DNA of 64,000 nucleotides from NCBI GenBank assembly GCA_022072145.1, contig JAJVIG010000005.1:248001-312000 (forward strand). Direction: 5' to 3'. Below, piece by piece: positions 1-64,000 of this stretch (its first letter is position 1; the number at the start of each line of letters is the position of its first letter). The position numbers and the translations under genes were made by a program. Below the pieces are notes generated by a model. It had not been told where the DNA came from. It was given only the letters and a program-made list of their open reading frames with translations, and ran no database searches. Source of the stretch: Pseudomonadales bacterium. GTDB taxonomy: Bacteria; Pseudomonadota; Gammaproteobacteria; Pseudomonadales; UBA5518.

Positions 1-34
1 CGTCGATTCATCACGACAACGGAGAACGACACGC

Positions 35-892
35 ATGGGTGCGAAAGTGGCTTTCATCACCGGCGCGAGCCGCGGCATCGGCAAGGCGACCGCGATCGCG
101 CTGGCACGCAAGGGTTTCGACGTGGTCGTCACCGCGCGCACGCTGGAGGACGGCGAGGTGCCGCGCGGTGGCGCGCACGATCCGGGCACGGGGCCGGTGC
201 CGGGCAGCCTGCGCGCGACGGCGGCCGAGATCGAACGCCTGGGCCGGCGCGCGCTGCCGATCCGGCTCGACCTGCTCGACCTCGCGTCGATCGACGCGGC
301 GATCGAGCGCACCTATGCCGAGTGGGGACGCATCGATCTGCTGGTCAACAACGGCATCTACCAGGGTCCGGGCGTGATGTCGTGGATCAGGGATCTCACC
401 GAACAGCAGTTCCACGACATGTTCCTCGGCAACGTGTTCGCGAACGTGCACGCGATCCAGCGCGTGGTGCCGCGCATGATCGAGGCCGGTTCCGGCACCG
501 TCGTCAATGTGGTGTCGGCGGCGGCGATGATGGATCCGCCGGCGCCGGCCGGACGGGGCGGCTGGGGTTTCGCCTACTCGGCGTCGAAGGCCGCGCTGAT
601 CCGCATGGTCGGCGTGCTGAAGGTCGAGTACGCGGACACGCCGCTGCAGTTCTTCAACATGGAACCGGGACTCGTCATCACCGAGGCGATGGAAATGCGC
701 GCCGACCGCGAGGCCTTCTCGCAGTTCGCCGACGGCGGTGGCGCGCCGATGGCGGTGCCGGCGTCGGTGGTCGCGTGGCTGGCGACGGCGCCGGAGGCGC
801 GCGAACTGAACGGGCAGACGGTGGCGGCGCAGCCGCAATGCCTGAAGCTGAACCTGGTGCCGGAGTGGCAGCCCAGGCGCCGGGGCGCCTGA
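35..892 (+). CDS. SDR family NAD(P)-dependent oxidoreductase
   Basis: Classical short-chain dehydrogenase/reductase of 285 aa, predicted to act in the cytoplasm. The nucleotide-binding TGASRGIG lies at residues 9-16. The structural NNAG motif appears as NNGI at about 105-108, and the catalytic YSASK (Tyr181, Lys185) follows a serine near 161. A loop rich in Gly and Pro (about 40-60) lengthens it beyond the usual 250 aa. The ATG follows GGAGAA at proper spacing. It lies close to MaoC, thiolase and a second SDR, which suggests 3-hydroxyacyl-CoA or steroid alcohol oxidation, but the substrate is not readable from the sequence. Confidence 0.9.
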   Translation: MGAKVAFITGASRGIGKATAIALARKGFDVVVTARTLEDGEVPRGGAHDPGTGPVPGSLRATAAEIERLGRRALPIRLDLLDLASIDAAIERTYAEWGRIDLLVNNGIYQGPGVMSWIRDLTEQQFHDMFLGNVFANVHAIQRVVPRMIEAGSGTVVNVVSAAAMMDPPAPAGRGGWGFAYSASKAALIRMVGVLKVEYADTPLQFFNMEPGLVITEAMEMRADREAFSQFADGGGAPMAVPASVVAWLATAPEARELNGQTVAAQPQCLKLNLVPEWQPRRRGA

Positions 893-905
893 GCGAAGCC
901 TGCAA

Positions 906-1370
906 TCACATGTAGATCGCGACCAGTTCGTAGACCAGCGCGGGGCGTTCCTGGCCCACCACGTGCACGTTGGTCTCGATCGTGAGTCGCGTGCCCTTGG
1001 GCAGGCGCTCGACCGACTTCACGCGGCTGCGCGAGTGGATGCGGCTGCCCACCGGCACCGCGCCGGTGAAGCGCAGCTTGTCGGAGCCGTAGTTCAGGAT
1101 GTTGTTGTAGCCGGTCAGCTCGTAGGTGGGCTGCTGCTTCATCTTCGGCAGCAGCGCGAGCGTCAGGAAGCCGTGCGCGATCGTGGTGCCGAACGGGCTT
1201 TGCGTCTTGCAGCGCTCGGGGTCGGTGTGGATCCAGTAATCGTCGCCCGACAGATCGGCGAAGCGGTCGATCAGCTCCTGCGTGATCTCGAGTTCGGCGC
1301 TCCAGGCGCCGAAGTCCGGCGAAACGAGTTCCTGCAGGGCCTCAACGTCGTCGAATCGGTACTGTTTCAT
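906..1370 (-). CDS. MaoC/NodN-like hotdog dehydratase
   Basis: A 154-aa single hotdog-fold protein of the MaoC-like (R)-specific enoyl-CoA hydratase family. The hydratase motif is visible as SGDDYWIH at residues 41-48, giving the Asp/His pair, and is followed by an AHGFL segment at 65-69. Members hydrate trans-2-enoyl-CoA thioesters. It is convergent with the first SDR (14 bp apart) and divergent from the thiolase gene, so it is not strictly in their operon. Its presence fits a side-chain or fatty acyl beta-oxidation neighbourhood. The length is typical for monomeric NodN/MaoC proteins. Confidence 0.9.
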   Translation of the reverse strand: MKQYRFDDVEALQELVSPDFGAWSAELEITQELIDRFADLSGDDYWIHTDPERCKTQSPFGTTIAHGFLTLALLPKMKQQPTYELTGYNNILNYGSDKLRFTGAVPVGSRIHSRSRVKSVERLPKGTRLTIETNVHVVGQERPALVYELVAIYM

Positions 1371-1537
1371 CGGCTGCTCCTGTGTGGCGATGGTTTAGCG
1401 GGGGTGACGAGGCGCGCTATGATAGCGGCCGTCCGGGCCGCGTCCCATACCCTGGCCGCCTGAGTGCAGATGTCAGGCGGGGGCGAAGCGTATTGTCATT
1501 GCATTGACGGCGCCAAACCCCACAATCAGCGCCCTGA

Positions 1538-2794
<1,257 letters not shown>

Positions 2795-2807
2795 GAGGGA
2801 GCCGAAC

Positions 2808-3713
2808 ATGAGCGAACTGTCCGGAAAAGTCGCGATCGTCACCGGCGCGGGCCGTGGCCTGGGCCGCGTGGAGGCGATCCAGCTGGCGCGCCAGGGCGCG
2901 CGGGTGGTGATCAACGAGATCGGCCTGCCGGCGGCGCGTGAAGCCGCCGAGAGCGCGCGCGAGGAGATCCGCGCCTTCGGCGGCGAGGCGATCACGGTCT
3001 ATGGCGACTGCGCCGACTGGAACGACTCCGAGGCGCTGTTCAAGACGGCCATCGAGACCTTCGGTGACGTCAACATCGTGGTCAACAACGCCGGTTTCTG
3101 CCGCGACAAGATGCTGTTCTCGATGACCGAGGAGGAGTTCGACTCGGTGGTGCGCGTGCACCTGAAGGGCCACTTCGTGAACATGCGCCACGCCGCGGCG
3201 TACTGGCGCGAGAAAGCCAAGACCACCGGCGGCACCGTCTACGGGCGACTGATCAGCACCTCGTCCGAAGCCTTCCTGTTCGGTTCGGTGGGACAGCCGA
3301 ACTACGCCGCCGCGAAGGCCGGCATCGTCGCCATGACGATGGGCGCGGCACAGGCGCTGATCAAGTACGGCGTCACGGCGAACGTGATCATGCCGCGCGC
3401 GCGCACCGACATGACGATGGGCGGCGGCACGGCCGCGATGTTCCAGAAACCCGAGGAGGGCTTCGACCACTTCGACCCCGTCAACGTGGGTCCGTTCGTG
3501 GGCTACCTGGCCTCACCGCGCGCGCAGCGCATCTCGGGCTACGTGTTCGTGGTCTGGGGCAAGCAGGTCACGATCATCGAGGGGCCGAAGTTCGGCAAGG
3601 TGTTCGAGAACGACGACCGCTGGACCGTCGACCAGCTCGACGCCACGCTGTCACCGCATTTCGAGACGCTGCGCCCGATCGTCGACGGCTTCACGGTCGT
3701 TCCCACCGCCTGA
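2808..3713 (+). CDS. SDR family oxidoreductase (3-hydroxyacyl-CoA dehydrogenase-like)
   Basis: A 301-aa short-chain dehydrogenase with TGAGRGLG at residues 12-19, NNAG at 93-96, serine at 152-153 and the catalytic YAAAK (Tyr166, Lys170). Its N-terminal half resembles the dehydrogenase domain of multifunctional beta-oxidation enzyme type 2 and the mycobacterial 17-beta-HSD4-like proteins. That fits its place directly after the FadA5-like thiolase, because the two steps are consecutive in beta-oxidation. The extended C-terminus (residues about 215-301) is unusual for a plain FabG. Start ATG with a GAGGGAG ribosome site. A strong hairpin follows the gene. Confidence 0.9.
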   Translation: MSELSGKVAIVTGAGRGLGRVEAIQLARQGARVVINEIGLPAAREAAESAREEIRAFGGEAITVYGDCADWNDSEALFKTAIETFGDVNIVVNNAGFCRDKMLFSMTEEEFDSVVRVHLKGHFVNMRHAAAYWREKAKTTGGTVYGRLISTSSEAFLFGSVGQPNYAAAKAGIVAMTMGAAQALIKYGVTANVIMPRARTDMTMGGGTAAMFQKPEEGFDHFDPVNVGPFVGYLASPRAQRISGYVFVVWGKQVTIIEGPKFGKVFENDDRWTVDQLDATLSPHFETLRPIVDGFTVVPTA

Positions 3714-3725
3714 TCCGCCGTTCGT

Positions 3726-3761
3726 CGCAGGCCGCTTGCGCTTCGGCGCACGCGGCCTGCG
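3726..3761. terminator. strong stem-loop after the thiolase-SDR operon
   Basis: A perfect 10-bp stem, CGCAGGCCGC paired with GCGGCCTGCG, encloses a second stem TGCGC/GCGCA closed by a TTCG tetraloop. It starts 13 bp after the SDR stop codon. It has no T-tract, so it may act as a Rho-assisted terminator or an mRNA 3'-end protector. Confidence 0.55.
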
Positions 3762-3857
3762 ATCCGCCCCCGCGGCCACTCCGTATGCCCCAGGATGCTC
3801 GCCGTGGAAACCGGGGCGCGCGCCCTTGCGCGACCGGTCGTCGACGGAGGACGTGTA

Positions 3858-5048
3858 ATGGCCGCACTGGCTGGATTGCTCACCCCGATGCGCGTCGTCG
3901 TTGCGCTCGCGCTGTTCGGCGTCGCGGTGGCGCTGTGGCGTGTCGCTGCCGGCGATGCGCCCGGGCAGGTTGCCGCGCAAGGCGCAGGGGCGGACCGCGC
4001 AGCAACGCTCGAACTGGCGGCGCGCGACGTGGTGATCGCCGGGCAGCGCCCGCTGAGCCGGCGCCTGCCGCTCTCCGGCACGCTGCACCCGCTGGTGCAG
4101 GGCCAGGTGGTCGCCCGCGTGTCCGGCGAGGTGCTCGAGCTCACACGGCGCGAGGGCGAGGCGGTGGAGGCCGGCGAGGTGCTTGCGCGCATCGACACCC
4201 GCGCGCAGGAGGCGCTGGTCGCCAGCCGTCGCGCGGAGCTGGCACGCGCGCGCGCGCAGCTCGGGATCGCGGCGCTCGAACTCGAGCAGACCGCGCGCCT
4301 GCGCGCGAAGAACGTGATCGCCCAGCACGTGCTCGACACCGCGCGCGCCACGCACGATGCGGCCACCGCCGAGGTCGAACTCGCGACCGCGCAGCTCCGG
4401 CTCGCCACGATCGGCGTCGAGGACGCGGTGGTGCGCGCGCCGATTGCCGGCGTGGTCGCGCGCCGCTTCGTCGAGCCCGGCGAGAAGGTCGCGGTCGACA
4501 CCCCGCTGCTGGCGCTGGTCGATCTGACGCGCCTCGAGCTGCGCGCCGCGGCACCCGCCGCCGAACTGACCGCGATCGCGGTCGGGCAGGGCGCCCGGGT
4601 ACGCGTCGACGGTTTCGGCGAGCGCGTGTTCGAGGCACGCGTCGAGCGTATCAATCCGGTCACCGAGCAGGGCTCGCGGCAGGTCATGCTGTACCTCGCG
4701 CTGGGCAACGCCGACGGCGCGTTGCGCGGGGGCATGTTCGCCGAGGGCGAACTCGTGATCGAGCGCAGCGCGCCGGTGGTGGCCGTGCCGGCCGCGGTGG
4801 TGCACCACGAGGCGGGCGAGGACTTCGCGTGGGTGGTGGAGGCCGGCGCGCTGGTGCGCCGGCGACTCGAGCTGGGTGCGGCGCGCGGCGACGATGGCGC
4901 GGTAGAGGTGCGCGCGGGGCTGCACGCGGGCGCGGTGCTGCTCGCCGTGCCGCTGGAGGCGTTGCAGGCGGGTACACCGGTCAGGCTCGCGATGACGCCG
5001 GATGCCGGCTCGCCCGCGGGCGGGGCCGGTCCCGCCAACGCGCGCTGA
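3858..5048 (+). CDS. RND efflux periplasmic adaptor (membrane fusion protein)
   Basis: A 396-aa HlyD/AcrA-type adaptor. An N-terminal hydrophobic segment (about residues 12-30, VVVALALFGVAVALW) anchors it in the inner membrane. It is followed by a biotinyl-lipoyl half motif (VVARVSGEVLEL), an alpha-helical hairpin region rich in Ala/Arg/Glu, the second lipoyl half (APIAGVVARRFVEPGE) and a beta-barrel. The ATG at 3858 sits 7 nt after GGAGG, so it is chosen over an upstream in-frame ATG at 3795. The RND pump gene starts 16 bp downstream, and the pair should work with an outer-membrane TolC-like protein that is not in the window. Confidence 0.93.
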   Translation: MAALAGLLTPMRVVVALALFGVAVALWRVAAGDAPGQVAAQGAGADRAATLELAARDVVIAGQRPLSRRLPLSGTLHPLVQGQVVARVSGEVLELTRREGEAVEAGEVLARIDTRAQEALVASRRAELARARAQLGIAALELEQTARLRAKNVIAQHVLDTARATHDAATAEVELATAQLRLATIGVEDAVVRAPIAGVVARRFVEPGEKVAVDTPLLALVDLTRLELRAAAPAAELTAIAVGQGARVRVDGFGERVFEARVERINPVTEQGSRQVMLYLALGNADGALRGGMFAEGELVIERSAPVVAVPAAVVHHEAGEDFAWVVEAGALVRRRLELGAARGDDGAVEVRAGLHAGAVLLAVPLEALQAGTPVRLAMTPDAGSPAGGAGPANAR

Positions 5049-5063
5049 ACGGAGGACGCCACC

Positions 5064-8000
5064 ATGTGGATCACCCGCCTCAGCATCGACCAGCCGGTGT
5101 TCGCGACCATGGTCATGCTCGCGCTGCTGGTGCTCGGGACGGTGTCGTACCAGCGCTTGCCGGTCGAGCAGATGCCGGACGTCGAGACCCCGTTCATCTC
5201 GGTGATGGTCGGCTACCCCGGCGCCTCGCCCGAGGCGATCGAGAACGACGTGCTCAAGCCGATCGAGAACGCGATCAACAGCGTCGACGGCATCGCGCGG
5301 ATCTACAGCACCGCGCGCGAGGGTATCGGCTACATCCAGACCGAGATGCGCCTCGAAACCGACATGGCGGAGGCCACGCAGGAGGTGCGCGACAAGATCG
5401 CGCAGCTGCGCCCGCAACTGCCGCGCGAGATCGAGGAACCGCTGGTCTCGCGCACCAACGAGCAGGACAACGCACAGCCGGTGGTGAACCTGGCGTTGTA
5501 TTCCGACACACGCTCGTTGCGCGAGCTCTCGACGCTGGCCGAGCAGACCGTGGTGAAACGGCTGCAGGCCGTACCCGGCGTGGGCAGCGTGGTCGTCAAC
5601 GGCGCCGTCGAGCGCCAGATCCGCATCCGCCTGCAGCCCGAGCGGCTGCGTGCGCACGGCGTGGGCGTCGACGAGGTGATCGCGGCCGTGCGCGCGGCCA
5701 ATCGCGACCTGCCGGCCGGCTCGATACGCCACGGCAACCGCGAGCAGCTGGTACGCGTGGAGGGCCGCATCCCGGACCCGGCGGGTTTCGGCCGCATCGT
5801 GGTCGCGACGCGCGGATCGGCGCAGTACCTGCAGCAGGGCGGGTTGCCGATCCACCTCGACCAGGTCGCCGAGGTCGTCGACGGCGAGGCCGAACCGGAA
5901 TCGATCGCGCGCCTCGACGGCAAGCCCTCGCTCAGCCTGAACATCTTCAAGGTGCAGGGTTCCAACGTGGTCGAGGTGGGCCACGGCGTGCAGGAGGCGG
6001 TGCGCGAACTCGCGGGCAGGCTGCCGCCGGACGTGCGCTTCGTGACCGTGCAGTCGAACGCCGAGCAGATCGAGGCGCAGCTCGATCGCGTGCGCGAGAC
6101 GATCGTCGAGGGCGCAGCGCTCACCGTGCTGATCGTGTTCCTGTTCCTGCATTCGTGGCGCTCGACCGTGATCACCGGCGTCACGCTGCCGATCTCGGTG
6201 ATCGCGACCTTCATCGTGCTCCATGCCTGCGGCTTCACGCTGAACTTCATCACGCTGATGGCGCTCAGCCTGTGCATCGGGCTGCTGATCGACGATGCGA
6301 TCGTGGTGCGCGAGAACATCGTGCGCCACCTGGCCATGGGCAGGAGCCACCGCGACGCGGCGCGCGAAGGCACCGCGGAGATCGGGCTCGCCGTGACCGC
6401 GACCACCTTCGCGATCCTCGCGGTGTTCGTGCCGGTCGCGTTCATGGGCGGATTCATCGGACGGTACTTCTTCCAGTTCGGCATCACGATCGCGGTAGCC
6501 GTGCTGGTCTCGCTGTTCGTCGCCTTCACGCTCGATCCGATGCTGTCCTCGGTCTGGCACGAACCCACCGAGCGGCGCTGGCGGCGCTTGCCGTGGCTGG
6601 GGCGGCTGCTGGCGCGCGTGGAGGCGGGCGTGGAGGCGCTGCACCGCGGCTACGCGCGGGTGCTGGAGTGGGCGCTGCGCGACGGGCGGCGCCGCGTGTG
6701 GCTGCCGGTGTTCGGCATCGTGCACGCGCTGCGGCGGCGCGACTGGCGGGCGCTGGGCACGCTGAGCAACCGCGGCATCGTGCTGTGGTCGGCCGCGGCG
6801 GTGTTCGCCGGCAGCCTGCTGCTGGTGCCGGCGATCGGCACCGAGTTCTTCCCCGCGAACGACGCGGGTTTCATCTCGCTGCGCCTGAAGGTGCCGGTCG
6901 GCTCCAGCCTGGAGTACACCGATGCCAAGACGCGGCAGGTCGAGCAGGCGCTCGACGAATTCCCCGAGATCGCGCTGATCGACACCCAGGTGGGAACCTT
7001 CGAGGGCCGCAACCACGCGCGGCTGAACCTGCGCCTCGGCGATCGCGAGGCGACAGGCCGTCGCTCGCAGCAGGAAATCGAGAGCGCGATCCGCGAGCGC
7101 CTTGCGCGGGTGGCCGGCATCGAGCTGCAGATGGGCTTCAACGACACGATTTTCGTCTCGATCGTGGGCCCCGACACCGGCCGGCTGCGCGAGCTGAGCG
7201 AGGCGCTGATGGCGCGCATCGCCGAGGTGCCCGGCATCGCGGACCTGGAGAGCAGCGAAAGCGGCGCCAGCCCGACCGTGGGCATCACGGTGCGCCGCGA
7301 ACTCGCCAGCGATCTGGGGCTCACCGTCGAGCGCATCGGCGCGACGCTGCGGCCGCTGATCGCCGGCGACGAGATCGGGCGCTGGCTGGCGGCCGACGGG
7401 CAGGATTACGCGGTCGTGGTGCAGTTGCCGCAGGGCGCACGCCAGATCGCCGCCGACCTCGGCGAACTGCATCTGGCGAGCTCGCGGCTCGACGCCGCGG
7501 GTCTGCCGCTGCTGGTGCCGCTGCGCCAGGTCGCGGAGTTCCGCGAGACCAGCGGACCGATGCAGATCAAGCGGTTGAACCTCGAGCGCCGCGTCTCGCT
7601 GTACGCGCGCGCCGACGGCCGCCCGGCCGGCGACGTGGGTTCGGACGTGCAGCGCCTGATGGCCCGGACCACGCTGCCGCCGGGGTACCGTTTCGACATC
7701 GGCGGCCAGCAGGAAATGATGACGCAGACCTTCAGCGCTGCGCTGGCCGCGATGGGGCTGGCGGTGCTGTTCATCTACTTCATCCTCGCCTCGCAGTTCG
7801 CGAGCTTCGTGCAGCCGCTGGCGATCATGGCCTCGCTGCCGCTGTCCTTCGTCGGAGCGTTCGCCGCGCTGCTTCTGACCGGCAGCACGCTCAACCTGTT
7901 CTCGGTCATCGGCATGATCCTGCTGATGGGACTGGTGACCAAGAACGCGATCCTGCTGGTCGATTTCACCAACCAGGGACTGCGCGCGGGCCAGCCGCTG

Positions 8001-8270
8001 CGCGAGGCGGTGCTCGCCGCCGGGCAGGTGCGGCTGCGCCCGATTCTGATGACCACGCTGGCGATGATCTTCGGCATGCTGCCGATGGCGATCGGCGCCG
8101 GCAGCGGCGGCGACATCAACGCGCCGATGGCGCGTGCGGTGATCGGCGGCGTGATCACCTCGGCGGTGCTGACGCTGGTGGTGGTGCCGGTGATCCAGAC
8201 CTACCTGCACGCGTTGTCGCAGCGGGCGCGCGCGTGGTTCGCCGTCGGCCTTCCGTCCCGCGCAACGTAG
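5064..8270 (+). CDS. RND efflux transporter permease (HAE-1-like)
   Basis: A 1068-aa inner-membrane proton-driven pump of the AcrB/MdtB superfamily. It begins with the typical FxxxPVFATM helix (residues about 6-28). The two large periplasmic loops lie at about 40-340 and 585-865, and the paired proton-relay aspartates are in TM4 (GLLIDDAIVVREN). The C-terminal MGLVTKNAILLVDF motif of TM10-11 is intact. Substrate class cannot be told. It is co-transcribed with the adaptor upstream. The TAG stop codon is the first three bases after the G of a REP hairpin (8267-8289), so the gene end coincides with the repeat. Confidence 0.95.
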   Translation: MWITRLSIDQPVFATMVMLALLVLGTVSYQRLPVEQMPDVETPFISVMVGYPGASPEAIENDVLKPIENAINSVDGIARIYSTAREGIGYIQTEMRLETDMAEATQEVRDKIAQLRPQLPREIEEPLVSRTNEQDNAQPVVNLALYSDTRSLRELSTLAEQTVVKRLQAVPGVGSVVVNGAVERQIRIRLQPERLRAHGVGVDEVIAAVRAANRDLPAGSIRHGNREQLVRVEGRIPDPAGFGRIVVATRGSAQYLQQGGLPIHLDQVAEVVDGEAEPESIARLDGKPSLSLNIFKVQGSNVVEVGHGVQEAVRELAGRLPPDVRFVTVQSNAEQIEAQLDRVRETIVEGAALTVLIVFLFLHSWRSTVITGVTLPISVIATFIVLHACGFTLNFITLMALSLCIGLLIDDAIVVRENIVRHLAMGRSHRDAAREGTAEIGLAVTATTFAILAVFVPVAFMGGFIGRYFFQFGITIAVAVLVSLFVAFTLDPMLSSVWHEPTERRWRRLPWLGRLLARVEAGVEALHRGYARVLEWALRDGRRRVWLPVFGIVHALRRRDWRALGTLSNRGIVLWSAAAVFAGSLLLVPAIGTEFFPANDAGFISLRLKVPVGSSLEYTDAKTRQVEQALDEFPEIALIDTQVGTFEGRNHARLNLRLGDREATGRRSQQEIESAIRERLARVAGIELQMGFNDTIFVSIVGPDTGRLRELSEALMARIAEVPGIADLESSESGASPTVGITVRRELASDLGLTVERIGATLRPLIAGDEIGRWLAADGQDYAVVVQLPQGARQIAADLGELHLASSRLDAAGLPLLVPLRQVAEFRETSGPMQIKRLNLERRVSLYARADGRPAGDVGSDVQRLMARTTLPPGYRFDIGGQQEMMTQTFSAALAAMGLAVLFIYFILASQFASFVQPLAIMASLPLSFVGAFAALLLTGSTLNLFSVIGMILLMGLVTKNAILLVDFTNQGLRAGQPLREAVLAAGQVRLRPILMTTLAMIFGMLPMAIGAGSGGDINAPMARAVIGGVITSAVLTLVVVPVIQTYLHALSQRARAWFAVGLPSRAT

Positions 8271-8372
8271 GTTCGGCCTGCGGCCGAACCATGTCCGGGA
8301 ACACGTCCGGGCACAGCCCGGACCTACGACCGAACCATGTCCGGGAACACGTCCGGGCACAGCCCGGACCTA
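8267..8372. repeat. REP cluster: three GTAG hairpins between convergent genes
   Basis: Three 22-bp REP hairpins: 8268-8289 (variant A, forward; stem GTTCGGCC/GGCCGAAC, loop TGC), and 8305-8326 and 8351-8372 (variant B, reverse; stem GTCCGGGC/GCCCGGAC). Each has GTAG at the foot of the stem. The first supplies the stop codon of the RND pump and the last supplies the stop of the phosphatase on the other strand. The segment 8284-8329 is duplicated head to tail with a 46-bp period. The cluster probably also acts as a two-way terminator. Confidence 0.85.
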
Positions 8373-9044
8373 CAGCTCGTCGAGGCAGAGCAGGGTGAGG
8401 GTGCCGCCGGGCAGGAACACGCCGGTTTCGATGAACATGGCGTTGCCGCTCGCCAGCGGCGTGTGGACCACCGTGTGCCCGTGGATGGTCCAGTCCACGC
8501 CCGTGGTCGGCGGCGCATCGCGCTGGCGCACCCGCTCGCGGGCCCACAGCATCTCGCGCTGCAGCAGCGCATCCTGCGCCGCCTCGGCGATGCGGCCCCA
8601 GTCGCTCACCGGGCACTGCGCATGACAGATGCCGAAGCGCTTGCCGTTGCGATGGTGCAGCGTGATCGCGTACGGCAGCGTCGCGCACAGCGGCGCCACG
8701 GCGCGCGCCGCCGCGCTCGGCTGCTCGCGCTCGATCCCCCATTCGCCGCCGTTCAGGCGCCACATGTCGAGCATGCGCCGGTCGCCGCCCAGCGTGCGCA
8801 GCAGCATGTCCTCGTGGTTGCCGCGCACCGCGTGGAACCAGCGCTCGCGGATCAGCGCGGCCGTGCCCGGGGAGTCCGGGCCGCGGTCGATCAGGTCGCC
8901 CACGCTGAACAGCCGGTCACGGCCCGGCGTGAAGAAGCGGCGTTCGAGTTCGCGCTGCAGCACGGCGAGATGGCCGTGCAGGTCACTGACGACGAAGTCG
9001 CGGCCGAAGCGGTTCGGCGGCACGTGGCGGTGCAGTTCGTTCAT
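8370..9044 (-). CDS. metallophosphoesterase (serine/threonine or ApaH-like phosphatase)
   Basis: A 224-aa calcineurin-type phosphoesterase. The metal-binding signatures occur in the usual order: SDLHGH (residues about 19-24), GDLIDRGPDS, RGNHEDM, a histidine in GICHAQ, and the C-terminal HGHTVV. It resembles lambda phosphatase / PrpA-type protein phosphatases rather than symmetrical Ap4A hydrolase in length. Its ATG overlaps the stop of the MATE gene (ATGA), so the two are translationally coupled. The TAG stop belongs to a REP hairpin. The protein substrate is unknown. Confidence 0.9.
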   Translation of the reverse strand: MNELHRHVPPNRFGRDFVVSDLHGHLAVLQRELERRFFTPGRDRLFSVGDLIDRGPDSPGTAALIRERWFHAVRGNHEDMLLRTLGGDRRMLDMWRLNGGEWGIEREQPSAAARAVAPLCATLPYAITLHHRNGKRFGICHAQCPVSDWGRIAEAAQDALLQREMLWARERVRQRDAPPTTGVDWTIHGHTVVHTPLASGNAMFIETGVFLPGGTLTLLCLDEL

Positions 9045-10468
9045 GCCTCCACCGTACGCGGCGCGGCCGGGCCTGTCGAGCCGGATGCCGCGCCGGTGGC
9101 GCGCCGGCTGGTACGCGCGAGTCGCCACGCGATCGCGCTCGCCGCCAGTGCGATGCTCGTGAGCATGCCGGTCCAGAAACCGGTGACGCCCAGCCCCGGA
9201 TGCCAGGGCGATCCCATCGCGAGCAGCCAGCACAGCGGCAGACCGAACAGCCAGTACGCGGCGATGTTGATCGCCGAGGCGACGCGCGTGTCCTTGTAAC
9301 CGCGCAACGCCATGCCGGCGGCGACCTGCACCGAATCGAACAGGCGATAGGCCGCCGCGTAGAGAAGCAGCAGCGCACCGAGTGCGGCGACCTCGGGATC
9401 GGAGGTGAACAGCGCGGCCAGCGGGGTGCGCCAGATCACCGTAGGCAGCGCCTGCAGCAGCGCGAGGGCGGCGCTCAGCGTCATGCCGGCGACGCACACC
9501 GCGCGGGCCCCGTGCGGATTGCCGGCGCCGAGTTCGTGCGCCACGCGCACCGTCATCGCCTGTCCCAGCCCGAGCGGCACCGTGAGCATCAGCGTGTCGA
9601 CCGTGATCGCGATCGCGTGCCCGGCGATCGCAACCGCACCCAGCGAGGCCATCAGCATCGGCAGCACCGCGAAGAAGCCGCCCACACCGAGCAGCGACAG
9701 GCCGATCGGCAGGCCGATCGACAGCGTGTGGCCGATATCGCGTGCCGACGGTGGCGCAAACGCGTGCCACAGCCGCTGGTGCCGCAGCGCGGGCAGCGCG
9801 AACGAGCACGCCAGCCACGCGAGGAGCAGCGTCGCGAAGGCGATCAGCGTCGCCCAGCCGCACCCGGCGCCGCCCATGCCGGGCTGGCCGAAGGCGCCGA
9901 GCACGAAGGCGATGTCGAGCGGGATGTTGAGCAGGAACGCGCCGGTGTTCAGCCACATCACGCTGCGCGCTAGCCCCATGCCCTCGGCGGTGGTGCGGAA
10001 CAGGATCACCAGCGGCAGCAGCGCGGCGGTGCCGATGGTCGGCGTCAGGTAGCCGGTCGCGATCGTGATGACCTCCGCCGGCAACTGCAGCACCGGCATC
10101 AGCGCACGCAGCGCGACGATCGCCAGCGCCGAGACCACCGCCAGCGGCAGCGCGAGCCACAGCGACTGCTGGAACTGCCGCCGCAGTCCGGCTTCGTCGC
10201 CCGCGCCGTGACGGTGGCCGATCAGCGCGCCGTTGGCGAGCATCACGCCGAAGATCAGCAGCAGCGCCATGTCCCACGCGTAGAAACCGATCGTGACCGC
10301 CGCGAGGTCGTCACGTCCGGCGTGGCCGGCGACGATCACGTCGGTGACGCCCATGCCGATGATGCCGAGCTGCGACACCGCCAGCGGCAGCGCGAGGCGC
10401 AGCAGGCGGGGAGACTCGGCGCGCAGTGCACGACGCAGGCGGGAGACGGCGGATCGCATGGCAGGCAT
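9041..10468 (-). CDS. MATE family efflux transporter (NorM/DinF-like)
   Basis: A polytopic inner-membrane protein of about 475 aa with about 12 hydrophobic segments and the MATE pattern of two internally similar halves. It begins with LRLALPLAVSQLGIIGMGVTD, typical of NorM N-termini, in which cation/drug antiport is driven by Na+ or H+. Three in-frame starts are possible (10486, 10468, 10459) and none has a strong Shine-Dalgarno. 10468 is chosen because it keeps a short basic N-terminus. It overlaps the downstream phosphatase gene by four bases. Confidence 0.88.
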   Translation of the reverse strand: MPAMRSAVSRLRRALRAESPRLLRLALPLAVSQLGIIGMGVTDVIVAGHAGRDDLAAVTIGFYAWDMALLLIFGVMLANGALIGHRHGAGDEAGLRRQFQQSLWLALPLAVVSALAIVALRALMPVLQLPAEVITIATGYLTPTIGTAALLPLVILFRTTAEGMGLARSVMWLNTGAFLLNIPLDIAFVLGAFGQPGMGGAGCGWATLIAFATLLLAWLACSFALPALRHQRLWHAFAPPSARDIGHTLSIGLPIGLSLLGVGGFFAVLPMLMASLGAVAIAGHAIAITVDTLMLTVPLGLGQAMTVRVAHELGAGNPHGARAVCVAGMTLSAALALLQALPTVIWRTPLAALFTSDPEVAALGALLLLYAAAYRLFDSVQVAAGMALRGYKDTRVASAINIAAYWLFGLPLCWLLAMGSPWHPGLGVTGFWTGMLTSIALAASAIAWRLARTSRRATGAASGSTGPAAPRTVEA

Positions 10469-10534
10469 TGTCCGCAATCGGCGCACCGGGAGCCAGCGGG
10501 CGCCGCGCCGTCGCTACGACAACGGTGCGCCGGT

Positions 10535-11305
10535 TCAGACGCCGCGGCGCGGATCGAAGCGGTAGAAGCGCGCGAGCAGCGCGAAAGCCTCGGGCAGGGT
10601 TTGCTCCAGATACGCCGGGACCGTGAAGAAGTGCTCGCTCAGCACCGCGAAGAACTCCTCCGGCGAGTGCAGCGCGTAGTCGTCGATCGGCAGGTCGCCG
10701 CAGGCGTCCTCCTCGTCCTGCATCGCTTCCCAGGCCGCGCTCATCACCGCCTGCCATTCGGCGCCGCTGATTCCCGAGCCGCCCAGGTCCGGCACGCCGT
10801 TCATGTCGCCGTCGCCGAGGTCGAGCTTGTGCGCGCACTCGTGGATCACCACGTGGTAGCCGTCCTCGATCTCACGCGAGTCCTCGACGTCGCGCCATGA
10901 CAGCAGCATGGGTCCTGCGTCCCAGCTCTCGCCGGCGACTTCCTCGTGACCGGTGTGCACCACGCCTGCCTCGTCGAATTCCTCGCGTGGCGCGAGGAAC
11001 GCGTCCGGATAGACGATCACCCCGTGGAACCAGCGGTACGCGCCGAGCCCGAGTTCGAGCACCGGCAGCGCGGCGCCGATCGCGATCTCGATCCGTTGGC
11101 GCTGATCGAGCGTGAAGCCCGCCGCCGGTGCCACGGTCTTCGCGGCCAGGAACAGCGTCGCGGTTTCACGCAGGCGCGCGAGTGTGGCTGCATCGAGACC
11201 CGCGACCAGCGGCAGGCGCGCGCACACCGCGTCCCAGTCCGCATCGGCGAGCGCGTGGCGGGCCAGCCGCCGCCGGCGCCAGAACGCGCTGAACCGCCCG
11301 CGCAA
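10535..11305 (-). CDS. mtfA: M90 zinc peptidase, MtfA family
   Basis: Zinc-dependent peptidase related to E. coli MtfA (DgsA anti-repressor), which inactivates the glucose regulator Mlc and cleaves peptides. The HExxH motif is HECAH at residues about 155-159, and the family blocks LPVLELGL, FHGVIVYP and the distal PEEFFAVLSEHFF are present. No ATG fits the conserved N-terminus (FSAFWRRRRLARHAL). The likely start is TTG at 11305 (256 aa, close to the family's about 265), or CTG at 11329, which would overlap the UspA stop codon. It lies immediately after uspA in the same direction. Confidence 0.85.
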   Translation of the reverse strand: MRGRFSAFWRRRRLARHALADADWDAVCARLPLVAGLDAATLARLRETATLFLAAKTVAPAAGFTLDQRQRIEIAIGAALPVLELGLGAYRWFHGVIVYPDAFLAPREEFDEAGVVHTGHEEVAGESWDAGPMLLSWRDVEDSREIEDGYHVVIHECAHKLDLGDGDMNGVPDLGGSGISGAEWQAVMSAAWEAMQDEEDACGDLPIDDYALHSPEEFFAVLSEHFFTVPAYLEQTLPEAFALLARFYRFDPRRGV

Positions 11306-11325
11306 CGCCGCTACCGCCGCCGCCC

Positions 11326-11748
11326 TCAGCGCACCACGGTCACGGCGCAGTGCGCGTGCCTGATCACCTTCTCGCTGACGCTGCCGAGCAGCAGCTCGCG
11401 CACCGGCGACAGCCCGCGGCTGCCCATCACGATCAGGTCGGCGGCCTCGCGCCGCGCGATCGCACAAATCTCGTCGGCGGGCTCGCCGATACTCACCAGT
11501 GTGCGCACGCCGACATTGCCGCCGATACGCTGGCGTGCCTTGTCGAAGCTCGGGCCGGCGATGAGGCGTTCGGATTCGGCGATCTCGGCCGCGCTCAGCG
11601 AGGCGAGCGCCAGCGTCTCGCTGCCGGGGGAGTGGTGTACGTGCAGCAGGACCAGTTCGGCGCCGTTGCGCGCCGCGTAGGCACTTGCCCACGCGGCGGC
11701 ATGCGCGGAGGCGTCGGAGCCGTCGACCGGCACCAGGATCTTTTCCAT
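11326..11748 (-). CDS. universal stress protein UspA family
   Basis: A 140-aa single-domain Usp. It starts with the family's [11 protein letters not shown] and ends with the ATP-binding signature G-x2-G-x9-G-S ([15 protein letters not shown], residues about 109-123) followed by [13 protein letters not shown], so it is probably of the ATP-binding type. Its role would be stress resistance in the cytoplasm. It sits 28 bp after the membrane pyrophosphatase gene and directly before mtfA, and the three may be one transcript read leftward. Confidence 0.93.
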
Positions 11749-11776
11749 CTGTCAGGGCCTCCCGTGGGCGCAGGGT

Positions 11777-13816
11777 TCAGAGCAGCGGGGCGATCACGAG
11801 ACTCACGATCGCCATCACGTTGATCAGGATGTTCATCGACGGGCCGGAGGTGTCCTTGAACGGATCGCCCACGGTGTCGCCGACCACGGTCGCGGCGTGC
11901 ACCGGTGAACGCTTGCCGCCGTAGTGGCCCTTCTCGACGTGCTTCTTGGCATTGTCCCACGCGCCGCCCGCGTTCGACATCGTCAGCGCGAGCAGCACGC
12001 AGCCCAGGAGGCCGCCGCCCAGCGCACCGCCGAGCGCCTCGGCGCCGATGCCGAAGCCCACCAGCGGCGGCGTGATCACGGCGATCAGTCCGGGCAGCAG
12101 CATGCGTCGCAGCGCCGCCGAGGTCGCGATGTCGACGCACTTGGCGGTGTCCGGGTCCGCCGTGCCTTCCATCAGGCCCGGTATCTCGCGGAACTGGCGC
12201 CGGATCTCGACGATCATTTCCATCGCCGCGTCGCCGACTGCGGTCATGGTGATCGAGGCGATCAGGAAGGGAATGATGCCGCCGATGAACATCCCTACCA
12301 GTACCTCGGGGTTGTTGATCGACAGGTTCACGGCGCCGGCGCCGGTTTTCGCCCAGTGCGCATCCACGGTCTCGACGTAGGCGGCGATGATCGCGAGCGC
12401 GGCGAGTGCCGCCGCCCCGATCGCGAAGCCCTTGCCGATCGCGGCAGTGGTGTTGCCCAGCGCGTCCAGTGAATCGGTGATGTCGCGCGTTTCCTTGCCG
12501 AGTCCGGCCATCTCGGCGATGCCACCGGCGTTGTCGGCCACCGGACCGTAGGCGTCGATCGCCATGGTGATGCCGACCGTGGCCAGCATGCCGACCGCCG
12601 CGATCGCCACGCCGTACAGTCCGGCCATCGAGGTAGAGACGAAGATGATGCCGCTTATTGCAAGCATCGGCACCGTGACCGACTGCATGCCGACCGCAAG
12701 ACCCGTGATCAGCACCGTGGCCGGTCCCGTCTGGCCGGATTCGGCGATGCGCAGCACCGGCTTCGACGAGGTGTAATACTCGGTCACGAGTCCGATCAGG
12801 ATGCCGCCCGCGGCACCGCAGATCACCGACCACCAGACCACCGCATCGATACCGAGCGAACCGATCATGAACCACGCGGCCGCGATGAACAGCAGCGGCG
12901 CGGCGATCGTGCCGCTGCGCAGCGCCACCGCCGGCTGGCTGGCCGACATCAGCCGCACGATCGCGATGCCGATCAGCGAGGCGATCAGTCCGGTCGATGC
13001 CAGCGCGAGCGGCAGGAACATCAGCGCCGCTCGTCCGGCCGTATCATCGAGGCCGGGTGCGAGCTGCGCCACCGAGGTCACGGCCATCGTCGAGGCGATC
13101 GCGATCGAGGCGATCATCGATCCGCAGTACGACTCGAAGATGTCCGATCCCATGCCGGCCACGTCGCCGACGTTGTCGCCCACGTTGTCGGCGATCACCC
13201 CGGGGTTGCGCGGATCGTCCTCGGGGATGCCGGCCTCGAGCTTGCCGACCAGGTCCGAGCCGACGTCGGCGCTCTTGGTGTAGATGCCGCCGCCGACGCG
13301 CGAGAACAGCGCCACCGAGGAGGCGCCCATGCCGAACCCGTGGATCGCGTGCGCGGTTTCCGGGTCGCCGCCGAAGAAGAGGTACAGCGTGCCGAGCCCG
13401 AGCAGTCCGAGCGAGGCCACGCACAGCCCCATGATCGATCCGCCGTAGAACGCCACCGACAGCGCGGCGGCCGCTCCCTGCGTGTGCGCCGCGGTGGTGG
13501 TGCGCACGTTGGCGCGCGTGGCGGCGAACATGCCCAGCCAGCCGGCGAGCGCCGAGCAGACCGCGCCGCAGAGGAAGGCGATCGCGGTGTTCGCGCCGAG
13601 GAAGATCCACAGCAGCGCGAACAGCACGGCCGCGAAGATCGCGAGCGTGCGGTACTCGCGGTACAGGAACACCATCGCACCGAGGTGGATCGCGTCGCCG
13701 ATCTTGCGGACCTTGTCTTCGCCGGCGGGGTAGCGGGTGAGCACCAGATAGATCACGAGGGCGCTGGCGAGTCCCAGCGCACCGAGGACGGGCGGAAGCT
13801 GCTGTATCTGCGGCAT
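11777..13816 (-). CDS. hppA: membrane-bound ion-pumping pyrophosphatase, K+-dependent type
   Basis: A 679-aa integral membrane pyrophosphatase that couples PPi hydrolysis to H+ and/or Na+ export. The PPi-site blocks are intact: [34 protein letters not shown] and the late [10 protein letters not shown]. The stretch [10 protein letters not shown] has alanine where K+-independent enzymes carry lysine, the known mark of the K+-dependent class. Whether it pumps Na+ or H+ cannot be decided by eye. The ATG at 13816 follows AAGGGG, so a longer in-frame extension to 13894 is rejected. uspA and mtfA follow downstream. Confidence 0.95.
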
Positions 13817-14025
13817 GTCGACCCCTTGCTGTGTTGCGGGATGAACCGGAGCCGCCGCGTGTTGTGGTTCTGCGCGGTCGGCGCTGTGGATCATCCGTGC
13901 CGATCGGCCCCTGGCGGGCGATGACTCACGGCAGCGGAACTACAGAGCCGTCCTGATGGTAGTCGACATTCGCCGAAACGCTCAAGCCCGTTGACCAACG
14001 GCCGCTGGCAGCGGCAGGTCGAGGT

Positions 14026-14910
14026 TCAGACGAGGTATACCGGATCGCCGACCTGCAGCACTGCCTCGCCCTCCACGGTGGCGTAGATCCCGAGGTGGCG
14101 TGCCAGCAACTCGACGATCGCACGTGTCATCGGCGGTTCGGCCGCCAGGCCCAGTTGCGGCTGCGCGCGCGAGGGAATGGCGCAGCGGATCGTGCGCCCG
14201 CGCGGCCTGACGGTCAGCGCACCGATGCGCAGTTCCCGCCCGACCAGCGCGAACTCCGGCACCGGCTGCGCGGGATCCACGAACTCCAGCACGAGGTTGG
14301 GCCGAAAGCGCTCGACGCGCGCATCGACGCCGCGGCTTGCGCCGAGGTGTGCCAGTGCCTGCGTGCTCAGCAGGTGCAGCGGGAAGATGTCGAAGAAGGT
14401 CCCCGGCGGCGTCATGTATTCGGCCATCACCAGCAGCATGTCCCCGGGGGTCTGCGAGAAGTCGAGCTCGCCCTCGTCGGGCAGGCGGTTCAGGTCGCGT
14501 TCGACCTCCGCGAGCTCGAGCTGGCGCCGATGGCGGTAGAACTCGCGCTCGCTGGCCGCGCGCAGCGGCTCTAGCGTGCATTGCCGTCCGAGCGCGGCAC
14601 CGAGCCCGGCGTCGCTCTCCGGCGTGCGTGACGCCAGTTCCGTGCCGTCGGGACAGCGCACCAGCACCTCCGGCACTGCGCTGCCGGTCACGCCCGGGGC
14701 GCACTCCCCGCCGCCGGCGAAACGCGCCGTGAACTCCAGCAGCCGCGGCCACTGGCGGGCGCTCCTGATCTCGCCCGCGGCATCGCACACCGCCCACACG
14801 CGGTCGCCGGCCAGGCCGCCTGGGCCCACGCGACAGCGTGGCAGGGCTTCGCCGCCCATGCTCTTGACGGGGTAGCGGCGGATCCCGACGACGTGGGCGA
14901 TCGCTTGCAT
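14026..14910 (-). CDS. MOSC domain-containing protein (YcbX-like)
   Basis: A 294-aa protein with the MOSC N-terminal beta-barrel (VVGIRRYPVKSMGGEAL, residues 7-23; GLAGDRVWAVCD, 33-44) followed by the MOSC domain, which binds sulfur-carrying molybdenum cofactor. A cysteine near residue 222 (TIRCAIPSR) is in the place of the family's catalytic Cys. YcbX-like proteins reduce N-hydroxylated bases. The window encodes a molybdopterin enzyme elsewhere, but there is no evidence for a direct link. The gene is monocistronic. Confidence 0.85.
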   Translation of the reverse strand: MQAIAHVVGIRRYPVKSMGGEALPRCRVGPGGLAGDRVWAVCDAAGEIRSARQWPRLLEFTARFAGGGECAPGVTGSAVPEVLVRCPDGTELASRTPESDAGLGAALGRQCTLEPLRAASEREFYRHRRQLELAEVERDLNRLPDEGELDFSQTPGDMLLVMAEYMTPPGTFFDIFPLHLLSTQALAHLGASRGVDARVERFRPNLVLEFVDPAQPVPEFALVGRELRIGALTVRPRGRTIRCAIPSRAQPQLGLAAEPPMTRAIVELLARHLGIYATVEGEAVLQVGDPVYLV

Positions 14911-15031
14911 GGGATTCCCTGGGTTCGGCTCGATTCGACAGCGGCAACATTATAGACGTTCGCCGGCCGCGGGCGTGTCGTACGTGGCGGGTTGGGTTAC
15001 GATGCAAGGTGCGGATCCGGAGCGCACCTCG

Positions 15032-16627
15032 ATGAGCGATTCGGGTGAGGCGGTTACAGGCACCGGTTTCCGGCCCTTTTTCTGGGTCGACGGGCAGCTG
15101 CGGGTGCGCGAATGGCCGGAGGTCACGGCGCGCGCGCTCGCGATCCCCGCCGCCGAGGCGATCGGGCGGCACTGCAGCGAGGTGCTGCGCGGCTGCTTCA
15201 CCGGACGCGAACCGCCGTGCGCGGCGTGCCGCAACGACGTTCCACGCAGATCCGCAACATCGTCCGCCAGACCCGACCGGGCCGCCGGCTGCGCGCGGCT
15301 GCCGGTGGCACAAGGCGACGAGCTGGCGCTGATGTGGGCGCCGTTGTCACGGCTGGTATCCGGCGATGCCGGGCACGCGAACACCGAACGGCTGCTGGTG
15401 CGCGGTGCGCTGGCGGCGCACCTGGGTTCGATCGAGGAAACCCTGGAGTGGCTGCGTCGCGCCTGCGCGGCGGACGACTGCGAATTGTTCCTGCTCGACG
15501 CCAGCGGTCGCGAGGTGTTCCTGGTCGATTGCGAAGGACTCGACCGCGACGCATTCATGCAGATCACACGCATGCCGCTGGGTACGGGCTATCCCGGCCT
15601 GGTCACGCAGGCGCAGCGTCCGTTGTTCACCAACCATCTGCAGCAGGACGGACTGCTGCAGCGCGCGGATGTGCAGCGCTGCGGCATCCGCTCGCTGATC
15701 GGCGTGCCGCTGGCCAGCGGCGGACGGGCGCTCGGCTATCTGGGGCTGGGCTGGCGCGACGAGCGGGTGCCGATGGACTGGGCACTGCGCTTGCTGCAGG
15801 ACCTGAAGGCGCTGATCCCGCTGGCGATTCCGCGGCCGAGTGCAGGCTCGCCCGCGCTCGACGCGCCGCAGCAGGGACTCGCGGTCCGCTGCCTCGGCGC
15901 CTGGCAGGTGCGCATCGACGGTATGGCGGTGCCGTACTCGGCGTTCGGGCGGCGCAAGGCGGTGGAACTGCTGCAGCACCTGGTGCTGGCGCGTGGACGC
16001 CCGCTCGCGCGCGAAAGGCTGGTGGATCTGTTGTGGCCGGACGCCGGGCCCGACGCCGGCAACGGCCGGCTGCACGTGGTGGTCAACGCGCTGCGCACGG
16101 CGCTCGCCGCCGGCGGCCCGGCCGGGGCGGCGGGCTACGTAGTGTGGCGTGGTGACGGTTATGCGCTGGACCTTGCGCGCGCGCACGCCGTGGACCTTTA
16201 CGAGTTCCTCGATCGGGTCGCCGCGGCGCGGCGCGCGCTGCGCGCCGGCAACGAGGTGCAGGCGCTGGCGTGGCAGGAGTCGGCGCAGGAGTGTTACGGC
16301 GGTACGCTGTTCGCCGACCAGGTGCTGGGCGACGAACTCGAGGGCGAGCGCGCGCGTCTCGCGCGGTCCTTCATCGAACTGAGCTACGAAATCGTCGGCA
16401 CCCGGCTGCGCTGGGGGCAACTGGACGGCGCGTTGCGTGCTGCCCGGCACGCGCTCGACATCGAGCCGCTGGCGCCGGATCTGCACGAGCTGCTGATTTC
16501 GCTGCTGCAGGCCGGTGGTCGCACGGCCGAGGCGCGGCGCGCGACGAAGGCCTGCCGCGCGCTGCTGGGGTACGCACCGGAAGTGGAATCCTCGCGCATC
16601 GGGCGGGTGCTGCGACCGCTGCGCTGA
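15032..16627 (+). CDS. transcriptional regulator with GAF and BTAD domains
   Basis: About 531 aa. The N-terminal 100 residues look PAS-like and hold a cysteine cluster (CFTGREPPCAACR) that could be redox- or metal-responsive. Residues about 130-265 form a GAF-like sensor (IRSLIGVPLASGGRALGYLGLG). The C-terminal half is an OmpR/SARP-type winged helix (GRRKAVELLQHLVLARGRPL) plus a bacterial transcriptional activator domain with TPR-like helices. The start at 15032 has GGAG 12 nt upstream; ATG 15002 is possible. No target is evident, but the neighbour on the other strand is the heme-copper cluster. Confidence 0.8.
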   Translation: MSDSGEAVTGTGFRPFFWVDGQLRVREWPEVTARALAIPAAEAIGRHCSEVLRGCFTGREPPCAACRNDVPRRSATSSARPDRAAGCARLPVAQGDELALMWAPLSRLVSGDAGHANTERLLVRGALAAHLGSIEETLEWLRRACAADDCELFLLDASGREVFLVDCEGLDRDAFMQITRMPLGTGYPGLVTQAQRPLFTNHLQQDGLLQRADVQRCGIRSLIGVPLASGGRALGYLGLGWRDERVPMDWALRLLQDLKALIPLAIPRPSAGSPALDAPQQGLAVRCLGAWQVRIDGMAVPYSAFGRRKAVELLQHLVLARGRPLARERLVDLLWPDAGPDAGNGRLHVVVNALRTALAAGGPAGAAGYVVWRGDGYALDLARAHAVDLYEFLDRVAAARRALRAGNEVQALAWQESAQECYGGTLFADQVLGDELEGERARLARSFIELSYEIVGTRLRWGQLDGALRAARHALDIEPLAPDLHELLISLLQAGGRTAEARRATKACRALLGYAPEVESSRIGRVLRPLR

Positions 16628-16637
16628 GCGTGGCGGC

Positions 16638-17393
16638 TCAGCGTGGTGGTCCGCTGCGCACGAACAGCAATGCCAGCGCGCCGAGCGAGCCGAGCGCGGG
16701 TGCCGCGAGCAGCAGCAGTCCCCAGTCCGGCAGGATCAGCCCGGTGCGCGCATCGAAGCGGAAGCAGCCGAGCGCCATGCGTCCGGGCCGTGGCAGCACC
16801 GGAATGAACTCCCCGCGCAGTTCGCGCACCAGCGCGTGCAGACGGCGCAGGTCGCTGCGCCCGGCGGCCATCGTCATGCGGTCGATCAATTGCCCCTGGC
16901 GCACCGCGGCTAGCAGTGCGGCGTGATCGAACTGACCCGGTTGCGCGGCTGGGCGCGCCTCGAATCCCAGCGCGCCGGTGATGAGGCGAAGCTGCGCGGG
17001 CGTGGTGGTCGCGAACGACCAGCCGGCGGTGTCTGCCAGGCCCAGAGCGGCGGCCTGCGAGCGCAGATCCTGGAGCGTGTCGGCCTCGTCGAAGCTCAGC
17101 GCCAGTATGTGGTAGTCGCTGCCAGCGCCGCCGACGCGGGCGGTCGCATCGTGCAGCAGCGAGAGAAACGGTGTGCAGACCCCGGTGCAGCGGCGATAGA
17201 AGAACGTCAGCAACAGCGGCTGCTGCCCGGCCAGTTCGCTCAGCAACGCATTGCTGCCGTCCCCGAGCTCGAGGCGGATGTCCGGCAGGGCCTGCCCGCC
17301 ACCGATGCCGAAGCCGGTATCCGCGTGTCCCGGGGCGTCCGGCGCGAGTGTCAGCAGCAGCGTGAGCAGCAGGCCCGGCCAGGCGGTGCGCAT
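16638..17393 (-). CDS. SCO1/SenC family copper chaperone
   Basis: A 251-aa thioredoxin-fold protein that delivers copper to CuA/CuB sites. The copper ligands are Cys69 and Cys73 (CTGVC) and His157 (QFDHAALL). An N-terminal signal sequence (WPGLLLTLLLTLAPDAPGHA) leads to the periplasm, and a second hydrophobic segment at about 222-246 gives an unusual C-terminal membrane anchor. It is the last gene of the CuA subunit-heme/copper subunit-SCO cluster and starts 10 bp after subunit I. That order matches the norSY-senC clusters described in nitrifiers. Confidence 0.9.
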   Translation of the reverse strand: MRTAWPGLLLTLLLTLAPDAPGHADTGFGIGGGQALPDIRLELGDGSNALLSELAGQQPLLLTFFYRRCTGVCTPFLSLLHDATARVGGAGSDYHILALSFDEADTLQDLRSQAAALGLADTAGWSFATTTPAQLRLITGALGFEARPAAQPGQFDHAALLAAVRQGQLIDRMTMAAGRSDLRRLHALVRELRGEFIPVLPRPGRMALGCFRFDARTGLILPDWGLLLLAAPALGSLGALALLFVRSGPPR

Positions 17394-17403
17394 CGGCGTG
17401 CGC

Positions 17404-18825
17404 TCAGTCGGTGCGCGTGGCGGTGCGCCACTGCCGCACGGTATCCAGCGCGTAGTAGAGGAATCCGGCCAGGAACAGCGTCGCGAACGCCGCCGCGATG
17501 CCCGCGGTGGTCGCACCGTGGGCCAGTTCGGCCGGGTAGGCGGCGAAGCGGCGCGGGATCGACCATGCACCCGCGAGGTAGAACATCGCGAAGAAGCCGT
17601 AGGCGCCGCCGACGAGCAGCAGGGCGATCGTGCGGTCGCGCCGCGGCGAGGCGTCGGCGGTGGCGGCAGGACGCGCCAGGTGCGCGAAGTAGCCGGCGAT
17701 CAGGAACACGAGCCCGGCCAGCATGTAGGTGTGGAAGTGCGCCGGCACCCACAGCGTGTTGTGCAGGCGCGTGTTCGCGCTGATCGTCGAGTCGATCACG
17801 GCGCCGATGCCGCCGATCGCCCAGCCCGCCAGCCCGGCGAACAGCAGTATCGAGGCGAGATTCCAGCGCATCGTCGCGCGGTAGACCAGCAGCAGGGCGC
17901 CGAAAATGGTCACGATCGCCGCCGGGAGAGCGCTGGCGTAGGAGGCGACCTGCCCCAGGTACTGCAGTCCGCCGGGCTGGGCGAAATCCATGTACAGGTG
18001 GTGCAGGTACGCGAGCAGCACGATGGCGAGCACCGTGTTCCACGAGACCACGACCACCGGGTTGGTTTTCCACGGGCGTCCCGCGTAGTCCGGCAGGATC
18101 TCGTAGGCCAGCGCGACGCCCAGGTACATCGACAGGTTCACCAGCGTGTGGCCGAAGAAGAAGGTCAGGTTCTTCATCAGCAGCGCGTCGCTGGAGGTGC
18201 CCGTCAGCAACTCCAGCGCGAACAGCACGATCACGATCACGGCCGAGACCAGCGCGGCGATGCCGGCGATCAGGCTCACCGTGACGATCAGTAGCGAGGG
18301 CGGCAGCACCGGTTCGGTCTGTCCGCGCAGATAATGCCACCCGAGCGCCTGCGCCAGCGTGAAGCGGGCGGCGATCGCCCGCAGCAGGTCGAGCGACCAC
18401 ACCAGCCAGGTCGCGCCCAGCACGGTCAGCGAGGCGAGGAACAGCACCGCGGACCACAACGGCCACTCACCGTGCAGCGGCAGCGGGTAGAGGAAGTACC
18501 AGCCCGCCGCGAAGCGCCCGAGCAGCACGCAGGCGAGCAGCATCAGCACCCCGATCACGGTTCCCGCCAGTGCGATGCGTCCGATCAGCGGCGACGGTGC
18601 GACGTGGCGCGCGAGCACGCTGGCCGCGCAGCCCATCGCCGCCACGTACCACACGCCGACCATGCCCACGCCGTGCAGCGTCATCAAGGGATAGAACCAG
18701 CCGGCCATCGCCTCGAGACCACCGGCCTGCACCGTCCGCATGGTGATGCCGAGCAGGGCGAGCACCGGGAACAGGATGAAGGTGACTGCCATCCACAGTG
18801 CGGTCTGGGTGTCGATCGTGCGCAT
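17404..18825 (-). CDS. heme-copper oxidase superfamily subunit I, probable sNOR-type NO reductase
   Basis: A 473-aa, about 12-helix membrane protein. All six metal-ligand histidines are visible: His51 (TLHGVGM), His226 (FFFGHTLVN), His275-His276 (YLHHLYMD), and His363 and His365 (WVPAHFHTYM). In oxygen reductases of the A and B types the helix VI histidine is followed four residues later by the cross-linked active-site tyrosine; here that position is Asn230. Loss of this tyrosine is a known mark of NO-reducing branches of the superfamily. With the upstream cytochrome c-CuA subunit, the downstream SCO gene and neighbouring nsrR/norB, an NO reductase (NorS-like) is more likely than an oxygen reductase. 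Confidence 0.8.
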   Translation of the reverse strand: MRTIDTQTALWMAVTFILFPVLALLGITMRTVQAGGLEAMAGWFYPLMTLHGVGMVGVWYVAAMGCAASVLARHVAPSPLIGRIALAGTVIGVLMLLACVLLGRFAAGWYFLYPLPLHGEWPLWSAVLFLASLTVLGATWLVWSLDLLRAIAARFTLAQALGWHYLRGQTEPVLPPSLLIVTVSLIAGIAALVSAVIVIVLFALELLTGTSSDALLMKNLTFFFGHTLVNLSMYLGVALAYEILPDYAGRPWKTNPVVVVSWNTVLAIVLLAYLHHLYMDFAQPGGLQYLGQVASYASALPAAIVTIFGALLLVYRATMRWNLASILLFAGLAGWAIGGIGAVIDSTISANTRLHNTLWVPAHFHTYMLAGLVFLIAGYFAHLARPAATADASPRRDRTIALLLVGGAYGFFAMFYLAGAWSIPRRFAAYPAELAHGATTAGIAAAFATLFLAGFLYYALDTVRQWRTATRTD

Positions 18826-18844
18826 TGGCGTCTCCTCGTGAAAG

Positions 18845-19810
18845 TCATTCGACCGTGATGCCGGCGCGCATCAGGTGGTGCCCGGCGGCGCAGTACTCGA
18901 GGCACAGCACCGGGTAATGGCCGGGCTCCCGGAAGTGCACCCGCACGCGGTTCACGTAGCCGGGCATCGCCTGCGTCTGGGCCAGCAATTGGCGGTCGAC
19001 GCCGTAGACCCCGAAGCCGTGGTTGACGTCCAGTGCCGTGACGCGGAACTCGACCAGCGTGTCGGCCGCGACGGTGATGCGGTCACTGGTGGCCACGTTG
19101 AGCAGGTCCCCGGTGCTGTCGACCGCCACGTCCGAGAACAGGAACTCGAACTGGCGTGCCGTCACGTGGATCACGCGATCCGGGGTCGTGGCGGCCTGCA
19201 CGTACGGGGTGCGCGGCAGGGTGAGCGCGAGCACGGTGATCGCGCACACCAGCCCCGCCATGAACAGCACACGGCGCAGCGCATAGGCCCGGTGCGTGTC
19301 CACCGTGGCCGGATCGCGCGTGCTGCGCGCGACCCAGACGAACACGGTGACGATCAGCAGCGTCGCGGCGATGAATCCGTACAGGATCGCCGACTGGGGA
19401 CTGCGCAGGGCGGGTGCCGGCATCGGCGCCGTCGCCACGCCGACCGCAACGCTCGCGGGATGCTGCCTGCTGACCTCATCGATGTGCGCGAGCAGCGCCG
19501 AGGCCTGCGTGTCGTCCAGCGCGAGGTTCGGCATCACGATGCGGTTGTATCTTTCGTACAGCCGGACGGCCACCGGATCGCCGGCCGCGATCATCGCCTG
19601 CGGATCCGTCACGAAGCGCATCAGCCAGGCGCGCTCGCGGCGCGCGCCGACGTCGTGCAGGTCGGGACCGATCCGGTCGCCTTCGCCGATGGTGTGGCAT
19701 GCGGCGCATTTCTGCTGGAACAGCACCTGCCCGGATGCTGTGTCGGCGGTCGCCGCACCGTGCGTGACGGCGGCGAGCAGCAGGGCGATCCGGGCTGCAG
19801 CATTGCGCAT
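18845..19810 (-). CDS. cytochrome c / CuA subunit II fusion of the sNOR-like complex
   Basis: A 321-aa periplasm-facing electron-entry subunit. After a signal peptide (1-22) comes a class I cytochrome c with CAACH at 35-39 and a probable axial Met93 (MPNLALDD). Then two transmembrane helices follow (about 139-162 and 180-198) and a cupredoxin domain with a complete CuA site: His264, Cys303, Glu305, Cys307, His311 and Met314. Placing the cytochrome before the CuA domain reverses the caa3 order. The ATG at 19810 follows GGGAG; an in-frame upstream ATG at 19834 is rejected. It is the first gene of a leftward operon, divergent from nsrR. Confidence 0.88.
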   Translation of the reverse strand: MRNAAARIALLLAAVTHGAATADTASGQVLFQQKCAACHTIGEGDRIGPDLHDVGARRERAWLMRFVTDPQAMIAAGDPVAVRLYERYNRIVMPNLALDDTQASALLAHIDEVSRQHPASVAVGVATAPMPAPALRSPQSAILYGFIAATLLIVTVFVWVARSTRDPATVDTHRAYALRRVLFMAGLVCAITVLALTLPRTPYVQAATTPDRVIHVTARQFEFLFSDVAVDSTGDLLNVATSDRITVAADTLVEFRVTALDVNHGFGVYGVDRQLLAQTQAMPGYVNRVRVHFREPGHYPVLCLEYCAAGHHLMRAGITVE

Positions 19811-19856
19811 GGACGTTCTCCCGCGGCAGGTCATTGCACACGGTGAATAGCGCCGG

Positions 19857-19876
19857 GCGCTTACAAAGCGCTTACA
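19857..19876. promoter_or_regulatory. direct repeat in the divergent sNOR-nsrR promoter region
   Basis: GCGCTTACA occurs twice with an 11-bp period (19857-19865 and 19868-19876), so both copies face the same side of the helix. It lies about 50 bp from the start of the cytochrome c/CuA gene and about 100 bp from nsrR. A regulator site is likely, but it does not look like the NsrR boxes found before norB. Confidence 0.35.
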
Positions 19877-19974
19877 GGGTCCGCGCCAGCCTTACGCACC
19901 GGCGCTCACTGCGGTACAGTTGCCACCGCCGCCGGTGCTCCGCCGGCGCCGGAGGATGCATCGACGGACCCGCC

Positions 19975-20448
19975 ATGCACATCACCCAGTTCACCGACTA
20001 CGCATTGCGCGCGCTGATCTACCTGGGCACCAACGACCAGCGCCGCGTCACGATCCAGGAGATCGCCGAGCGCTTCGACGTATCGCGCAACCACCTGATG
20101 AAGGTGGTCAACGAGCTGATCCGCAACGGCTACGCCGAGGGCGTGCGCGGCAAGGGCGGCGGGCTGCGGCTGGCGCGGCCGGCCGGCGAGATCGTCGTCG
20201 GCGAGGTGGTACGGCGCATGGAGCCGGGAATGGAACTGGTGGAGTGTTTCGGCTCCGGCTGCAAGTGCATCCTCGATCCCGAGTGCCAGCTGAAGTTCGC
20301 GCTCTCGCGCGCGCTCAGCGCCTTTCTGGCAGTGCTCGACGAGCTCACCCTGGCCGATATGCTCGGCGAACAGGAGGAGGCCGTGCTGCGGCTGGCTCCC
20401 GTGCCGGTGCGCCGCAAGACCAAACGCCTCGCCGCCGCCGGCGGCTGA
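19975..20448 (+). CDS. nsrR: Rrf2 family NO-sensing repressor NsrR
   Basis: A 157-aa Rrf2-family winged-helix regulator that begins MHITQFTDYALRALIYL, as NsrR does. The recognition helix region is IAERFDVSRNHLMKVVNEL. Cys91, Cys96 and Cys104 (with an additional Cys98) fit the Fe-S ligand pattern CxxxxxC...C, and LKFALSRAL follows as in NsrR. In NsrR the cluster reacts with NO and the protein leaves its operators. The ATG at 19975 is the conserved start. Its likely targets are the two matching operators 0.4 kb downstream and perhaps its own divergent promoter. Confidence 0.9.
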   Translation: MHITQFTDYALRALIYLGTNDQRRVTIQEIAERFDVSRNHLMKVVNELIRNGYAEGVRGKGGGLRLARPAGEIVVGEVVRRMEPGMELVECFGSGCKCILDPECQLKFALSRALSAFLAVLDELTLADMLGEQEEAVLRLAPVPVRRKTKRLAAAGG

Positions 20449-20524
20449 TCCTTCTCGTCCCAGTCGCCCGCATTCCCGTCCGGTCCGCGCCCGACCTGAT
20501 CCTGGACATCGCGGCCGTGCCGCC

Positions 20525-20629
20525 CCGCGACGGCGGCTTCACCCCGGGGGGACGCCGTGAATACGTCCATGCAGGCTCGAATGCCGCATCCCTGCGGCGT
20601 ACGCCCCCCGGCGCGAAACCGCCCCCGCG
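20525..20629. repeat. diverged copy of the long inverted-repeat element
   Basis: This is related in reverse orientation to the 110-bp element at 63107-63216. The inner about 50 bp are nearly identical (shared GACGCCGTGAATACGTCC and CCGCATCCCTGCGGCGTACG). The outer arms pair with each other but have a different sequence (CCGGGGGG-type). It lies in the 479-bp gap between nsrR and norB. The rest of the gap holds REPs and the norB control region, and I see no gene there. Confidence 0.65.
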
Positions 20630-20679
20630 TGCGGATCGGTTCTGTGGCTGCCCGAACGGGGTTCGCGCGCATGTCCGCG

Positions 20680-20761
20680 CAGGTTCGGCCTGTGGCCGAA
20701 CATGTCCAGGCACAGCCCGGACCTGCACGAACGGTGCCGTAGGTTCGGCCTGCGGCCGAAC
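20680..20761. repeat. REP cluster: three hairpins between nsrR and norB
   Basis: Hairpins at 20680-20701 (variant A, loop TGT, first base C instead of T), 20704-20725 (variant B, reverse, one stem mismatch) and 20740-20761 (variant A, loop TGC). They lie about 60 bp upstream of the norB operators and may insulate norB from nsrR read-through. Confidence 0.8.
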
Positions 20762-20823
20762 GAACGTCCGGTCGTGCGCACTGCTCGCGGGCGCGCGGAA
20801 CGGCAATGGCAAATCCGCCCATA

Positions 20824-20846
20824 AAGATGCATTTGTATTGCAGCTT
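20824..20846. promoter_or_regulatory. NsrR operator 1 of norB
   Basis: A 23-bp imperfect dyad with half-site AAGATGCATTT, a central G, then TATTGCAGCTT. The left half equals the known NsrR consensus half-site exactly, and 8 of 11 positions are symmetric. The right half contains the candidate -35 element TTGCAG (20838-20843), so bound NsrR would block RNA polymerase. Confidence 0.8.
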
Positions 20847-20866
20847 TCAGAAGGTGCACGTAGAAT
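20838..20866 (+). promoter_or_regulatory. norB promoter embedded in the NsrR boxes
   Basis: TTGCAG (-35, 20838-20843), 17-bp spacer and TAGAAT (-10, 20861-20866). Transcription would begin near 20873, about 55 nt before the norB ATG. Both hexamers overlap NsrR-like sites. Confidence 0.6.
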
Positions 20867-20873
20867 GCATCTT
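20851..20873. promoter_or_regulatory. NsrR operator 2 of norB
   Basis: A second 23-bp dyad: AAGGTGCACGT, a central A, then GAATGCATCTT. The right half read on the other strand is AAGATGCATTC. Its centre is 27 bp from the centre of operator 1, and it covers the -10 hexamer TAGAAT. Confidence 0.75.
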
Positions 20874-20927
20874 CAAGCGGTCCATTGGTGGCCGTGAGCT
20901 CCCAGTGAATCTCTCGAGGAAACCGTG

Positions 20928-23207
20928 ATGATTGCCTCCCGGAAGTTATGGAACTGGTTGGCGCTCGTCTGCGTGCTGTCGTTCGCGGCACTCGGATGGG
21001 TGGGCACCGAGATCTACCTGCATGCGCCGCCGATCCCCGAGCGGGTGCAGAGCGACCGCGGGGACGTGCTGTTCGACGCCGGCGAGATCCAGCGCGGGCA
21101 GGAAGCCTGGCTCGCCGCCGGTGGCCAGCAGATGGGTTCGGTGTGGGGGCACGGTTCGTACCTCGCGCCGGACTGGTCGGCGGACTGGCTGCATCGGGAG
21201 GCGCTCGCGTTGCGCGAGATCTGGGCCGCGCGCGAGCAAGGGGCCTCCTACGCGGAACTCGACCCCGACACCCGGGCCGCGCTCGATGCGCGGCTCGAAC
21301 GCACGATGCGCGCCAACGGCCACGACCCCGAGCGCAACACGCTGGTGCTCGATGACGACCGCGCCGCGGCCGTGCGCGAGGTCGCCGCGCACTATGCCGG
21401 CCTGTTCGGTTCCGACCCGGCGCTCGACACGCTGCGCGAGCAGTACGCGCTGATGCCCGACAGCCTGCGCGATCCGCTCGATCGCCGTGCGCTGACCGCG
21501 TTCTTCTTCTGGAGCGCGTGGTCGGCGGCCGCCGATCGTCCCGGCGAGAGCGGGTTGTCGTACACCAGCAACTGGCCGCACGAACCGCTGGTCGGCAACA
21601 CCCCGACCGCATCGCTGGGCATCTGGTCGATCGCCAGCGTGATCCTGATGCTCGGTGCGATCGCCGGCATGATCCTGTTCCACGCGCGTCACGCCGATAC
21701 CGACCCGACACCGCCGAAGGCCGATCCGCTGATCGATCTGAAACCGACGCCGTCGATGCTCGCCACGCGCAAGTATTTCTTCGTGGTGATCGGCCTGATC
21801 CTCGCGCAGGTCGGCATGGGAGTGATCACCGCGCACTATGCGGTCGAAGGGCACAGCTTCTTCGGCATCCCGCTGGCGGACGTACTGCCGTTCACCGTGA
21901 GCCGCACCATCCACACCCAGTTCGCAGTGCTGTGGATCGCCACCGCGTGGCTGGCGACAGGGCTCTACATCGCACCGGCGATCTCGGGCCACGAGCCGAA
22001 GTACCAGAAACCCGGCGTGAACCTACTGTTCTACGCGCTGCTGTTCATCGTCGTCGGCTCCACCGTCACGGGCTGGATCGGTAGCCTGCAGAACCCGGGA
22101 AGTGATTTTTCGTTCTGGATCGGCAACCAGGGCCTCGAGTTCACCAGCATGGGCCGTGTCTGGCAGGTGCTGCTTTTCATCGGGCTGCTGCTGTGGGTGA
22201 CGCTGCTCGGGCGCGGGCTGTGGCCGGCGCTGCGCACGCCATCGGAAAGCCGCGGGCTGATCGCGATGGTGTTCCTGTCGGCGCTGTGCATCGGCGGCTT
22301 CTACGCGACCTCGCTCGCCTGGGGGCAGAAGACGCACTACGCGATGATCGAGTACTGGCGCTGGTGGCTGGTGCACCTGTGGGTGGAAGGCTTCTTCGAG
22401 GTCTTCGCGACCGCGGTGATCGCGCTGCTGTTCGCGCGCCTCGGCCTGATCCGGGCCACCACCGCCAACAGCGCGATCATCCTCGAGACCATCGTGTTCC
22501 TGTTCGGCGGCATCCTCGGCACGCTGCACCACCTGTACTTCACCGGCACCCCGGTGTCGGTGATCGCCATCGGCGCGATGTTCTCGGCGCTGGAAGTGGT
22601 GCCGCTGGCGATGATCGGCGTCGAGGCGTGGCGCAACTACCGCCTCTCGCGTGCCGCGCCGTGGGTGCAACGCTACCGCTGGGCGATCCTGTCGTTCATC
22701 GCGGTCGGCTTCTGGAACGTGGTCGGTGCCGGCCTGCTCGGCTTCTCGATCAACACCCCGATCGCGCTCTACTACATGCAGGGCATGAACATGACGGCCG
22801 CGCACGGCCACGCCGCGCTGTTCGGTGTCTACGGCATGCTCGGCATCGGGTTGATGCTGTTCTGCCTGCGCGGTCTGATGGGCAACGCCGCGTGGTCTGA
22901 CCGTCTGCTCGGCTGGACCTTCTGGTCGCTCAACATCGGGCTGGCGATGATGGTGTTCATGTCGCTGGTGCCCGCCGGCATCGCGCAGGCGTGGGCGAGC
23001 ATCACGCACGGCGTGTGGTTCGCGCGCTCGCCGGAGTTCGTGCACGGCACGATGATGGAAACCTTCGTCTGGCTGCGCGTGCCCGGCGACATCGTGTTCG
23101 CGTTCGGCACGTTGTTCCTGGCGTGGTTCGCACTGCGGCTGCTGGGCGGGCGCCGGACGGCGCACGCCGCGGGTGCGGGCGACGCGAGCCCCGCGATGGC
23201 GCATTGA
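20928..23207 (+). CDS. norB: quinol-dependent nitric oxide reductase (qNOR, NorZ/NorB)
   Basis: A 759-aa single-subunit qNOR that reduces two NO to N2O with quinol electrons at the inner membrane. The long N-terminal periplasmic domain (about 30-215; GQQMGSVWGHGSYLAPDWSA) is characteristic of the quinol type. Ligands are visible in SRTIHTQFAVLW, HLWVEGFFEVFA (the FeB glutamate region), GTLHHLYF and AAHGHAALFGVYG. GTG 20925 and ATG 20928 are adjacent; the ATG is 7 nt after GAGGA and is chosen. Two NsrR-like operators control it. It is followed by a clear intrinsic terminator, so it is monocistronic. Confidence 0.95.
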   Translation: MIASRKLWNWLALVCVLSFAALGWVGTEIYLHAPPIPERVQSDRGDVLFDAGEIQRGQEAWLAAGGQQMGSVWGHGSYLAPDWSADWLHREALALREIWAAREQGASYAELDPDTRAALDARLERTMRANGHDPERNTLVLDDDRAAAVREVAAHYAGLFGSDPALDTLREQYALMPDSLRDPLDRRALTAFFFWSAWSAAADRPGESGLSYTSNWPHEPLVGNTPTASLGIWSIASVILMLGAIAGMILFHARHADTDPTPPKADPLIDLKPTPSMLATRKYFFVVIGLILAQVGMGVITAHYAVEGHSFFGIPLADVLPFTVSRTIHTQFAVLWIATAWLATGLYIAPAISGHEPKYQKPGVNLLFYALLFIVVGSTVTGWIGSLQNPGSDFSFWIGNQGLEFTSMGRVWQVLLFIGLLLWVTLLGRGLWPALRTPSESRGLIAMVFLSALCIGGFYATSLAWGQKTHYAMIEYWRWWLVHLWVEGFFEVFATAVIALLFARLGLIRATTANSAIILETIVFLFGGILGTLHHLYFTGTPVSVIAIGAMFSALEVVPLAMIGVEAWRNYRLSRAAPWVQRYRWAILSFIAVGFWNVVGAGLLGFSINTPIALYYMQGMNMTAAHGHAALFGVYGMLGIGLMLFCLRGLMGNAAWSDRLLGWTFWSLNIGLAMMVFMSLVPAGIAQAWASITHGVWFARSPEFVHGTMMETFVWLRVPGDIVFAFGTLFLAWFALRLLGGRRTAHAAGAGDASPAMAH

Positions 23208-23240
23208 ACGCACGGTCTCCGACCCGAGACTTGCTCCTGT

Positions 23241-23268
23241 GGCCCGGCCCTGCGCCGGGCCTTTTTTT
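23241..23268 (+). terminator. intrinsic terminator of norB
   Basis: Stem GGCCCGGC / GCCGGGCC with loop CCTGC, followed directly by seven T residues. It lies 33 bp after the norB stop codon and is the most canonical Rho-independent terminator in the window. Confidence 0.9.
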
Positions 23269-23269
23269 G

Positions 23270-23351
23270 TTGGTCCGGGCTGTGCCCGGACATGTTCGTG
23301 TAGGTCCGGGCTGTGCCCGGACAGGGATTGTTCGGCCAGAGGCCGAACCTG
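23270..23351. repeat. REP cluster: three hairpins after norB
   Basis: Variant B forward at 23270-23291 (TTGG at the foot) and 23301-23322 (GTAG intact), then variant A reverse at 23330-23351 with loop AGA. The cluster lies between convergent norB and the Rossmann oxidoreductase gene but does not touch either stop codon. Confidence 0.8.
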
Positions 23352-23355
23352 CGTT

Positions 23356-24378
23356 TCAGGCGACGTTCACCGCGTGCGCGCCGGTGATCAACGGCAGCCG
23401 GTCCGCGGTCACCACGCCCGGGGGCGCGGCACACACCGCCGCAATCGCGTGCACCGCGGGCATCGCGGTCATCAGGCCGGGGTCGAACTCGCCGAAGCGC
23501 AGCGGCTGGTACACGCAGCGCAGCGACGGCGCACCGTCGATCTGCACCACCCAGCCTTCCTCCACCGGCCAGTCGGGCTCGAGCTTGTTGCCCAGTTTCC
23601 ACGCCACCGACAGTTCGATCACCGCGCGCCCGTGCACGCGGCCCGACCAGCGGCAGCGCAGCCCGCTGATGCAGCCCTTGCCGATGCGCATGTAGCCGAG
23701 GTCGACGTCCCCGGTCGCGGCGGCGTACTCCACGTCGTAGCGGATCTCCTCGACCTCGACCTTCAGCGCCGCGGCCATCATCGCCACCGCTTCCTTGAAC
23801 GAGGGCATCGCCCGCTCCGCGAGCGCCGGCGCCTCGGGATCGTCGACCGGCCGACCGAAACCGATCGCCTCCCACGTGCCGGCCGAGGCATACGCGGTGG
23901 CGTCCACCGATTCCAGCACCGAAATGCGGTCGATGCGCGCGCAGCCTGAGCTGGCGACCAGCGCGATGATGTTGATGATCCCCGGGTTCACGCCGCTGCC
24001 GTAGATGGACGCGCCGCCGCGCGCGGCGGCGGCCTCGATGCGCGCCAGTTCGTGCGCGCCGAACATGGCGCCGGTGATGAAGTACGCGGTGGTCACGATG
24101 TTGCAGCCGGCCTCGAGGATGCGGACCATGTGATCGACATCGGGAAACTGCGGCATGTAGCACACGCAGTCGGGCCGCAGCGCGAGCAGCGCGTCGACGT
24201 CGCGCGTCGCCGCGATTCCCAGCGGCGGCAACCCGCACAGCTCGCCCACGTCGCGGCCGGCCTTGTCCGGCGAGTGGCAGTAGCAACCGACCAGTTCCAG
24301 CTGCGGGTGATCGACGATCGCGCGTACGGCCGGCCTGCCCACCACGCCGGTGGTCCACTGCACGATGCGCAAGCCCAT
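23356..24378 (-). CDS. Rossmann-fold NAD(P)H-dependent oxidoreductase (DapB-like/amine dehydrogenase family)
   Basis: A 340-aa protein with an N-terminal dinucleotide fold starting RIVQWTTGVVGRPAVRAIVDHP, as in the dihydrodipicolinate reductase-like 'NAD(P)H-dependent amine dehydrogenase' family. A GSGVNPGIIN block (residues about 126-135) follows, and the C-terminal half is alpha/beta with an EEGWVVQIDG motif. Such genes are common in actinobacterial and proteobacterial steroid or hydrocarbon degraders, but the reaction is not established. It is transcribed toward norB and divergently from the molybdenum hydroxylase operon, with 221 bp between. Confidence 0.82.
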   Translation of the reverse strand: MGLRIVQWTTGVVGRPAVRAIVDHPQLELVGCYCHSPDKAGRDVGELCGLPPLGIAATRDVDALLALRPDCVCYMPQFPDVDHMVRILEAGCNIVTTAYFITGAMFGAHELARIEAAAARGGASIYGSGVNPGIINIIALVASSGCARIDRISVLESVDATAYASAGTWEAIGFGRPVDDPEAPALAERAMPSFKEAVAMMAAALKVEVEEIRYDVEYAAATGDVDLGYMRIGKGCISGLRCRWSGRVHGRAVIELSVAWKLGNKLEPDWPVEEGWVVQIDGAPSLRCVYQPLRFGEFDPGLMTAMPAVHAIAAVCAAPPGVVTADRLPLITGAHAVNVA

Positions 24379-24488
24379 GGCTCTACCCCTGCTGATGATG
24401 AATTGTCGGGTGTGGCGTTCGCGGACGCGGCGCGTGACTCCCGGGGCGATGATAGGGATCCGCGACGCCCGCTGTCACCCCGCTAATA

Positions 24489-24515
24489 CCGGATAGCCCA
24501 AACTGGGCATTCCGG
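24489..24515. promoter_or_regulatory. 27-bp interrupted palindrome upstream of the Mo-hydroxylase operon
   Basis: CCGGA-TA-GCCCA-AAC-TGGGC-AT-TCCGG: the outer and inner 5-bp arms pair exactly and only the TA/AT steps break the symmetry. It lies 25 bp before a TAGAAT (24540-24545) and 85 bp before the gamma-subunit start. It could be the operator of the operon and/or of the divergent oxidoreductase. Confidence 0.45.
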
Positions 24516-24599
24516 CCATCCGCGTCGGATTGCGCTCCCTAGAATCGGATGCAGGTCAGCGGCTGCGTGCCGTCATCGTCCGGTTCACGGAGGCAGACA

Positions 24600-25244
24600 A
24601 TGAAAACATTTTCCACCGATCACCCGCTCGCCAGCCTGCTCGATCCCGCGGGCTCGCCGTGGAGCGCGGTCGCGGCCACGGTCGTCGCGCTCGACGGCAC
24701 CCCGCTCGCGATGCAACCCACCGCCGCGGTGCGCAACAGCTGGCGCGACCGCCCGATCGGCGCGGTGCGTTCGGTCGAGGTGCGCGCGCTGCAGAGCGCC
24801 GACGCGCTGGCCTTCCACCTGCGCTGGGCCGACGACGCGGCCAACCGCGACCACGGCGACAACACCGTGTTTCCCGATGCCGCCGCGATCGCACTGCCGC
24901 TGCACGCCGATGCGCCGCTGATCACGATGGGTGCGCCAGGAGCGCCGCTGACCGCGTGGTTCTGGCGCGCCGACAGCGGCAACCAGGGCTTCGAGGTGCG
25001 CGCCGAGGGACCGGGCAGCACGCGCATCACCGGTCGCACCGTGCAGGCCAACGCACTCTGGAGCGACGGCGTGTGGCAGCTCGTGCTCGCACGCTCGCTC
25101 GCCGGGGAAGGCACCGCCGACAGCATCGCGCTGGCGAGCGGGCAGGCGAGCCGCTTCGGCGTCGCGGTCTGGGAAGGCGCGCACGGCGAACGCGGCGGGC
25201 TGAAGGCCTTCTCGGGCGACTGGCGCGAACTGCTGCTCGCGTAG
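24600..25244 (+). CDS. heme b (gamma) subunit of ethylbenzene dehydrogenase-type enzyme
   Basis: A 214-aa protein resembling the gamma subunits EbdC/DdhC/SerC of type II DMSO-reductase-family dehydrogenases, which bind heme b between a Met and a Lys and pass electrons out. Supporting blocks are the beta-rich ALAFHLRWAD, DNTVFPDAAAIALP and ALWSDGVWQLVLARSL. There is no signal peptide, so export in complex with the Tat-bearing alpha subunit is likely. The ATG follows GGAGG. It is the first gene of a four-gene operon; the beta subunit gene follows after 55 bp. Confidence 0.85.
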   Translation: MKTFSTDHPLASLLDPAGSPWSAVAATVVALDGTPLAMQPTAAVRNSWRDRPIGAVRSVEVRALQSADALAFHLRWADDAANRDHGDNTVFPDAAAIALPLHADAPLITMGAPGAPLTAWFWRADSGNQGFEVRAEGPGSTRITGRTVQANALWSDGVWQLVLARSLAGEGTADSIALASGQASRFGVAVWEGAHGERGGLKAFSGDWRELLLA

Positions 25245-25299
25245 CGGGTGGGCCGGTCGCGACAGCGGTACGTTCAGGACAGGAGAGGGGAGAGACGCA

Positions 25300-26328
25300 A
25301 TGCCCGGGATCAAGCGCCAGATGGCCATGGTCATGGACCTCAACAAGTGCATCGGATGCCAGACCTGCACCGTGGCGTGCAAGACCTTGTGGACCGCGAG
25401 CGAAGGCATGGAGCACATGTTCTTCAACACCGTGAACACGATGCCCGGCGAAGGAACGCCGCGTGGCTGGGAGGCGATGGGCGGGGGGTTTCCCGGCGGC
25501 GAGGCGCAGCTCGGCAAGCTGCCGGCGATCGGTGAGTTCGGCGACGCGTGGAAGTACAACCACGAGGAAGTGTTCTACGGCGGCAAGGGCCAGGACGTGC
25601 ACCTCGGCGTGCAGGGCGAGGCGCCGACATGGGGGCCGAACTGGGACGAGGACCAGGGCGGCGGCGAGTTTCCCAACAGTTTCTTCTTCTACCTGCCGCG
25701 GCTGTGCAACCACTGCACGCACCCGGCGTGCAAGGAAGCGTGTCCGCGCGGCGCGATCGAGAAGCGCGAGGCCGACGGCGTGGTGGTGGTGAACGAGGAC
25801 CGCTGCCGCGGCTACCGCCACTGCATGGAAGCCTGCCCGTACAAGAAGATCTACTTCAACCACGTGAGCCAGGTGTCGCAGAAGTGCATCTTCTGCTTCC
25901 CGCGGCTCGAGCAGGGCGTGGCGCCGGCCTGCGCGCGCCAGTGCCCGGGGCGGGTGCGCTTCGTCGGCTACCGCGACGACCAGGACGCGCCGATCTGGAA
26001 GCTGGTCGACAAGTGGAAGGTCGCGCTGCCGCTGCATCCGGAGTTCGGTACCGAGCCGAACGTGTTCTACGTGCCGCCCAGCGCGCCGGCGCGCTTCGAC
26101 GCCGACGGACGCATGGACGAGTCGAAGCCGCGCATCCCCGACGAGTACCTGGTATCGCTGTTCGGCGAGCGCGTGCTCGAGGCGCTGCAGACGCTCGCCG
26201 GGGAGCGCGCGAAGGCAGCCCGCGGCGAGCGCTCGGAGCTGATGGACCTGCTGATCGCCTACCGCTGGCAGGACATGTTCGGTGGTTTCGATCGCGATCC
26301 GCAGACCATCAAGTGGGTCGAGGCCTGA
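25300..26328 (+). CDS. iron-sulfur (beta) subunit of ethylbenzene/steroid C25 dehydrogenase-type enzyme
   Basis: A 342-aa ferredoxin-like subunit (NarH/EbdB family). Four Cys groups are visible: C17-C20-C23-C27 with C215, C136-C139-C144-C148, C169-(Tyr172)-C175-C179, and C196-C199-C211. Tyr172 stands where the second Cys of the third group would be, matching the [3Fe-4S] site of this family, so three [4Fe-4S] and one [3Fe-4S] clusters are expected. It carries electrons from the molybdenum subunit to heme b. GAGAGGGGAGAG precedes the ATG. The alpha gene follows 48 bp later. Confidence 0.93.
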   Translation: MPGIKRQMAMVMDLNKCIGCQTCTVACKTLWTASEGMEHMFFNTVNTMPGEGTPRGWEAMGGGFPGGEAQLGKLPAIGEFGDAWKYNHEEVFYGGKGQDVHLGVQGEAPTWGPNWDEDQGGGEFPNSFFFYLPRLCNHCTHPACKEACPRGAIEKREADGVVVVNEDRCRGYRHCMEACPYKKIYFNHVSQVSQKCIFCFPRLEQGVAPACARQCPGRVRFVGYRDDQDAPIWKLVDKWKVALPLHPEFGTEPNVFYVPPSAPARFDADGRMDESKPRIPDEYLVSLFGERVLEALQTLAGERAKAARGERSELMDLLIAYRWQDMFGGFDRDPQTIKWVEA

Positions 26329-26376
26329 GGGTTCTGCACGGGGTCCGCAACGGTCGGTCGGGAGGAGAGTCGCACC

Positions 26377-29265
26377 ATGCCCATCTCACGTCGGAGTTTC
26401 ATCATCGGTTCCGCCGCGGTTGCCGCGGCCGGTGGTCTGGTCCTGTACAACCTGCGCCCGCGCACGCCGGTGAAGCCGGTGTTCCAGCCGGCGCCGTCGG
26501 TGGTGGCGCAGCGCGTGCGCTACAACGATTTCTCCGATATCTGGCGCGAGAAATGGACCTGGGACAAGGTCGTCAAGGGAACCCACACGCGCGCCAACTG
26601 CATCTCGGCGTGCTCGTGGGACGTGTACGTGAAGGACGGCATCGCGTGGCGCGAGGAGCAGGCCGCGATCTACGCGCCGCACCGGCCCGACGTGCCGGAC
26701 TTCAACCCGCGCGGCTGCCAGAAGGGCGCCTGCTACACGCAGCTGCAGCTGGCCGAGTCGCGCGTCACGCATCCGCTCAAACGCGTGGGCGAGCGCGGCG
26801 AGGGCAAATGGAAGCGCGTGTCGTGGGACGAGGCGCTGACCGACATCGCCGACCGCATCATCGACGCGGCGATCGAGCAGGGCACCGAGTCGGTGGTCTT
26901 CGACGACGGCACGACCAACGCCGGCTACGGTCCCGAATCGGCCGGTGACATGCGCTTCGCGCAGGCGCTGCAGACCACGCGCATCGACTCCTGGGCCGGC
27001 GTCAGCGACATGCCGATGGGCGCGGTGCAGACCTGGGGGCTGTACAACAGCGAGGGCACCGCCGACGACTGGTTCCTCTCGGACTACATCGTGGTGTGGG
27101 TCGGCAACCCTTCGTACACGCGCATCCCCGACATGCATTTCATGCATGAGGCGCGCTACCGCGGCGCGAAGCTGGTGGTGATCGCGCCCGACTACAGCCC
27201 GAGCGCGATCCACTCCGACCTGTGGCTGAACGTGAAGCCCGAGACCGACGCCGCGCTCGGGCTCGCGTGCGCGCAGGTCATGATCGAGGAGAAGCTGTTC
27301 AAGCCCGGGTACGTGCTCGAGCAGACCGACCTGCCGTTCCTCGTGCGCACCGACAACCAGCACTTCCTGCGCCAGTCCGACGTCGAGCGCGGCGGCGCGG
27401 ACAATGCACTGTACCTGTGGGACGAGGCGCGCAACGCGATCGTCGTGGCGCCCGGTTGCGAGGGCGACGGCGACGAGGGCCGCAGCCTTGCGCTCGGCGA
27501 CATCCGCCCCGCGTTGTCGGGTCGATTCGAGGTGAAGCTCGCCGATGGCTCGAGCGTCGAGGTCGAGACGGTGTTCGACAGGCTGCGCGCGCAGCTCGAC
27601 GCCGCGTATCGCCCCGAGCAGGCCGCCGCGATCACCGGTCTGCACCCCGACACCATCCGCACCTTCGCGCGCCAGATGGCGGCGGCGCGGCGCTCGATGA
27701 TCTTTGCCTCGTGGGGTGCCTGCAAGCACTACCACAGCGATCTCTTCCAGCGCGCGATGATGCTGCTGATGGCGCTGACCGGCAACCAGGGCTACCAGGG
27801 CGGCGGCGTGCGCATCGCGGCCTGGTGGGGCATGGACGGACTGGACGCCATCGCCTCGCAGTCCGCGCTGACGATGATGGAAAAGCTGCAGATCATCCCG
27901 AAGGCGATCCGCGGGCTGACGCCGCGCGACTACGAGAAGGTGTTCATGGGCATGAGCGAGCGCGAGTCGATCGTGCCGCTGATGGTGTTCCTGTACGTGC
28001 ACGCCGGCTACCGCGAGATGTGGGACGAGCAGCACCTGCAGGACCCGGCGCTGCCGCGGCACCTGCGCGAGTACGTGCGCGAGTCGCTGGACCGCGGCTG
28101 GATGAAGGTCTATCCGCCCGAGGACCGCTCGCCGAAGGTCTACATCTTCACCGGCTGCAACCCGTTGCGCCGCTGGCCGGCCGCGCAGATCGCGCGCGAG
28201 AAGCTGTGGCCGAAGCTCGACCTCGTGGTGTCGGTGAACTTCCGCATGTCGACCTCGACGATGTACGCGGACTATGTGCTGCCGGTGGCGGGCTACTACG
28301 AGAAGTACGGCATCAAGTACGGCCAGACCTACGTGCCGTACATCATCTGCTCCGACAAGGCGACCGAGCCGCCGGGCGAGGCGAAGTCCGACTGGGAGAC
28401 CTTCGGCCTGCTCAGCAAGTACGTCGCCGAGCGCGCGAAGGCGCGTGGTGTCTCCGAGGTGCGCGGCTTCCACGACGAGCCGCTCGACCTGCGCACCGTC
28501 TACGACCGCCACACGCAGAACGGCAAGTCCGATCCCACCGATCCCGAGGATCCCGTCAAGCTGATGGACGCGATCTTCGCCAACAGCCCCAGCGTGGGAG
28601 CGAACAGCGGCCGCGAGGCACTCGACATGGGCGCGGTGCCGGTGATCGGCACCGGCCGGCCGTCGCTGATCTACCAGAACTACAGCGAGTACGACAACGA
28701 CGACACGCACTGGCCGCACCGTGACTTCGTCGAGAAGAAGGTCGCGTGGCCCACGCTGACCGGCCGCCAGCAGTTCTACCTCGATCATCCGTGGTATCTG
28801 GAGGGCGGCGAATCGCTGCCGGTGCACAAGGATCCGCCGCTGGCTAGCAGCGAGTTCCCGCTGCGCGTCTACGGCGGCCACAACCGCTGGAGCATCCACG
28901 CGATCTGGCGCGACCTGAAGCTGATGCTGCAACTCGAGCGCGGGCAGCCCGTGTGCTTCATGAACCCGCGCGACTGCGCGCCGCGCGGCATCGCCGACGG
29001 CGACATGGTGCGCGTGCACAACAACCGCGGCGAGTTCGAGTGCATGGTCAAGGTGGCCGCGGCGACCGCGCCCGGCGAGGTGATCGTCTACCACGCGTGG
29101 GAGCCGTACCAGTTCAAGCAGTGGAAGGGGCCCACCGAGCCGATCGAGGCGCCGTGGAAGGCGCTGCATCTGGCCGGCGGCTACAGCCAGCTGCACTACC
29201 GCATGTTCTACGGCGCCCCCAGCCACGTGCCGCGCGGCGCCGCGGTGGAGGTCAGCAAGGCATGA
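26377..29265 (+). CDS. molybdopterin (alpha) subunit, type II DMSO reductase family hydroxylase
   Basis: A 962-aa catalytic subunit with a Tat signal (SRRSFI at 4-9, then a hydrophobic stretch). The FS0 cluster ligands are His70, Cys75, Cys79 and Cys114, the His-type motif of NarG/EbdA. Asp211 in SDMPMG is the probable molybdenum ligand. It most resembles ethylbenzene dehydrogenase and steroid C25 dehydrogenase alpha subunits, which hydroxylate hydrocarbon C-H bonds with water in the periplasm. Substrate cannot be fixed from sequence. It is preceded by GGAGGAG, and the stop overlaps the chaperone start (ATGA). Confidence 0.92.
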   Translation: MPISRRSFIIGSAAVAAAGGLVLYNLRPRTPVKPVFQPAPSVVAQRVRYNDFSDIWREKWTWDKVVKGTHTRANCISACSWDVYVKDGIAWREEQAAIYAPHRPDVPDFNPRGCQKGACYTQLQLAESRVTHPLKRVGERGEGKWKRVSWDEALTDIADRIIDAAIEQGTESVVFDDGTTNAGYGPESAGDMRFAQALQTTRIDSWAGVSDMPMGAVQTWGLYNSEGTADDWFLSDYIVVWVGNPSYTRIPDMHFMHEARYRGAKLVVIAPDYSPSAIHSDLWLNVKPETDAALGLACAQVMIEEKLFKPGYVLEQTDLPFLVRTDNQHFLRQSDVERGGADNALYLWDEARNAIVVAPGCEGDGDEGRSLALGDIRPALSGRFEVKLADGSSVEVETVFDRLRAQLDAAYRPEQAAAITGLHPDTIRTFARQMAAARRSMIFASWGACKHYHSDLFQRAMMLLMALTGNQGYQGGGVRIAAWWGMDGLDAIASQSALTMMEKLQIIPKAIRGLTPRDYEKVFMGMSERESIVPLMVFLYVHAGYREMWDEQHLQDPALPRHLREYVRESLDRGWMKVYPPEDRSPKVYIFTGCNPLRRWPAAQIAREKLWPKLDLVVSVNFRMSTSTMYADYVLPVAGYYEKYGIKYGQTYVPYIICSDKATEPPGEAKSDWETFGLLSKYVAERAKARGVSEVRGFHDEPLDLRTVYDRHTQNGKSDPTDPEDPVKLMDAIFANSPSVGANSGREALDMGAVPVIGTGRPSLIYQNYSEYDNDDTHWPHRDFVEKKVAWPTLTGRQQFYLDHPWYLEGGESLPVHKDPPLASSEFPLRVYGGHNRWSIHAIWRDLKLMLQLERGQPVCFMNPRDCAPRGIADGDMVRVHNNRGEFECMVKVAAATAPGEVIVYHAWEPYQFKQWKGPTEPIEAPWKALHLAGGYSQLHYRMFYGAPSHVPRGAAVEVSKA

Positions 29266-29894
29266 ACGCGGCGATCGACGGCCAGCGCCTCGCGGAGGGT
29301 GCGCGGCTGCGGGCGGAAGCGTGGGGGCTGCTGGCCGCCGCGCTCGAGTACCCGGACGACGAGCTGATCGCGCTGGTGCGCGAAGGCGCGCTGATGCGCC
29401 GCGCGCGCGAGCTGATCGGCACCCTGGATCCAAGCCTGGACGCGACGCTCGCGTGGTCCGCGCTGGCCGAGGTGCCGCCCGCCGACGGGCTGGCGATCGA
29501 ATACTCGCGCCTGTTCGACGCGATCGGCCCCGGCGGTCCCGCCTGCCCGCTGCACAGCGGCGTGCTGCTCGGCGAGGACGGGCGCATGAAGCTGCTCGAG
29601 GAACTGGTGCGCTTCTACAACCACTTCGGGCTCACTGCGGCCGGCGCGCCCGGCAACGAGTTTCCGGACCACGTGCTGGCGCAGCTCGATTTCCTGCAGT
29701 TCCTGAACCGCTGCGAGGCCGAGTGCCTGAGCGAGGGCGGCGAGGGCGCCGACGACTACCGCCGCGCCTGCGCCGATTTCCGGCGCCGCCACCCCGCGCG
29801 CTGGTCGGCCGACCTGATCGAGCGCCTCGAGCGCCACCACGCGCACTCGTACTACCTCACCATCGCGCGCCTGATCCGCCACCTCGCCACGTAG
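29262..29894 (+). CDS. TorD/DmsD-family chaperone (delta subunit)
   Basis: A 210-aa all-helical redox-enzyme maturation protein, equivalent to EbdD/DdhD/NarJ. It would hold the alpha apoprotein for cofactor insertion before Tat export and is not part of the final enzyme. Family features are the YSRLFDAIGPGGPACPLHSG stretch (residues about 84-103) and LLEELVRFYNHFGL. It starts within the alpha-subunit stop codon, which implies coupling. The TAG stop begins TAGGTCGGGG and could be a truncated REP arm. Confidence 0.9.
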   Translation: MNAAIDGQRLAEGARLRAEAWGLLAAALEYPDDELIALVREGALMRRARELIGTLDPSLDATLAWSALAEVPPADGLAIEYSRLFDAIGPGGPACPLHSGVLLGEDGRMKLLEELVRFYNHFGLTAAGAPGNEFPDHVLAQLDFLQFLNRCEAECLSEGGEGADDYRRACADFRRRHPARWSADLIERLERHHAHSYYLTIARLIRHLAT

Positions 29895-30225
29895 GTCGGG
29901 GTTCAGAGGGTGTCGCAAAAGCACTGTGGGTGGAGTCGAAAACTAGGGTCAGAGTCAATTTTGCGGAGGAAAACCAGGGTCAGAGTCAATTTTGCGGAGC
30001 AAAAGTTGACTCTGACCCTGCTTTTCGACGGCCGCTTGCCCCTTTTGCGACACCCTCTTCAACCCGACGGACGTTGGCACAGCCCCGTCGGCATGAATGC
30101 CGACCTGCGAGCGCAGGGTCTCGGCTGCCGAACACCTTTTGCTGCACACGTGCATCGACGCCTGCAAGGATTCTCTCGTCGATGGTGATTGCGGCGCGAC
30201 ACGAACGAACTGCCATGCGGCGGTA
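29895..30225. repeat. intergenic repeat region with GGGTCAGAGTC units
   Basis: This 331-bp gap holds no gene that I can support. Two identical 24-bp direct repeats beginning AGGGTCAGAGTCAATTTTGC lie at 29945-29968 and 29976-29999, and an inverted unit TTGACTCTGACCCT at 30006-30019. Copy two and the inverted unit form a 14-bp perfect hairpin. A different hairpin, GTCGGCAT/ATGCCGAC, lies at 30087-30104. The family core is shared with 57495-57609. Confidence 0.8.
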
Positions 30226-30714
30226 TCACCCGAACTCGACGAGCTCGATCATCAGCGGGTCGGTCGCACGCTCGAAGTAGCACCACGCGATCGGCGGTGC
30301 GGCCTCAGATGCCGGGTACGCGCCGGACCACACCGGTGCATAGCCGTGCGTCGCGAGACGCTCGTTCCACGCGTCGATGCGGTCGACCACGTAACGCAGG
30401 TGCTGGACGCCCTCGCGGCCGGAGGCCACGAAATCGCGGTGCGGCGTGGGTCCCGAGATCCATTCGACCAGCTCGATCTCGATCGATCCCGAGCGGCCGA
30501 AGGCCACCTTCAGCTCGGTCGTCACCGGCTCGCCCCGGTAGACCGAAGGAAACGCTCCGTTGGCGAGTACCGTGAACGGGCCGAACAGGGGCTCGTACAG
30601 CGCGAGCGCGGCACGCAGGTCGCGCACGACCAGGCAGATCTGGTCGAACGGCGGCAACCCGAGGGCCGCGGCAGGCGGGGGGTGCGAGTCGGCGCTGCTC
30701 ACGAGTTCGACCAT
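30226..30714 (-). CDS. VOC family protein (glyoxalase/methylmalonyl-CoA epimerase-like)
   Basis: A 162-aa vicinal-oxygen-chelate fold protein. Residues about 20-50 (FDQICLVVRDLRAALALYEPLFG) form the first beta-alpha-beta unit, and the second module ends IELVEFG. Members include glyoxalase I, extradiol dioxygenases and methylmalonyl-CoA epimerase, and the metal-ligand pattern is not complete enough by eye to choose. The ATG at 30714 lies inside the end of the P450 gene (16-bp overlap), so it is the third gene of the ferredoxin-P450-VOC operon. Confidence 0.82.
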   Translation of the reverse strand: MVELVSSADSHPPPAAALGLPPFDQICLVVRDLRAALALYEPLFGPFTVLANGAFPSVYRGEPVTTELKVAFGRSGSIEIELVEWISGPTPHRDFVASGREGVQHLRYVVDRIDAWNERLATHGYAPVWSGAYPASEAAPPIAWCYFERATDPLMIELVEFG

Positions 30715-31928
30715 CGTAGCGGCAGGTTGCGCATTCCCATCACCGGGCCGGTGTAGGCTTCGATGCGCACACCCGGTTCGAGCCGGAAGTCCGGGATGCG
30801 CGCCAGCCACTCCTGCAACGAGACCATGATCTCGGCCTTGGCGAGGTGGGCACCGATGCAGCGGTGCGGTCCCACACCGAAGGTCATGTGGGTGTTCACC
30901 TCCCGCTCGAGGTCGATCGTGGTCGGGTTGGCGAACACGCGCGCATTGCGGTTCGCGATGCTGTTCGGCAGCACCACGCGGTCGTTGCGCCGCATGCGAA
31001 CGCCGTGGAACGCCAGGTCCTGCTGCACGCGACGGTAGAGGTTCGCCACGGCATTGATGCGCAGCAGTTCCTCGGTCGCCGCCGACAGACGTTCGCGGTT
31101 CGCGAGGCTCGCGCGCAGGTGGTGTCGCGCCGTCTCGTCGGTGGCCAGGAAGCGCCAGATGCAGGTCATCGTGCTGGTGACCGTGTCCAGCCCGGCCACG
31201 AACAGCAGGAAGCCGCAATTCAGCAGGTCCTGGTGCGGGAACGGTTGACCGTGCTCGTCGCGCGCGCCGAGCAGCACGCTGGCCAGATCGGTGTCGCCCG
31301 GGTGGGTTGCCCGCCACGCGAGGTGGTCATCGATCACCGCGTAGATATCGGCGATGTTCGCCGCGCGCACGGCCTCGTCGTTGCTGCGCATGAACACGTC
31401 GGAGAGGGCGTGGAACTCCGCCAACCGCTCCTCGGGCATGCCCATCAGGTGCAGGAACATCCCGGTCGGGAGCACGGCCGAGAATTCGCGCACGAAATCG
31501 CAGCGACCACGTCCGGCGAATGGCGCGATCAGTTCGCGCGCGCGCCGGCGGATCCCGTTCTCCATGCGTGCGATCGCCGCCGGCGTGAACAGCGGGGCGA
31601 GCAGCGAGCGGAAGCGCTTGTGCTCGGGCGGATCCACGCCCTGGGGTTGCATGACGGGGTACGGCTCGATCGGCGGGACCGGCGTCTGGTAGGTGGAGAA
31701 GCGCGCGTGGTCGCGGTACGCCTCGCGGATGTGCTCGTAGTCCAGCAGCACCCAGTGTCCGCCGTTGCGTGGCGTGTAGAAGATCGGCGGGGTGTCGCCG
31801 TCGACCAGCGCAGCCCAATGCGCGATCGGATCTTCCACACCCGCAGGCAGTGAGAATATATCGAAGTCACGCACCAGTTCCGGCGGTACGTGATCGGCAG
31901 GTCCGGGTGCGTAGTGCGCGGAACTCAT
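30699..31928 (-). CDS. cytochrome P450
   Basis: A 409-aa soluble bacterial P450. The heme-thiolate Cys357 is in FGVGPHRCIGAHLA. The I-helix oxygen-binding AGLDT is at 245-249 and the K-helix E287-x-x-R290 pair is intact. The overall pattern resembles CYP101/camphor-type and terpene or steroid hydroxylases from proteobacteria. It would hydroxylate a hydrophobic substrate with electrons from the ferredoxin encoded 19 bp upstream; no reductase gene is adjacent. The start ATG is the first one and gives a normal family length. Confidence 0.95.
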   Translation of the reverse strand: MSSAHYAPGPADHVPPELVRDFDIFSLPAGVEDPIAHWAALVDGDTPPIFYTPRNGGHWVLLDYEHIREAYRDHARFSTYQTPVPPIEPYPVMQPQGVDPPEHKRFRSLLAPLFTPAAIARMENGIRRRARELIAPFAGRGRCDFVREFSAVLPTGMFLHLMGMPEERLAEFHALSDVFMRSNDEAVRAANIADIYAVIDDHLAWRATHPGDTDLASVLLGARDEHGQPFPHQDLLNCGFLLFVAGLDTVTSTMTCIWRFLATDETARHHLRASLANRERLSAATEELLRINAVANLYRRVQQDLAFHGVRMRRNDRVVLPNSIANRNARVFANPTTIDLEREVNTHMTFGVGPHRCIGAHLAKAEIMVSLQEWLARIPDFRLEPGVRIEAYTGPVMGMRNLPLRWSNS

Positions 31929-31947
31929 CGGTACGCCTCGCGTGCGT

Positions 31948-32142
31948 TCAGTCGAGGATGATCAATGCGCCTTCCGGGCAGTTGCGCACCGCGAGCCGCG
32001 CCTTCTGCTCGAGTCCTGCGGGAACGTCGGGCTGCAGGATCACGCACTTGCCTTCGATCTCGTCCGTGCCGAACACCTCGGGGCAGCGATCCTGGCAGCG
32101 CGCGTGCCCCTGGCAGAGGTCGATCACGACATCGACTTTCAT
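31948..32142 (-). CDS. P450-associated ferredoxin
   Basis: A 64-aa ferredoxin with the P450-redox-partner layout: Cys9, Cys15 and Cys19 (CQGHARCQDRCPEVF) and a C-terminal CP (NCPEGAL, Cys55). Classical [3Fe-4S] members have a non-cysteine where Cys19 sits, so this one has four candidate ligands and might hold [4Fe-4S] instead. It is the first gene of the leftward operon with the P450 and the VOC protein and is read just after the winged-helix regulator gene. Confidence 0.92.
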   Translation of the reverse strand: MKVDVVIDLCQGHARCQDRCPEVFGTDEIEGKCVILQPDVPAGLEQKARLAVRNCPEGALIILD

Positions 32143-32216
32143 ACGTCCTCCGTCTGGCGGGTGGGAAGCAGCGGGGCGGGATGCCCTGCAGATCGAGGCA
32201 CGTCGCGCACCTTGTA

Positions 32217-32248
32217 GCCTGCCGGACCTTAGGTAAGGTTCCGCAGGC
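32217..32248. promoter_or_regulatory. 32-bp interrupted palindrome before the ferredoxin-P450 operon
   Basis: GCCTGC, 3 bp, ACCTTA, GG, TAAGGT, 3 bp, GCAGGC: the two outer and two inner 6-bp arms are exact inverse complements. It lies 75 bp upstream of the ferredoxin ATG and 51 bp after the regulator stop codon. It is a good operator candidate for the adjacent regulator; a hairpin terminator is the alternative. Confidence 0.5.
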
Positions 32249-32282
32249 TGCCAAGGGCGATTGTGATCAGTGAGGGGACGAA

Positions 32283-32302
32283 TCCGCGCAGCCCGGACCT
32301 AC
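32283..32302 (-). repeat. degenerate REP at the end of the regulator gene
   Basis: On the minus strand the sequence reads GTAGGTCCGGGCTG, then the second arm has decayed. The TAG is the stop codon of the winged-helix regulator. Confidence 0.6.
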
Positions 32303-32757
32303 CGTTTCAGGAGGGCGCTGAGGGATTCGGCGATCGGCAGCAGGTTCTCCAGCGTCGAGCGGGTCAGGCGCTGGAAGTGGTCGGCGGCCTTCTGGGTGAC
32401 GTAGAGGTGCCCGCGCTCGTCCTGCTCGATGAACCCGAGTTCGCACAGCGTCTTCACGCGCCGGCGCACGGTCTCGCGCGGGATGCCGGTCGCGTTGGCG
32501 ATCGACAGTGCGTTGCACGGGCGCAGCAGCCGCCGCTGCAGGTCCGGGTCGTTCAGCATCGACTCCGGCAACTCGGGCTCGCCGCTCCTGAAGAACTGCC
32601 CGAGGTTGCGCGTCGCGATCTCGCCGAGCACCAGCGTCAGCAGCATGTCGCCGCCGAACTCGCGGTAGGTCTCGCGCATCGTGGGTACGATGAAGCGCGA
32701 CAACATGTACGAAAGTTGATAGTAATGTTCGGAGAATTCGGTATCGTCGATCTTCAA
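32299..32757 (-). CDS. winged-helix transcriptional regulator
   Basis: A 152-aa protein with a helical N-terminal part (1-80) and a winged helix-turn-helix at about 83-125: NALSIANATGIPRETVRRRV, then KTLCELGFIEQDERGHLYVT as the wing. It looks like a Crp-/MarR-class HTH without a recognisable ligand domain. The ferredoxin-P450-VOC operon lies just downstream on the same strand, with a long palindrome between, so it is a likely local regulator. The TAG stop is contributed by a REP remnant. Confidence 0.8.
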   Translation of the reverse strand: MKIDDTEFSEHYYQLSYMLSRFIVPTMRETYREFGGDMLLTLVLGEIATRNLGQFFRSGEPELPESMLNDPDLQRRLLRPCNALSIANATGIPRETVRRRVKTLCELGFIEQDERGHLYVTQKAADHFQRLTRSTLENLLPIAESLSALLKR

Positions 32758-32899
32758 GTCACGCGTCCTCTGCCGGGCCGCCGATCCGCGCGGGCGGCGG
32801 GATCATAGCGAAGCCCCGACGGGCTGTCGACGCGATGACCCGGCCGCGAAATGACGGTTCCGTAAGCCCGATGCGACGACAGGAATGCATGAGGTGGCG

Positions 32900-34099
32900 A
32901 TGACGACGGCATGGAAGGAGCAACTCGAGGACGCCTCCGAGGCGTGGCGACGCTGGTGCCGCGCGGTGGAGAGCGTGGGCCTGCAGGCGTTGCAGGACAC
33001 GATCACGCACGACGAGATCGACCTCGCGGAAGGCCTGCGTCACATGGGGCGCATGGCGCGGCTGGTGCTGCAGGTGAGCACCGAGAACCGCGATGCGCTG
33101 CACCCCTACCTGTGGCGCTCGCTGGGGCCGGACCTGAAGATGGGCGGCGACAACCCGCAGGGCCTCTACCTCGCGGCGCCGATCAACGGTGAGGACACCT
33201 TCCGTGTGAGCGGCACGCGCGGCTCGGCGCGCTGGCTGTCGTTCCTGACCGGACGCACGCCGGCCGCGGTCGCCGCCGGCCAGTCGGCGTGGGGCGCCGC
33301 GCTGTTCGCGCCGGACCTGGCGGTCGATGACGACGGACGCTTCGAGATCACCATCGCCCCGACCCCGCAGCCCGGCAACTGGCTGCGCAGCGATCCCCAC
33401 AGCGCCACGCTGATGATCCGCCAGTTCTTCGGCACGCCCGAGGACGTGCGCCCGATGGACATCACGATCCGCAACCTCACGCGCGCAAACGCGCCGCTCG
33501 CCCCGTTGACACTCGATGCGGCGATCGCCGGCATCGACGCCGCCGCCGCCATGTTCGGCGGCATGGTGCCGATGATGCAGTCCGAGCTGATCGGCAAGGC
33601 CGGCTCGAAGAACCGGTTCAAGACCGACATCGGCGACCCGACCTCACGCTCCGGCGGCGTGCCGGGCGGCAACGCGGTCACGGCGCGCTGGGCGCTCGAG
33701 TCCTCGCAGGCGCTGCTGGTCGAAGTCACGCCGCCCACGCCGTGCACGTACTGGGACGTGCAGGTGGGCAACGGATGGTACGAGTCCTTCGACTACCGCA
33801 ACCACTTCAGCGGGCTGACCTGCGAGCAGGCGTATCTGGCTCCCGACGGCGCGCTGGTGCTGGTGGTGGCCGAACAGGATCCCGGCACGGTGAACTGGCT
33901 GGAGACGGCGCATCACCGCGAGGGCCACATCGCGATCCGCTGGCAGCTCAGCGACGGCAAGCTGCCGATCCCGCGCTGCCGCGTGGTCGATGTGGCGGCG
34001 GTGCGCGAACTGACGGGGCTGCCCGCCGTGACGCCCGCGCAGCGCCGCCGCCAGCGCGAGTTGCTGCAACGCGCTTTCGACGCGCGCTTTCGTCCCTGA
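32900..34099 (+). CDS. DUF1214 domain-containing protein
   Basis: A 399-aa protein with no signal peptide. The DUF1214 signature is toward the C-terminus (WDVQVGNGWYESFDYRNHFSGL and the later QDPGTVNWLETAHHREGHIAIRW region). The N-terminal 100 residues are helical. Function is not known. Such genes often lie near P450 or lipid catabolism genes, as here. ATG 32900 is preferred to 32885 because GAGG lies 5 nt before it. Confidence 0.78.
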   Translation: MTTAWKEQLEDASEAWRRWCRAVESVGLQALQDTITHDEIDLAEGLRHMGRMARLVLQVSTENRDALHPYLWRSLGPDLKMGGDNPQGLYLAAPINGEDTFRVSGTRGSARWLSFLTGRTPAAVAAGQSAWGAALFAPDLAVDDDGRFEITIAPTPQPGNWLRSDPHSATLMIRQFFGTPEDVRPMDITIRNLTRANAPLAPLTLDAAIAGIDAAAAMFGGMVPMMQSELIGKAGSKNRFKTDIGDPTSRSGGVPGGNAVTARWALESSQALLVEVTPPTPCTYWDVQVGNGWYESFDYRNHFSGLTCEQAYLAPDGALVLVVAEQDPGTVNWLETAHHREGHIAIRWQLSDGKLPIPRCRVVDVAAVRELTGLPAVTPAQRRRQRELLQRAFDARFRP

Positions 34100-34151
34100 G
34101 CGCGCGGCGTCGCCAGCGCTAAGCAGTCGCCGCGTTAAGGCGTCGCCGGGC

Positions 34152-34970
34152 TCAGCAATCCCCGCGCGCCGCGGCCGCCTCGCGCAGCGCCGCGAGCGCT
34201 TCGGCGTGCAACGCCGGGTTCGCCGCCGCGACCACGAAACCGCCCGCGGCCGCACTGCCGCCGTCGCGCGCGCTGACCACGCCGCCCGCGGCCTCGATGA
34301 TCGGGATCAGCGGCTGGATGTCGTAGGCCTGCAGCCCGCCTTCGATCACCAGATCGATCTGCCCCAGCGCGAGCAGGCAGTACGAGTAGCAGTCGCCGCC
34401 GTAGCGCATCAGCCGGCAGCGCGCCGCCACGTGCTCGAAGTCCGCGAGTTCGGCCGGCAGCGGGAAGATGCTCGGGTGCGTGCAGTAGAGGATCGCATCG
34501 GCGAGCCGCGTGTCCTGGCGGGTGCGCAGCGCGCGGCGCTCGCCGTGGCGCAACTGCAACCACGCGCCCTCGCCCGAGCCGCAGAACGTTTCGCCGAGGT
34601 ACGGCTGGTGCATCAGCCCGGCGATGCAGCGCTGATCCTCGCGCAACCCCAGCAGGATGCCCCACGCGGGCACGCCGCTGATGAACGCGCGCGTGCCGTC
34701 GATCGGATCGATGATCCAGCTGAAGCGCGAGTCACCGGCGATCGTGCCGTGCTCCTCGCCCACGATGCCGTGGTCCGGGAAACGCGCGCGGATCGCCTCG
34801 CGCAGAAACTCCTCGACCGCGCGATCGGCGATCGTGACCGGATCGAAACGCCCGGCCGCGCCCTTGTCGGTGACCTCTAGCGGCTGGCGGAAATGCTGCA
34901 GCGCGATCTCACCCGCCTGCGCCAGCAGTTCCCCGGCGAAGGCGAGCGCGGCGCGCGTGTCGGTAGTCAT
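34152..34970 (-). CDS. inositol monophosphatase family protein, HisN-type histidinol-phosphatase-like
   Basis: A 272-aa Mg2+-dependent phosphatase of the IMPase fold. The metal-binding GEEHG (71-75) and DPIDGTRAFISG (88-99) are present, and the C-terminal YDIQPLIPIIEAAGG carries the last conserved Asp. 'DGTRAFISG' rather than 'DGTxNF' is typical of the HisN histidinol-phosphatase/IMPase-like group, and no other his gene is nearby. Its ATG overlaps the stop of the yhhN-like gene (ATGA), making it the third gene of a coupled leftward operon. Confidence 0.85.
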   Translation of the reverse strand: MTTDTRAALAFAGELLAQAGEIALQHFRQPLEVTDKGAAGRFDPVTIADRAVEEFLREAIRARFPDHGIVGEEHGTIAGDSRFSWIIDPIDGTRAFISGVPAWGILLGLREDQRCIAGLMHQPYLGETFCGSGEGAWLQLRHGERRALRTRQDTRLADAILYCTHPSIFPLPAELADFEHVAARCRLMRYGGDCYSYCLLALGQIDLVIEGGLQAYDIQPLIPIIEAAGGVVSARDGGSAAAGGFVVAAANPALHAEALAALREAAAARGDC

Positions 34971-35608
34971 CGTCGATCGCTCCGTGGTGTTCCCGGCGCG
35001 CCGTGCCATAGCAGCCACTGCGCGGCGTAGTACGTCGTCATGATCAGCAGGCCGGCGTGCGGCAGCGGCGCGAGGAAGCGGTTCCAGGCGATGGTCGCGT
35101 CGGAGAACACGAACAGCGCCGCACCGGCGAACAGCAGCAGCGGGCGGTCCGCGAGTGCCGCGCCGCCCAGCATGGCGCCGATCGCGAGCATGTAGGCCGC
35201 CACCGGCGGCGCCAGCTCGCCGGTGGCGGGAAGCACCCGCCACGCGAACAGTGCAAGCGGTACCAGCGCCGCGGCAGCCAGGGCGCGTCGCCAGCGCGCT
35301 GCGCCGCGGTGGCGCCAGAACACACCGGCGTAGGCGAGCTGCGCGAGCAGGAAACTCGCGAGCCCGGCGGTGAACAGCCCGCCGTAGACGCCGTTCAGTC
35401 CGAGCAGCAGATCACCGAGCGCCGAGCACAGCAACGCCACCACGTAGTGCACCCGCCACGCACCGCGCAGCAGCCGGGCGCTGGCGAGCGCGAGCAGCAG
35501 CGCCGGCAGCGTTTTCACGCAGGCGCCGGTAATGCTGTCGTTGTAGCCGAAGAACAGCAGATACGCGCCGCAGAGCAGCGCGTAGACGCCGCCGGTGCGC
35601 GCGATCAC
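34967..35608 (-). CDS. lysoplasmalogenase / YhhN family membrane protein
   Basis: About 213 aa with eight hydrophobic segments, matching the YhhN/TMEM86 family, some members of which hydrolyse the vinyl-ether bond of lysoplasmalogens. The family mark GDLLLGLNGVYGGLFTAGLASFLLAQLAY is present, and the distal FVFSDATIAWNRF also fits. The GTG at 35608 shares bases with the amidase stop (GTGA), so it is chosen over an ATG 45 bp upstream inside the amidase gene. It sits in an amidase-yhhN-IMPase operon. Confidence 0.85.
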   Translation of the reverse strand: MIARTGGVYALLCGAYLLFFGYNDSITGACVKTLPALLLALASARLLRGAWRVHYVVALLCSALGDLLLGLNGVYGGLFTAGLASFLLAQLAYAGVFWRHRGAARWRRALAAAALVPLALFAWRVLPATGELAPPVAAYMLAIGAMLGGAALADRPLLLFAGAALFVFSDATIAWNRFLAPLPHAGLLIMTTYYAAQWLLWHGAPGTPRSDRR

Positions 35609-37161
35609 CCGCGCAGTGCTTCGGCGAACAGCGGGCTGACGCGCTTCGTCCACGGCGCGGCGCGTTCGATCTGCGCCGCCAGCCGGATCAGCGTCTTCTC
35701 GTCACCGTAGCGCGCCGCGAAGTGCGTGCCCACCGGAATACCGGCCGCGTTCAGCGTGAGCGGCAGCGTGATCGCCGGCTGCCCGGTGCAGTTGCAGATC
35801 GCGCTGAAATCGCTGTAGCCGAGCGCGTCGCGGTAGAAGACGTCGCGCTCCATCGTCAGCACCACGTCGTCGACCTTCCACGGCGCGCGCGCCGCCATCG
35901 GCATCAGCAGCACGTCGATGTCCTGCATGAAGCGGCTCATCGCGAAGCCGAGCCGCTGCACCGCCTGGCGCGCGGCCTCGTAGTCGAGCGCGCTGATCGA
36001 GCCGCCCTGCTGGTAGAAGCCGTAGACGATGGGCTCCAGATCATCGGGCCCCGGCTCGCGGCCGAGTTCGCGCGCGCGTTCGCGGATCGCCGAACACACG
36101 CCCACGAAGGACAGCACCCCGAAGGCATCCATGTAGCGCTGGAAGTCGGGCGGGAGTTCGGCATCGAACACCTCGTGGCCCAGCGAGCCGAGCAGCGTGC
36201 GCGCGTTCGCGATCGCGTCGAGGTTGTCCTGGTGCACCGCATTGCCTAGCGGCGAGGCGGTGATCACGGCCACGCGCAGCCGTCCGGGCTCGCGCTGCAG
36301 CTCGCTCAGGTAGCTGTCTTCGGGCGCCGGCGGCCAGTACGCCGCACCCGGCTCCGCGCCCTGGCTCAGGTCCAGCAGCAGCGCGGTATCACGTACCGTG
36401 CGCGAGACCACGTGCCCGCACGACAGCCCCGACCAGCCCTCGCTCTTGTCCGGCCCCAGCGGGGTGCGCGCGCGTGTGGGTTTCAGGCCGACCAGGCCGC
36501 ACATCGCGGCCGGGAAACGGATCGAACCGCCGCCGTCGGTGGCGTGTGCCACCGGCGCGATGCCGGCCGCCACCGCCGCCGCCGAGCCGCCCGAGCTGCC
36601 GCCGGCCGAGTACTCGAGGTTCCACGGGTTGCGCGTCTTGCCCCACAGCGAGGACACCGTGTTCGGGATCTGGCCGAACTCCGGCGAGGTGGCCTTGCCG
36701 AAGATGCTGAGCCCCGCCGCCTGGTAACGGCGCACCACGGTGCTGGTGTGGGGCGCCACGCGGTCACGGAAGAAGCGCGAGCCGTTGGTGGTCACGGTGC
36801 CTTCGATGTAGACCCCGAGGTCCTTCAGCAGGAACGGCACGCCGGCGAGCGGTGCGTCCGCCGGGAGGGTCTTCAGCGCCGCGCGCGCCTCGTCGTAATG
36901 CTTCAGGCACACGGCGTTGATGCGCGCGTTCACGGCCTCGGTGCGCGCGATCGCGAGCTCGAGCAGTTCGGCCGCGGAAACGGTGCCGCGGCGTACCAGC
37001 CCGGCCAGCCCGATCGCGTCGTACGCGAGGTAATCGCGCAGCGCCATCGTCGAGGTGCCTGCCGCCGCCGCGCCGGGCGGCATCAGCACCGCGGCGGCGG
37101 CGACGGTGGCCGCACCGTTGACGAATTCGCGGCGGCTGAGGGTCTTCTGTTGTTCGGGCAT
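35605..37161 (-). CDS. amidase signature family protein, Tat-exported
   Basis: A 518-aa amidase. A Tat signal (SRREFVNG at residues 9-16, then an Ala-rich hydrophobic run) directs it to the periplasm. The catalytic Ser-cisSer-Lys triad is visible: Lys in PFLLKDLG, the cis-Ser and nucleophile in GGSSGGSAAAVAAGIAP and DGGGSIRFPA. It hydrolyses an amide or related bond and the substrate is unknown. It is the first gene of the operon with the lysoplasmalogenase-like and IMPase-like proteins, with GTGA overlap to the next gene. Confidence 0.93.
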   Translation of the reverse strand: MPEQQKTLSRREFVNGAATVAAAAVLMPPGAAAAGTSTMALRDYLAYDAIGLAGLVRRGTVSAAELLELAIARTEAVNARINAVCLKHYDEARAALKTLPADAPLAGVPFLLKDLGVYIEGTVTTNGSRFFRDRVAPHTSTVVRRYQAAGLSIFGKATSPEFGQIPNTVSSLWGKTRNPWNLEYSAGGSSGGSAAAVAAGIAPVAHATDGGGSIRFPAAMCGLVGLKPTRARTPLGPDKSEGWSGLSCGHVVSRTVRDTALLLDLSQGAEPGAAYWPPAPEDSYLSELQREPGRLRVAVITASPLGNAVHQDNLDAIANARTLLGSLGHEVFDAELPPDFQRYMDAFGVLSFVGVCSAIRERARELGREPGPDDLEPIVYGFYQQGGSISALDYEAARQAVQRLGFAMSRFMQDIDVLLMPMAARAPWKVDDVVLTMERDVFYRDALGYSDFSAICNCTGQPAITLPLTLNAAGIPVGTHFAARYGDEKTLIRLAAQIERAAPWTKRVSPLFAEALRG

Positions 37162-37269
37162 CGTGCTCTCCGGAGTCCTGGCGGTGAAAGGCGCGTTCGC
37201 GGCCGGCGGCCGCGAGGCGGATGGGGTGAATGATGCCCCAGACGGCCGGGGCCGGTCACGCCCGGGCTG

Positions 37270-37863
37270 CTACGCGCGTGCGGCAGGCAGCGGACGGCGC
37301 GTGACCAGCGTGGCGAACGCGAAGCGCTGCCCGTCCGCGTCGGTGCGAATCTCCTCCACGCACTGCAGCACCTCGAGCCCGGGCAGCAGCTTCACCAGCT
37401 CGCCGGGCGCCACCCGATGCGTCGCACCCCGCGGGCCGGCGACTTCCTCGGTGGTGCGCAGGTGCTGCTGGCAGATGAACACCCCGCCCGGCGCCAGCAG
37501 CGCCGGCACCGCGCGCGTGATCGCGGCGTTCGCGAAATGCAGCTGCATCACCAGCTGGTAGGGCCCGGGCAGCGGCAGGCCGGCGTCGAGGTCGTGCTCG
37601 ATCCAGTTCACCGCAACGCCAGCCGCCGCGGCGGCCCCTCGGGCCTGCGCCAGCGCGACAGCGGAGATGTCGAGCGCATCGACCGCGAAGCCGCACGAGG
37701 CCACGAAGATCGCATTGCGCCCCGCGCCGCAGGCGATGTCCAGCGCCCGCCCGCGCGGCGCGGCCGGCACCCAGCGCCGCAGGCACTCGGGCACCTCGCG
37801 CTCGGCGGGTGCCGCGCGTTCCGCGTAGCGCGTGTTCCATTTCTCGCGGTCGTGCAGGGACAT
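37270..37863 (-). CDS. class I SAM-dependent methyltransferase (TehB-like)
   Basis: A 197-aa Rossmann-type methyltransferase. It begins with the TehB/Ubie-like REKWNTRYAER. Motif I is ALDIACGAGRNAIF (residues about 40-53) and motif II ALDISAVALAQAR. It resembles the small tellurite-resistance-type methyltransferases, but the substrate cannot be inferred. ATG 37863 begins the conserved N-terminus; an upstream in-frame extension is Pro-rich and looks non-coding. The gene stands alone. Confidence 0.88.
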   Translation of the reverse strand: MSLHDREKWNTRYAERAAPAEREVPECLRRWVPAAPRGRALDIACGAGRNAIFVASCGFAVDALDISAVALAQARGAAAAAGVAVNWIEHDLDAGLPLPGPYQLVMQLHFANAAITRAVPALLAPGGVFICQQHLRTTEEVAGPRGATHRVAPGELVKLLPGLEVLQCVEEIRTDADGQRFAFATLVTRRPLPAARA

Positions 37864-37928
37864 GGGGTGGTCCTGTGGGGAGAGCGGTGAACTATAGCGT
37901 GGGGGTGGGGTGGGTGGCGTCCTCCCGG

Positions 37929-37970
37929 ATGAAGCAGGTCGGCTTCTCGGATGCGGAGTTCGCGGCGTAA
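37929..37970 (+). pseudogene. scrap of an IS5-family transposase N-terminus
   Basis: ATG AAG CAG starts a 13-residue reading frame, MKQVGFSDAEFAA, ending in TAA. IS5-family transposases commonly begin MKQxxFADAEYAxKRK, so this looks like the first 13 codons of such a gene cut off just before the next conserved Lys. No further transposase or terminal repeat is visible. The 248-bp gap to the antitoxin gene holds nothing else that I can call a gene. Confidence 0.4.
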
Positions 37971-38053
37971 GCCGGCTGCATTGCAACTGAGCGAAAAGCG
38001 GTGCCAACCATCCTGACGCGGCGAGGTGTCAGGCGCATCGAGTTTTCGAACAA

Positions 38054-38093
38054 TTGCTCCAGTGGACCTTTCGGTGCTACCTTGGTGTCACCA
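38054..38093 (+). promoter_or_regulatory. candidate promoter and operator of the first toxin-antitoxin pair
   Basis: TTGCTC (38054-38059), 18-bp spacer and TACCTT (38078-38083) form a weak promoter. The perfect 11-bp palindrome TGGTG-T-CACCA (38083-38093) follows at once. An antitoxin binding there would repress its own operon, as is usual for ribbon-helix-helix antitoxins. Confidence 0.4.
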
Positions 38094-38111
38094 TCTGCGG
38101 AGTGCACAGAC

Positions 38112-38396
38112 ATGTCGACTACCTCGCTGAAGCTTCCTGAAGAGCTGAAGCAACTCGCCGCAACGGCGGCAAGACAGCAGGGCGTTACACTGCATGCGTT
38201 CATGGTCGATGCCATTCGCGCCGCCGCCACCAATGCGGAGCGGCGGGCACAGTTCGTTGCCGACGCAGTCGGCGCGAGAAAGGACGCGATGGAATCCGGC
38301 AAGGGGTACGAGGCCGCCGAAGTACATGCGTATCTCCAGGCGCGTGCACAGGGCCGTTCCGCCAGAAAGCCAAGGGCCAAGGCGTGGCGCGCCTGA
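38112..38396 (+). CDS. ribbon-helix-helix antitoxin (CopG/ParD-like)
   Basis: A 94-aa small protein. The N-terminal strand STTSLKLPEELKQLAATAARQ (residues 2-22) is the DNA-binding ribbon-helix-helix of CopG/ParD antitoxins, and the basic, alanine-rich tail (SARKPRAKAWRA) would wrap the toxin. It overlaps the toxin gene by 13 bp. Base composition is more balanced than in the flanking genes, fitting acquisition by transfer. The ATG at 38112 is the conserved start. Confidence 0.85.
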   Translation: MSTTSLKLPEELKQLAATAARQQGVTLHAFMVDAIRAAATNAERRAQFVADAVGARKDAMESGKGYEAAEVHAYLQARAQGRSARKPRAKAWRA

Positions 38397-38680
38397 TTTA
38401 CGCCGAACGAGCGCTTTCCGATCTGGCGCGGCTCGTGGATTTTCTGGTGCAGACTGAACCTGGTGCAGCGATGGAAGCGGTAGACCTCATCACCGAGGCG
38501 GTGCAGGTGCTGGAGAATCATCCGCTGATTGGGCGTTCCGCGGAGCTGGGGTTGCGGGAGCTCGTGATTTCCCGTGGAAAATCCGGTTATATCGCGCTGT
38601 ACAGCTATGAGCCGGAGCAGGACACGGTGCTTCTGCTTTCGGTAAGACATCAACGCGAAGCTGGCTTCGTGCCGCATTGA
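38384..38680 (+). CDS. RelE/ParE family toxin
   Basis: A 98-aa toxin of the RelE/ParE superfamily. MARLIYAERALSDLARLVDFL at the start, the central ENHPLIGRSAELGLRELVI and the C-terminal VLLLSVRHQREAGF match ParE-type members, which poison gyrase, or RelE-like RNases. GTG start at 38384, inside the end of the antitoxin gene. The antitoxin-toxin order is the usual one. Confidence 0.88.
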   Translation: MARLIYAERALSDLARLVDFLVQTEPGAAMEAVDLITEAVQVLENHPLIGRSAELGLRELVISRGKSGYIALYSYEPEQDTVLLLSVRHQREAGFVPH

Positions 38681-38811
38681 CCCTCACTCTGCCTCTGACC
38701 GCTGAGACGTGGAACTCATGAGACAATGCCCATGACGCGACCATTGGCGCATCATGGCGAACGGCCTTCTATACAGCGTTGGGCGTCAATCGCAGCGTCG
38801 TCTTTTTTGCG

Positions 38812-38840
38812 TTGCATTTCACTATTTATGTAGATACACT
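38812..38840 (+). promoter_or_regulatory. brnT promoter inside the cassette
   Basis: TTGCAT (38812-38817), 17-bp spacer and TACACT (38835-38840). The small palindrome TGTAGATACA (38830-38839) overlaps the -10 hexamer and could be the BrnA operator. Transcription is expected at about 38847, the position of the GTG codon, so the mRNA may be leaderless. Confidence 0.65.
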
Positions 38841-38846
38841 AACTTA

Positions 38847-39122
38847 GTGGCAATAAGCTACGATCCGATAAAGCGTGAAGCAGCGCTTGCGACTCGAGGC
38901 TTGGACTTCGAGGATGCCCAGCATGTCTTCGACGGCCCCAACTTCGAAGTCGAAGATGTGCGCAAGGACTACGGCGAAAGACGATTCATCTGCTTCGGCA
39001 TGCTCAGTGACCGTATGGTTGTTGTCGGTTACACGCCGCGTGGCGCGGATCGCCATGTATTTAGCATGAGGAAAGCAAATGACCGCGAGAAAGCGCGTAT
39101 CGCGCCACTCCTTGGGCTCTGA
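38847..39122 (+). CDS. brnT: BrnT family toxin
   Basis: A 91-aa RelE-fold ribonuclease toxin. It matches the BrnT pattern: an opening ISYDPIKREAALATRGLDFEDAQHVFDG, then GERRFICFGMLSDRMVVVGYTPRG, and the C-terminal FSMRKANDREKAR. GTG at 38847 is chosen because it begins the conserved domain and sits exactly at the expected transcription start; an in-frame ATG lies 93 bp upstream, outside the cassette promoter. The brnA gene starts inside its 3' end (44-bp overlap). It is lower in GC than its surroundings. Confidence 0.88.
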   Translation: MAISYDPIKREAALATRGLDFEDAQHVFDGPNFEVEDVRKDYGERRFICFGMLSDRMVVVGYTPRGADRHVFSMRKANDREKARIAPLLGL

Positions 39123-39360
39123 CCTCGCCCGTGTCGCGTCCCACGTGATTCAGCCGGAAGAGTATGAAGAGCTTCCGGAGCTGACAGACGAGATGCTTGC
39201 CCGTGGCAAGGTCAATAGAGGTGGACGTCCACGTTCGGCGAATCCGAAGCGGCTCATCTCTATCCGTCTGACCGAAGACGTAATTGAACGTTGGCGCGCC
39301 ACAGGGCCAGGGTGGCAGACTCGAATGGCTGAAAAGCTTACCAAGTCTGCACCGAAGTGA
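39079..39360 (+). CDS. brnA: BrnA family antitoxin
   Basis: A 93-aa antitoxin that neutralises BrnT. It shows the BrnA layout: ELPELTDEMLARGKVNRGGRPRS in the middle and the C-terminal ribbon-helix-helix KRLISIRLTEDVIERWRATGPGWQTRMAEKL. BrnA binds DNA and represses the brnTA promoter in characterised systems. Its stop codon is directly followed by the attC-like site (39362), which leaves no spare sequence, as in many integron cassettes. Confidence 0.9.
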   Translation: MTARKRVSRHSLGSDLARVASHVIQPEEYEELPELTDEMLARGKVNRGGRPRSANPKRLISIRLTEDVIERWRATGPGWQTRMAEKLTKSAPK

Positions 39361-39361
39361 C

Positions 39362-39439
39362 GCCCAACCAGCGGATCCAGCCGACGTCCGTTTCGTCGCG
39401 TCGCTCCTCGCCGGCCGCGGCTGATCCTTGTCGTTAGAT
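39362..39439 (+). repeat. attC-like recombination site
   Basis: A 78-bp site with R'' GCCCAAC (39362-39368), L'' GGATCCAGCCG (39373-39383), L' CGGCTGATCC (39418-39427) and R' GTTAGAT (39433-39439). L' pairs with L'' with one extrahelical base, the feature that lets the integron integrase choose the strand. R'' fits RYYYAAC and R' fits GTTRRRY. Confidence 0.7.
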
Positions 39440-39463
39440 TCACCGGAGGCAATCCGTGTACAC

Positions 39464-39502
39464 CTGCGGCAGTATGTGCAAAATTTGCACATGCTGCCGC
39501 AG
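39464..39502. repeat. 39-bp near-perfect palindrome
   Basis: CTGCGGCAG, T, ATGTGCAAA, central A, TTTGCACAT, G, CTGCCGCAG. Only one pair (T/G) breaks the symmetry. It lies just beyond the attC-like site and 65 bp past the end of the ybaN-like gene, so it may be a dimer-binding site, an element end, or a terminator hairpin for the leftward operon. Confidence 0.6.
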
Positions 39503-39566
39503 ACGGGGCCGTGTCAGGAGAGAGTTGGCCGGAGGTCGTGGTTTGCGTTATACGCAAAATCGACCC

Positions 39567-39968
39567 TCACTCCTCATGCCGGTCCCGTGACGGCACCCGG
39601 TACAGCCACGTCGCGAGCGCCACGCCGAACAGCGCCAGCGCGAGCTGCAGCCAGCGCGGTTCGACGAAGAACACGATCGAGACGGTCAGTGTGGTGCTCA
39701 TCAGCACGATCGCCACGATCTTGGTCCGCCACGGGATGCTGCCGTACTCGTTCCATTCGACGATGATCGGTCCGAACAGCGGGTGCGCGAGCAGCCAGTC
39801 GTGAAAGCGCAGCGAGCCGCGCGCGAAGCAGGCCGCCGCGAGCAGCACGAACGGCGTGGTCGGCAGCACCGGCAGCACCACGCCGGCGATGCCGAGCCCG
39901 AGCGCGATCACGCCGAGCACGATGAACAGCGCGCGCACGGTGCGCGAGGAATGGAGCCGGTCGCTCAT
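39567..39968 (-). CDS. YbaN family (DUF454) inner-membrane protein
   Basis: A 133-aa membrane protein. DUF454 features are the opening hydrophobic IVLGVIALGLGIAGVVLPVLPTTPF, then AAACFARGSLRFHDWLL.HPLFGPII and a second hydrophobic pair near the end. Its biochemical role is unknown. The start overlaps the yaeQ stop (ATGA). It is the last gene of the GNAT-yaeQ-ybaN operon read leftward. Confidence 0.9.
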   Translation of the reverse strand: MSDRLHSSRTVRALFIVLGVIALGLGIAGVVLPVLPTTPFVLLAAACFARGSLRFHDWLLAHPLFGPIIVEWNEYGSIPWRTKIVAIVLMSTTLTVSIVFFVEPRWLQLALALFGVALATWLYRVPSRDRHEE

Positions 39969-40531
39969 CGCGATGCGCCGTCCGCGTGTCCGCTCGCCTG
40001 CAGCACTTCGGGTTCGATCGCCAGCGCGCGGCTCGCGTCGCTCAGGTAGACCTGCCGGTCCTGGATGGTGCACTGCAGGCGCATGTTGCGCTCGGCGAAC
40101 GCCGCGAGCGCGCGCGTCGTCTCGCCGGGCAGCGCGAGCACCTCGAGTTGCGGCAGCCGCGCCAGTGCCTCGCGGTTGCGCTCCCACCAGACCTCGATCG
40201 CGCGTGCGCCGTAGGCCAGCACCACCACGCGTTCGGCGCGCCCGGCGGCGCGGCGCAGCCGCCGCTCCTCGGGCAGGCCCACGTCGAGCCACAGGCGGAT
40301 CGCGCCGGTGTCGTCCTTCAGCGAGAGGTCGGGTTCCTCGTCGGCGGATATGCCGCGGCCGAATTCCAGCCTGTGGTCGGCATGCAGCGCGAACGCGAGC
40401 ACACGCACCATCAGCCGCTCCCCGGTTTCCGAGGGGTGGCGCGCCAGCGTCAGCGTGAAGGATTCGTAGATGCCGCGGTCGACGTCGGCCACGTCGAGCT
40501 CGAGGCGGTGGATGGTGGATTTCAGTGCCAT
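39965..40531 (-). CDS. yaeQ: YaeQ family protein
   Basis: A 188-aa protein of the YaeQ family (a PD-(D/E)xK-like fold). It starts MALKSTIHRLELDVADVDRGIY, as family members do, and contains the conserved SETGERLMVRVLAFALHAD and EEPDLSLKDDTGAIRLWLDVG blocks. Its molecular role is not established; it has been linked to haemolysin/transcription suppression in enterics. ATG 40531 is preferred over an upstream codon because the family N-terminus begins there. It is coupled to the YbaN gene. Confidence 0.93.
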   Translation of the reverse strand: MALKSTIHRLELDVADVDRGIYESFTLTLARHPSETGERLMVRVLAFALHADHRLEFGRGISADEEPDLSLKDDTGAIRLWLDVGLPEERRLRRAAGRAERVVVLAYGARAIEVWWERNREALARLPQLEVLALPGETTRALAAFAERNMRLQCTIQDRQVYLSDASRALAIEPEVLQASGHADGASR

Positions 40532-40535
40532 GCGT

Positions 40536-41108
40536 TCAGCGTTCCCGGCGGCAGCGGCTGAGCCGCCACTCGCCGGCCGTGATCGCCCAGCGCTCATGGT
40601 CGCGCCAGCGCCCGTTGATCTTCATGTAGCGCGTGCACAGTCCCTCGTGGCGCAGTCCCAATGAGGCGGCCAGTGCGCGCGAGGCGGTGTTCGCGGGCTG
40701 GATCGCGGCTTCGAGCCGGTTCAGTCCGTGCTCGCGGAATGCCAGCGTGATAACGCGACGCACCGCCTCGCGCATCAGTCCGCGCCCGGCATGGGGGGCG
40801 AAGGCGTAGTACGAGAGCTGCGCGCTCTGGTAGCCACCGCGCAGCACCTCGCCGAGGTTGACCACGCCGGCCAGTGCGTCGTCCTCGACCAGCACCAGGT
40901 GCCCTATGCAGCGCCCGGCCTCGATGCGCTGCAGGTACTCGCGGTAGGCGCTGCGCGTGTCCGGCGGTTCGACCCAGCGCGCGTGCAGCGCGCGGCTGTT
41001 CTCCACTGCCGCCAGGAACGCCCGCGCGTGCGCAGGCTCCGGCGCCGCGAGCTGCAGGGGCGGGCGTGCGGTGCGGGCAGGGCGAAGGCGGCGGGCGGTG
41101 CTGGGCAT
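40536..41108 (-). CDS. GNAT family N-acetyltransferase (RimJ-like)
   Basis: A 190-aa acetyltransferase that transfers acetyl from acetyl-CoA. The acetyl-CoA loop corresponds to YYAFAPHAGRGLMREAVRRV (residues about 103-122) and the distal LNRLEAAIQPANTASRALAASLGLRHEG is typical of RimJ/RimL proteins, which act on N-terminal or side-chain amines. It ends four bases before yaeQ begins, so the three genes form one operon. The substrate is unknown. Confidence 0.9.
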   Translation of the reverse strand: MPSTARRLRPARTARPPLQLAAPEPAHARAFLAAVENSRALHARWVEPPDTRSAYREYLQRIEAGRCIGHLVLVEDDALAGVVNLGEVLRGGYQSAQLSYYAFAPHAGRGLMREAVRRVITLAFREHGLNRLEAAIQPANTASRALAASLGLRHEGLCTRYMKINGRWRDHERWAITAGEWRLSRCRRER

Positions 41109-41206
41109 CGTGGGCGGCGGTTCGGTACGGGTTGCGTGGGCCGGTGCGGGTGCGGCTATGGTAGCGGCGCCGCACGGACGCCGGAAGGCGGGCGGGCGCC
41201 GGGCTC

Positions 41207-41557
41207 TCAGGTCAGCTCGATGCCGTACCGGCGCAGCAGCACCGCAAGCAGCCCGAAGCACGCCCCCGTGATGACCACGCAGGTCAGCAGCGTCGGCCAG
41301 AATCCCAGCCGGGCGAGCAGCGCCGGGAACACCAGGAACATCGGCAGTGTGGGCAGGACGTACCAGAACGTGTACCACGCGTGATTGGCGATCTTCGAGG
41401 GTGGCTGGTGCTCGACATACAGCCAGATCAGCGTGAGCACCGTGACCAGCGGCAGCGCGGCCACCACGGCGCCGATCCGGTCGCTCCTCTTTGCGAGTTC
41501 CGATACGGCAACCACGACGGCGGCGGTGATCAGGTACTTGGTCAGGATCAATGTCAT
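41207..41557 (-). CDS. DUF3147 family membrane protein
   Basis: A 116-aa membrane protein with four hydrophobic segments: LTKYLITAAVVVAVSELAK, AALPLVTVLTLIWLYVE, WYVLPTLPMFLVFPALL and TLLTCVVITGACFGLLAVLL. The pattern and length match DUF3147, a family without a known function. ATG 41557 starts the conserved LTKYLITA. It stands alone, divergent from the HDOD gene. Confidence 0.85.
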   Translation of the reverse strand: MTLILTKYLITAAVVVAVSELAKRSDRIGAVVAALPLVTVLTLIWLYVEHQPPSKIANHAWYTFWYVLPTLPMFLVFPALLARLGFWPTLLTCVVITGACFGLLAVLLRRYGIELT

Positions 41558-41678
41558 GCGAGCGGTGCTCCGGTGGCAGATGCCCGGCGATTGTTGCACG
41601 CGGGGAGTGCCACGGGTGTTCCGCAGCACAGGCCGTCGCGGTGCGCGCGTGTCAGCGCAATCGGCCGGCTCTTGAGTC

Positions 41679-41711
41679 ACGCCCCGCATCGGTCTTATCG
41701 TGGGGCGTTTT
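41679..41711 (+). terminator. hairpin with T-run upstream of the HDOD gene
   Basis: ACGCCCC (41679-41685) pairs with GGGGCGT (41702-41708), followed by TTT. The 16-nt loop is large. It lies 18 bp before the HDOD start, so it may be a weak attenuator or chance; no gene ends there on this strand. Confidence 0.3.
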
Positions 41712-41728
41712 CACGCGGGGCGAGCGGC

Positions 41729-42583
41729 ATGACAGATGATCAACGGCAGGCAGAGTCGATGCTCGATGCGGCGCTCGCCGATCGGCTGGCCGCCGGGACC
41801 ATCACGGTGCCGGTGCTGCCGGCGGTGGCGTGTGCCGTGCTCGCGCTGCTAGCCGACCCGGACGCCGACGGCGCGGCGATCGCCGGCACGATCCGCAACG
41901 ACCCTGCGCTCGCCGGCCACGTGATGCGGGTGGCGAACTCGCCGCTGCTGCGCGGCGGCGCGCCGGTCGTCTCGCTGCAGCAGGCGATCGCGCGGCTCGG
42001 GATCCGCCGTGTCGGCGAGATCGCGCTGGCGGCCTGCCTGGGTCCGCAACTGTTCAAGGCGCCTGCCTATGCGCGGCTGATCGATGCGCTGTGGACGCGT
42101 TCGTTGGCGACGGCGCTGTGGGCGCGCGAGATCGCGCGGCAGCTGCGCTCGAACGTCGAGGTCGCGTTCCTGTGCGGCCTGCTCGCGCGGATCGGGCACC
42201 CGGTGGTGTTGCAGGCGATCCAGGAACTGCTGTCCGGTGGCCGCGAGGCGCCGGACGAGGCGGGCGTGGCGCGCCTGCTCGAGCGCCATGGCGCAGCGGC
42301 GGGCCGACTGCTGGCCGTGGCGTGGCACCTGCCGGAAGCGGTGGCGCAGACGATTGCGTACATCGACGATCGTGCGCGCGCGAGTTCGGCGGCCGATCTG
42401 GTCGCGCTGGTGGCGGTGGCCGATACGTTCCCGGCCGAGCCGGTACCCGACGCGGCGGCCGAGGCGGCGCGGCTGGTGGAGCATCCGGCGATCGAGGCGA
42501 TCGACCTCTACCGTGCCGACGCCGAGGAACTGCTGCAGCGCGCCGACACGGTGCTGCAGACACTGGCGGAGATGCGCGTGTGA
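41729..42583 (+). CDS. HDOD domain-containing protein
   Basis: A 284-aa HDOD (non-catalytic HD-related) protein. The domain covers most of it: VPVLPAVACAVLALLADPDADGAAIAGTI, NDPALAGHVMRVANSPLLRGG and SLQQAIARLGIRRVGEIALAACL. HDOD proteins act in signalling or as partners in chemotaxis and stress regulation, and no output domain is attached. The stop codon overlaps the GTG of the transhydrogenase gene, so it is the first gene of a coupled rightward run. Confidence 0.9.
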   Translation: MTDDQRQAESMLDAALADRLAAGTITVPVLPAVACAVLALLADPDADGAAIAGTIRNDPALAGHVMRVANSPLLRGGAPVVSLQQAIARLGIRRVGEIALAACLGPQLFKAPAYARLIDALWTRSLATALWAREIARQLRSNVEVAFLCGLLARIGHPVVLQAIQELLSGGREAPDEAGVARLLERHGAAAGRLLAVAWHLPEAVAQTIAYIDDRARASSAADLVALVAVADTFPAEPVPDAAAEAARLVEHPAIEAIDLYRADAEELLQRADTVLQTLAEMRV

Positions 42584-43983
42584 GCGAACACCAGGTCGAT
42601 CTGCTGGTCATCGGCAGCGGGCCCGCCGGCCAGAAGGCGGCGATCCAGGCGGCGAAGGGCGGCTGGCGCGTGGCGCTGGTCGAGGGCGACCGCAGGCTCG
42701 GTGGCGCCTGCGTCTACCGCGGCACGATCCCGAGCAAGACGCTGCGCGAGAGTGCGTTGAGGCTGCGCCAGGCGCGCCAGCTCGGTGGCGTGCATGCCGG
42801 CGCGTGTCCGGCGGGGCAGGAGATGGCCGCGCTGATCCGCAACCTCCAGAACGTGACCGGCGCGCACGACGGCTTCATCCGCGCGCAGCTCGAGCGCAAC
42901 GGCGTGCAGTGCGTGCACGGACGCGCGCGCTTCGTGGCGCCGCGGCGCGTGCGCGTCGAGGGACTGCGTGGCGAGGCGGCGGTCTGGGACGCCGCGAACG
43001 TGATCATCGCGACCGGTTCGGTGCCGCGCCACGCCGACGGTGTGCCGGTGGATCACGAGCACGTGCTCGACAGCGATTCGGTGCTGTCGATGCTGTACCT
43101 GCCCGAATCACTGCTGGTGCTCGGCGGCGGGATCATCGCCAGCGAATACGCATCGGTGTTCGCCACGCTCGGCGTGCGGGTGACCATGATCGACCGCTAT
43201 CCGCGTCCGCTCGGCTTCGTCGACGAGGAGATCGTGGCGCGTTTCCTCGCGGCGTTTCGCGCCGCCGGCGGCGAGTTCGTGGGCGATGCGCGCATCGCGG
43301 AGGTGCGCTGGGACGGTGTGTCGCGGGTGGTGACGCGGCTCGAGGACGGGCGCGAGTTCGCGGCCGACAAGCTGCTCAGCGCGGCCGGTCGGGTCGCCAA
43401 CGTGCGCGGGCTGGATCTGGCGGCGGCGGGGCTCGAGCTCACGGCCTCCGGGCATATCCCGGTCGATGCCTCGTGTCGCACGCCGGTGCCGGGCATCTAC
43501 GCGGTGGGAGACGTGATCGGGCCGCCCGCGCTGGCGTCGGCCTCGATGGAGCAGGGCCGGCGCGCCAGCGCGCACGCGCTCGGGCTCGACCTGGGGGCGC
43601 TCGGCGCGACGATCCCGACCGGTATCTACGCGATTCCGGAAATCGCGACGGTGGGCCTCGACGAGGCCGCGGCGCGGCGCGCCGGGACCGCGGTGCGGGT
43701 GGGGCGCGCGCTGTTCGGCGAGATCGCGCGTGGTCAGATCTCCGGCAACCAGGACGGCATGCTGAAGCTGGTGACCGACGACGCGGGACGGCTGCTCGGC
43801 GCGCAGATCGTGGGCGAGGGCGCCACCGAGTTGATCCACATCGCGCAGATGGGGCTGCTCGGCGGTTTCGCGGCCAGCGATTTCGTCGAGAACATCTTCA
43901 ATTTCCCGACCCTGGCCGAGGCGTACCGCGTCGCGGCGCTGCAGATCGAAGCGCAACCCGGCGCGGGAGCGCGGCGCGGATGA
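42580..43983 (+). CDS. sthA: Si-specific soluble NAD(P)+ transhydrogenase
   Basis: A 467-aa flavoprotein of the pyridine nucleotide-disulfide family. The FAD motif is GSGPAGQKAA (residues about 13-22). The region where disulfide reductases have Cys-x4-Cys reads GGACVYRGTIPSKTL, with only one Cys, which matches SthA and excludes lipoamide or glutathione reductase. The second Rossmann motif is LVLGGGIIASEYAS. SthA balances NADPH and NADH in the cytoplasm. GTG start within the HDOD stop codon; the stop overlaps rfbC. Confidence 0.92.
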   Translation: MSEHQVDLLVIGSGPAGQKAAIQAAKGGWRVALVEGDRRLGGACVYRGTIPSKTLRESALRLRQARQLGGVHAGACPAGQEMAALIRNLQNVTGAHDGFIRAQLERNGVQCVHGRARFVAPRRVRVEGLRGEAAVWDAANVIIATGSVPRHADGVPVDHEHVLDSDSVLSMLYLPESLLVLGGGIIASEYASVFATLGVRVTMIDRYPRPLGFVDEEIVARFLAAFRAAGGEFVGDARIAEVRWDGVSRVVTRLEDGREFAADKLLSAAGRVANVRGLDLAAAGLELTASGHIPVDASCRTPVPGIYAVGDVIGPPALASASMEQGRRASAHALGLDLGALGATIPTGIYAIPEIATVGLDEAAARRAGTAVRVGRALFGEIARGQISGNQDGMLKLVTDDAGRLLGAQIVGEGATELIHIAQMGLLGGFAASDFVENIFNFPTLAEAYRVAALQIEAQPGAGARRG

Positions 43984-44507
43984 GGTTCACACCGACGCCG
44001 CTCGCCGGTGCGCAACTGGTGGCGATGGAGTTCGCCGAGGACGAGCGCGGTGGTTTCGCGCGCTCGTTCTGCGCGCGCGAGTTCGAGCGCCACGGGCTGG
44101 ACCCGGTGGTGGCGCAGTGCAACGTGTCGTGGAACCGCCGGCGCGGCACGCTGCGCGGGCTGCACTACCAGGCGCCGCCGCACGCCGAGGCGAAGCTGGT
44201 GCGCTGCACGCGCGGTGCGATCTGGGACGTGATCGTCGACGTGCGTCCCGACTCGCCGACCTTCCGCCGCTGGCACGCGGTGGAGCTCAGCGCGCTCAAC
44301 CGGCTCGCGCTCTACGTCCCCTCCGGCTTCGCGCACGGCTTCCAGACGCTGGCGGACGACAGCGAGGTGCTCTACCAGATGTCGGCCTTCCACGCGCCCG
44401 GGCACGCGCGCGGGCTGCGCTGGGACGACCCGCTGCTCGCGATCGCGTGGCCGCTGCCCGATCCGATCGTCTCGGAGCGCGACCGCTCGTTCGCGCCGCT
44501 GTCGTGA
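43980..44507 (+). CDS. rfbC: dTDP-4-dehydrorhamnose 3,5-epimerase
   Basis: A 175-aa cupin-fold epimerase (RmlC) of dTDP-L-rhamnose synthesis. The conserved RGTLRGLHYQ (residues about 55-64) carries the catalytic His, and KLVRCTRGAIWDVIVDVR, YVPSGFAHGFQTL and a Tyr in VLYQMSAF follow. It starts inside the sthA stop codon (ATGA). rmlA and rmlB are not in the window, so the pathway's first two steps are encoded elsewhere. Confidence 0.95.
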   Translation: MRFTPTPLAGAQLVAMEFAEDERGGFARSFCAREFERHGLDPVVAQCNVSWNRRRGTLRGLHYQAPPHAEAKLVRCTRGAIWDVIVDVRPDSPTFRRWHAVELSALNRLALYVPSGFAHGFQTLADDSEVLYQMSAFHAPGHARGLRWDDPLLAIAWPLPDPIVSERDRSFAPLS

Positions 44508-45385
44508 AGATCCTGCTGATCGGCGCGAGCGGGCAGCTGGGCGGCGAGCTGCTCGGCCACGGCGACGGGCACCGCATCCTCGCGCCGCCGCGCACGCTGT
44601 GCGACCTGGAGCGGCCGGCGCAGTGCGCGGCCTTGATTGCCGACGAACGTCCCGACGTGGTGATCAACTGCGCCGCGTTCCATGACCTGCCGGCCTGCGA
44701 GAGCGATCCGGCGAGCGCGTTGCGCATCAACTGCATCGGAGTGCGCGCGCTGGCGCGCGCGTGCGCCGGCGCCGATGCGCGCCTGGTGACGTTCAGCACC
44801 GATTACGTGTTCGGCGGTGCGCGCAGCGTGCCGTGGCGGGAGCTCGACGCGCCGCAGCCGCTGCAGGTCTACGGTATCTCGCGGCTCGCCGGCGAGTACG
44901 CGGCGCTCGCCGAGGCGCCCGCGCACGCGCTGGTGGTCCGCACCTGCGGGCTCTACGCGCGGCGCGGCAGCCGTTCGCGCGGCGGCAACTTCGTGCTGGC
45001 GCGCATGCGCGAGGCGTTGGCCGGCGAACGCATCGGGATGGCCTGCGAGCAGGTGGTCTCGCCGACCAGCGCAGCCGACCTCGCGATCGCGGTGCTCGCG
45101 CTGCTCGTGCATCCGGACGCGGGCGCCGGAATCTACCACCTGGTCAACGAAGGCGCGTGCAGCTGGTACGAGTTCACCTGCGAGATCGTGCGCCTGCTCG
45201 GTGCGCCGGCCGAGGTGGTGGCGGTCGATCGCGGCGCGCGCAGCGGCGCGATGCGCCGCCCGAGGTATTCGGCGCTCGCGAACACGCGCGCCGCCGCACT
45301 CGGCATCCGGCTGCGCCCGTGGCGCGATGCGCTTGCTGAGTTCATCGAATCCACCGCACCCGGTGGGGCACCGCTGAAATCGTAG
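44504..45385 (+). CDS. rfbD: dTDP-4-dehydrorhamnose reductase
   Basis: A 293-aa extended SDR (RmlD) that makes dTDP-L-rhamnose. It has GASGQLGGEL (residues 7-16), STDYVFGG, and the catalytic YGISRLAGE (Tyr-x3-Arg in place of Lys), then a C-terminal substrate domain. GTG start overlapping the rfbC stop (GTGA). The TAG stop is the TAG of a REP hairpin, so the protein's end is set by the repeat. Confidence 0.93.
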   Translation: MKILLIGASGQLGGELLGHGDGHRILAPPRTLCDLERPAQCAALIADERPDVVINCAAFHDLPACESDPASALRINCIGVRALARACAGADARLVTFSTDYVFGGARSVPWRELDAPQPLQVYGISRLAGEYAALAEAPAHALVVRTCGLYARRGSRSRGGNFVLARMREALAGERIGMACEQVVSPTSAADLAIAVLALLVHPDAGAGIYHLVNEGACSWYEFTCEIVRLLGAPAEVVAVDRGARSGAMRRPRYSALANTRAAALGIRLRPWRDALAEFIESTAPGGAPLKS

Positions 45386-45528
45386 GTCCGGGCTGTGCCC
45401 GGACATTTGTTCGTGTAGGTCCGGGCTGTGCCCGGACATGAATTGTTCGGCCGCAGGCCGAACCTGCGCGGACGATTCCGTAGATCCGGGCTGTGCCCGG
45501 ACATTGTTCGGCCGCAGGCCGAACCTAC
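45382..45528. repeat. REP cluster: five hairpins between convergent rfbD and the glycosyltransferase gene
   Basis: Variant B forward at 45383-45404, 45416-45437 and 45481-45502; variant A reverse at 45445-45466 and 45506-45527. The first hairpin gives the stop codon of rfbD and the last gives the stop codon of the gene on the other strand. No space is left between either gene and the repeats. Confidence 0.88.
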
Positions 45529-47735
45529 GCCAGGGTGCGTTCGATGGTCTGTTCGAAGTGGCGCGTGAAACGCTCGGGCTGGCCGAGCGGATGCGCGCGG
45601 ATCTGATCGCGCAGCCCGTGGCGCAGCGCCAGCCGGCGCGCGGGGTCGGCCGCGAGGCGGTTGGCAATCTGCACGTATTGCTCCACGTCGTCGGCGCACA
45701 GGTCCCCGAGGCCGGCGTTGTGCAGGTTGCTCGCGCTGAGGCGCTCGAAGAAGGCCGGCCCCGCGAGCGTGACCACGGGCACGCCCATCCACAGGCTTTC
45801 GCAGGTGGTGGTGCCGCCCACGTGCGGGAAGGGATCGAGCGCGATGTCGATGCGGTTGTAGTGCGGCATGTGGGTGCCGCGCACCGGCGCGAACTCGATG
45901 CGCTCGGGCGCCACGCCGTGGTCGGCGAACAGCGCGCAGATGTTGGCGCGAAAGCACTGCGCGCCGCCTTCGGGACGCACGAACAGGAAGCGCGAGCCGG
46001 GGTTGTCACTCAGGATCCGCGCCCACGCGGCGAAGCAGTCGCGCGTGTACTTGTAGGGATTGTTCGCGGTGCCGAACGTCAGGTGGCCCTGGCGCTGCTC
46101 GGGCGTGCCGGGCTCGATCGCGATGTCGGTGAAGCCGAGGCGGCCGATGCACACCCACGTCTCGGGAACCAGGAAGGGCTTTTCCAGCAGCAGCGAATCG
46201 TCGGTGGGACGGTTCCACGGATCGACCAGGATGCGGTCGATGTGGCTGAGTCCCGCCGAGTGCGGGTAGCCCAGCCAGCTCACCTGCACCGGCGCCGGCC
46301 GCCAGGCACAGACCTGCACGCGGTTCAGCAGCGTGGTGCCGCCCAGCTCGAACAGGATGTCGAGTTCGTCGTCGGCGATGATCTGCGCGATGTCGCGGTC
46401 GCTGCCTTCGCGGATCACGCGAAAGCGCGCCACGTTGCGCTCGATGTGCTGCTGCACCGCGTCGGCCTCGCCGGGGTAGAACGAATAGCAGTAGAACTCG
46501 AAGCGCTCGCGGTCGTAGTGGTCGATCAGCGGCAGCGTGAAGTACGTGACCGGGTGGTGGCGCAGGTCCGAGGACATGAAGCCGACGCGGATGCGTCCCT
46601 CACGCGCGGTGCGCGGGCGGGCCGGCCGATCGAGCGGCGCGCGCGCCGCGAAGGACTGGATCTGGTCCCCCCAGTCGCGATGCGCCTGCAGCAGCAGGCG
46701 GCGGTCCTCGAGCGTCTGCACGCGCCCCAGCTGGTTGTGCAGATGGCCCACGTTCATTTCCGCCACCCAGTGGCGAATCAGCTGCGCACGGTCCCCGAGG
46801 CGATCGACACGCCCGTAGTCCGCGGCGCGCAGGAACACGCGCTGCAGCGTGCCGGCCACCGACACCGGGTCGCGCACGCGTTCGAGCAGCGTGCACGCCA
46901 CCTCGTAGGCACGTTCGAAGTGCTGGCTCTCGTCGCCGTGGCGGCTGTTCGCGAGGCTCTCGATGTAGTTGCGCGCCGCCTCGACGTGCCCCGGGGCCAC
47001 GGCGAGCGCGCGCTCGTACAGCGCGTTGGCCTCGGGACGCTGGTTCAGTCCCCAGAGGTGGAGGTTGCCCAGCATGGTCAGCGTGTCGGCGTCGTTCGGC
47101 GCCTCGTCCACCAGTTCCTGGAACAGCGGCAGCGCCTCGGCGATGCGCCCCGAGCGGCGCAGCACGCTGGCGCGCAGGCGGCGCAGCCCGCGGTGACCGG
47201 GGAAGCGCGCGAGCGCGTCCTCGATCACCTGCAGCGCCTGCTCGTGGCGGTGTTCGTTGCAGTGGATCTGCGCGATCTCCATCGGCGCCCACGGATCGCG
47301 CGAGCCGCGCTCGAGCGCGTTCTGCAGCGCGTGCAGCGCGCCGGCGCGGTCGTTCGCCGCCGCCAGCGCGCTGCCGAGCAGGCGATGGTGCTCGGGGTTG
47401 CGCGGATCGATGCGCACCGCGCGTTCGAAGCACTGCGCGGCCTTCGCCGGCTGCTCCATGCCGCGCAGGCAGTTGCCCAGGTTGACCCACGGCGAGGCGT
47501 TCCCGGGGTCCGCGCGCGTCGCGGCGCGCAGCGTCTCGATGGCGTCCTCCAGCCGCCCGGCGCGCTTGAGCACCACGCCGAGCAGGTTGAGCAGCTTCAT
47601 TTCCTTCGGCGCCTTGGCGATCGCCGCGCGCAGCGTGGCCTCGGCCTCCGCGAGCCGGCCTGCCTCGGTGAGTTTCAGTGCATGGGTGAACGTCTCGGCG
47701 AGCCGTGGTTGCGGGTTGCGGTTGCTGCCGGCCAT
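45525..47735 (-). CDS. SPINDLY/OGT-family O-linked N-acetylglucosaminyltransferase with TPRs
   Basis: A 736-aa protein. Residues about 10-300 form tetratricopeptide repeats (for example ETLRAATRADPGNASPWVNL and CFERAVRIDPRNPEHHRLL). The C-terminal half is the GT41 catalytic region: RIRVGFMSSDLRHHPVTYF, PVQVSWLGYPHSAGL, LTFGTANNPYKYT and LDPFPHVGGTTTCESLWMG. Bacterial relatives transfer GlcNAc or another sugar to Ser/Thr of proteins. ATG 47735 precedes the first repeat. It is convergent with the rhamnose genes, so a link to surface glycans is possible but unproven. Confidence 0.92.
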   Translation of the reverse strand: MAGSNRNPQPRLAETFTHALKLTEAGRLAEAEATLRAAIAKAPKEMKLLNLLGVVLKRAGRLEDAIETLRAATRADPGNASPWVNLGNCLRGMEQPAKAAQCFERAVRIDPRNPEHHRLLGSALAAANDRAGALHALQNALERGSRDPWAPMEIAQIHCNEHRHEQALQVIEDALARFPGHRGLRRLRASVLRRSGRIAEALPLFQELVDEAPNDADTLTMLGNLHLWGLNQRPEANALYERALAVAPGHVEAARNYIESLANSRHGDESQHFERAYEVACTLLERVRDPVSVAGTLQRVFLRAADYGRVDRLGDRAQLIRHWVAEMNVGHLHNQLGRVQTLEDRRLLLQAHRDWGDQIQSFAARAPLDRPARPRTAREGRIRVGFMSSDLRHHPVTYFTLPLIDHYDRERFEFYCYSFYPGEADAVQQHIERNVARFRVIREGSDRDIAQIIADDELDILFELGGTTLLNRVQVCAWRPAPVQVSWLGYPHSAGLSHIDRILVDPWNRPTDDSLLLEKPFLVPETWVCIGRLGFTDIAIEPGTPEQRQGHLTFGTANNPYKYTRDCFAAWARILSDNPGSRFLFVRPEGGAQCFRANICALFADHGVAPERIEFAPVRGTHMPHYNRIDIALDPFPHVGGTTTCESLWMGVPVVTLAGPAFFERLSASNLHNAGLGDLCADDVEQYVQIANRLAADPARRLALRHGLRDQIRAHPLGQPERFTRHFEQTIERTLA

Positions 47736-47812
47736 GCGAGCGTTTCCATGCTGCGTCGTGGCCGCGATTCTTCGCAAAAGCGTCGTACTCCGCAACCCGT
47801 GCGTCGCTATAG

Positions 47813-47862
47813 GGCATTCATGCCGACAGGGATGCATCGGCTCCTGTCGGGTCGAAACCCGA
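47813..47862. repeat. two short hairpins of the REP-like superfamily
   Basis: GGCAT-TC-ATGCC (47813-47824) and TCGGGT-CGAA-ACCCGA (47847-47862) lie in the 141-bp gap between the KamA-like and glycosyltransferase genes. They share the GTCGG foot seen in other REP-like hairpins but not the full GTAG signature. The rest of the gap shows nothing. Confidence 0.4.
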
Positions 47863-47876
47863 GCTGCGAAACGGGA

Positions 47877-48878
47877 TCAGTCGCCCGCCGGCAGCGGGTG
47901 CCACGTGCCGCTGCGGTCGCGCACCTCGTGGCCGTGCGCGGTCTCGCGCAGCGCCGGTTCAGCGATTGGCACCTTGCCCGCACCGCCCGGGATGTCCAGT
48001 ACGTACTCGGGCCGGCAGATTCCCGAGACGCGCTCGCGCAGCTCGCGCACCAGTGCGCGCCCCTCGCCCAGCGTGCAACGGAAATGCGAGGTTCCGGGCG
48101 CCTTGTCGAGGTGGTGCAGGTAATACGGCTTCACGCGCGATTCGACCAGCGTGCGCAGCAGCGCCTCGAGCGTGTCGGCATCGTCGTTGACGCCCTTCAG
48201 CAGCACGCTCTGCGCGAGCAGCGGAATGCCCGCGTCGGCGAGGCGCGCGAGCGCGGCGCGCGCCGCCGGCGTGAGCTCGCGCGGGTGGTTCGCGTGCACC
48301 ACGATCCAGCTCGCGGCGCGCGGGCTGCGCAGCGCGGCGCACAGCTCGTCGTCGATGCGCGCCGGATCCGCCACCGGCACGCGCGTGTGCCAGCGCTGCA
48401 CCTTCACGTGCGCGATCGCATCGAGGTGCTCCCTGAGCGCGGCGATTCGCCGTGCCGACAGCACCAGCGGATCGCCGCCGGTGACGATGACTTCCCAGAT
48501 CCGCGGCTGCGCCGCGATGTAGCCGAAGGCGGCCTCGAGCGCATCGGCCTCGAGCAGGCCCTCGCCCTGTGGCCCGACCACCTCGCGCCGGAAGCAGTAA
48601 CGGCAGTAGACCGCGCACACGTGCACCGGTGTCAGCAGGCAGCGGTCCGGGTAGCGGTGCACGATGCCGGGGCAGGGCGAGTGCGCGGCGTCGCCGATCG
48701 GGTCCGTGTGCTCGTCGGCCAGTTGCAGCAATTCGCGCGCATCGGGCCGGAACTGCGCGGCGATCGGATCGTGCGGGTCGAGCGGGTCGATCAGCGCTTC
48801 CATCGCGGGGGTGATCGCGACCGCGTAGCGAGCCGCGACGCGCGCGAGCGCCGCGGCGGATTCCTCGGGCGAAGACAT
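47877..48878 (-). CDS. KamA-family radical SAM protein (lysine 2,3-aminomutase-like)
   Basis: A 333-aa radical SAM/PLP enzyme. The [4Fe-4S] motif is CAVYCRYCFRR (C-x3-C-x2-C) at about residues 90-98, IVTGGDPL follows, and the PLP-lysine region is DIPGGAGKVPI near the C-terminus. It could be a lysine 2,3-aminomutase or EpmB (which prepares beta-lysine for elongation factor P). efp and epmA are not adjacent, so I do not choose. ATG 48878 is used; a TTG two codons upstream is also in frame. Confidence 0.9.
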   Translation of the reverse strand: MSSPEESAAALARVAARYAVAITPAMEALIDPLDPHDPIAAQFRPDARELLQLADEHTDPIGDAAHSPCPGIVHRYPDRCLLTPVHVCAVYCRYCFRREVVGPQGEGLLEADALEAAFGYIAAQPRIWEVIVTGGDPLVLSARRIAALREHLDAIAHVKVQRWHTRVPVADPARIDDELCAALRSPRAASWIVVHANHPRELTPAARAALARLADAGIPLLAQSVLLKGVNDDADTLEALLRTLVESRVKPYYLHHLDKAPGTSHFRCTLGEGRALVRELRERVSGICRPEYVLDIPGGAGKVPIAEPALRETAHGHEVRDRSGTWHPLPAGD

Positions 48879-49069
48879 GGTCAAACGGTGCGCCGGTGCA
48901 TGCAGGGGCGCGGATTATCGCCCAAAAAGGTGGTGGCGTTGTCTTGCAATTTTCATGTTCGGTGCCGATGATCTGGCCAACGGGGCCACACAGGAGACAC
49001 GGCAGCAGAGACGACATCGCCAGGCTGAGGAATCCGTAATTCCATTTCACTGACGAGGACATCGTTTCC

Positions 49070-49882
49070 ATGGCGAAAAAAGCCCCTTCACGCGGCAGGA
49101 GTCAGCAACGAGCCAACCTGGAGGACAACGTCTACCGAGACCGCAAGACACGCCACCCGCGGCGGTACGAGAACGACAGCGCCATCGTCGTCGATCTCAA
49201 CGCCAGGACCCACAACCTGCACACCGCCTACGCCGCCAGCCGCTCCCCGGCGCCCCTCACGGCCCGCACTTCCGCCCAGCAATGCTACATCGAGGCGATC
49301 CGCAACCACTGCCTCACCTTCGGCATCGGCCCGGCCGGCACCGGCAAGAGCTACTGCGCGGGCGCACTGGCCGCGCAGGCGCTGGAAGCGGGGCAGATCG
49401 ATCGCATCATCCTGACGCGCCCGGCGGTCGAGGCCGGCGAACAGCTCGGTTTCCTGCCGGGCGACCTGCACGAGAAGTTCTCGCCGTACATCGATGCGTT
49501 CCGCGACATCCTGAACGCGCGCCTCGGCGCCGGCACCGTGGACTACTGCCTGCGGCACGGGCGCATCGTCGCCTCGCCGCTCGCGTACATGCGCGGCAAG
49601 ACCTTCGACGAGCGCACCTTCGTGGTGCTCGACGAGGCGCAGAACACCACGCCGGCGCAGATGAAGATGTTCCTCACGCGGATCGGCGAGGACAGCCGCG
49701 TGGTGGTCAACGGCGACGTGCGCCAGAGCGACATCCGCGGCCGCAACGGGCTGGAGGATGCCATCGAGCGGCTCGCGGGTGTGCCGGGCGTGCACGTGCA
49801 CTGCTTCGAGCGCGCCGACATCGTGCGCAGCGGCCTGGTGCGCGAGATCATCGATCGCTACGAGCCGCCCCCGATGCCGTGA
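49070..49882 (+). CDS. PhoH family ATPase
   Basis: A 270-aa PhoH2/PhoH-like P-loop protein. Walker A is GPAGTGKSY (residues about 87-95), Walker B FVVLDEAQNTTP, with further family blocks RPAVEAGEQLGFLPGDL and VVVNGDVRQSDI. The about 70-residue N-terminal part is basic and resembles the short form without a KH domain. PhoH proteins are linked to RNA metabolism, with no fixed role. GAGGA lies 11 nt before the ATG. REPs follow, but the stop is an ordinary TGA. Confidence 0.93.
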   Translation: MAKKAPSRGRSQQRANLEDNVYRDRKTRHPRRYENDSAIVVDLNARTHNLHTAYAASRSPAPLTARTSAQQCYIEAIRNHCLTFGIGPAGTGKSYCAGALAAQALEAGQIDRIILTRPAVEAGEQLGFLPGDLHEKFSPYIDAFRDILNARLGAGTVDYCLRHGRIVASPLAYMRGKTFDERTFVVLDEAQNTTPAQMKMFLTRIGEDSRVVVNGDVRQSDIRGRNGLEDAIERLAGVPGVHVHCFERADIVRSGLVREIIDRYEPPPMP

Positions 49883-49909
49883 CGCCGCCGTGGAGCCCGC
49901 GCCTGCGCG

Positions 49910-50025
49910 TGTCCGGGCACAGCCCGGACCTACGCGAAGCGCGTCGCACGTGCGCACTGTCGGCCGTAGGTTCGGCCTGCGGCCGAACGGGTGCGGCATG
50001 CATGTCCGGGCACAGCCCGGACCTG
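49910..50025. repeat. REP cluster: three hairpins between phoH and the MFS gene
   Basis: Variant B reverse at 49911-49932 and 50004-50025, variant A forward at 49967-49988. It lies between convergent genes. Neither stop codon is part of a repeat here. The remaining 184-bp gap shows no gene. Confidence 0.85.
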
Positions 50026-50066
50026 CGGTTCTGCGGGATCGAGGCCGGAGGAACGGGAGCGGCGGG

Positions 50067-51272
50067 TCAGACGTCCGTGTGCACGTGGGTGCGGATGCGG
50101 AACGCGGCGATCGCGGTGGGGACCAGCAGCAGCGTGGTCAGCAGGTACGGGTAGCCCGGTTCGTACTGGTACAGCCAGGTCCCCGCGACCGGGCCGAGGA
50201 TGAAGCCCAGCGCCGGGATCGCGGTCGCGATGCCGGCGGCGGCGCCCTGTTCGCGCGCGCTGACGGCCAGCGAGATGGCGGCGTTGAAGCCCGGACCGCA
50301 CAGCCCCAGCGCCAGGCCCATCAGCGCCATCGTCGCGCCGAAGGCGACGAAGCTCTGCGCGGTGCTCAGCGCGGCGCTGGCGAGCAGCAGCAGCGGCAAG
50401 CCGATACGCAGCAACAGCATGGGCGGCGGCTTCAGCCGCTGCACCACCAGCGACTGCGACAGCAGCGATGCTGCGGCCAGGAACATCATCGCGTAGCCGT
50501 AGGTGGTCGCGGTGGTGCGGGTGTCGAGTCCCAGCGTGTCCTGGATGCGGAAGGCGAGCGTCTGCTGCACGATCGCGAACACGCTGAACACGGCCATCCC
50601 GAGCAGCAGCAGCGCGCGGAAGCGGCGGTCGCGCAGACGCAGTTTCACTGCCGGCTGGTGGGTGCCGATGCGCACCCCGGTGTCGGGCAGCCGGGCGCGG
50701 ATCAGCAGCGCCGCGCCCACCGTCGCGGCGGCGGCGAACAGCAGCGGCAGCAGCAGGCTGAAGGCCGCCAGCGTGCCGGCGATCGCCGGCCCCATGATCG
50801 AGCCGATGTTGCTGGCGGCGGCGAGGCGTCCCATCCCGGAGGCGCGCATCGCCGGCGTGGTGGTGTCGGCGATGTAGGCCGAGGTCGCCGGAGCGGTGCC
50901 GGACATCGCCACCGCCTGCGCCATGCGTGTGATCATGATCAGCGCGTAGAGCAGCGTGCCGCCGAGCACGCCCCACATGCCGAGGCCGAACAGCAGCGCG
51001 AAGGCGAGCGTGCCGACCGTATAGCCCCACAGCCCGGTCAGGATCACCGGCTTGCGGCCCAGGCGGTCGCTGAGGCGGCCCCAGACGCGGCTGGCAACGA
51101 AGAACACCAGCGAGGACATCGAGATGATCGAGCCGATCATCACCTCGCGCAGCCCGATCTCGCGGCCCAGCGCCGGCAGCATCGCGAACACCATGCTCTG
51201 GCCCATGCCGTGCGCGAACACGCCCGCGTAGGCGGTGTTCGCGTCGATCAGCCGTTGCACCCGGGTGTCCAT
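50067..51272 (-). CDS. MFS transporter
   Basis: A 401-aa major facilitator with twelve hydrophobic segments. The loop 2-3 motif reads GRLSDRLGRKPVILTG (residues about 65-80), and motif C-like GSIMGPAIAGTLA appears in TM5, suggesting a drug/H+ antiporter group. The substrate cannot be inferred. It is convergent with phoH and divergent from the cysH-like gene. ATG 51272 gives a standard length. Confidence 0.9.
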   Translation of the reverse strand: MDTRVQRLIDANTAYAGVFAHGMGQSMVFAMLPALGREIGLREVMIGSIISMSSLVFFVASRVWGRLSDRLGRKPVILTGLWGYTVGTLAFALLFGLGMWGVLGGTLLYALIMITRMAQAVAMSGTAPATSAYIADTTTPAMRASGMGRLAAASNIGSIMGPAIAGTLAAFSLLLPLLFAAAATVGAALLIRARLPDTGVRIGTHQPAVKLRLRDRRFRALLLLGMAVFSVFAIVQQTLAFRIQDTLGLDTRTTATTYGYAMMFLAAASLLSQSLVVQRLKPPPMLLLRIGLPLLLLASAALSTAQSFVAFGATMALMGLALGLCGPGFNAAISLAVSAREQGAAAGIATAIPALGFILGPVAGTWLYQYEPGYPYLLTTLLLVPTAIAAFRIRTHVHTDV

Positions 51273-51347
51273 CGGTGGGATCTTAACGGCCGGCCGCCTG
51301 AAATAACCATATGCAGCATCGATATTAGGCCGACGATACGTTTTTCT

Positions 51348-51353
51348 TATAAT
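51348..51353 (+). promoter_or_regulatory. -10 box TATAAT before the cysH-like gene
   Basis: A consensus TATAAT lies 33 bp before the ATG, with TTAGGC (51325-51330) at 17-bp spacing as a weak -35. The AT-rich tract 51300-51350 stands out in this GC-rich region and may bind an activator. Confidence 0.55.
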
Positions 51354-51385
51354 GCCCGAGCTCAGCAGCAGCTCGGACAGCAGGC

Positions 51386-52045
51386 ATGGGGTTGGCCGCC
51401 ATCAAGGACACCGTCGCATCTCTGGATCTCGCCCGCGTGAACCGGGACCTCGCCGGCGCGCCGGCGCAGGACATCGTGCGCTGGGCGCTCGGCCTCGGCC
51501 TGCGCCCGTTCATGAGCACGAGTTTCGGTCCGAACGCGGCGCTGATGCTGGATCTGGTGAGCAGCGTGGACCCCGGTGTGCCGGTGGTGTGGGTCGATAC
51601 CGGCTACAACCTGCGTGACACCTACGTGGTGGCCGAGAAGCTGATGAAGCTGCTGCCGCTGAACATGAAGGTGTACACGCCGCGCATGAGCGCCGAGCGC
51701 TGGAACGCGCTCTACGGCGGCATTCCGCAGCTCGACGAGGCCGAGCTGCACGAGCAGTTCACGCGCAACATCAAGCTCGAACCCTTCGAGCGCGCGCTGC
51801 AGGAACTGCAGCCCGAGCTGTGGCTGACCGGCATCCGCCGTGACGAGACCGAGTTCCGGCGTTCACTGGACATCGTGTCGTGGGACGAGCGGCGCGGCAT
51901 CCTGCGCGTGGCACCGGTCTTCGAATGGAGCGAGCAGGACGTGGCGCGCTACGTAGAGAGCCGCGGCTTGCCCTCGTGCCGGCACTACTTCGACCCCACC
52001 AAGGTGCTCGACCACCGCGAGTGCGGCCTGCACACCGGGCTCTGA
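51386..52045 (+). CDS. phosphoadenylyl-sulfate (PAPS) reductase-like protein, CysH family
   Basis: A 219-aa adenine nucleotide alpha-hydrolase-fold protein. The P-loop-like STSFGPNAALMLDL (residues about 44-57) binds the nucleotide, WVDTGYNLRDTY and TGIRRDETEFR follow, and the C-terminus ends in ECGLHTGL with the catalytic Cys. It lacks the paired CC motifs of APS reductases, so the PAPS type without an Fe-S cluster is likely. It would reduce PAPS to sulfite for cysteine synthesis. No other cys genes adjoin. Confidence 0.87.
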   Translation: MGLAAIKDTVASLDLARVNRDLAGAPAQDIVRWALGLGLRPFMSTSFGPNAALMLDLVSSVDPGVPVVWVDTGYNLRDTYVVAEKLMKLLPLNMKVYTPRMSAERWNALYGGIPQLDEAELHEQFTRNIKLEPFERALQELQPELWLTGIRRDETEFRRSLDIVSWDERRGILRVAPVFEWSEQDVARYVESRGLPSCRHYFDPTKVLDHRECGLHTGL

Positions 52046-52055
52046 TCGCTGCTGT

Positions 52056-52448
52056 TCAGCGCCGGCGGCGGGCGCCGTCCCTGCGGATCGCGATCACCGC
52101 GCGCTGGTCGATCTTGCCGCCGAGGCGCGAGAAGAAATCCAGCAGGTGCATCTGCCAGCCGTAGCGGCGGCGCAGCGCCGCGTAGGCCGTGCGCTCTTCG
52201 GCTTCGTCGTCGACGATGCGCGCCTGCGCATCGATCCACTCCCCGAGCAGCCCGCCGCGCCAGTCGCAGGGCGCGACGCGGGCGCGCGCCGAGTTGCGCA
52301 GCCGCCGCACCTTGCCGGCCTCGCCGGCGGAGAACACGTAGTACGTGCCCTCGTGTTCGGCGAACCACACCGGCGTCTCGACCGCCGTGCCGTCACGGCG
52401 GAAGGTCGCGAGGTTCAGGTACCGCGCCTCGTCCAGCGGGATCGCCAT
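52056..52448 (-). CDS. PPOX-class FMN/F420-binding oxidoreductase
   Basis: A 130-aa split-barrel protein of the pyridoxamine 5'-phosphate oxidase superfamily. YLNLATFRRDGTAVETPVWF and YYVFSAGEAGKVRRLRNS match the 'PPOX class F420-dependent' family (Rv2061-like), though FMN use is equally possible in this lineage. Its substrate is unknown. The NTF2-like gene lies 20 bp upstream on the same strand, so the two are probably co-transcribed. A basic tail ends the protein. Confidence 0.85.
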   Translation of the reverse strand: MAIPLDEARYLNLATFRRDGTAVETPVWFAEHEGTYYVFSAGEAGKVRRLRNSARARVAPCDWRGGLLGEWIDAQARIVDDEAEERTAYAALRRRYGWQMHLLDFFSRLGGKIDQRAVIAIRRDGARRRR

Positions 52449-52467
52449 GCTGCGCTGCTCCCTTGGG

Positions 52468-52824
52468 TTATTGGACCACGTTGCCGGGGCCCCAGTAGGC
52501 CTTCATCGACACGACCTTGCCGTTCGCATCGAACTCGAACACGTCGATCACCTCGATCTTCATGCCGCCGACGTGCACGTCGAAGCAGAACGCCGCCGAG
52601 TTGCCGGCGCAGCGCACGCCGCCGATGCGTTCCATGCGGGCACCGGCCGTCAGTGCCTGCGTGTAGAAGGCCACCACGGCGTCGATGCCGCGGTGGGGAT
52701 CGGTGCCGACCGGGTCCTCGACCACGGCGTTGTCAGCGTAGATCCGGCGGATCGCCGCGAGGTCCTGGCGCGTACAGGCGTCCAGATAGGCGTCGACCGT
52801 GGCGATCTGGTGAGCGGTGTCCAT
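52468..52824 (-). CDS. NTF2/SnoaL-like protein (ketosteroid isomerase fold)
   Basis: A 118-aa cone-fold protein. MDTAHQIATVDAYLDACTRQDL opens the NTF2/SnoaL fold and IRRIYADNAVVEDPVG carries the Asp/Tyr positions seen in steroid delta-isomerase-like proteins; VIDVFEFDANGKVVSMKAYWGP ends it. The family includes ketosteroid isomerase, polyketide cyclases and many unknown enzymes. A steroid role is attractive given the thiolase and Mo-hydroxylase, but is inference only. Confidence 0.82.
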   Translation of the reverse strand: MDTAHQIATVDAYLDACTRQDLAAIRRIYADNAVVEDPVGTDPHRGIDAVVAFYTQALTAGARMERIGGVRCAGNSAAFCFDVHVGGMKIEVIDVFEFDANGKVVSMKAYWGPGNVVQ

Positions 52825-52898
52825 GCGGGGGCTTCCTGGTTGCGGCAGTTGCCCGCGCTTTATAGCCGATCGGCGTGCGGCTGCGAAAGGGCCGCGGC

Positions 52899-54200
<1,302 letters not shown>

Positions 54201-54286
54201 CCGCCGGGTCTCCGCCGTCGCGCGCTTCGCGCCTAGCATAGGGAAGCGCGCACGCTGTCGCCAGCGCGCGGAACCGTCCCGGGCGC

Positions 54287-55261
54287 TCAACCGGGGCGTT
54301 CGGCGACGAACACGCCGCGCAGCGGCGCCGGGTAGCCTTCGCGGGTGAGGCGCGGATCGGCGGGGTCGAGGAAATCCGCCAGTGATTCGAAGCGCATCCA
54401 CTCGGTGCGGCGTTGCTCCCCGACGGTGGTCGGCGTCAGGTCGACGAGGCGTGGTGCCACGAATCCCGCGCGTTGCAGCCAGCGCAGCAGCGCGGCGGGC
54501 GAGGGGATGAACCAGACGTTTCGCATCATCGCGTAGCGGTCGCGCGGGACCAGCACGCGTTCGGCGTCGCCCTCGACCAGCAGCGTCTCGAGCACCAGTT
54601 CGCCGCCGGGGCGCAGCGCGTCGAACAGCTCGCCGAGGTGCTCGAACGGCGAGCGCCGGTGGTACAGCACGCCCATCGAGAACACGGTGTCGAAGCAGCC
54701 GAGCCGTGCCGGCAGGTCCTCGGCGCGCAGCGGCAGCAGCGCCACGCGCGGGTCCGCGATGTAGCGCTGCAGCGCGAGGAATTGCGCGAGAAAGCGCAGC
54801 GTCGGGTCGATGCCGAGCACACAGTCGGCGCCGGCGCCGCGCATGCGCCACGCGTAGTAGCCGTTGCCGCAGCCCACGTCGAGCACGCGGCGCCCGGCGA
54901 GCTCGATGTGCGGCGCGACGCGCTGCCACTTGAGGTCCGAGCGCCATTCGCTGTCGATTCCCACGCCGAACAGGTCGAACGGCCCCTTGCGCCAAGGATG
55001 CAGGGCCGCGAGCGCAGCGTGCAGCCGGGTGCGCTCGGCCTCGCTCGCGTCCTCCGCGCGGCCCACGCGCACGCAGGGCGCATCGAGATCCACCGCGCTC
55101 GCCGCCAGCGCGGGCAGTGCGGCCAGCGCGGACTCCCAGTCGGCGGCATCGCCGTGGCGCAGCGCCGTGGCGTGCTCGCGCACCGCCGCGAGCAGGCGCT
55201 CGCGCGCCGCTGCGTCGGGGAAGGCGGCGAGCGCCGCGGCCAGCGTCGCGGGCAGATTCAT
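54287..55261 (-). CDS. cmoB: tRNA U34 carboxymethyltransferase CmoB
   Basis: A 324-aa enzyme that transfers the carboxymethyl group of carboxy-SAM to 5-hydroxyuridine 34, giving cmo5U in tRNA. The signature [23 protein letters not shown] (residues about 90-112) and motif [16 protein letters not shown] are clear, followed by [10 protein letters not shown]. Its ATG overlaps the cmoA stop (ATGA), so cmoA-cmoB are coupled. The pair is a good gammaproteobacterial marker. Confidence 0.95.
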
Positions 55262-56010
55262 TTTTCGGCGAGCAGCGACAGGAAGTTCAGGCACTGCAGC
55301 CAGACGGTCACGCGGCGGAAACCGGCGCCGAACAGGCGTTCGCGGTGGGTGGCGAGCGTCTCGGGTATCAGCACGTTCTCGAGCGCGGCGCGCTTCTGCG
55401 CGATCTCGAGCGCGCTGTACCCCTGCAACTGCTTGAAGTCGAGGTGCAGCGCGCCCAGCAGTTCCTGCTCGGCGGGGTCCTCGAAGGCGAGCTTCTCCGA
55501 CAGCACCAGGCAACCGCCGGGGCGCAGCGCCGCGGCGATGCGCGCGAGCAGGGCGCCGCGCGCCGGCGGCGGCACGAACTGCAGCGTGAAGTTCAGTGTC
55601 ACCAGCGAGGCGTCGTGCAGCGCGGTCTCGCGCACATCCTCGCAGCGGATCTCCATCGACGCCCCGGCACCGTCGGCGGCGACGATCGCGCGTGCGCGCT
55701 CGACCATCGCGGGCGAGTTGTCGACGCCGATCACGCGGCAGTCGGGCGGCGCGTGGCGGCGGATCGCGAGCGTCGAGGCGCCCAGCGAGCAACCGAGGTC
55801 GTAGCACTGCGTGCCCGGGAGCGCGAAGCGGCGCGCGACCACGGCGATCATCTGCAGCGTCAGCGCGTAGCCGGGGACCGAGCGCGCGATCATGTCGGCG
55901 AACACTTCCGCGACGTCCGCGTCGAAACGGAACGCCTCGATGTGTGCGCGCGCGTCGGCGTAGACCGCGTCGCGGGCCGTTGGCGAGGGGGTGGGGCGGC
56001 GATCGGGCAT
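55258..56010 (-). CDS. cmoA: carboxy-S-adenosyl-L-methionine synthase CmoA
   Basis: A 250-aa enzyme that converts SAM and prephenate into carboxy-SAM. Family features are [20 protein letters not shown] (residues about 28-47), [13 protein letters not shown] (motif I), [12 protein letters not shown] and [12 protein letters not shown] 56010 begins the conserved N-terminus, and no signal or fusion is present. It is the first gene of the cmoAB operon and divergent from the UbiB-family gene. Confidence 0.95.
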
Positions 56011-56094
56011 CGGCCTGGACTGCGGGTTCACGGGTGGCGCGCAGTATAGCCGCGATGCGCTACAGTGGCGGCAGCTCACCCGGCAGGCCCTGCG

Positions 56095-57471
56095 ATGAAC
56101 GAGCGCGACAAGACCACGCTGAAGCGTATCCGTACCGGCAGCTTCGAGCGCCGGCTCAGCCTCACGCGCAGCAGCCTGCTCGCGGGCACGCGCTACATGG
56201 CGCAGTCGGCCTCCTCGCTGCTGCTGCTGCGCGCCCGGCGGGCCGAGCACCGGCGCGCAGCGCTCGGCGAGCAGGCGCGCTTCCTGGTCGAGGAACTCGG
56301 CAAGCTCAAGGGCAGCGTGGTCAAGATCGGGCAGATGCTCGCGCTCTACGGCGAGCACTTCCTGCCCGACGAGGTCACCACCGCGCTGCATTCGCTCGAG
56401 GACCGCACCGTCGCACTCGAGTGGCCGGTGATCCGCCGCGAGCTCGAGCGCGAGCTGGGGCGCGCCCGGCTCGCCGAACTCGACATCGACCCGGTGCCGA
56501 TCGGCGCCGCCTCGCTGGGGCAGGTGCACCTCGCGCGCCCGCGCACCGGCGGTCCGGCGGTATGCCTGAAGGTGCAGTACCCGGGCGTGGCCGATTCGAT
56601 CGACGCCGACATCGACGCCGTGGTCGGGCTGCTGCAGCTGGGGCGCATGGTGGCTGCCACCGACGAGTTCCGCGCCTGGCTGGAGGAGGTGCGCGCGATG
56701 CTGCACCGCGAGGTCGATTACACACTCGAGGCCGCCAAGACCACGGCGTTCCGTGCGCGGCTGCGTCGCGATCCGCGCTTCGTGGTGCCGGAGGTGATCG
56801 AGCGCTGGTCGAGTGCGCACGTGCTGGCGACGAGCTTCGAACAGGGCTACGGGGTAGCCAGCGCGGACGTGGAGGCGCTGGCGCAGGAGCGGCGCAACGA
56901 GATCGGCCGTGCCTTTCTCGAGTTGTTCCTGCGCGAGATCTTCGAGTGGAAGGAACTGCAGACGGACCCGAACTTCGGCAATTACCGCATCCGGCCGGCG
57001 TCCACCGCGCGCGGGCGCGACCGGCTGGTGCTGCTCGATTTCGGCGCCGTGCAGGAATACCCCGACGCCTTCCTCGATCCCTTGCGGCGCATGATCGTCG
57101 GTGCCTACCGCGGCGACATCGAGGCGGTGCGGCGCGGGGCGCTCGAGCTGCGCTTCATCCGGCCCGAGTACCCGGAGCAGGTGCAGCGCTCGTTCGCGGA
57201 AGTGTGCGCCGGGGTGATCGAGCCGCTGGTGTGCCGGCCGGGAAACGTGCCGGAAGGCGCGCTGAACGCGGCTGGCCAGTACCGCTGGCGCCACAGCGAC
57301 CTGCCGTCGCGCATCGCCTCGCGCGCAGCGAAGGCGGCGTTCAGCCCGTACTTCCGCGTGCCGCCGCAGGAGTTCGTGTTCCTGAACCGCAAGCTGATCG
57401 GTGTCTACACCTTCATCGCCGTCCTCGACGCCGAGTTCAACGGCGCCGACATCCTCGAAAAGTACCTCTGA
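56095..57471 (+). CDS. ABC1/UbiB family atypical kinase
   Basis: A 458-aa ABC1/ADCK-type protein. The KxGQ motif is KIGQ at 77-80, the nucleotide loop GAASLGQVHLA, then the lysine in VCLKVQYPG, QTDPNFGNYRI (catalytic loop) and LLDFGAVQEY (DFG). The family supports ubiquinone synthesis or lipid transport by an ATPase mechanism. It lacks the C-terminal membrane helices of UbiB itself, so it is a paralogue rather than ubiB. ATG 56095 is used. A repeat hairpin follows the stop by 25 bp. Confidence 0.88.
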   Translation: MNERDKTTLKRIRTGSFERRLSLTRSSLLAGTRYMAQSASSLLLLRARRAEHRRAALGEQARFLVEELGKLKGSVVKIGQMLALYGEHFLPDEVTTALHSLEDRTVALEWPVIRRELERELGRARLAELDIDPVPIGAASLGQVHLARPRTGGPAVCLKVQYPGVADSIDADIDAVVGLLQLGRMVAATDEFRAWLEEVRAMLHREVDYTLEAAKTTAFRARLRRDPRFVVPEVIERWSSAHVLATSFEQGYGVASADVEALAQERRNEIGRAFLELFLREIFEWKELQTDPNFGNYRIRPASTARGRDRLVLLDFGAVQEYPDAFLDPLRRMIVGAYRGDIEAVRRGALELRFIRPEYPEQVQRSFAEVCAGVIEPLVCRPGNVPEGALNAAGQYRWRHSDLPSRIASRAAKAAFSPYFRVPPQEFVFLNRKLIGVYTFIAVLDAEFNGADILEKYL

Positions 57472-57494
57472 AGAACGAAAAAAATGGGGTCAGG

Positions 57495-57609
57495 AAAAAA
57501 ATGGGGTCAGAGTCGAATTAACTTGTTAATTCGGCTCTGACCCCATTTTTAGTTAATTCGACTCTGACCCCATTTTTAAACAAGTTAATTCGACTCTGAC
57601 CCCATTTTT
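57495..57609. repeat. GGGTCAGAGTC repeat array and bidirectional terminator
   Basis: One forward unit (AAAAATGGGGTCAGAGTCG, then AATTAAC) at 57496-57522 and three inverted units at 57525-57550, 57552-57577 and 57584-57609. The first two form a 20-bp stem (one mismatch) with a TT loop, flanked by A-run and T-run, which would terminate both convergent genes. The last unit runs into the DUF3014 gene and supplies its stop codon TAA. Confidence 0.88.
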
Positions 57610-58472
57610 ACTCCCTCTTTGAAGGAGGTGAGCTGGCGGGTGAGGATCGCGCGGTTGTGCGGGCCGATGCGCAGCAGCAGCTTCTGGGTGGGGGGCAGCG
57701 CTTCGAGCGCCGGGTCGGCGAACTTGTAGAACACCGCCGGCTGCACCAGCGCGATCTCAACCGGCGCCGCGGGCGCGGCGAGCATGGTGTCGATGCCGGC
57801 GAGCAGCGCCGCGCGCAGGCGCGCATCGCCGTTGCCGAGTTCCTCGTAGGCTTGCTGCAGCAACGGTTCGTAGCGCAGATACCAGCGCGCGAGCGCCGCG
57901 GTGTCGATGGTCCCGATGGCCGCGACCAGCGTGTCGTAGCGCGCGTGGTTCGCCGGGTCGAGGTAGAGGTGGCCGTCGCGTTCGACCACCACCGGTTTGC
58001 CCGGTGCGGCCGGCAGCGGCAGCTTGTCACGCAGCAGCCGACCGCGCGCGAAGCTGTCGGTCAGCGCGGCGGCACGCGCGAGCAGGTTGGCCGGCGCGAG
58101 GCTGGGGTGCAGCGCCGCGGGCAGCAGTCCGGCGAGTCCGCGCCGCACCTCGTCGTCGCTGTCCGCGAGCGGGGGGAGCGGCTCGGCCGCCGACGCACCG
58201 GCAGCGATCGGGGACACCTCGATCGCGGGCGTTGCGCCGCCTGCCGGAGCCGGGGCGGCGGTTGCCGGTGCCGTGCCTGGCGAGGGCGCCGCCGCATTCT
58301 GTGTGACGCCTGGCAACGGCGCTGGCGCGGGTGCGTGCAACCACCTTTCGCCGAGCAGCAGCACGGCGGCGCCCAGCAGTACGCCGGCGAGCAGCGCCAA
58401 CGCGATCGCGCGCCGCTGCCGGCGCGCGCCGCTCGCGGGCGGGGCGATCCGGTCGCTGTCCTGTGTTTGCAT
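57585..58472 (-). CDS. DUF3014 domain-containing protein
   Basis: A 295-aa membrane-anchored protein. A TM segment lies at about 22-40 (AIALALLAGVLLGAAVLLLG), then a Pro/Ala-rich linker (50-95), and DUF3014 follows: LPPLADSDDEVRRGLAGLL, YLDPANHARYDTLVAAI, RYEPLLQQAYEELG and PTQKLLLRIGPHNRAIL. The domain has no known function and would face the periplasm. The last six residues (MGSESN) and the stop codon are encoded by the repeat array, so the original C-terminus has been replaced. Confidence 0.87.
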   Translation of the reverse strand: MQTQDSDRIAPPASGARRQRRAIALALLAGVLLGAAVLLLGERWLHAPAPAPLPGVTQNAAAPSPGTAPATAAPAPAGGATPAIEVSPIAAGASAAEPLPPLADSDDEVRRGLAGLLPAALHPSLAPANLLARAAALTDSFARGRLLRDKLPLPAAPGKPVVVERDGHLYLDPANHARYDTLVAAIGTIDTAALARWYLRYEPLLQQAYEELGNGDARLRAALLAGIDTMLAAPAAPVEIALVQPAVFYKFADPALEALPPTQKLLLRIGPHNRAILTRQLTSFKEGVKMGSESN

Positions 58473-58525
58473 CCGGGGGCTCCGAACGGTGGGGCCGGCA
58501 GGCTAGCGCGCGCGCGCGCCGCGGG

Positions 58526-59938
58526 TCAACGCGCCTCGTGGTGGGCGGCGGCGTGGGCGGGGCGTTCGACGGCCAGGCGTTGCCAGGCGCGGCGCAGTTC
58601 GAAGCGCGTTGCGTGCGCGAGGTCGTCCAGACGCGCACGCAGCACGCGGTCGCCGCCGTGCAGGCGCGGCTGGCCGAGCTGACGCTCGATGCGTCGCGCC
58701 AGCCACAGCAGTTCCTGCGCGGTGAGCCGGACCTCGTTCAGTGCCGCCGGATCCTCGCCGAGGCCGTCGGCGAAGTGGGGTGCGAAATCCGGCACCCCGA
58801 GCCCCGAGGCGTCACTGACCGCAACGAACTGCTCGATCAGGTGCTGCAGCGGGGCGGTATGCGCCGGGGAGGCCTCGTCCTCGTCGCCGACCGCGGCCAG
58901 GGCGGGCAGCAGTCCGGCCAGCGCGGTGAAGCGTTCGCGCAGCACCGTCAGCGAGCGATTGGTGTCGAGCAGCAGCAGGCGCGGCAGCCGCGGGGCGGCG
59001 GGCGGGGTATCCGGAAGTTGGGTGCGGCGCAGCAAGCGGCTCGCGGCGCGGTAGTTCGCCTCGCCGTACAGGCTGCGGTTGACACGCAGGTAATGCACGC
59101 AATCGGCCAGTGTGCCGGCGCCCGGCGGCGGGTTCTCGAAGCGCAGGGCATGCACCATGTCGGCGAGCGCCAGCAGCCGCGCGAGCGGGTCGATCGCCTC
59201 GCGCGCCAGTCCGTGCGGGCCACCCGTGCCGTCGGTGCGCTCGTGATGCTGGGCGACGATGCGCCCGATGCGTTGCGCTGCACTGGCGTGCGCGGCGGCG
59301 ATCGTCGCGCCGATCGCGGCGTGGGTCACGATCTGCTGCCATTCCGGGTCGTCGAGTTCGTCGGTGCGCGTCGCGAGCGCCGGATCGATGTGCAGCAGCC
59401 CGAGGTCGTGCAGCAGTCCGGACTCGAACAGCAGGCGGCAGTCGGTCTCCGGCAGCTCGCGCTGGTGGGCGAGTTCGGCGGCCAGGACGGCGGTGAACAG
59501 TGCGCGGTGGAATACCTGCGGGAGCACCAGCTCAAGCACACTCAGCTTCTGCAGCGCCTCGCGCTGCAGAAGCGTGCCGACGCACAGCGTGTCCAGGCGC
59601 GCTGCGCAGCCGTCGGCGGCGGCCAGCGCATGTAGATCCGGCGCTTCGGCGAGCAGCGCATCGAGGTGCGTGCGCAGCGTGCGCTCATCGAGCGGCTGGC
59701 GCATCGCGAACGCCTCGTCTACCGGGCGGGCGAGCCGGTGTCCGCGCATGCGTTCGAACGCGACGTGTCCGAGCGGGGTGTCACGGTGCAGCAGCAGCAC
59801 GCCGAACTCGTTGAACACGTCGCCGTGGGCGACGACCAGCCGGCGCGCGGTGCTGATCGCGGTCAGGTGTTCGAGGTAGCGGTCGCAGTCGCGTACCGAG
59901 AAACCCCCGGGCGGCGTGCCCCGAGTCGCCTCGCTCAA
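58526..59938 (-). CDS. HD-domain phosphohydrolase-like protein with degenerate HD-GYP motif
   Basis: A 470-aa protein. The HD pair is His177-Asp178 ([12 protein letters not shown]), followed by His206 and [11 protein letters not shown] at 231-241, the place of the HHExxDGxGYP motif in c-di-GMP phosphodiesterases. The Lys after HD is missing (HDLGLL) and GYP reads GGP, so c-di-GMP hydrolysis is uncertain. The N-terminus (1-120) and helical C-terminal 170 residues are not assigned. It starts inside the pdxJ stop codon (ATGA). Confidence 0.82.
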
Positions 59939-60708
59939 TCGCCCTTGCCCAGGCAGCGCTGGTAGGCAGCCACCGCGGCGTCGATGCCGAGGCGCAGCGC
60001 ATCGACCGTGAAGGCGTGTCCGATCGAGACCTCGAGCAGTCCCGGCACCGCTTGCGCGTAGGCGCGCAGGTTGTGCAGGTTGAGGTCGTGGCCGGCATTC
60101 AGGCCGAGCCCGGCGTCGCGTGCCGCACGGGCGGCCTCGACGTGCGGGCGCAGGATCGTCGCGTGGTCGGCCCCGGCCGCGAACGCCGCGGCGTAGGGAC
60201 CGGTGTAGAGCTCGACGCGGTCCGCCCCGCAGTCCGCAGCGAGGCGGATCTGCTGCGGGTCCGGATCCATGAACAGGCTCACGCGGATGCCCAGCGCGCT
60301 GAGTTCCGCGATCAGCGGCCGCAGCCGCCCGCCGTCACGGCGCAGGTCGAAGCCGTGGTCGGAGGTGAGTTGGGCGTCGCCGTCGGGCACCAGCGTGCAT
60401 TGCGCCGGTCGCACCGCACGCACCAGTTCCATGAAGCCGGGATAGTCCGCGACGTCGGCGCGCCGGCTCGGGGCCGGGCCGGCGAAGGGATTGCCCTCGA
60501 CGTTCAGTTCCACCGCGAGCGTCGCGGCCAGCGCCGGCACGTCGGCGGCGCGGATGTGGCGCTGGTCGGGGCGCGGGTGGACCGTGATGCCGTCGGCGCC
60601 GGCGGCGACGCAGAGCGCCGCGTGCGCGGTCACGCTGGGGTAGTCGCCGCTGCGCGAGTTGCGGATCAGCGCGATCTTGTTCAGGTTGATCGAGAGCGCG
60701 ACGCTCAT
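59935..60708 (-). CDS. pdxJ: pyridoxine 5'-phosphate synthase
   Basis: A 257-aa TIM-barrel enzyme that condenses 1-deoxy-D-xylulose 5-phosphate with 3-amino-2-oxopropyl phosphate to make pyridoxine 5'-phosphate. Signature blocks are [46 protein letters not shown] and the late [15 protein letters not shown]. Length and motifs are normal. It overlaps both neighbours by four bases (ATGA), placing it in a PPIase-pdxJ-HD operon rather than the common recO-pdxJ order. Confidence 0.95.
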
Positions 60709-61286
60709 TCGACGCGACGCACCGCTTCGATCACGATCGGATTGACCGGCACGTCGTCGTACGGACCCACGGTCTGCGTGCCGACCAGCGAGATGCCGTC
60801 GACGACGTCCATGCCCTCGACGACGCGCCCGAACACCGTGTAGCCGGGCTGGCGCGTGACGTAGTTGAAGTCCAGCGTGAGGTTCGCGCGCACGTTCACG
60901 AAGAACTGCGCGGTCGCGCTGTCGGGGTCCGCGGTGCGCGCCATCGCGAGCGTGCCGCGCTCGTTGTGCAGGTGGTTGTGCGATTCGTTCTTCACCGGCT
61001 CGCCGGCGGGCTTCTGCTCCAGCGTCGGCGTGAACCCGCCGCCCTGGATCATGAAGTTCGGGATCACGCGATGGAACACGGTGCCCGCGTAGAAACCGCT
61101 GTCGACGTAGGAGAGGAAGTTGGCGACCGTCGCCGGTGCGTCCTCCGGGAACAGCTCGACCGTGAAGCTGCCGGCGTTGGTGCGGATCTCGACCCGCGGG
61201 TTGGCGCTGGCGTCGGTACGCGCCGCGACCGGGTGGAACAGCAGCGCCGCGTAGACCACGGCGAACAGCGCGAGCAATCGTCTCAT
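60705..61286 (-). CDS. periplasmic cyclophilin-type peptidyl-prolyl isomerase
   Basis: A 193-aa PpiA-like enzyme. A signal peptide ([21 protein letters not shown], cleaved near residue 22) leads to the periplasm, where proline isomerisation helps folding. The cyclophilin motifs are [17 protein letters not shown] (residues about 71-87), the [17 protein letters not shown] region and [15 protein letters not shown]. The stop overlaps the pdxJ start. The SH3 protein gene lies 46 bp upstream, so they may share a promoter. Confidence 0.94.
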
Positions 61287-61332
61287 CGTCCAGGTTTCCT
61301 GCCGATACTGCGGGGGGGCGGGGGCACGGCGT

Positions 61333-61989
61333 TCAGCCCCATTCCGAGCGACGGCGCCGCTGCGGGAACAACCGCGGCAGCAGCAGCGTCAGCAGGCCAC
61401 CGACGCCGGTCGCCCACACGCCGTTGATGAACCATTTCTGCCAGCTGCCGTCGCGCAGGCGCTGGTTCTCGGCTTCCAGCACCCCGATGCGGTTCTTCAT
61501 TTCCTCGAGCTGCCGTCCCAGTTCGCGGTTGCTGGCGTCGAGTTGCTGCGCGGAGCCGGATATCTTCTTCAATTCGGCCAGTTCGGCGAGCAGCCCGTCG
61601 CGCGCGGCCGTGGTCTCGTCGAGCTGCTTGCGTGCCTGCTCGATGGCTGTCGACAGCGGCACGCTGCCGTCCTCGGGCTGCCCGAGCTGGCGCAGCGCGT
61701 TCAGCACCTGGTAGCGGGGGCCGGGCTCGCGCCGCAGATGGCGTGACGGCACCCAGCCCTCGGCGCCGTCGTCGGTGCGCACCAGCGACCAGCCGGTCTC
61801 GCTGCGTTCGCCGAGCAGCGTGACCGGCGTGCCGCTCGCCACCCCGGCACGCACCGCGGTCGCCTCGGCGTAGGCGTCGGCGCGCAACGGCACGCTGCGC
61901 GTGTCCTCGAGGTAGCGGCGCTCCTGGGCCGTGACGGACAGGCTGACGAGGCTGCCCAGCAATGCCGCGGCGGTGAGTCTGAACAACAT
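61333..61989 (-). CDS. TIGR04211-like SH3 domain protein
   Basis: A 218-aa exported membrane protein similar to E. coli YgiM. A signal peptide (1-21) is followed by a bacterial SH3 domain (about 24-88; VPLRADAYAEATAVRAGVASG, ETGWSLVRTDDGAEGWVPSRHL), then a coiled coil (about 115-178) and one transmembrane helix (FINGVWATGVGGLLTLLLP). The basic tail RLFPQRRRRSEWG stays in the cytoplasm. It is likely to act at the cell envelope, with the partner unknown. Confidence 0.88.
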   Translation of the reverse strand: MLFRLTAAALLGSLVSLSVTAQERRYLEDTRSVPLRADAYAEATAVRAGVASGTPVTLLGERSETGWSLVRTDDGAEGWVPSRHLRREPGPRYQVLNALRQLGQPEDGSVPLSTAIEQARKQLDETTAARDGLLAELAELKKISGSAQQLDASNRELGRQLEEMKNRIGVLEAENQRLRDGSWQKWFINGVWATGVGGLLTLLLPRLFPQRRRRSEWG

Positions 61990-62075
61990 GGGCGAGCTCG
62001 GGAGGTGGATTCAGTTCGATCGATAACGCATTAATCTAGTTGTGATTTGTAGGGTGTCAAATCGGAACTCGACGA

Positions 62076-62378
62076 TCAGGGCAACACCTTCCTGAAGGGC
62101 TTCACACGCACGCTGGCATAGACGCCGGCATGCACGTAGGGGTCGTCGGCAGCCCACGCCTCGGCGCTGGCCAGGTCATCGAAGCGCGCCACGACCAGAC
62201 TGCCGCTGAAACCGGCCGCGCCGGGGTCCTCGCAGTCGATCGCCGGGTGCGGCCCGGCGAGCACCAGCCTTCCCTCGTCGCGCAGCGCCTGCAGCCGGGC
62301 CAGATGCGCGGGCCGGGCTGCCAGGCGTTTCGTCAGCGAGTCCGGCGCGTCCTCGGCGATGATCGCGTAGCACAGCAT
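62076..62378 (-). CDS. YciI family protein
   Basis: A 100-aa dimeric alpha/beta-barrel protein. [29 protein letters not shown], then [31 protein letters not shown] and [25 protein letters not shown] are typical of YciI, with the His/Asp pair near residue 44. The reaction of this family is not established. It follows yciB after 23 bp, an arrangement conserved in many gammaproteobacteria. Confidence 0.92.
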
Positions 62379-62401
62379 CGATGGGCTCCTGGTCGGCGGC
62401 T

Positions 62402-62995
62402 TCAGGGGGCTCCGGCCGGCGGTTCGCCGTCCTTCAGATACGGCATCAGCAGCGCGACGGTCGCCGCCGTGACCAGCAGCGTGAAGCCGATCGAGCTGTA
62501 GAGCTTGTAGCTGACCCAGGTCGCCTCGCTGAAGCGGTAGGCGACGAACAGGTTGAGTGCCCCGACCACCGCGAAGTTCGCCACCCACAGCGTGTCGAGC
62601 CGGCGCCAGCCTTCCGGCGGCAACTGGAGCTGGCCACCGAGTGCGCGTTCCATCACGGTGCGCCCGCTCCAGGCCCGCGTGACCAGGAATCCCACCGCCA
62701 GCGCCCAGTTGAAGATGGTCGGCTTCCACTGGATGAAGAGTTCGTTGCGCAGCGCCAGCGTGGCGCCGCCGAAGGCGCAGACCACGGCGGTGAGCAGCAG
62801 CAGTCGCCTCTCGACGCGTCCGCTCAGCAACCGCGTGAGCACGAGTTGCGCCAGGGTGGCGATCATCAGCACCGCGGTCGCCGAATAGATGCCGTCGAAG
62901 CGGTACTCCCAGCCGGCGGCGGCCAGTGTGCGTCCGTCGAGCTGGTAGGCGACGAAGAACAGGATGACGGGAATCAGTTCCGCGAGTTGTTTCAT
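62402..62995 (-). CDS. yciB: inner membrane protein YciB (septation protein A)
   Basis: A 197-aa protein with five to six membrane segments. The family blocks are [19 protein letters not shown] at the start, [18 protein letters not shown] and [21 protein letters not shown]. YciB/IspA helps keep the cell envelope and division normal. It is co-transcribed with the yciI-like gene and divergent from the PHP gene. Length and order are typical of gammaproteobacteria. Confidence 0.94.
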
Positions 62996-63106
62996 GATGG
63001 GAGTGATGGACTGTCTGGTGCGGGCTCGGGGGCGCGCGGGTGGTGCGTATCAAACCCGGGCGGCCGTTTTGCGGGTATTCTAGAGCCTGCAGCGCCGGCT
63101 CGCGAG

Positions 63107-63216
63107 GCGTGCGACGGGAGTTTCGCACCCGCAGGCGTACGCCGCAGGGATGCGGCGTTCGAGCCTGCAGGGACGTATTCACGGCGTCCTGCGGGTGCGA
63201 AACTCCCGTCGCACGC
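63107..63216. mobile_element. 110-bp palindromic element with perfect 29-bp inverted repeats
   Basis: Left arm 63107-63135 (begins GCGTGCGACGGGAG) and right arm 63188-63216 are exact inverse complements over 29 bp. The inner 52 bp hold a smaller hairpin GCCGCA-GGGA-TGCGGC. A diverged relative lies at 20525-20629. No coding capacity. It looks like a non-autonomous repeat. The 301-bp gap between yciB and the PHP gene otherwise shows nothing clear. Confidence 0.75.
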
Positions 63217-63296
63217 TGGCACACTCCCGGGGTTCCAAGCCTCGTGTGACCGCTTCTCCTGACTCACTTGGCAACGGTACAGGTATTCGAAGACGC

Positions 63297-64000
63297 ATGC
63301 TGGTCGACTTGCACACCCACACCAACGCCTCCGACGGGGAACTCGCCCCGCAGGTGCTGCTCGCCCTGCAGGCGGCGGCGGGGGTGGAGTTGCTGGCGAT
63401 CACCGACCACGACACGCTGGCCGGCTGGGACCAGGCGCAGCCGGTGGGTGAGGGGGCGCCTCGGCTGCTGCCCGGAATCGAGTTCTCGGTCGAGGCGACA
63501 CGGCAGGAAGTGCACGTGCTCGGGCTTGGTTTCGATCCCGATCACCCGGGGTTGCGCCAGTCGGTGCAGGACCAGCAGGAACGCCGGCGCCAGCGCGCCG
63601 AGCGCATCGCCGACCGGCTCGAGTACCTCGGCGTGCCCGGGGCGCTGGCCGGCGCCGAGGAGGAGGCCGGCGGCGCCGGGATCGGCCGGCCGCACTTCGC
63701 GCGCTTTCTGGTCGCCAGCGGCCGTGTGCGCAATTTCGACGAGGCATTCCGCCGTTACCTCGGGCGTGGCAAGCCGGCGGCCTGCCGCATGGAGTGGCCC
63801 CCGCTCGGTGACGCCATCGAGTGGATCCATGCCGCCGGCGGGCGCGCAGTACTCGCGCATCCGCACTCCTACAAGCTCACGCGCAGCGCCCTGCGCGGAC
63901 TGGTCGGGGAATTCCGTGCCGCCGGTGGCGACGCACTCGAGGTCGCGATGCCGGGCCTGGCGCCCGGCCAGATCGGGGAACTCGCGCGCCTGACGCGCGA
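63297..64000 (+). CDS. PHP domain phosphoesterase (RNase AM/YciV-like), 3' end outside the window
   Basis: The first 234 residues are present. The PHP metal sites are visible: VDLHTHTNASDG (residues 3-14), AITDHDTLAGW (33-43), GIEFS (57-61) and LAHPHSYK (about 188-195). This matches YciV/RnmAM, a 3',5'-nucleoside bisphosphate phosphatase that also trims 5' ends of rRNA. ATG 63297 begins the conserved domain. It is divergent from yciB, as in several gammaproteobacteria. The reading frame is still open at the window end. Confidence 0.9.
   Translation, partial: MLVDLHTHTNASDGELAPQVLLALQAAAGVELLAITDHDTLAGWDQAQPVGEGAPRLLPGIEFSVEATRQEVHVLGLGFDPDHPGLRQSVQDQQERRRQRAERIADRLEYLGVPGALAGAEEEAGGAGIGRPHFARFLVASGRVRNFDEAFRRYLGRGKPAACRMEWPPLGDAIEWIHAAGGRAVLAHPHSYKLTRSALRGLVGEFRAAGGDALEVAMPGLAPGQIGELARLTR

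Follow-up and report, generated by a model that had tools for sequence, protein, structure and literature searches.

An sNOR-type operon beside an NsrR-qNOR pair in a gammaproteobacterium: probably two separately controlled modules

The analysed stretch, hereafter the window, comprises 64,000 nucleotides (G000:C1:248001-312000) of a draft genome of 3.83 Mb. A first-pass annotation had named five genes at positions 16638-23207, all of which were confirmed by Pfam and NCBIfam domains; judging from their length and conservation, they are not chance ORFs. The annotation lacked a further gene at 15032-16627, here called REG, and the regulatory DNA, both of which alter the interpretation. The features of the locus, numbered within the window, are the following.

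15032-16627, plus strand: REG, a PAS-like, GAF and SARP-type (winged helix and BTAD) regulator of 531 aa (Pfam GAF, BTAD, Trans_reg_C)
16638-17393, minus strand: SCO/SenC copper chaperone with CxxxC, which presumably assembles CuA (PF02630 above cut-off)
17404-18825, minus strand: norY, sNOR-type heme-copper subunit I (PF00115, 152 bits)
18845-19810, minus strand: norS, subunit II, a fusion of N-terminal cytochrome c, membrane anchor and CuA (PF00034 and PF00116, each scoring above its cut-off)
19844-19849, minus strand: TATTCA, a -10-like hexamer for norS, 10 nt past the second TGTAAG (from 13 aligned norS promoters)
19860-19876, minus strand: putative SARP-type operator TGTAAG-N5-TGTAAG, an 11-bp direct repeat upstream of norS (exact, once in the genome)
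19975-20448, plus strand: NsrR-type Rrf2 regulator with three cluster Cys and Asp8 (NCBIfam and 5n07 alignment)
20824-20846, plus strand: NsrR-like operator 1, AAGATGCATTTGTATTGCAGCTT (17/20 consensus positions, top match in 64 kb)
20851-20873, plus strand: NsrR-like operator 2, AAGGTGCACGTAGAATGCATCTT (16/20, second-best match in 64 kb)
20928-23207, plus strand: qNOR, single-chain quinol NO reductase (PF22085 and PF00115)
23241-23261, plus strand: terminator-like hairpin and T run after qNOR

Transcription on the minus strand runs in the order norS, norY, SCO, and REG is convergent to SCO with 10 bp between the two genes. The norS ORF extends from 18845 to 19834, the likelier start being M9 at 19810. 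Its product carries the cytochrome c motif CAACH (CxxCH) and a complete CuA motif, CLEYCAAGHHLM (C-x-E-x-C-x3-H-x2-M).

To place the enzyme, 84,980 species genomes were scanned; of the 438 relatives found, the best 80, from many phyla, were kept. The six heme and CuB ligands, all present in the window protein (H51, H226, H275, H276, H363 and H365), were retained in all but one sequence of an alignment of 89. At the position of the cross-linked active-site Tyr, Asn (Asn230 of norY) was found in 88 of these 89 sequences, and the sole exception, L092, has also lost CuB ligands. The cbb3-type alternative Tyr position is V or I in nearly all aligned relatives. At the sequence level, the equivalent of the K-channel residue Tyr244 is V, L or I in every aligned relative, that of Ser309 is Ala in window norY, and the proton-channel residues are not kept in norY, a kept channel being the criterion for bNOR. 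By published criteria, Asn and no channel indicate sNOR, Gln eNOR, Asp gNOR and Tyr the oxygen reductases (PMC8756737).

The closest solved structures to norY, searched with a seven-sequence profile, were ba3 oxidases. In a maximum-likelihood tree inferred by a quick method, with few outgroups (the B-type oxidase matches of the phylum being mostly eNOR-like and one ba3-like) and with bNOR references absent, the Asn family formed a single group (aLRT 100) separate from the ba3 and eNOR-like sequences. This family takes in Ruegeria pomeroyi (L101), formerly placed in Silicibacter, a genus listed for sNOR (PMC8756737), and Ca. Methylomirabilis (L063), species of which have a published sNOR (PMC6094997). 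Window norY falls in a clade of 81 sequences that is sister to the canonical sNORs; it lies outside the sampled O2-reducing ba3 branch and has no alternative active-site Tyr. Alignment, tree and gene order thus bear out the earlier proposal of a sNOR-type (Asn, CuA) subunit I in norS-norY-SCO order, and on these grounds subunit I is a sNOR-family protein. The viral contigs searched contained no relative, and only three relatives, all canonical-like, were found on plasmids.

An intact CuA motif is present in 88 of the 89 loci with a match, and the order norS-norY-SCO is kept in nearly all of the best 80 relatives where the DNA reaches far enough. The order is present in the window too, with the convergent REG after SCO instead of an orf1. 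The fusion of cytochrome c to the CuA domain is restricted to the subclade of the window (L016-L034, L036, L037, L040 and L054), and this clade of cytochrome c-CuA sNORs looks new. Among five congeners, norY was present in one and qNOR in none. The norY of congener G275 has 68% identity, yet groups with Lautropia and not with the window. Given this patchy distribution and the grouping with Lautropia, the sNOR operon has probably been transferred horizontally.

REG was read as 531 aa from M42 of the ORF 14909-16627; PF03704 scored above cut-off and PF00486 just below. Orthologs that are 43-51% identical and convergent to SCO occur at 10 independent loci (L016-L019, L021, L022, L026, L037, L054 and the congener L097). 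REG was absent from the other 273 genomes of the class, and full-length matches, all proteobacterial, were found in three of 19 norSY genomes searched. Seven cysteines are invariant in 11 REG orthologs (C48, C63, C66, C87, C150, C167 and C287), the first four of which form one motif within the PAS-like N terminus. An AlphaFold model of medium confidence (pLDDT 74), in which the GAF domain spans 132-271 and the cysteine region is disordered, gave structural matches to the AfsR and EmbR SARP domains with Z of about 18. PDB matches to the GAF domain include NO- and heme-binding domains, and the fold is too common for a function to be assigned from it.

The repeat TGTAAG-N5-TGTAAG is common to the norS promoters of the REG-bearing loci and is also found in L020 and L048; it has 0-1 mismatch in 12 loci and 2 mismatches in L026. 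At 10 nt after the second TGTAAG, most of these 13 promoters have a TACA-like -10 box, and only the repeat and this -10-like box are conserved, the flanks being variable. The published SARP operator rule is that of 11-bp direct repeats near the -10 (PMC10936776), at about 8 bp from it, and the 13 norS promoters follow it in their direct repeats at 11-bp spacing, mostly with the box 10 nt on. A search for sigma-70 consensus promoters found none, as expected for SARP-type promoters. In the window alone the 11-bp repeat is weak, since at least one site with at most 2 mismatches appeared in 27 of 100 shuffles; it carries weight because it is exact, unique in the genome and at the same position in relatives. 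The single exact occurrence in the whole 3.83-Mb genome is the one at norS. L048 has the repeat, and REG was not found in its draft genome. From the conserved linkage of REG, the shared repeat at norS and its uniqueness in the genome, we infer that REG is the dedicated activator of norSY-SCO. Its cysteines and its target suggest that it senses NO or redox state. Control of the genes for NOD, NirS or eNOR (below) by REG was rejected, as the exact operator occurs at norS only.

The best-scoring NCBIfam model for the Rrf2 regulator was NsrR, with 142.6 bits against a curated cut-off of 182, and the gene is therefore labelled NsrR-type. Its best PDB match is the Streptomyces NsrR (5n07), and the three cluster cysteines and Asp8 are all retained. 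The adjacent qNOR is about 50% identical to solved qNORs and retains the catalytic Glu, the FeB HH and the quinol-site His and Asp, with a fused cytochrome c-like domain that lacks heme. The two NsrR-like sites occupy the stretch 55-104 bp before the qNOR start. When the 23-bp NsrR consensus was run over the 64 kb, the third-best site scored 13; random sequences of 64 kb all stayed below 15. The exact half-site AAGATGCATTT occurs twice in the genome; allowing one mismatch gave 15 genome-wide matches against 10 for the reversed pattern, from which no NsrR regulon could be read. In two other genomes of the order (L106 and L108), a qNOR has an NsrR homolog close by and tandem NsrR-like sites in its upstream DNA, which argues for NsrR-qNOR as a separate module.

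Further genes of the genome encode aa3 and cbb3 oxidases, and a NirS-type gene lies next to an eNOR-like (Gln) enzyme (C13). A further qNOR-like protein (C6) has the FeB His replaced by Asn and the catalytic Glu by Gln, and has lost the quinol-site Asp. Such substitutions have been published as hallmarks of putative NO dismutases, NOD (PMC3413370); the C6 protein is thus a putative NOD, although it keeps the quinol-site His. Using the same Asn/Gln criterion in both genome sets, we identified putative NODs in 20 of 78 norSY genomes (11/35 and 9/43), as against 3 among the 273 other class genomes examined (Fisher p about 1e-11), a comparison between sets of different phyla that is uncorrected for phylogeny and habitat and that shared high-nitrite habitats may explain in part. 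Among the norSY genomes named Pseudomonadota, 6 of 14 had a NOD (p about 3e-7). In L227 the NOD lies immediately upstream of norS; in L225 it is about 5 kb from norS, next to NapA and siroheme genes, its placement in L226 is similar, and in L228 it shares the contig with norS. The joint presence of NOD, sNOR and qNOR is recorded for Methylomirabilis (PMC6094997); a broader association of NOD with sNOR was not found in the literature searched and appears new.

The earlier interpretation stood as regards a sNOR-type enzyme next to a true qNOR and an NsrR-type gene, but not as regards common control: within the 64 kb, clear NsrR-like operators lie upstream of qNOR only, and norS has a SARP-type operator of its own. 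We consider it quite probable that the locus consists of two NO-handling modules, independently controlled and side by side. This reading draws on gene identities, active-site residues, the positions and uniqueness of the operators, the linkage of REG and the family placement, all of which are seen in the DNA. One module (15032-19876) would comprise REG, SCO, norY and norS, encoding a cytochrome c-dependent, CuA-containing sNOR, and the other (19975-23261) NsrR and qNOR. For the substrate, the sensing chemistry and the direction of regulation, we infer the following scheme. NO made by NirS would be consumed by the sNOR under REG, with electrons from periplasmic cytochrome c passing from heme c to CuA, heme b and the heme b3/CuB site, where Asn stands in place of the catalytic Tyr and 2 NO would most likely yield N2O. 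SCO would load CuA, and REG would activate norS by binding TGTAAG-N5-TGTAAG in the manner of the Streptomyces SARPs. Acting at the two tandem operators, NsrR would hold qNOR repressed, and loss of its Fe-S cluster to NO would derepress the quinol-fed qNOR as NO rises. The two routes would tap different electron pools.

The distribution of the operators and genes also bears on two other accounts of the neighbourhood. A single NO-defence island, in which the NsrR between the operons represses both sNOR and qNOR, seems distinctly improbable. The NsrR gene is divergent from norS, as is the Rrf2/NsrR gene of the canonical sNOR loci in Ruegeria and L012-L014, and weak NsrR-like sites (14-15/20) lie upstream of norS in the canonical loci L010-L014; NsrR could therefore act on norS through a site missed by the consensus. 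However, the DNA between norS and nsrR holds no NsrR-like site of at least 14/20, the sNOR operon comes with its own SARP operator and its own regulator, both of which are kept in loci lacking NsrR, and the NsrR-qNOR pair occurs without norSY. In the best 80 of the 438 relatives, NsrR was not detectable in the flanking DNA examined around norSY, and only L044 had a qNOR-like gene, of NOD type. It is about evenly balanced whether the modules are chance neighbours without functional meaning, a horizontally gained sNOR cassette having landed beside the NsrR-qNOR pair. Both modules are sporadic in the genus, the congener norY does not group with that of the window, and none of the best 80 relatives has the sNOR and NsrR-qNOR adjacent; on the other hand, both modules handle the same substrate, so that clustering may be selected. 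Chance adjacency fits the two-module reading and denies only a benefit of adjacency. The pairing had been called unusual, which did not survive comparison at the genome level, where sNOR and qNOR are already reported together in Ca. Methylomirabilis (PMC6094997) and in many Bacillota (PMC11388526); the rare part is their physical adjacency.

The substrate of sNOR, NO or O2, is disputed in print, and transcript data led to the proposal that the N. europaea sNOR is a high-affinity O2 reductase (PMC6967387). If norSY were such an enzyme and not an NO reductase, it could respire the O2 made by NOD in NOD-bearing genomes, in which the family is enriched and in one of which (L227) it adjoins the NOD. 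We regard this as unlikely, since 88/89 sequences have Asn for the catalytic Tyr and nothing makes up for that Tyr at the cbb3 position, the K channel has lost its Tyr, norY stands apart from the ba3 oxidases in the tree, and oxidases of the aa3 and cbb3 types are present in the genome anyway. The Asn of norY in itself argues against efficient O2 reduction. A speculative extension of the two-module reading, and in our view a doubtful one, is that, in bacteria making O2 from NO, the cytochrome c-CuA sNOR works specifically in partnership with NO dismutation, switched on by REG as a thiol- or Fe-S-sensing SARP activator of a new class; the enzyme would balance NO (or NO-derived O2) against the periplasmic cytochrome c pool, and NsrR-qNOR as a separate emergency route.

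The locus resembles the norSY-senC-orf1 clusters of Nitrosomonas and Nitrosospira (PMC4940428) and that of Ruegeria pomeroyi in its CuA subunit II, Asn site, adjacent SCO/SenC and norS-norY-SCO gene order. It differs from the canonical loci in the N-terminal cytochrome c on norS, in a subunit I that is 37-41% identical to the canonical group, in having no orf1 or formate/nitrite transporter following, and in being predicted to have a SARP-type regulator and operator of its own. The sNOR of Ca. Methylomirabilis (Damo_0801-0802, PMC6094997) belongs to the same large clade (L063, 48% identity), and qNOR and NOD share the genome with it, as here, whereas its CuA subunit has no detected cytochrome c and no full-length REG was found in the genome. 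The second module is like the NsrR-controlled norB/qNOR of beta-proteobacteria and Neisseria (PMC1274295) in its NsrR-type regulator, ATGCAT-based operators and single-chain NOR, but has two tandem operators and a sNOR operon as neighbour. Other B-family-like two-subunit CuA enzymes are told apart by the active site, with Gln in eNOR and Tyr in ba3 oxidase; bNOR (CuANOR) has Asn and CuA too, but keeps the proton channel and is reported from Bacillota only. REG shares the winged helix and BTAD fold of AfsR and EmbR and, in its putative operator, their 11-bp direct repeats near the -10, whereas REG is gammaproteobacterial, carries invariant cysteines in N-terminal sensor parts of PAS-like and GAF type, and has as its predicted target a respiratory enzyme and not antibiotic biosynthesis. 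A dedicated SARP regulator and operator for a sNOR appear new.

Whether sNOR reduces NO or, with high affinity, O2 is a live dispute, for which the locus offers a compact test system with one operon, one candidate regulator and one genome-unique operator, and with the neighbouring qNOR, predicted to be under NsrR, as an internal control. The enrichment of putative NOD suggests where sNOR matters, namely among the oxygenic denitrifiers found in groundwater and anammox sludge, and thereby bears on N2O emission. SARP regulators are known mainly from Streptomyces antibiotic clusters, and a cysteine-rich PAS-GAF SARP activator of proteobacterial respiration would, if true, widen this class.

The source genome encodes a putative NO dismutase (NOD) on another contig, C6:

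L098:7376-9724 (G000:C6:27375-29720), qNOR-like, with residue changes at the active and quinol sites

In this protein the FeB ligand pair is changed from HH to HN, Glu is replaced by Gln, and at the quinol site Asp is replaced by Gly while His is kept. It is 61-64% identical to the NODs of two other genomes, G120 and G578. Genomes with norSY were enriched for NOD (20/78 versus 3/273), and in several Bacteroidetes and Acidobacteria genomes (L225-L229) the norS-norY-SCO operon is adjoined by NOD or has NOD on the same contig. A recurrent neighbour following norSY(-SCO) is a gene for a formate/nitrite transporter, present in L101 (Ruegeria), L102 (Thermomicrobium) and L225/L226, these clusters being the canonical and the Acidobacteria ones; no such gene was seen adjoining the operon of the window.

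The quinol NO reductase (qNOR) gene of the window (20928-23207) is bracketed by two palindrome clusters:

Window 20683-20761 and 23273-23348, also 8.3, 45.4 and 49.9 kb, REP-like palindrome clusters
Window 24552-29265, type II DMSO reductase family gamma-beta-alpha genes downstream of qNOR

The palindromes, GTTCGGCC-N3-GGCCGAAC and GTCCGGGC-N3-GCCCGGAC, were counted 8 and 10 times across the 64 kb (~0.1 expected). The gamma-beta-alpha genes are ethylbenzene dehydrogenase-like, with scores under the equivalog cut-offs.

Further features lie in two other genomes and on contig C13:

L048:14-30, exact match to the predicted REG-type operator, upstream of norS
L092:6001-7419, Acidobacteriota norY homolog, CuB ligands and Asn lost
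L099:5668-7008 (C13), additional COX1-like protein, Pfam score under cut-off
L099:12828-17369 (C13), NirS-type and eNOR-like group

Despite its operator match, the regulator REG was not found in the L048 draft genome. The norY homolog (H to Q, HH to NH) is adjoined by a CuA subunit despite its losses. The COX1-like protein lacks the HH pair, and therefore apparently the CuB ligands. In the NirS-type group, the cytochrome cd1 gene is divergent from an eNOR-like subunit I (Gln), which is accompanied by a small CuA-like subunit, a heme farnesyltransferase-like gene, SCO and a cytochrome b/ferredoxin fusion; this is likely the main denitrification locus.

Follow-up and report, generated by a model that had tools for sequence, protein, structure and literature searches.

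A Lone BrnT/BrnA Integron Cassette, Probably Inserted at an attI-like Chromosomal Site

Results and Discussion

The window analyzed here, a stretch of 64,000 nucleotides (C1:248001-312000 of a 315,252-base contig) from a 3.83-Mb draft genome of 66 contigs, contains a complete BrnT/BrnA integron cassette that stands alone. The cassette spans 655 bp (window 38779-39433) and comprises brnT, brnA, and a 78-nt attC; the attC is authentic, the cassette ends are precise, and both reading frames are intact. The arrangement is most probably a SALIN (a single attC without an integrase) that arose when IntI inserted the cassette into a secondary chromosomal site resembling attI. The original prediction of a lone integron cassette holding brnTA is thus borne out by the attC model score, the precise ends, and the Pfam matches of both genes. 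The features are as follows.

38761-38778, + strand: left flank, attI-like insertion site that ends in G^TT (ACGGCCTTCTATACAGCG), scored with an 18-nt attI matrix
38778-38788, + strand: left core site, G38778^TTGGGC, an 11-bp exact inverse repeat of 39358-39368
38779-39433, + strand: integron gene cassette, with recombination points G38778^T and G39433^T
38818-38846, + strand: candidate brnTA operator/promoter, TTATGTAGATACACTAA..., from alignment with loci L026 and L132; its function is predicted
38847-39122, + strand: brnT, ribonuclease toxin of 91 aa with a GTG start (PF04365)
39079-39360, + strand: brnA, antitoxin of 93 aa (PF14384)
39362-39439, + strand: attC, 78 nt, from covariance model R1 (55.1 bits) and a structural scan
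attC boxes: R'' 39362-39368; L'' 39373-39383; variable part 39384-39417; L' 39418-39427; R' 39433-39439
39434-39440, + strand: right flank, TTAGATT, on the non-cassette side of the right junction

The attC Site and the Cassette Ends

The 3' end of the cassette carries all four attC boxes. As had been proposed, L'' (GGATC-C-AGCCG) pairs with L' (CGGCTGATCC) except for one extrahelical base. This base, C39378 on the top strand and G on the bottom, is at the canonical position and on the canonical side. The original prediction also suggested scoring the site with an attC covariance model. The training set of model R1 comprised 24 attC sites, most of which came from other genera's integron loci; the window attC and its near relatives were left out. 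R1 gives the window site 55.1 bits (E = 8.2e-12), as compared to 9.2 bits for the opposite strand and 16.4 bits for the second-best site in the window. In 0.99 Mb of sequence, drawn mostly from integrase loci, a structural scan found 36 attC sites; the same 0.99 Mb, when reversed, gave none. Rfam returned no match at its gathering thresholds. The attC model detects repeated 56-57 nt matches in three small genomes (G377, G279, and G162), which may be other dyad repeats rather than attC.

Both boundaries of the cassette fall at G^TT. The core sites lie where the original prediction placed them (G38778^TTGGGC on the left; R'' = GCCCAAC at 39362-39368 and R' = G39433^TTAGAT on the right). The cassette begins with the inverse complement of R'', and this exact match is longer than first described, extending over 11/11 bp (100%; GTTGGGCGTCA/TGACGCCCAAC). 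The antitoxin stop codon, described as abutting the attC, is the brnA TGA (39358-39360); it lies inside the right-hand copy of the 11-bp repeat, which closes with R''. Just to the right of the cassette, positions 39464-39502 form a nearly perfect 19-bp inverted repeat.

The BrnT/BrnA Pair

The product of brnT matches BrnT_toxin (PF04365) over its full length at 73 bits (E 2.5e-20), and that of brnA matches BrnA_antitoxin (PF14384) over its full length at 56 bits, both above cut-off. The two domains are encoded in one operon. A weak match to a solved toxin chain, 7vd7_A (E 2.3e-4), was obtained for BrnT; PADLOC returned no match for four toxin-antitoxin proteins. By sequence, the pair is a BrnT/BrnA type II system, for which ribonuclease activity and neutralization by BrnA are predicted. 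Ahead of brnT, within the cassette, lies a palindromic element that recurs in alignment with the brnTA loci L026 and L132; a search for a sigma-70 consensus at this candidate operator/promoter found none. Because the element recurs in both loci, it suggests that the cassette brnTA has a control region of its own.

Locus L132, from another family, offers a parallel for a BrnTA cassette in an array. There, a BrnTA with 67% identity lies directly after an attC; it starts with GTTAGATTTCAC and ends with GTGAAATCTAAC (a 12-bp inverse repeat), after which comes a degenerate attC. A ParE-like pair directly precedes this BrnTA. On the minus strand of L132 (1755-1900), an insert with flanking inverted GGGGTCAGGTTCGA repeats interrupts brnT close to its start.

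The Left Flank

The sequence immediately before the cassette was compared with a matrix built from the attI sites of 14 integrase-linked loci from other genomes. The motif preceding G^TT scores 7.87 bits, and the genome's own two attI sites score 7.2 and 8.8. In a sample of the same genome, 3/2114 GTT positions reach 7.87, and these include the window site itself and the true attI on contig C37. Depending on the background, 0.1-0.45% of GTT positions score as high, with the upper value (about 0.45%) coming from a wider sample in which true attI sites are included. We take this as moderate evidence that the left flank is an attI-like site. No intI, intact or as a trace, was found within 36000-42000, so the flank is not classed as an attI platform. 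Beyond its last ~18 nt, the flank shows no similarity to the attI regions of the genome. A search with the full R1 model and its filters off found no attC at the left boundary or between the upstream ParE gene and the cassette. Locally, therefore, the site lies outside any recognizable integron, in agreement with the original prediction.

As judged by R1, the window site has the form that defines a SALIN, one attC and no integrase in the vicinity. The position of the attC within contig C1 (C1:287362-287439) shows that the site is not the assembly break of a full integron.

Integrase, attI, and attC Elsewhere in the Genome

The original prediction stated that no integrase, attI, or array was present. 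That holds for the window but not for the genome. Contig C37 encodes a full-length, intact integron integrase (G000:C37:873-1862; 476 bits to TIGR02249, cut-off 265), and on contig C3 the attI region of C37 recurs (220 bp, 81% identity) with cassettes and without intI. The cassette at this copy contains a DUF262-like gene and a second gene, both assigned by eye, and its ends match over 13 bp. Its attC (C3:12352-12429) is 96% identical to that of the window, and these two are the only confident attC sites that R1 detects in the genome at the threshold used, in a search that scored 150/7845 first-look candidates and may have missed weaker sites. The cassette had also been described as frozen in place. 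This does not follow, since the C37 integrase could be supplied in trans. Integrases were searched for in the congeners G001-G005 and none was found; G002 has attC sites.

Several features of these two contigs were observed in passing. Past the cassette at the second attI region on C3 (L278, about 12352-14393), the next attC appears to be interrupted by a gene pair resembling, by eye, IstA/IstB of IS21. On C37, the first cassette of the genome's integron (L027, G000:C37:61-535) has ends that form a near-identical 16-bp inverse repeat, together with a perfect hairpin without an extrahelical base, and the contig stops just beyond it. A cassette at C37:61-535 is suggested by these matching end sequences; the hairpin at C37:61-113 is a weak candidate attC, scoring 11.4 bits and lying on the wrong strand.

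Comparison with Relatives

A search among 56 relatives for an empty version of the site yielded no usable one. Of the congeners that share the outer flanks, G002 is the nearest. Between its amidase-like and DUF454 genes lie two genes that resemble, by eye, acyl-CoA dehydrogenases. In the window genome, this interval holds a methyltransferase, a ParE-type pair, and the BrnTA cassette, and the segment at 37162-39566 (about 37.2-39.5 kb) is absent from G002. In G004, the same two acyl-CoA dehydrogenase-like genes adjoin the amidase-like gene. Because G002 has other genes in place of the whole segment, the history of the segment includes more than one event. A short stretch within the segment (37921-37967), which reads by eye like the start of an IS5-family transposase, is repeated at 95-96% on contig C44 and at the end of contig C19.

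Proposed Origin and Alternatives

In the origin that we favor, a free circular BrnTA cassette would have inserted in one integrase-mediated attC recombination. The target would have been an attI-like secondary chromosomal site, ...TATACAGCG^TTAGATTC..., which before insertion would read TATACAGCGTTAGATTCACC across the junction. The integrase was presumably the IntI of the window genome or of an ancestor. Transcription of brnTA would start from the promoter/operator inside the cassette, in which case no integron promoter would be needed. The cassette may still be excisable whenever IntI is made, and the antitoxin would then be lost.

The same junction could instead be a relic of a former integron, in which the left flank is a true attI and the intI gene and other cassettes were deleted, leaving the first cassette behind. 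The attI score of the flank falls within the range of the genome's two attI sites, and the attI copy on C3, with its cassettes and no intI, shows such a process in the same genome. However, the similarity to those attI regions ends with the last ~18 nt, the surrounding 36000-42000 holds no intI remnant, and a ParE-type toxin gene ends only 98 bp upstream; we therefore regard a relic as possible but unlikely. That ParE-type pair is itself the starting point for another explanation, in which the cassette is a fragment of a longer CALIN whose other attC sites have decayed and the pair is a former cassette. Cassettes often carry type II toxin-antitoxin pairs, and the array in L132 has the ParE-like pair and BrnTA in this very order. 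Yet the full-model search detected no decayed attC in the interval from the ParE gene to the cassette, and the left junction is attI-like rather than attC-like, which makes a CALIN fragment highly improbable. As a second cassette, the upstream pair was rejected, as it has no attC.

The chance that an ordinary brnTA operon merely ends in a terminator-like hairpin that mimics attC is practically negligible. The folding energy of the hairpin, taken alone, is unremarkable (z about -1) and not unusual for its base composition, as such mimicry would have it. Nevertheless, a near-identical attC stands behind an unrelated gene on C3. The R1 E value of 8e-12, the 0 sites in about 1 Mb of reversed sequence, and the 11-bp inverse ends effectively rule out a chance hairpin.

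Relation to Known Systems and to Other Lone Cassettes

BrnT/BrnA cassettes have been published in integrons and CALINs (PMC7370490, PMC8876359, and PMC7923331). In PMC12690207, SALIN denotes a single attC without an integrase and is used with IntegronFinder --calin-threshold 1. The window site agrees with this usage in having one attC and one cassette, no integrase nearby, and an integrase elsewhere in the genome; it differs in that its cassette carries a BrnTA pair and its left flank resembles attI. Cassette insertion at attG or secondary sites is described by Loot et al. 2024 (cited in PMC12444791), and PMC10127599 gives the secondary-site motif as GTTRRRY. Such insertion shares with the window site a precise junction at G^TT outside an integron, whereas the window site is a natural chromosomal case. 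Toxin-antitoxin cassettes of chromosomal integrons (PMC11023631) likewise hold a type II pair with apparently its own control region; unlike them, the window cassette is alone rather than within an array.

Stray cassettes are a known and fairly common kind, of which the window cassette is a well-formed example. We surveyed 77 attC loci, 16 of which have just one attC within a span of about 8 kb or more. Besides the C3 cassette, nine single-attC loci have sharp matching ends. Two of these (L203 and L235) have an integrase nearby; in the other seven, with no integrase within about 4 kb, no toxin-antitoxin family was recognizable, and several of their proteins belong to no family at all. Because these seven comparable cassettes have no recognizable toxin-antitoxin genes, lone cassettes do not require a toxin to persist. 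The window cassette itself may be kept by its toxin, as the original prediction proposed.

A cassette outside an integron, in a genome that has an integrase, allows tests of dispersal in trans and of stabilization by toxin-antitoxin pairs. We give little weight to the speculation that a single IntI, acting in trans on intI-less attI-like sites dispersed over the chromosome, lets this lineage carry cassettes beyond the integron; in the window genome, two landing sites of this sort would be the attI copy on C3 and the site in the window. In G094 (L231), L241, and G136 (L243), too, a lone cassette occupies an attI-like site that has no intI. The last of these (G136:C1:2181012) sits at a second copy of its genome's attI (58 bp, 91%), again without intI.
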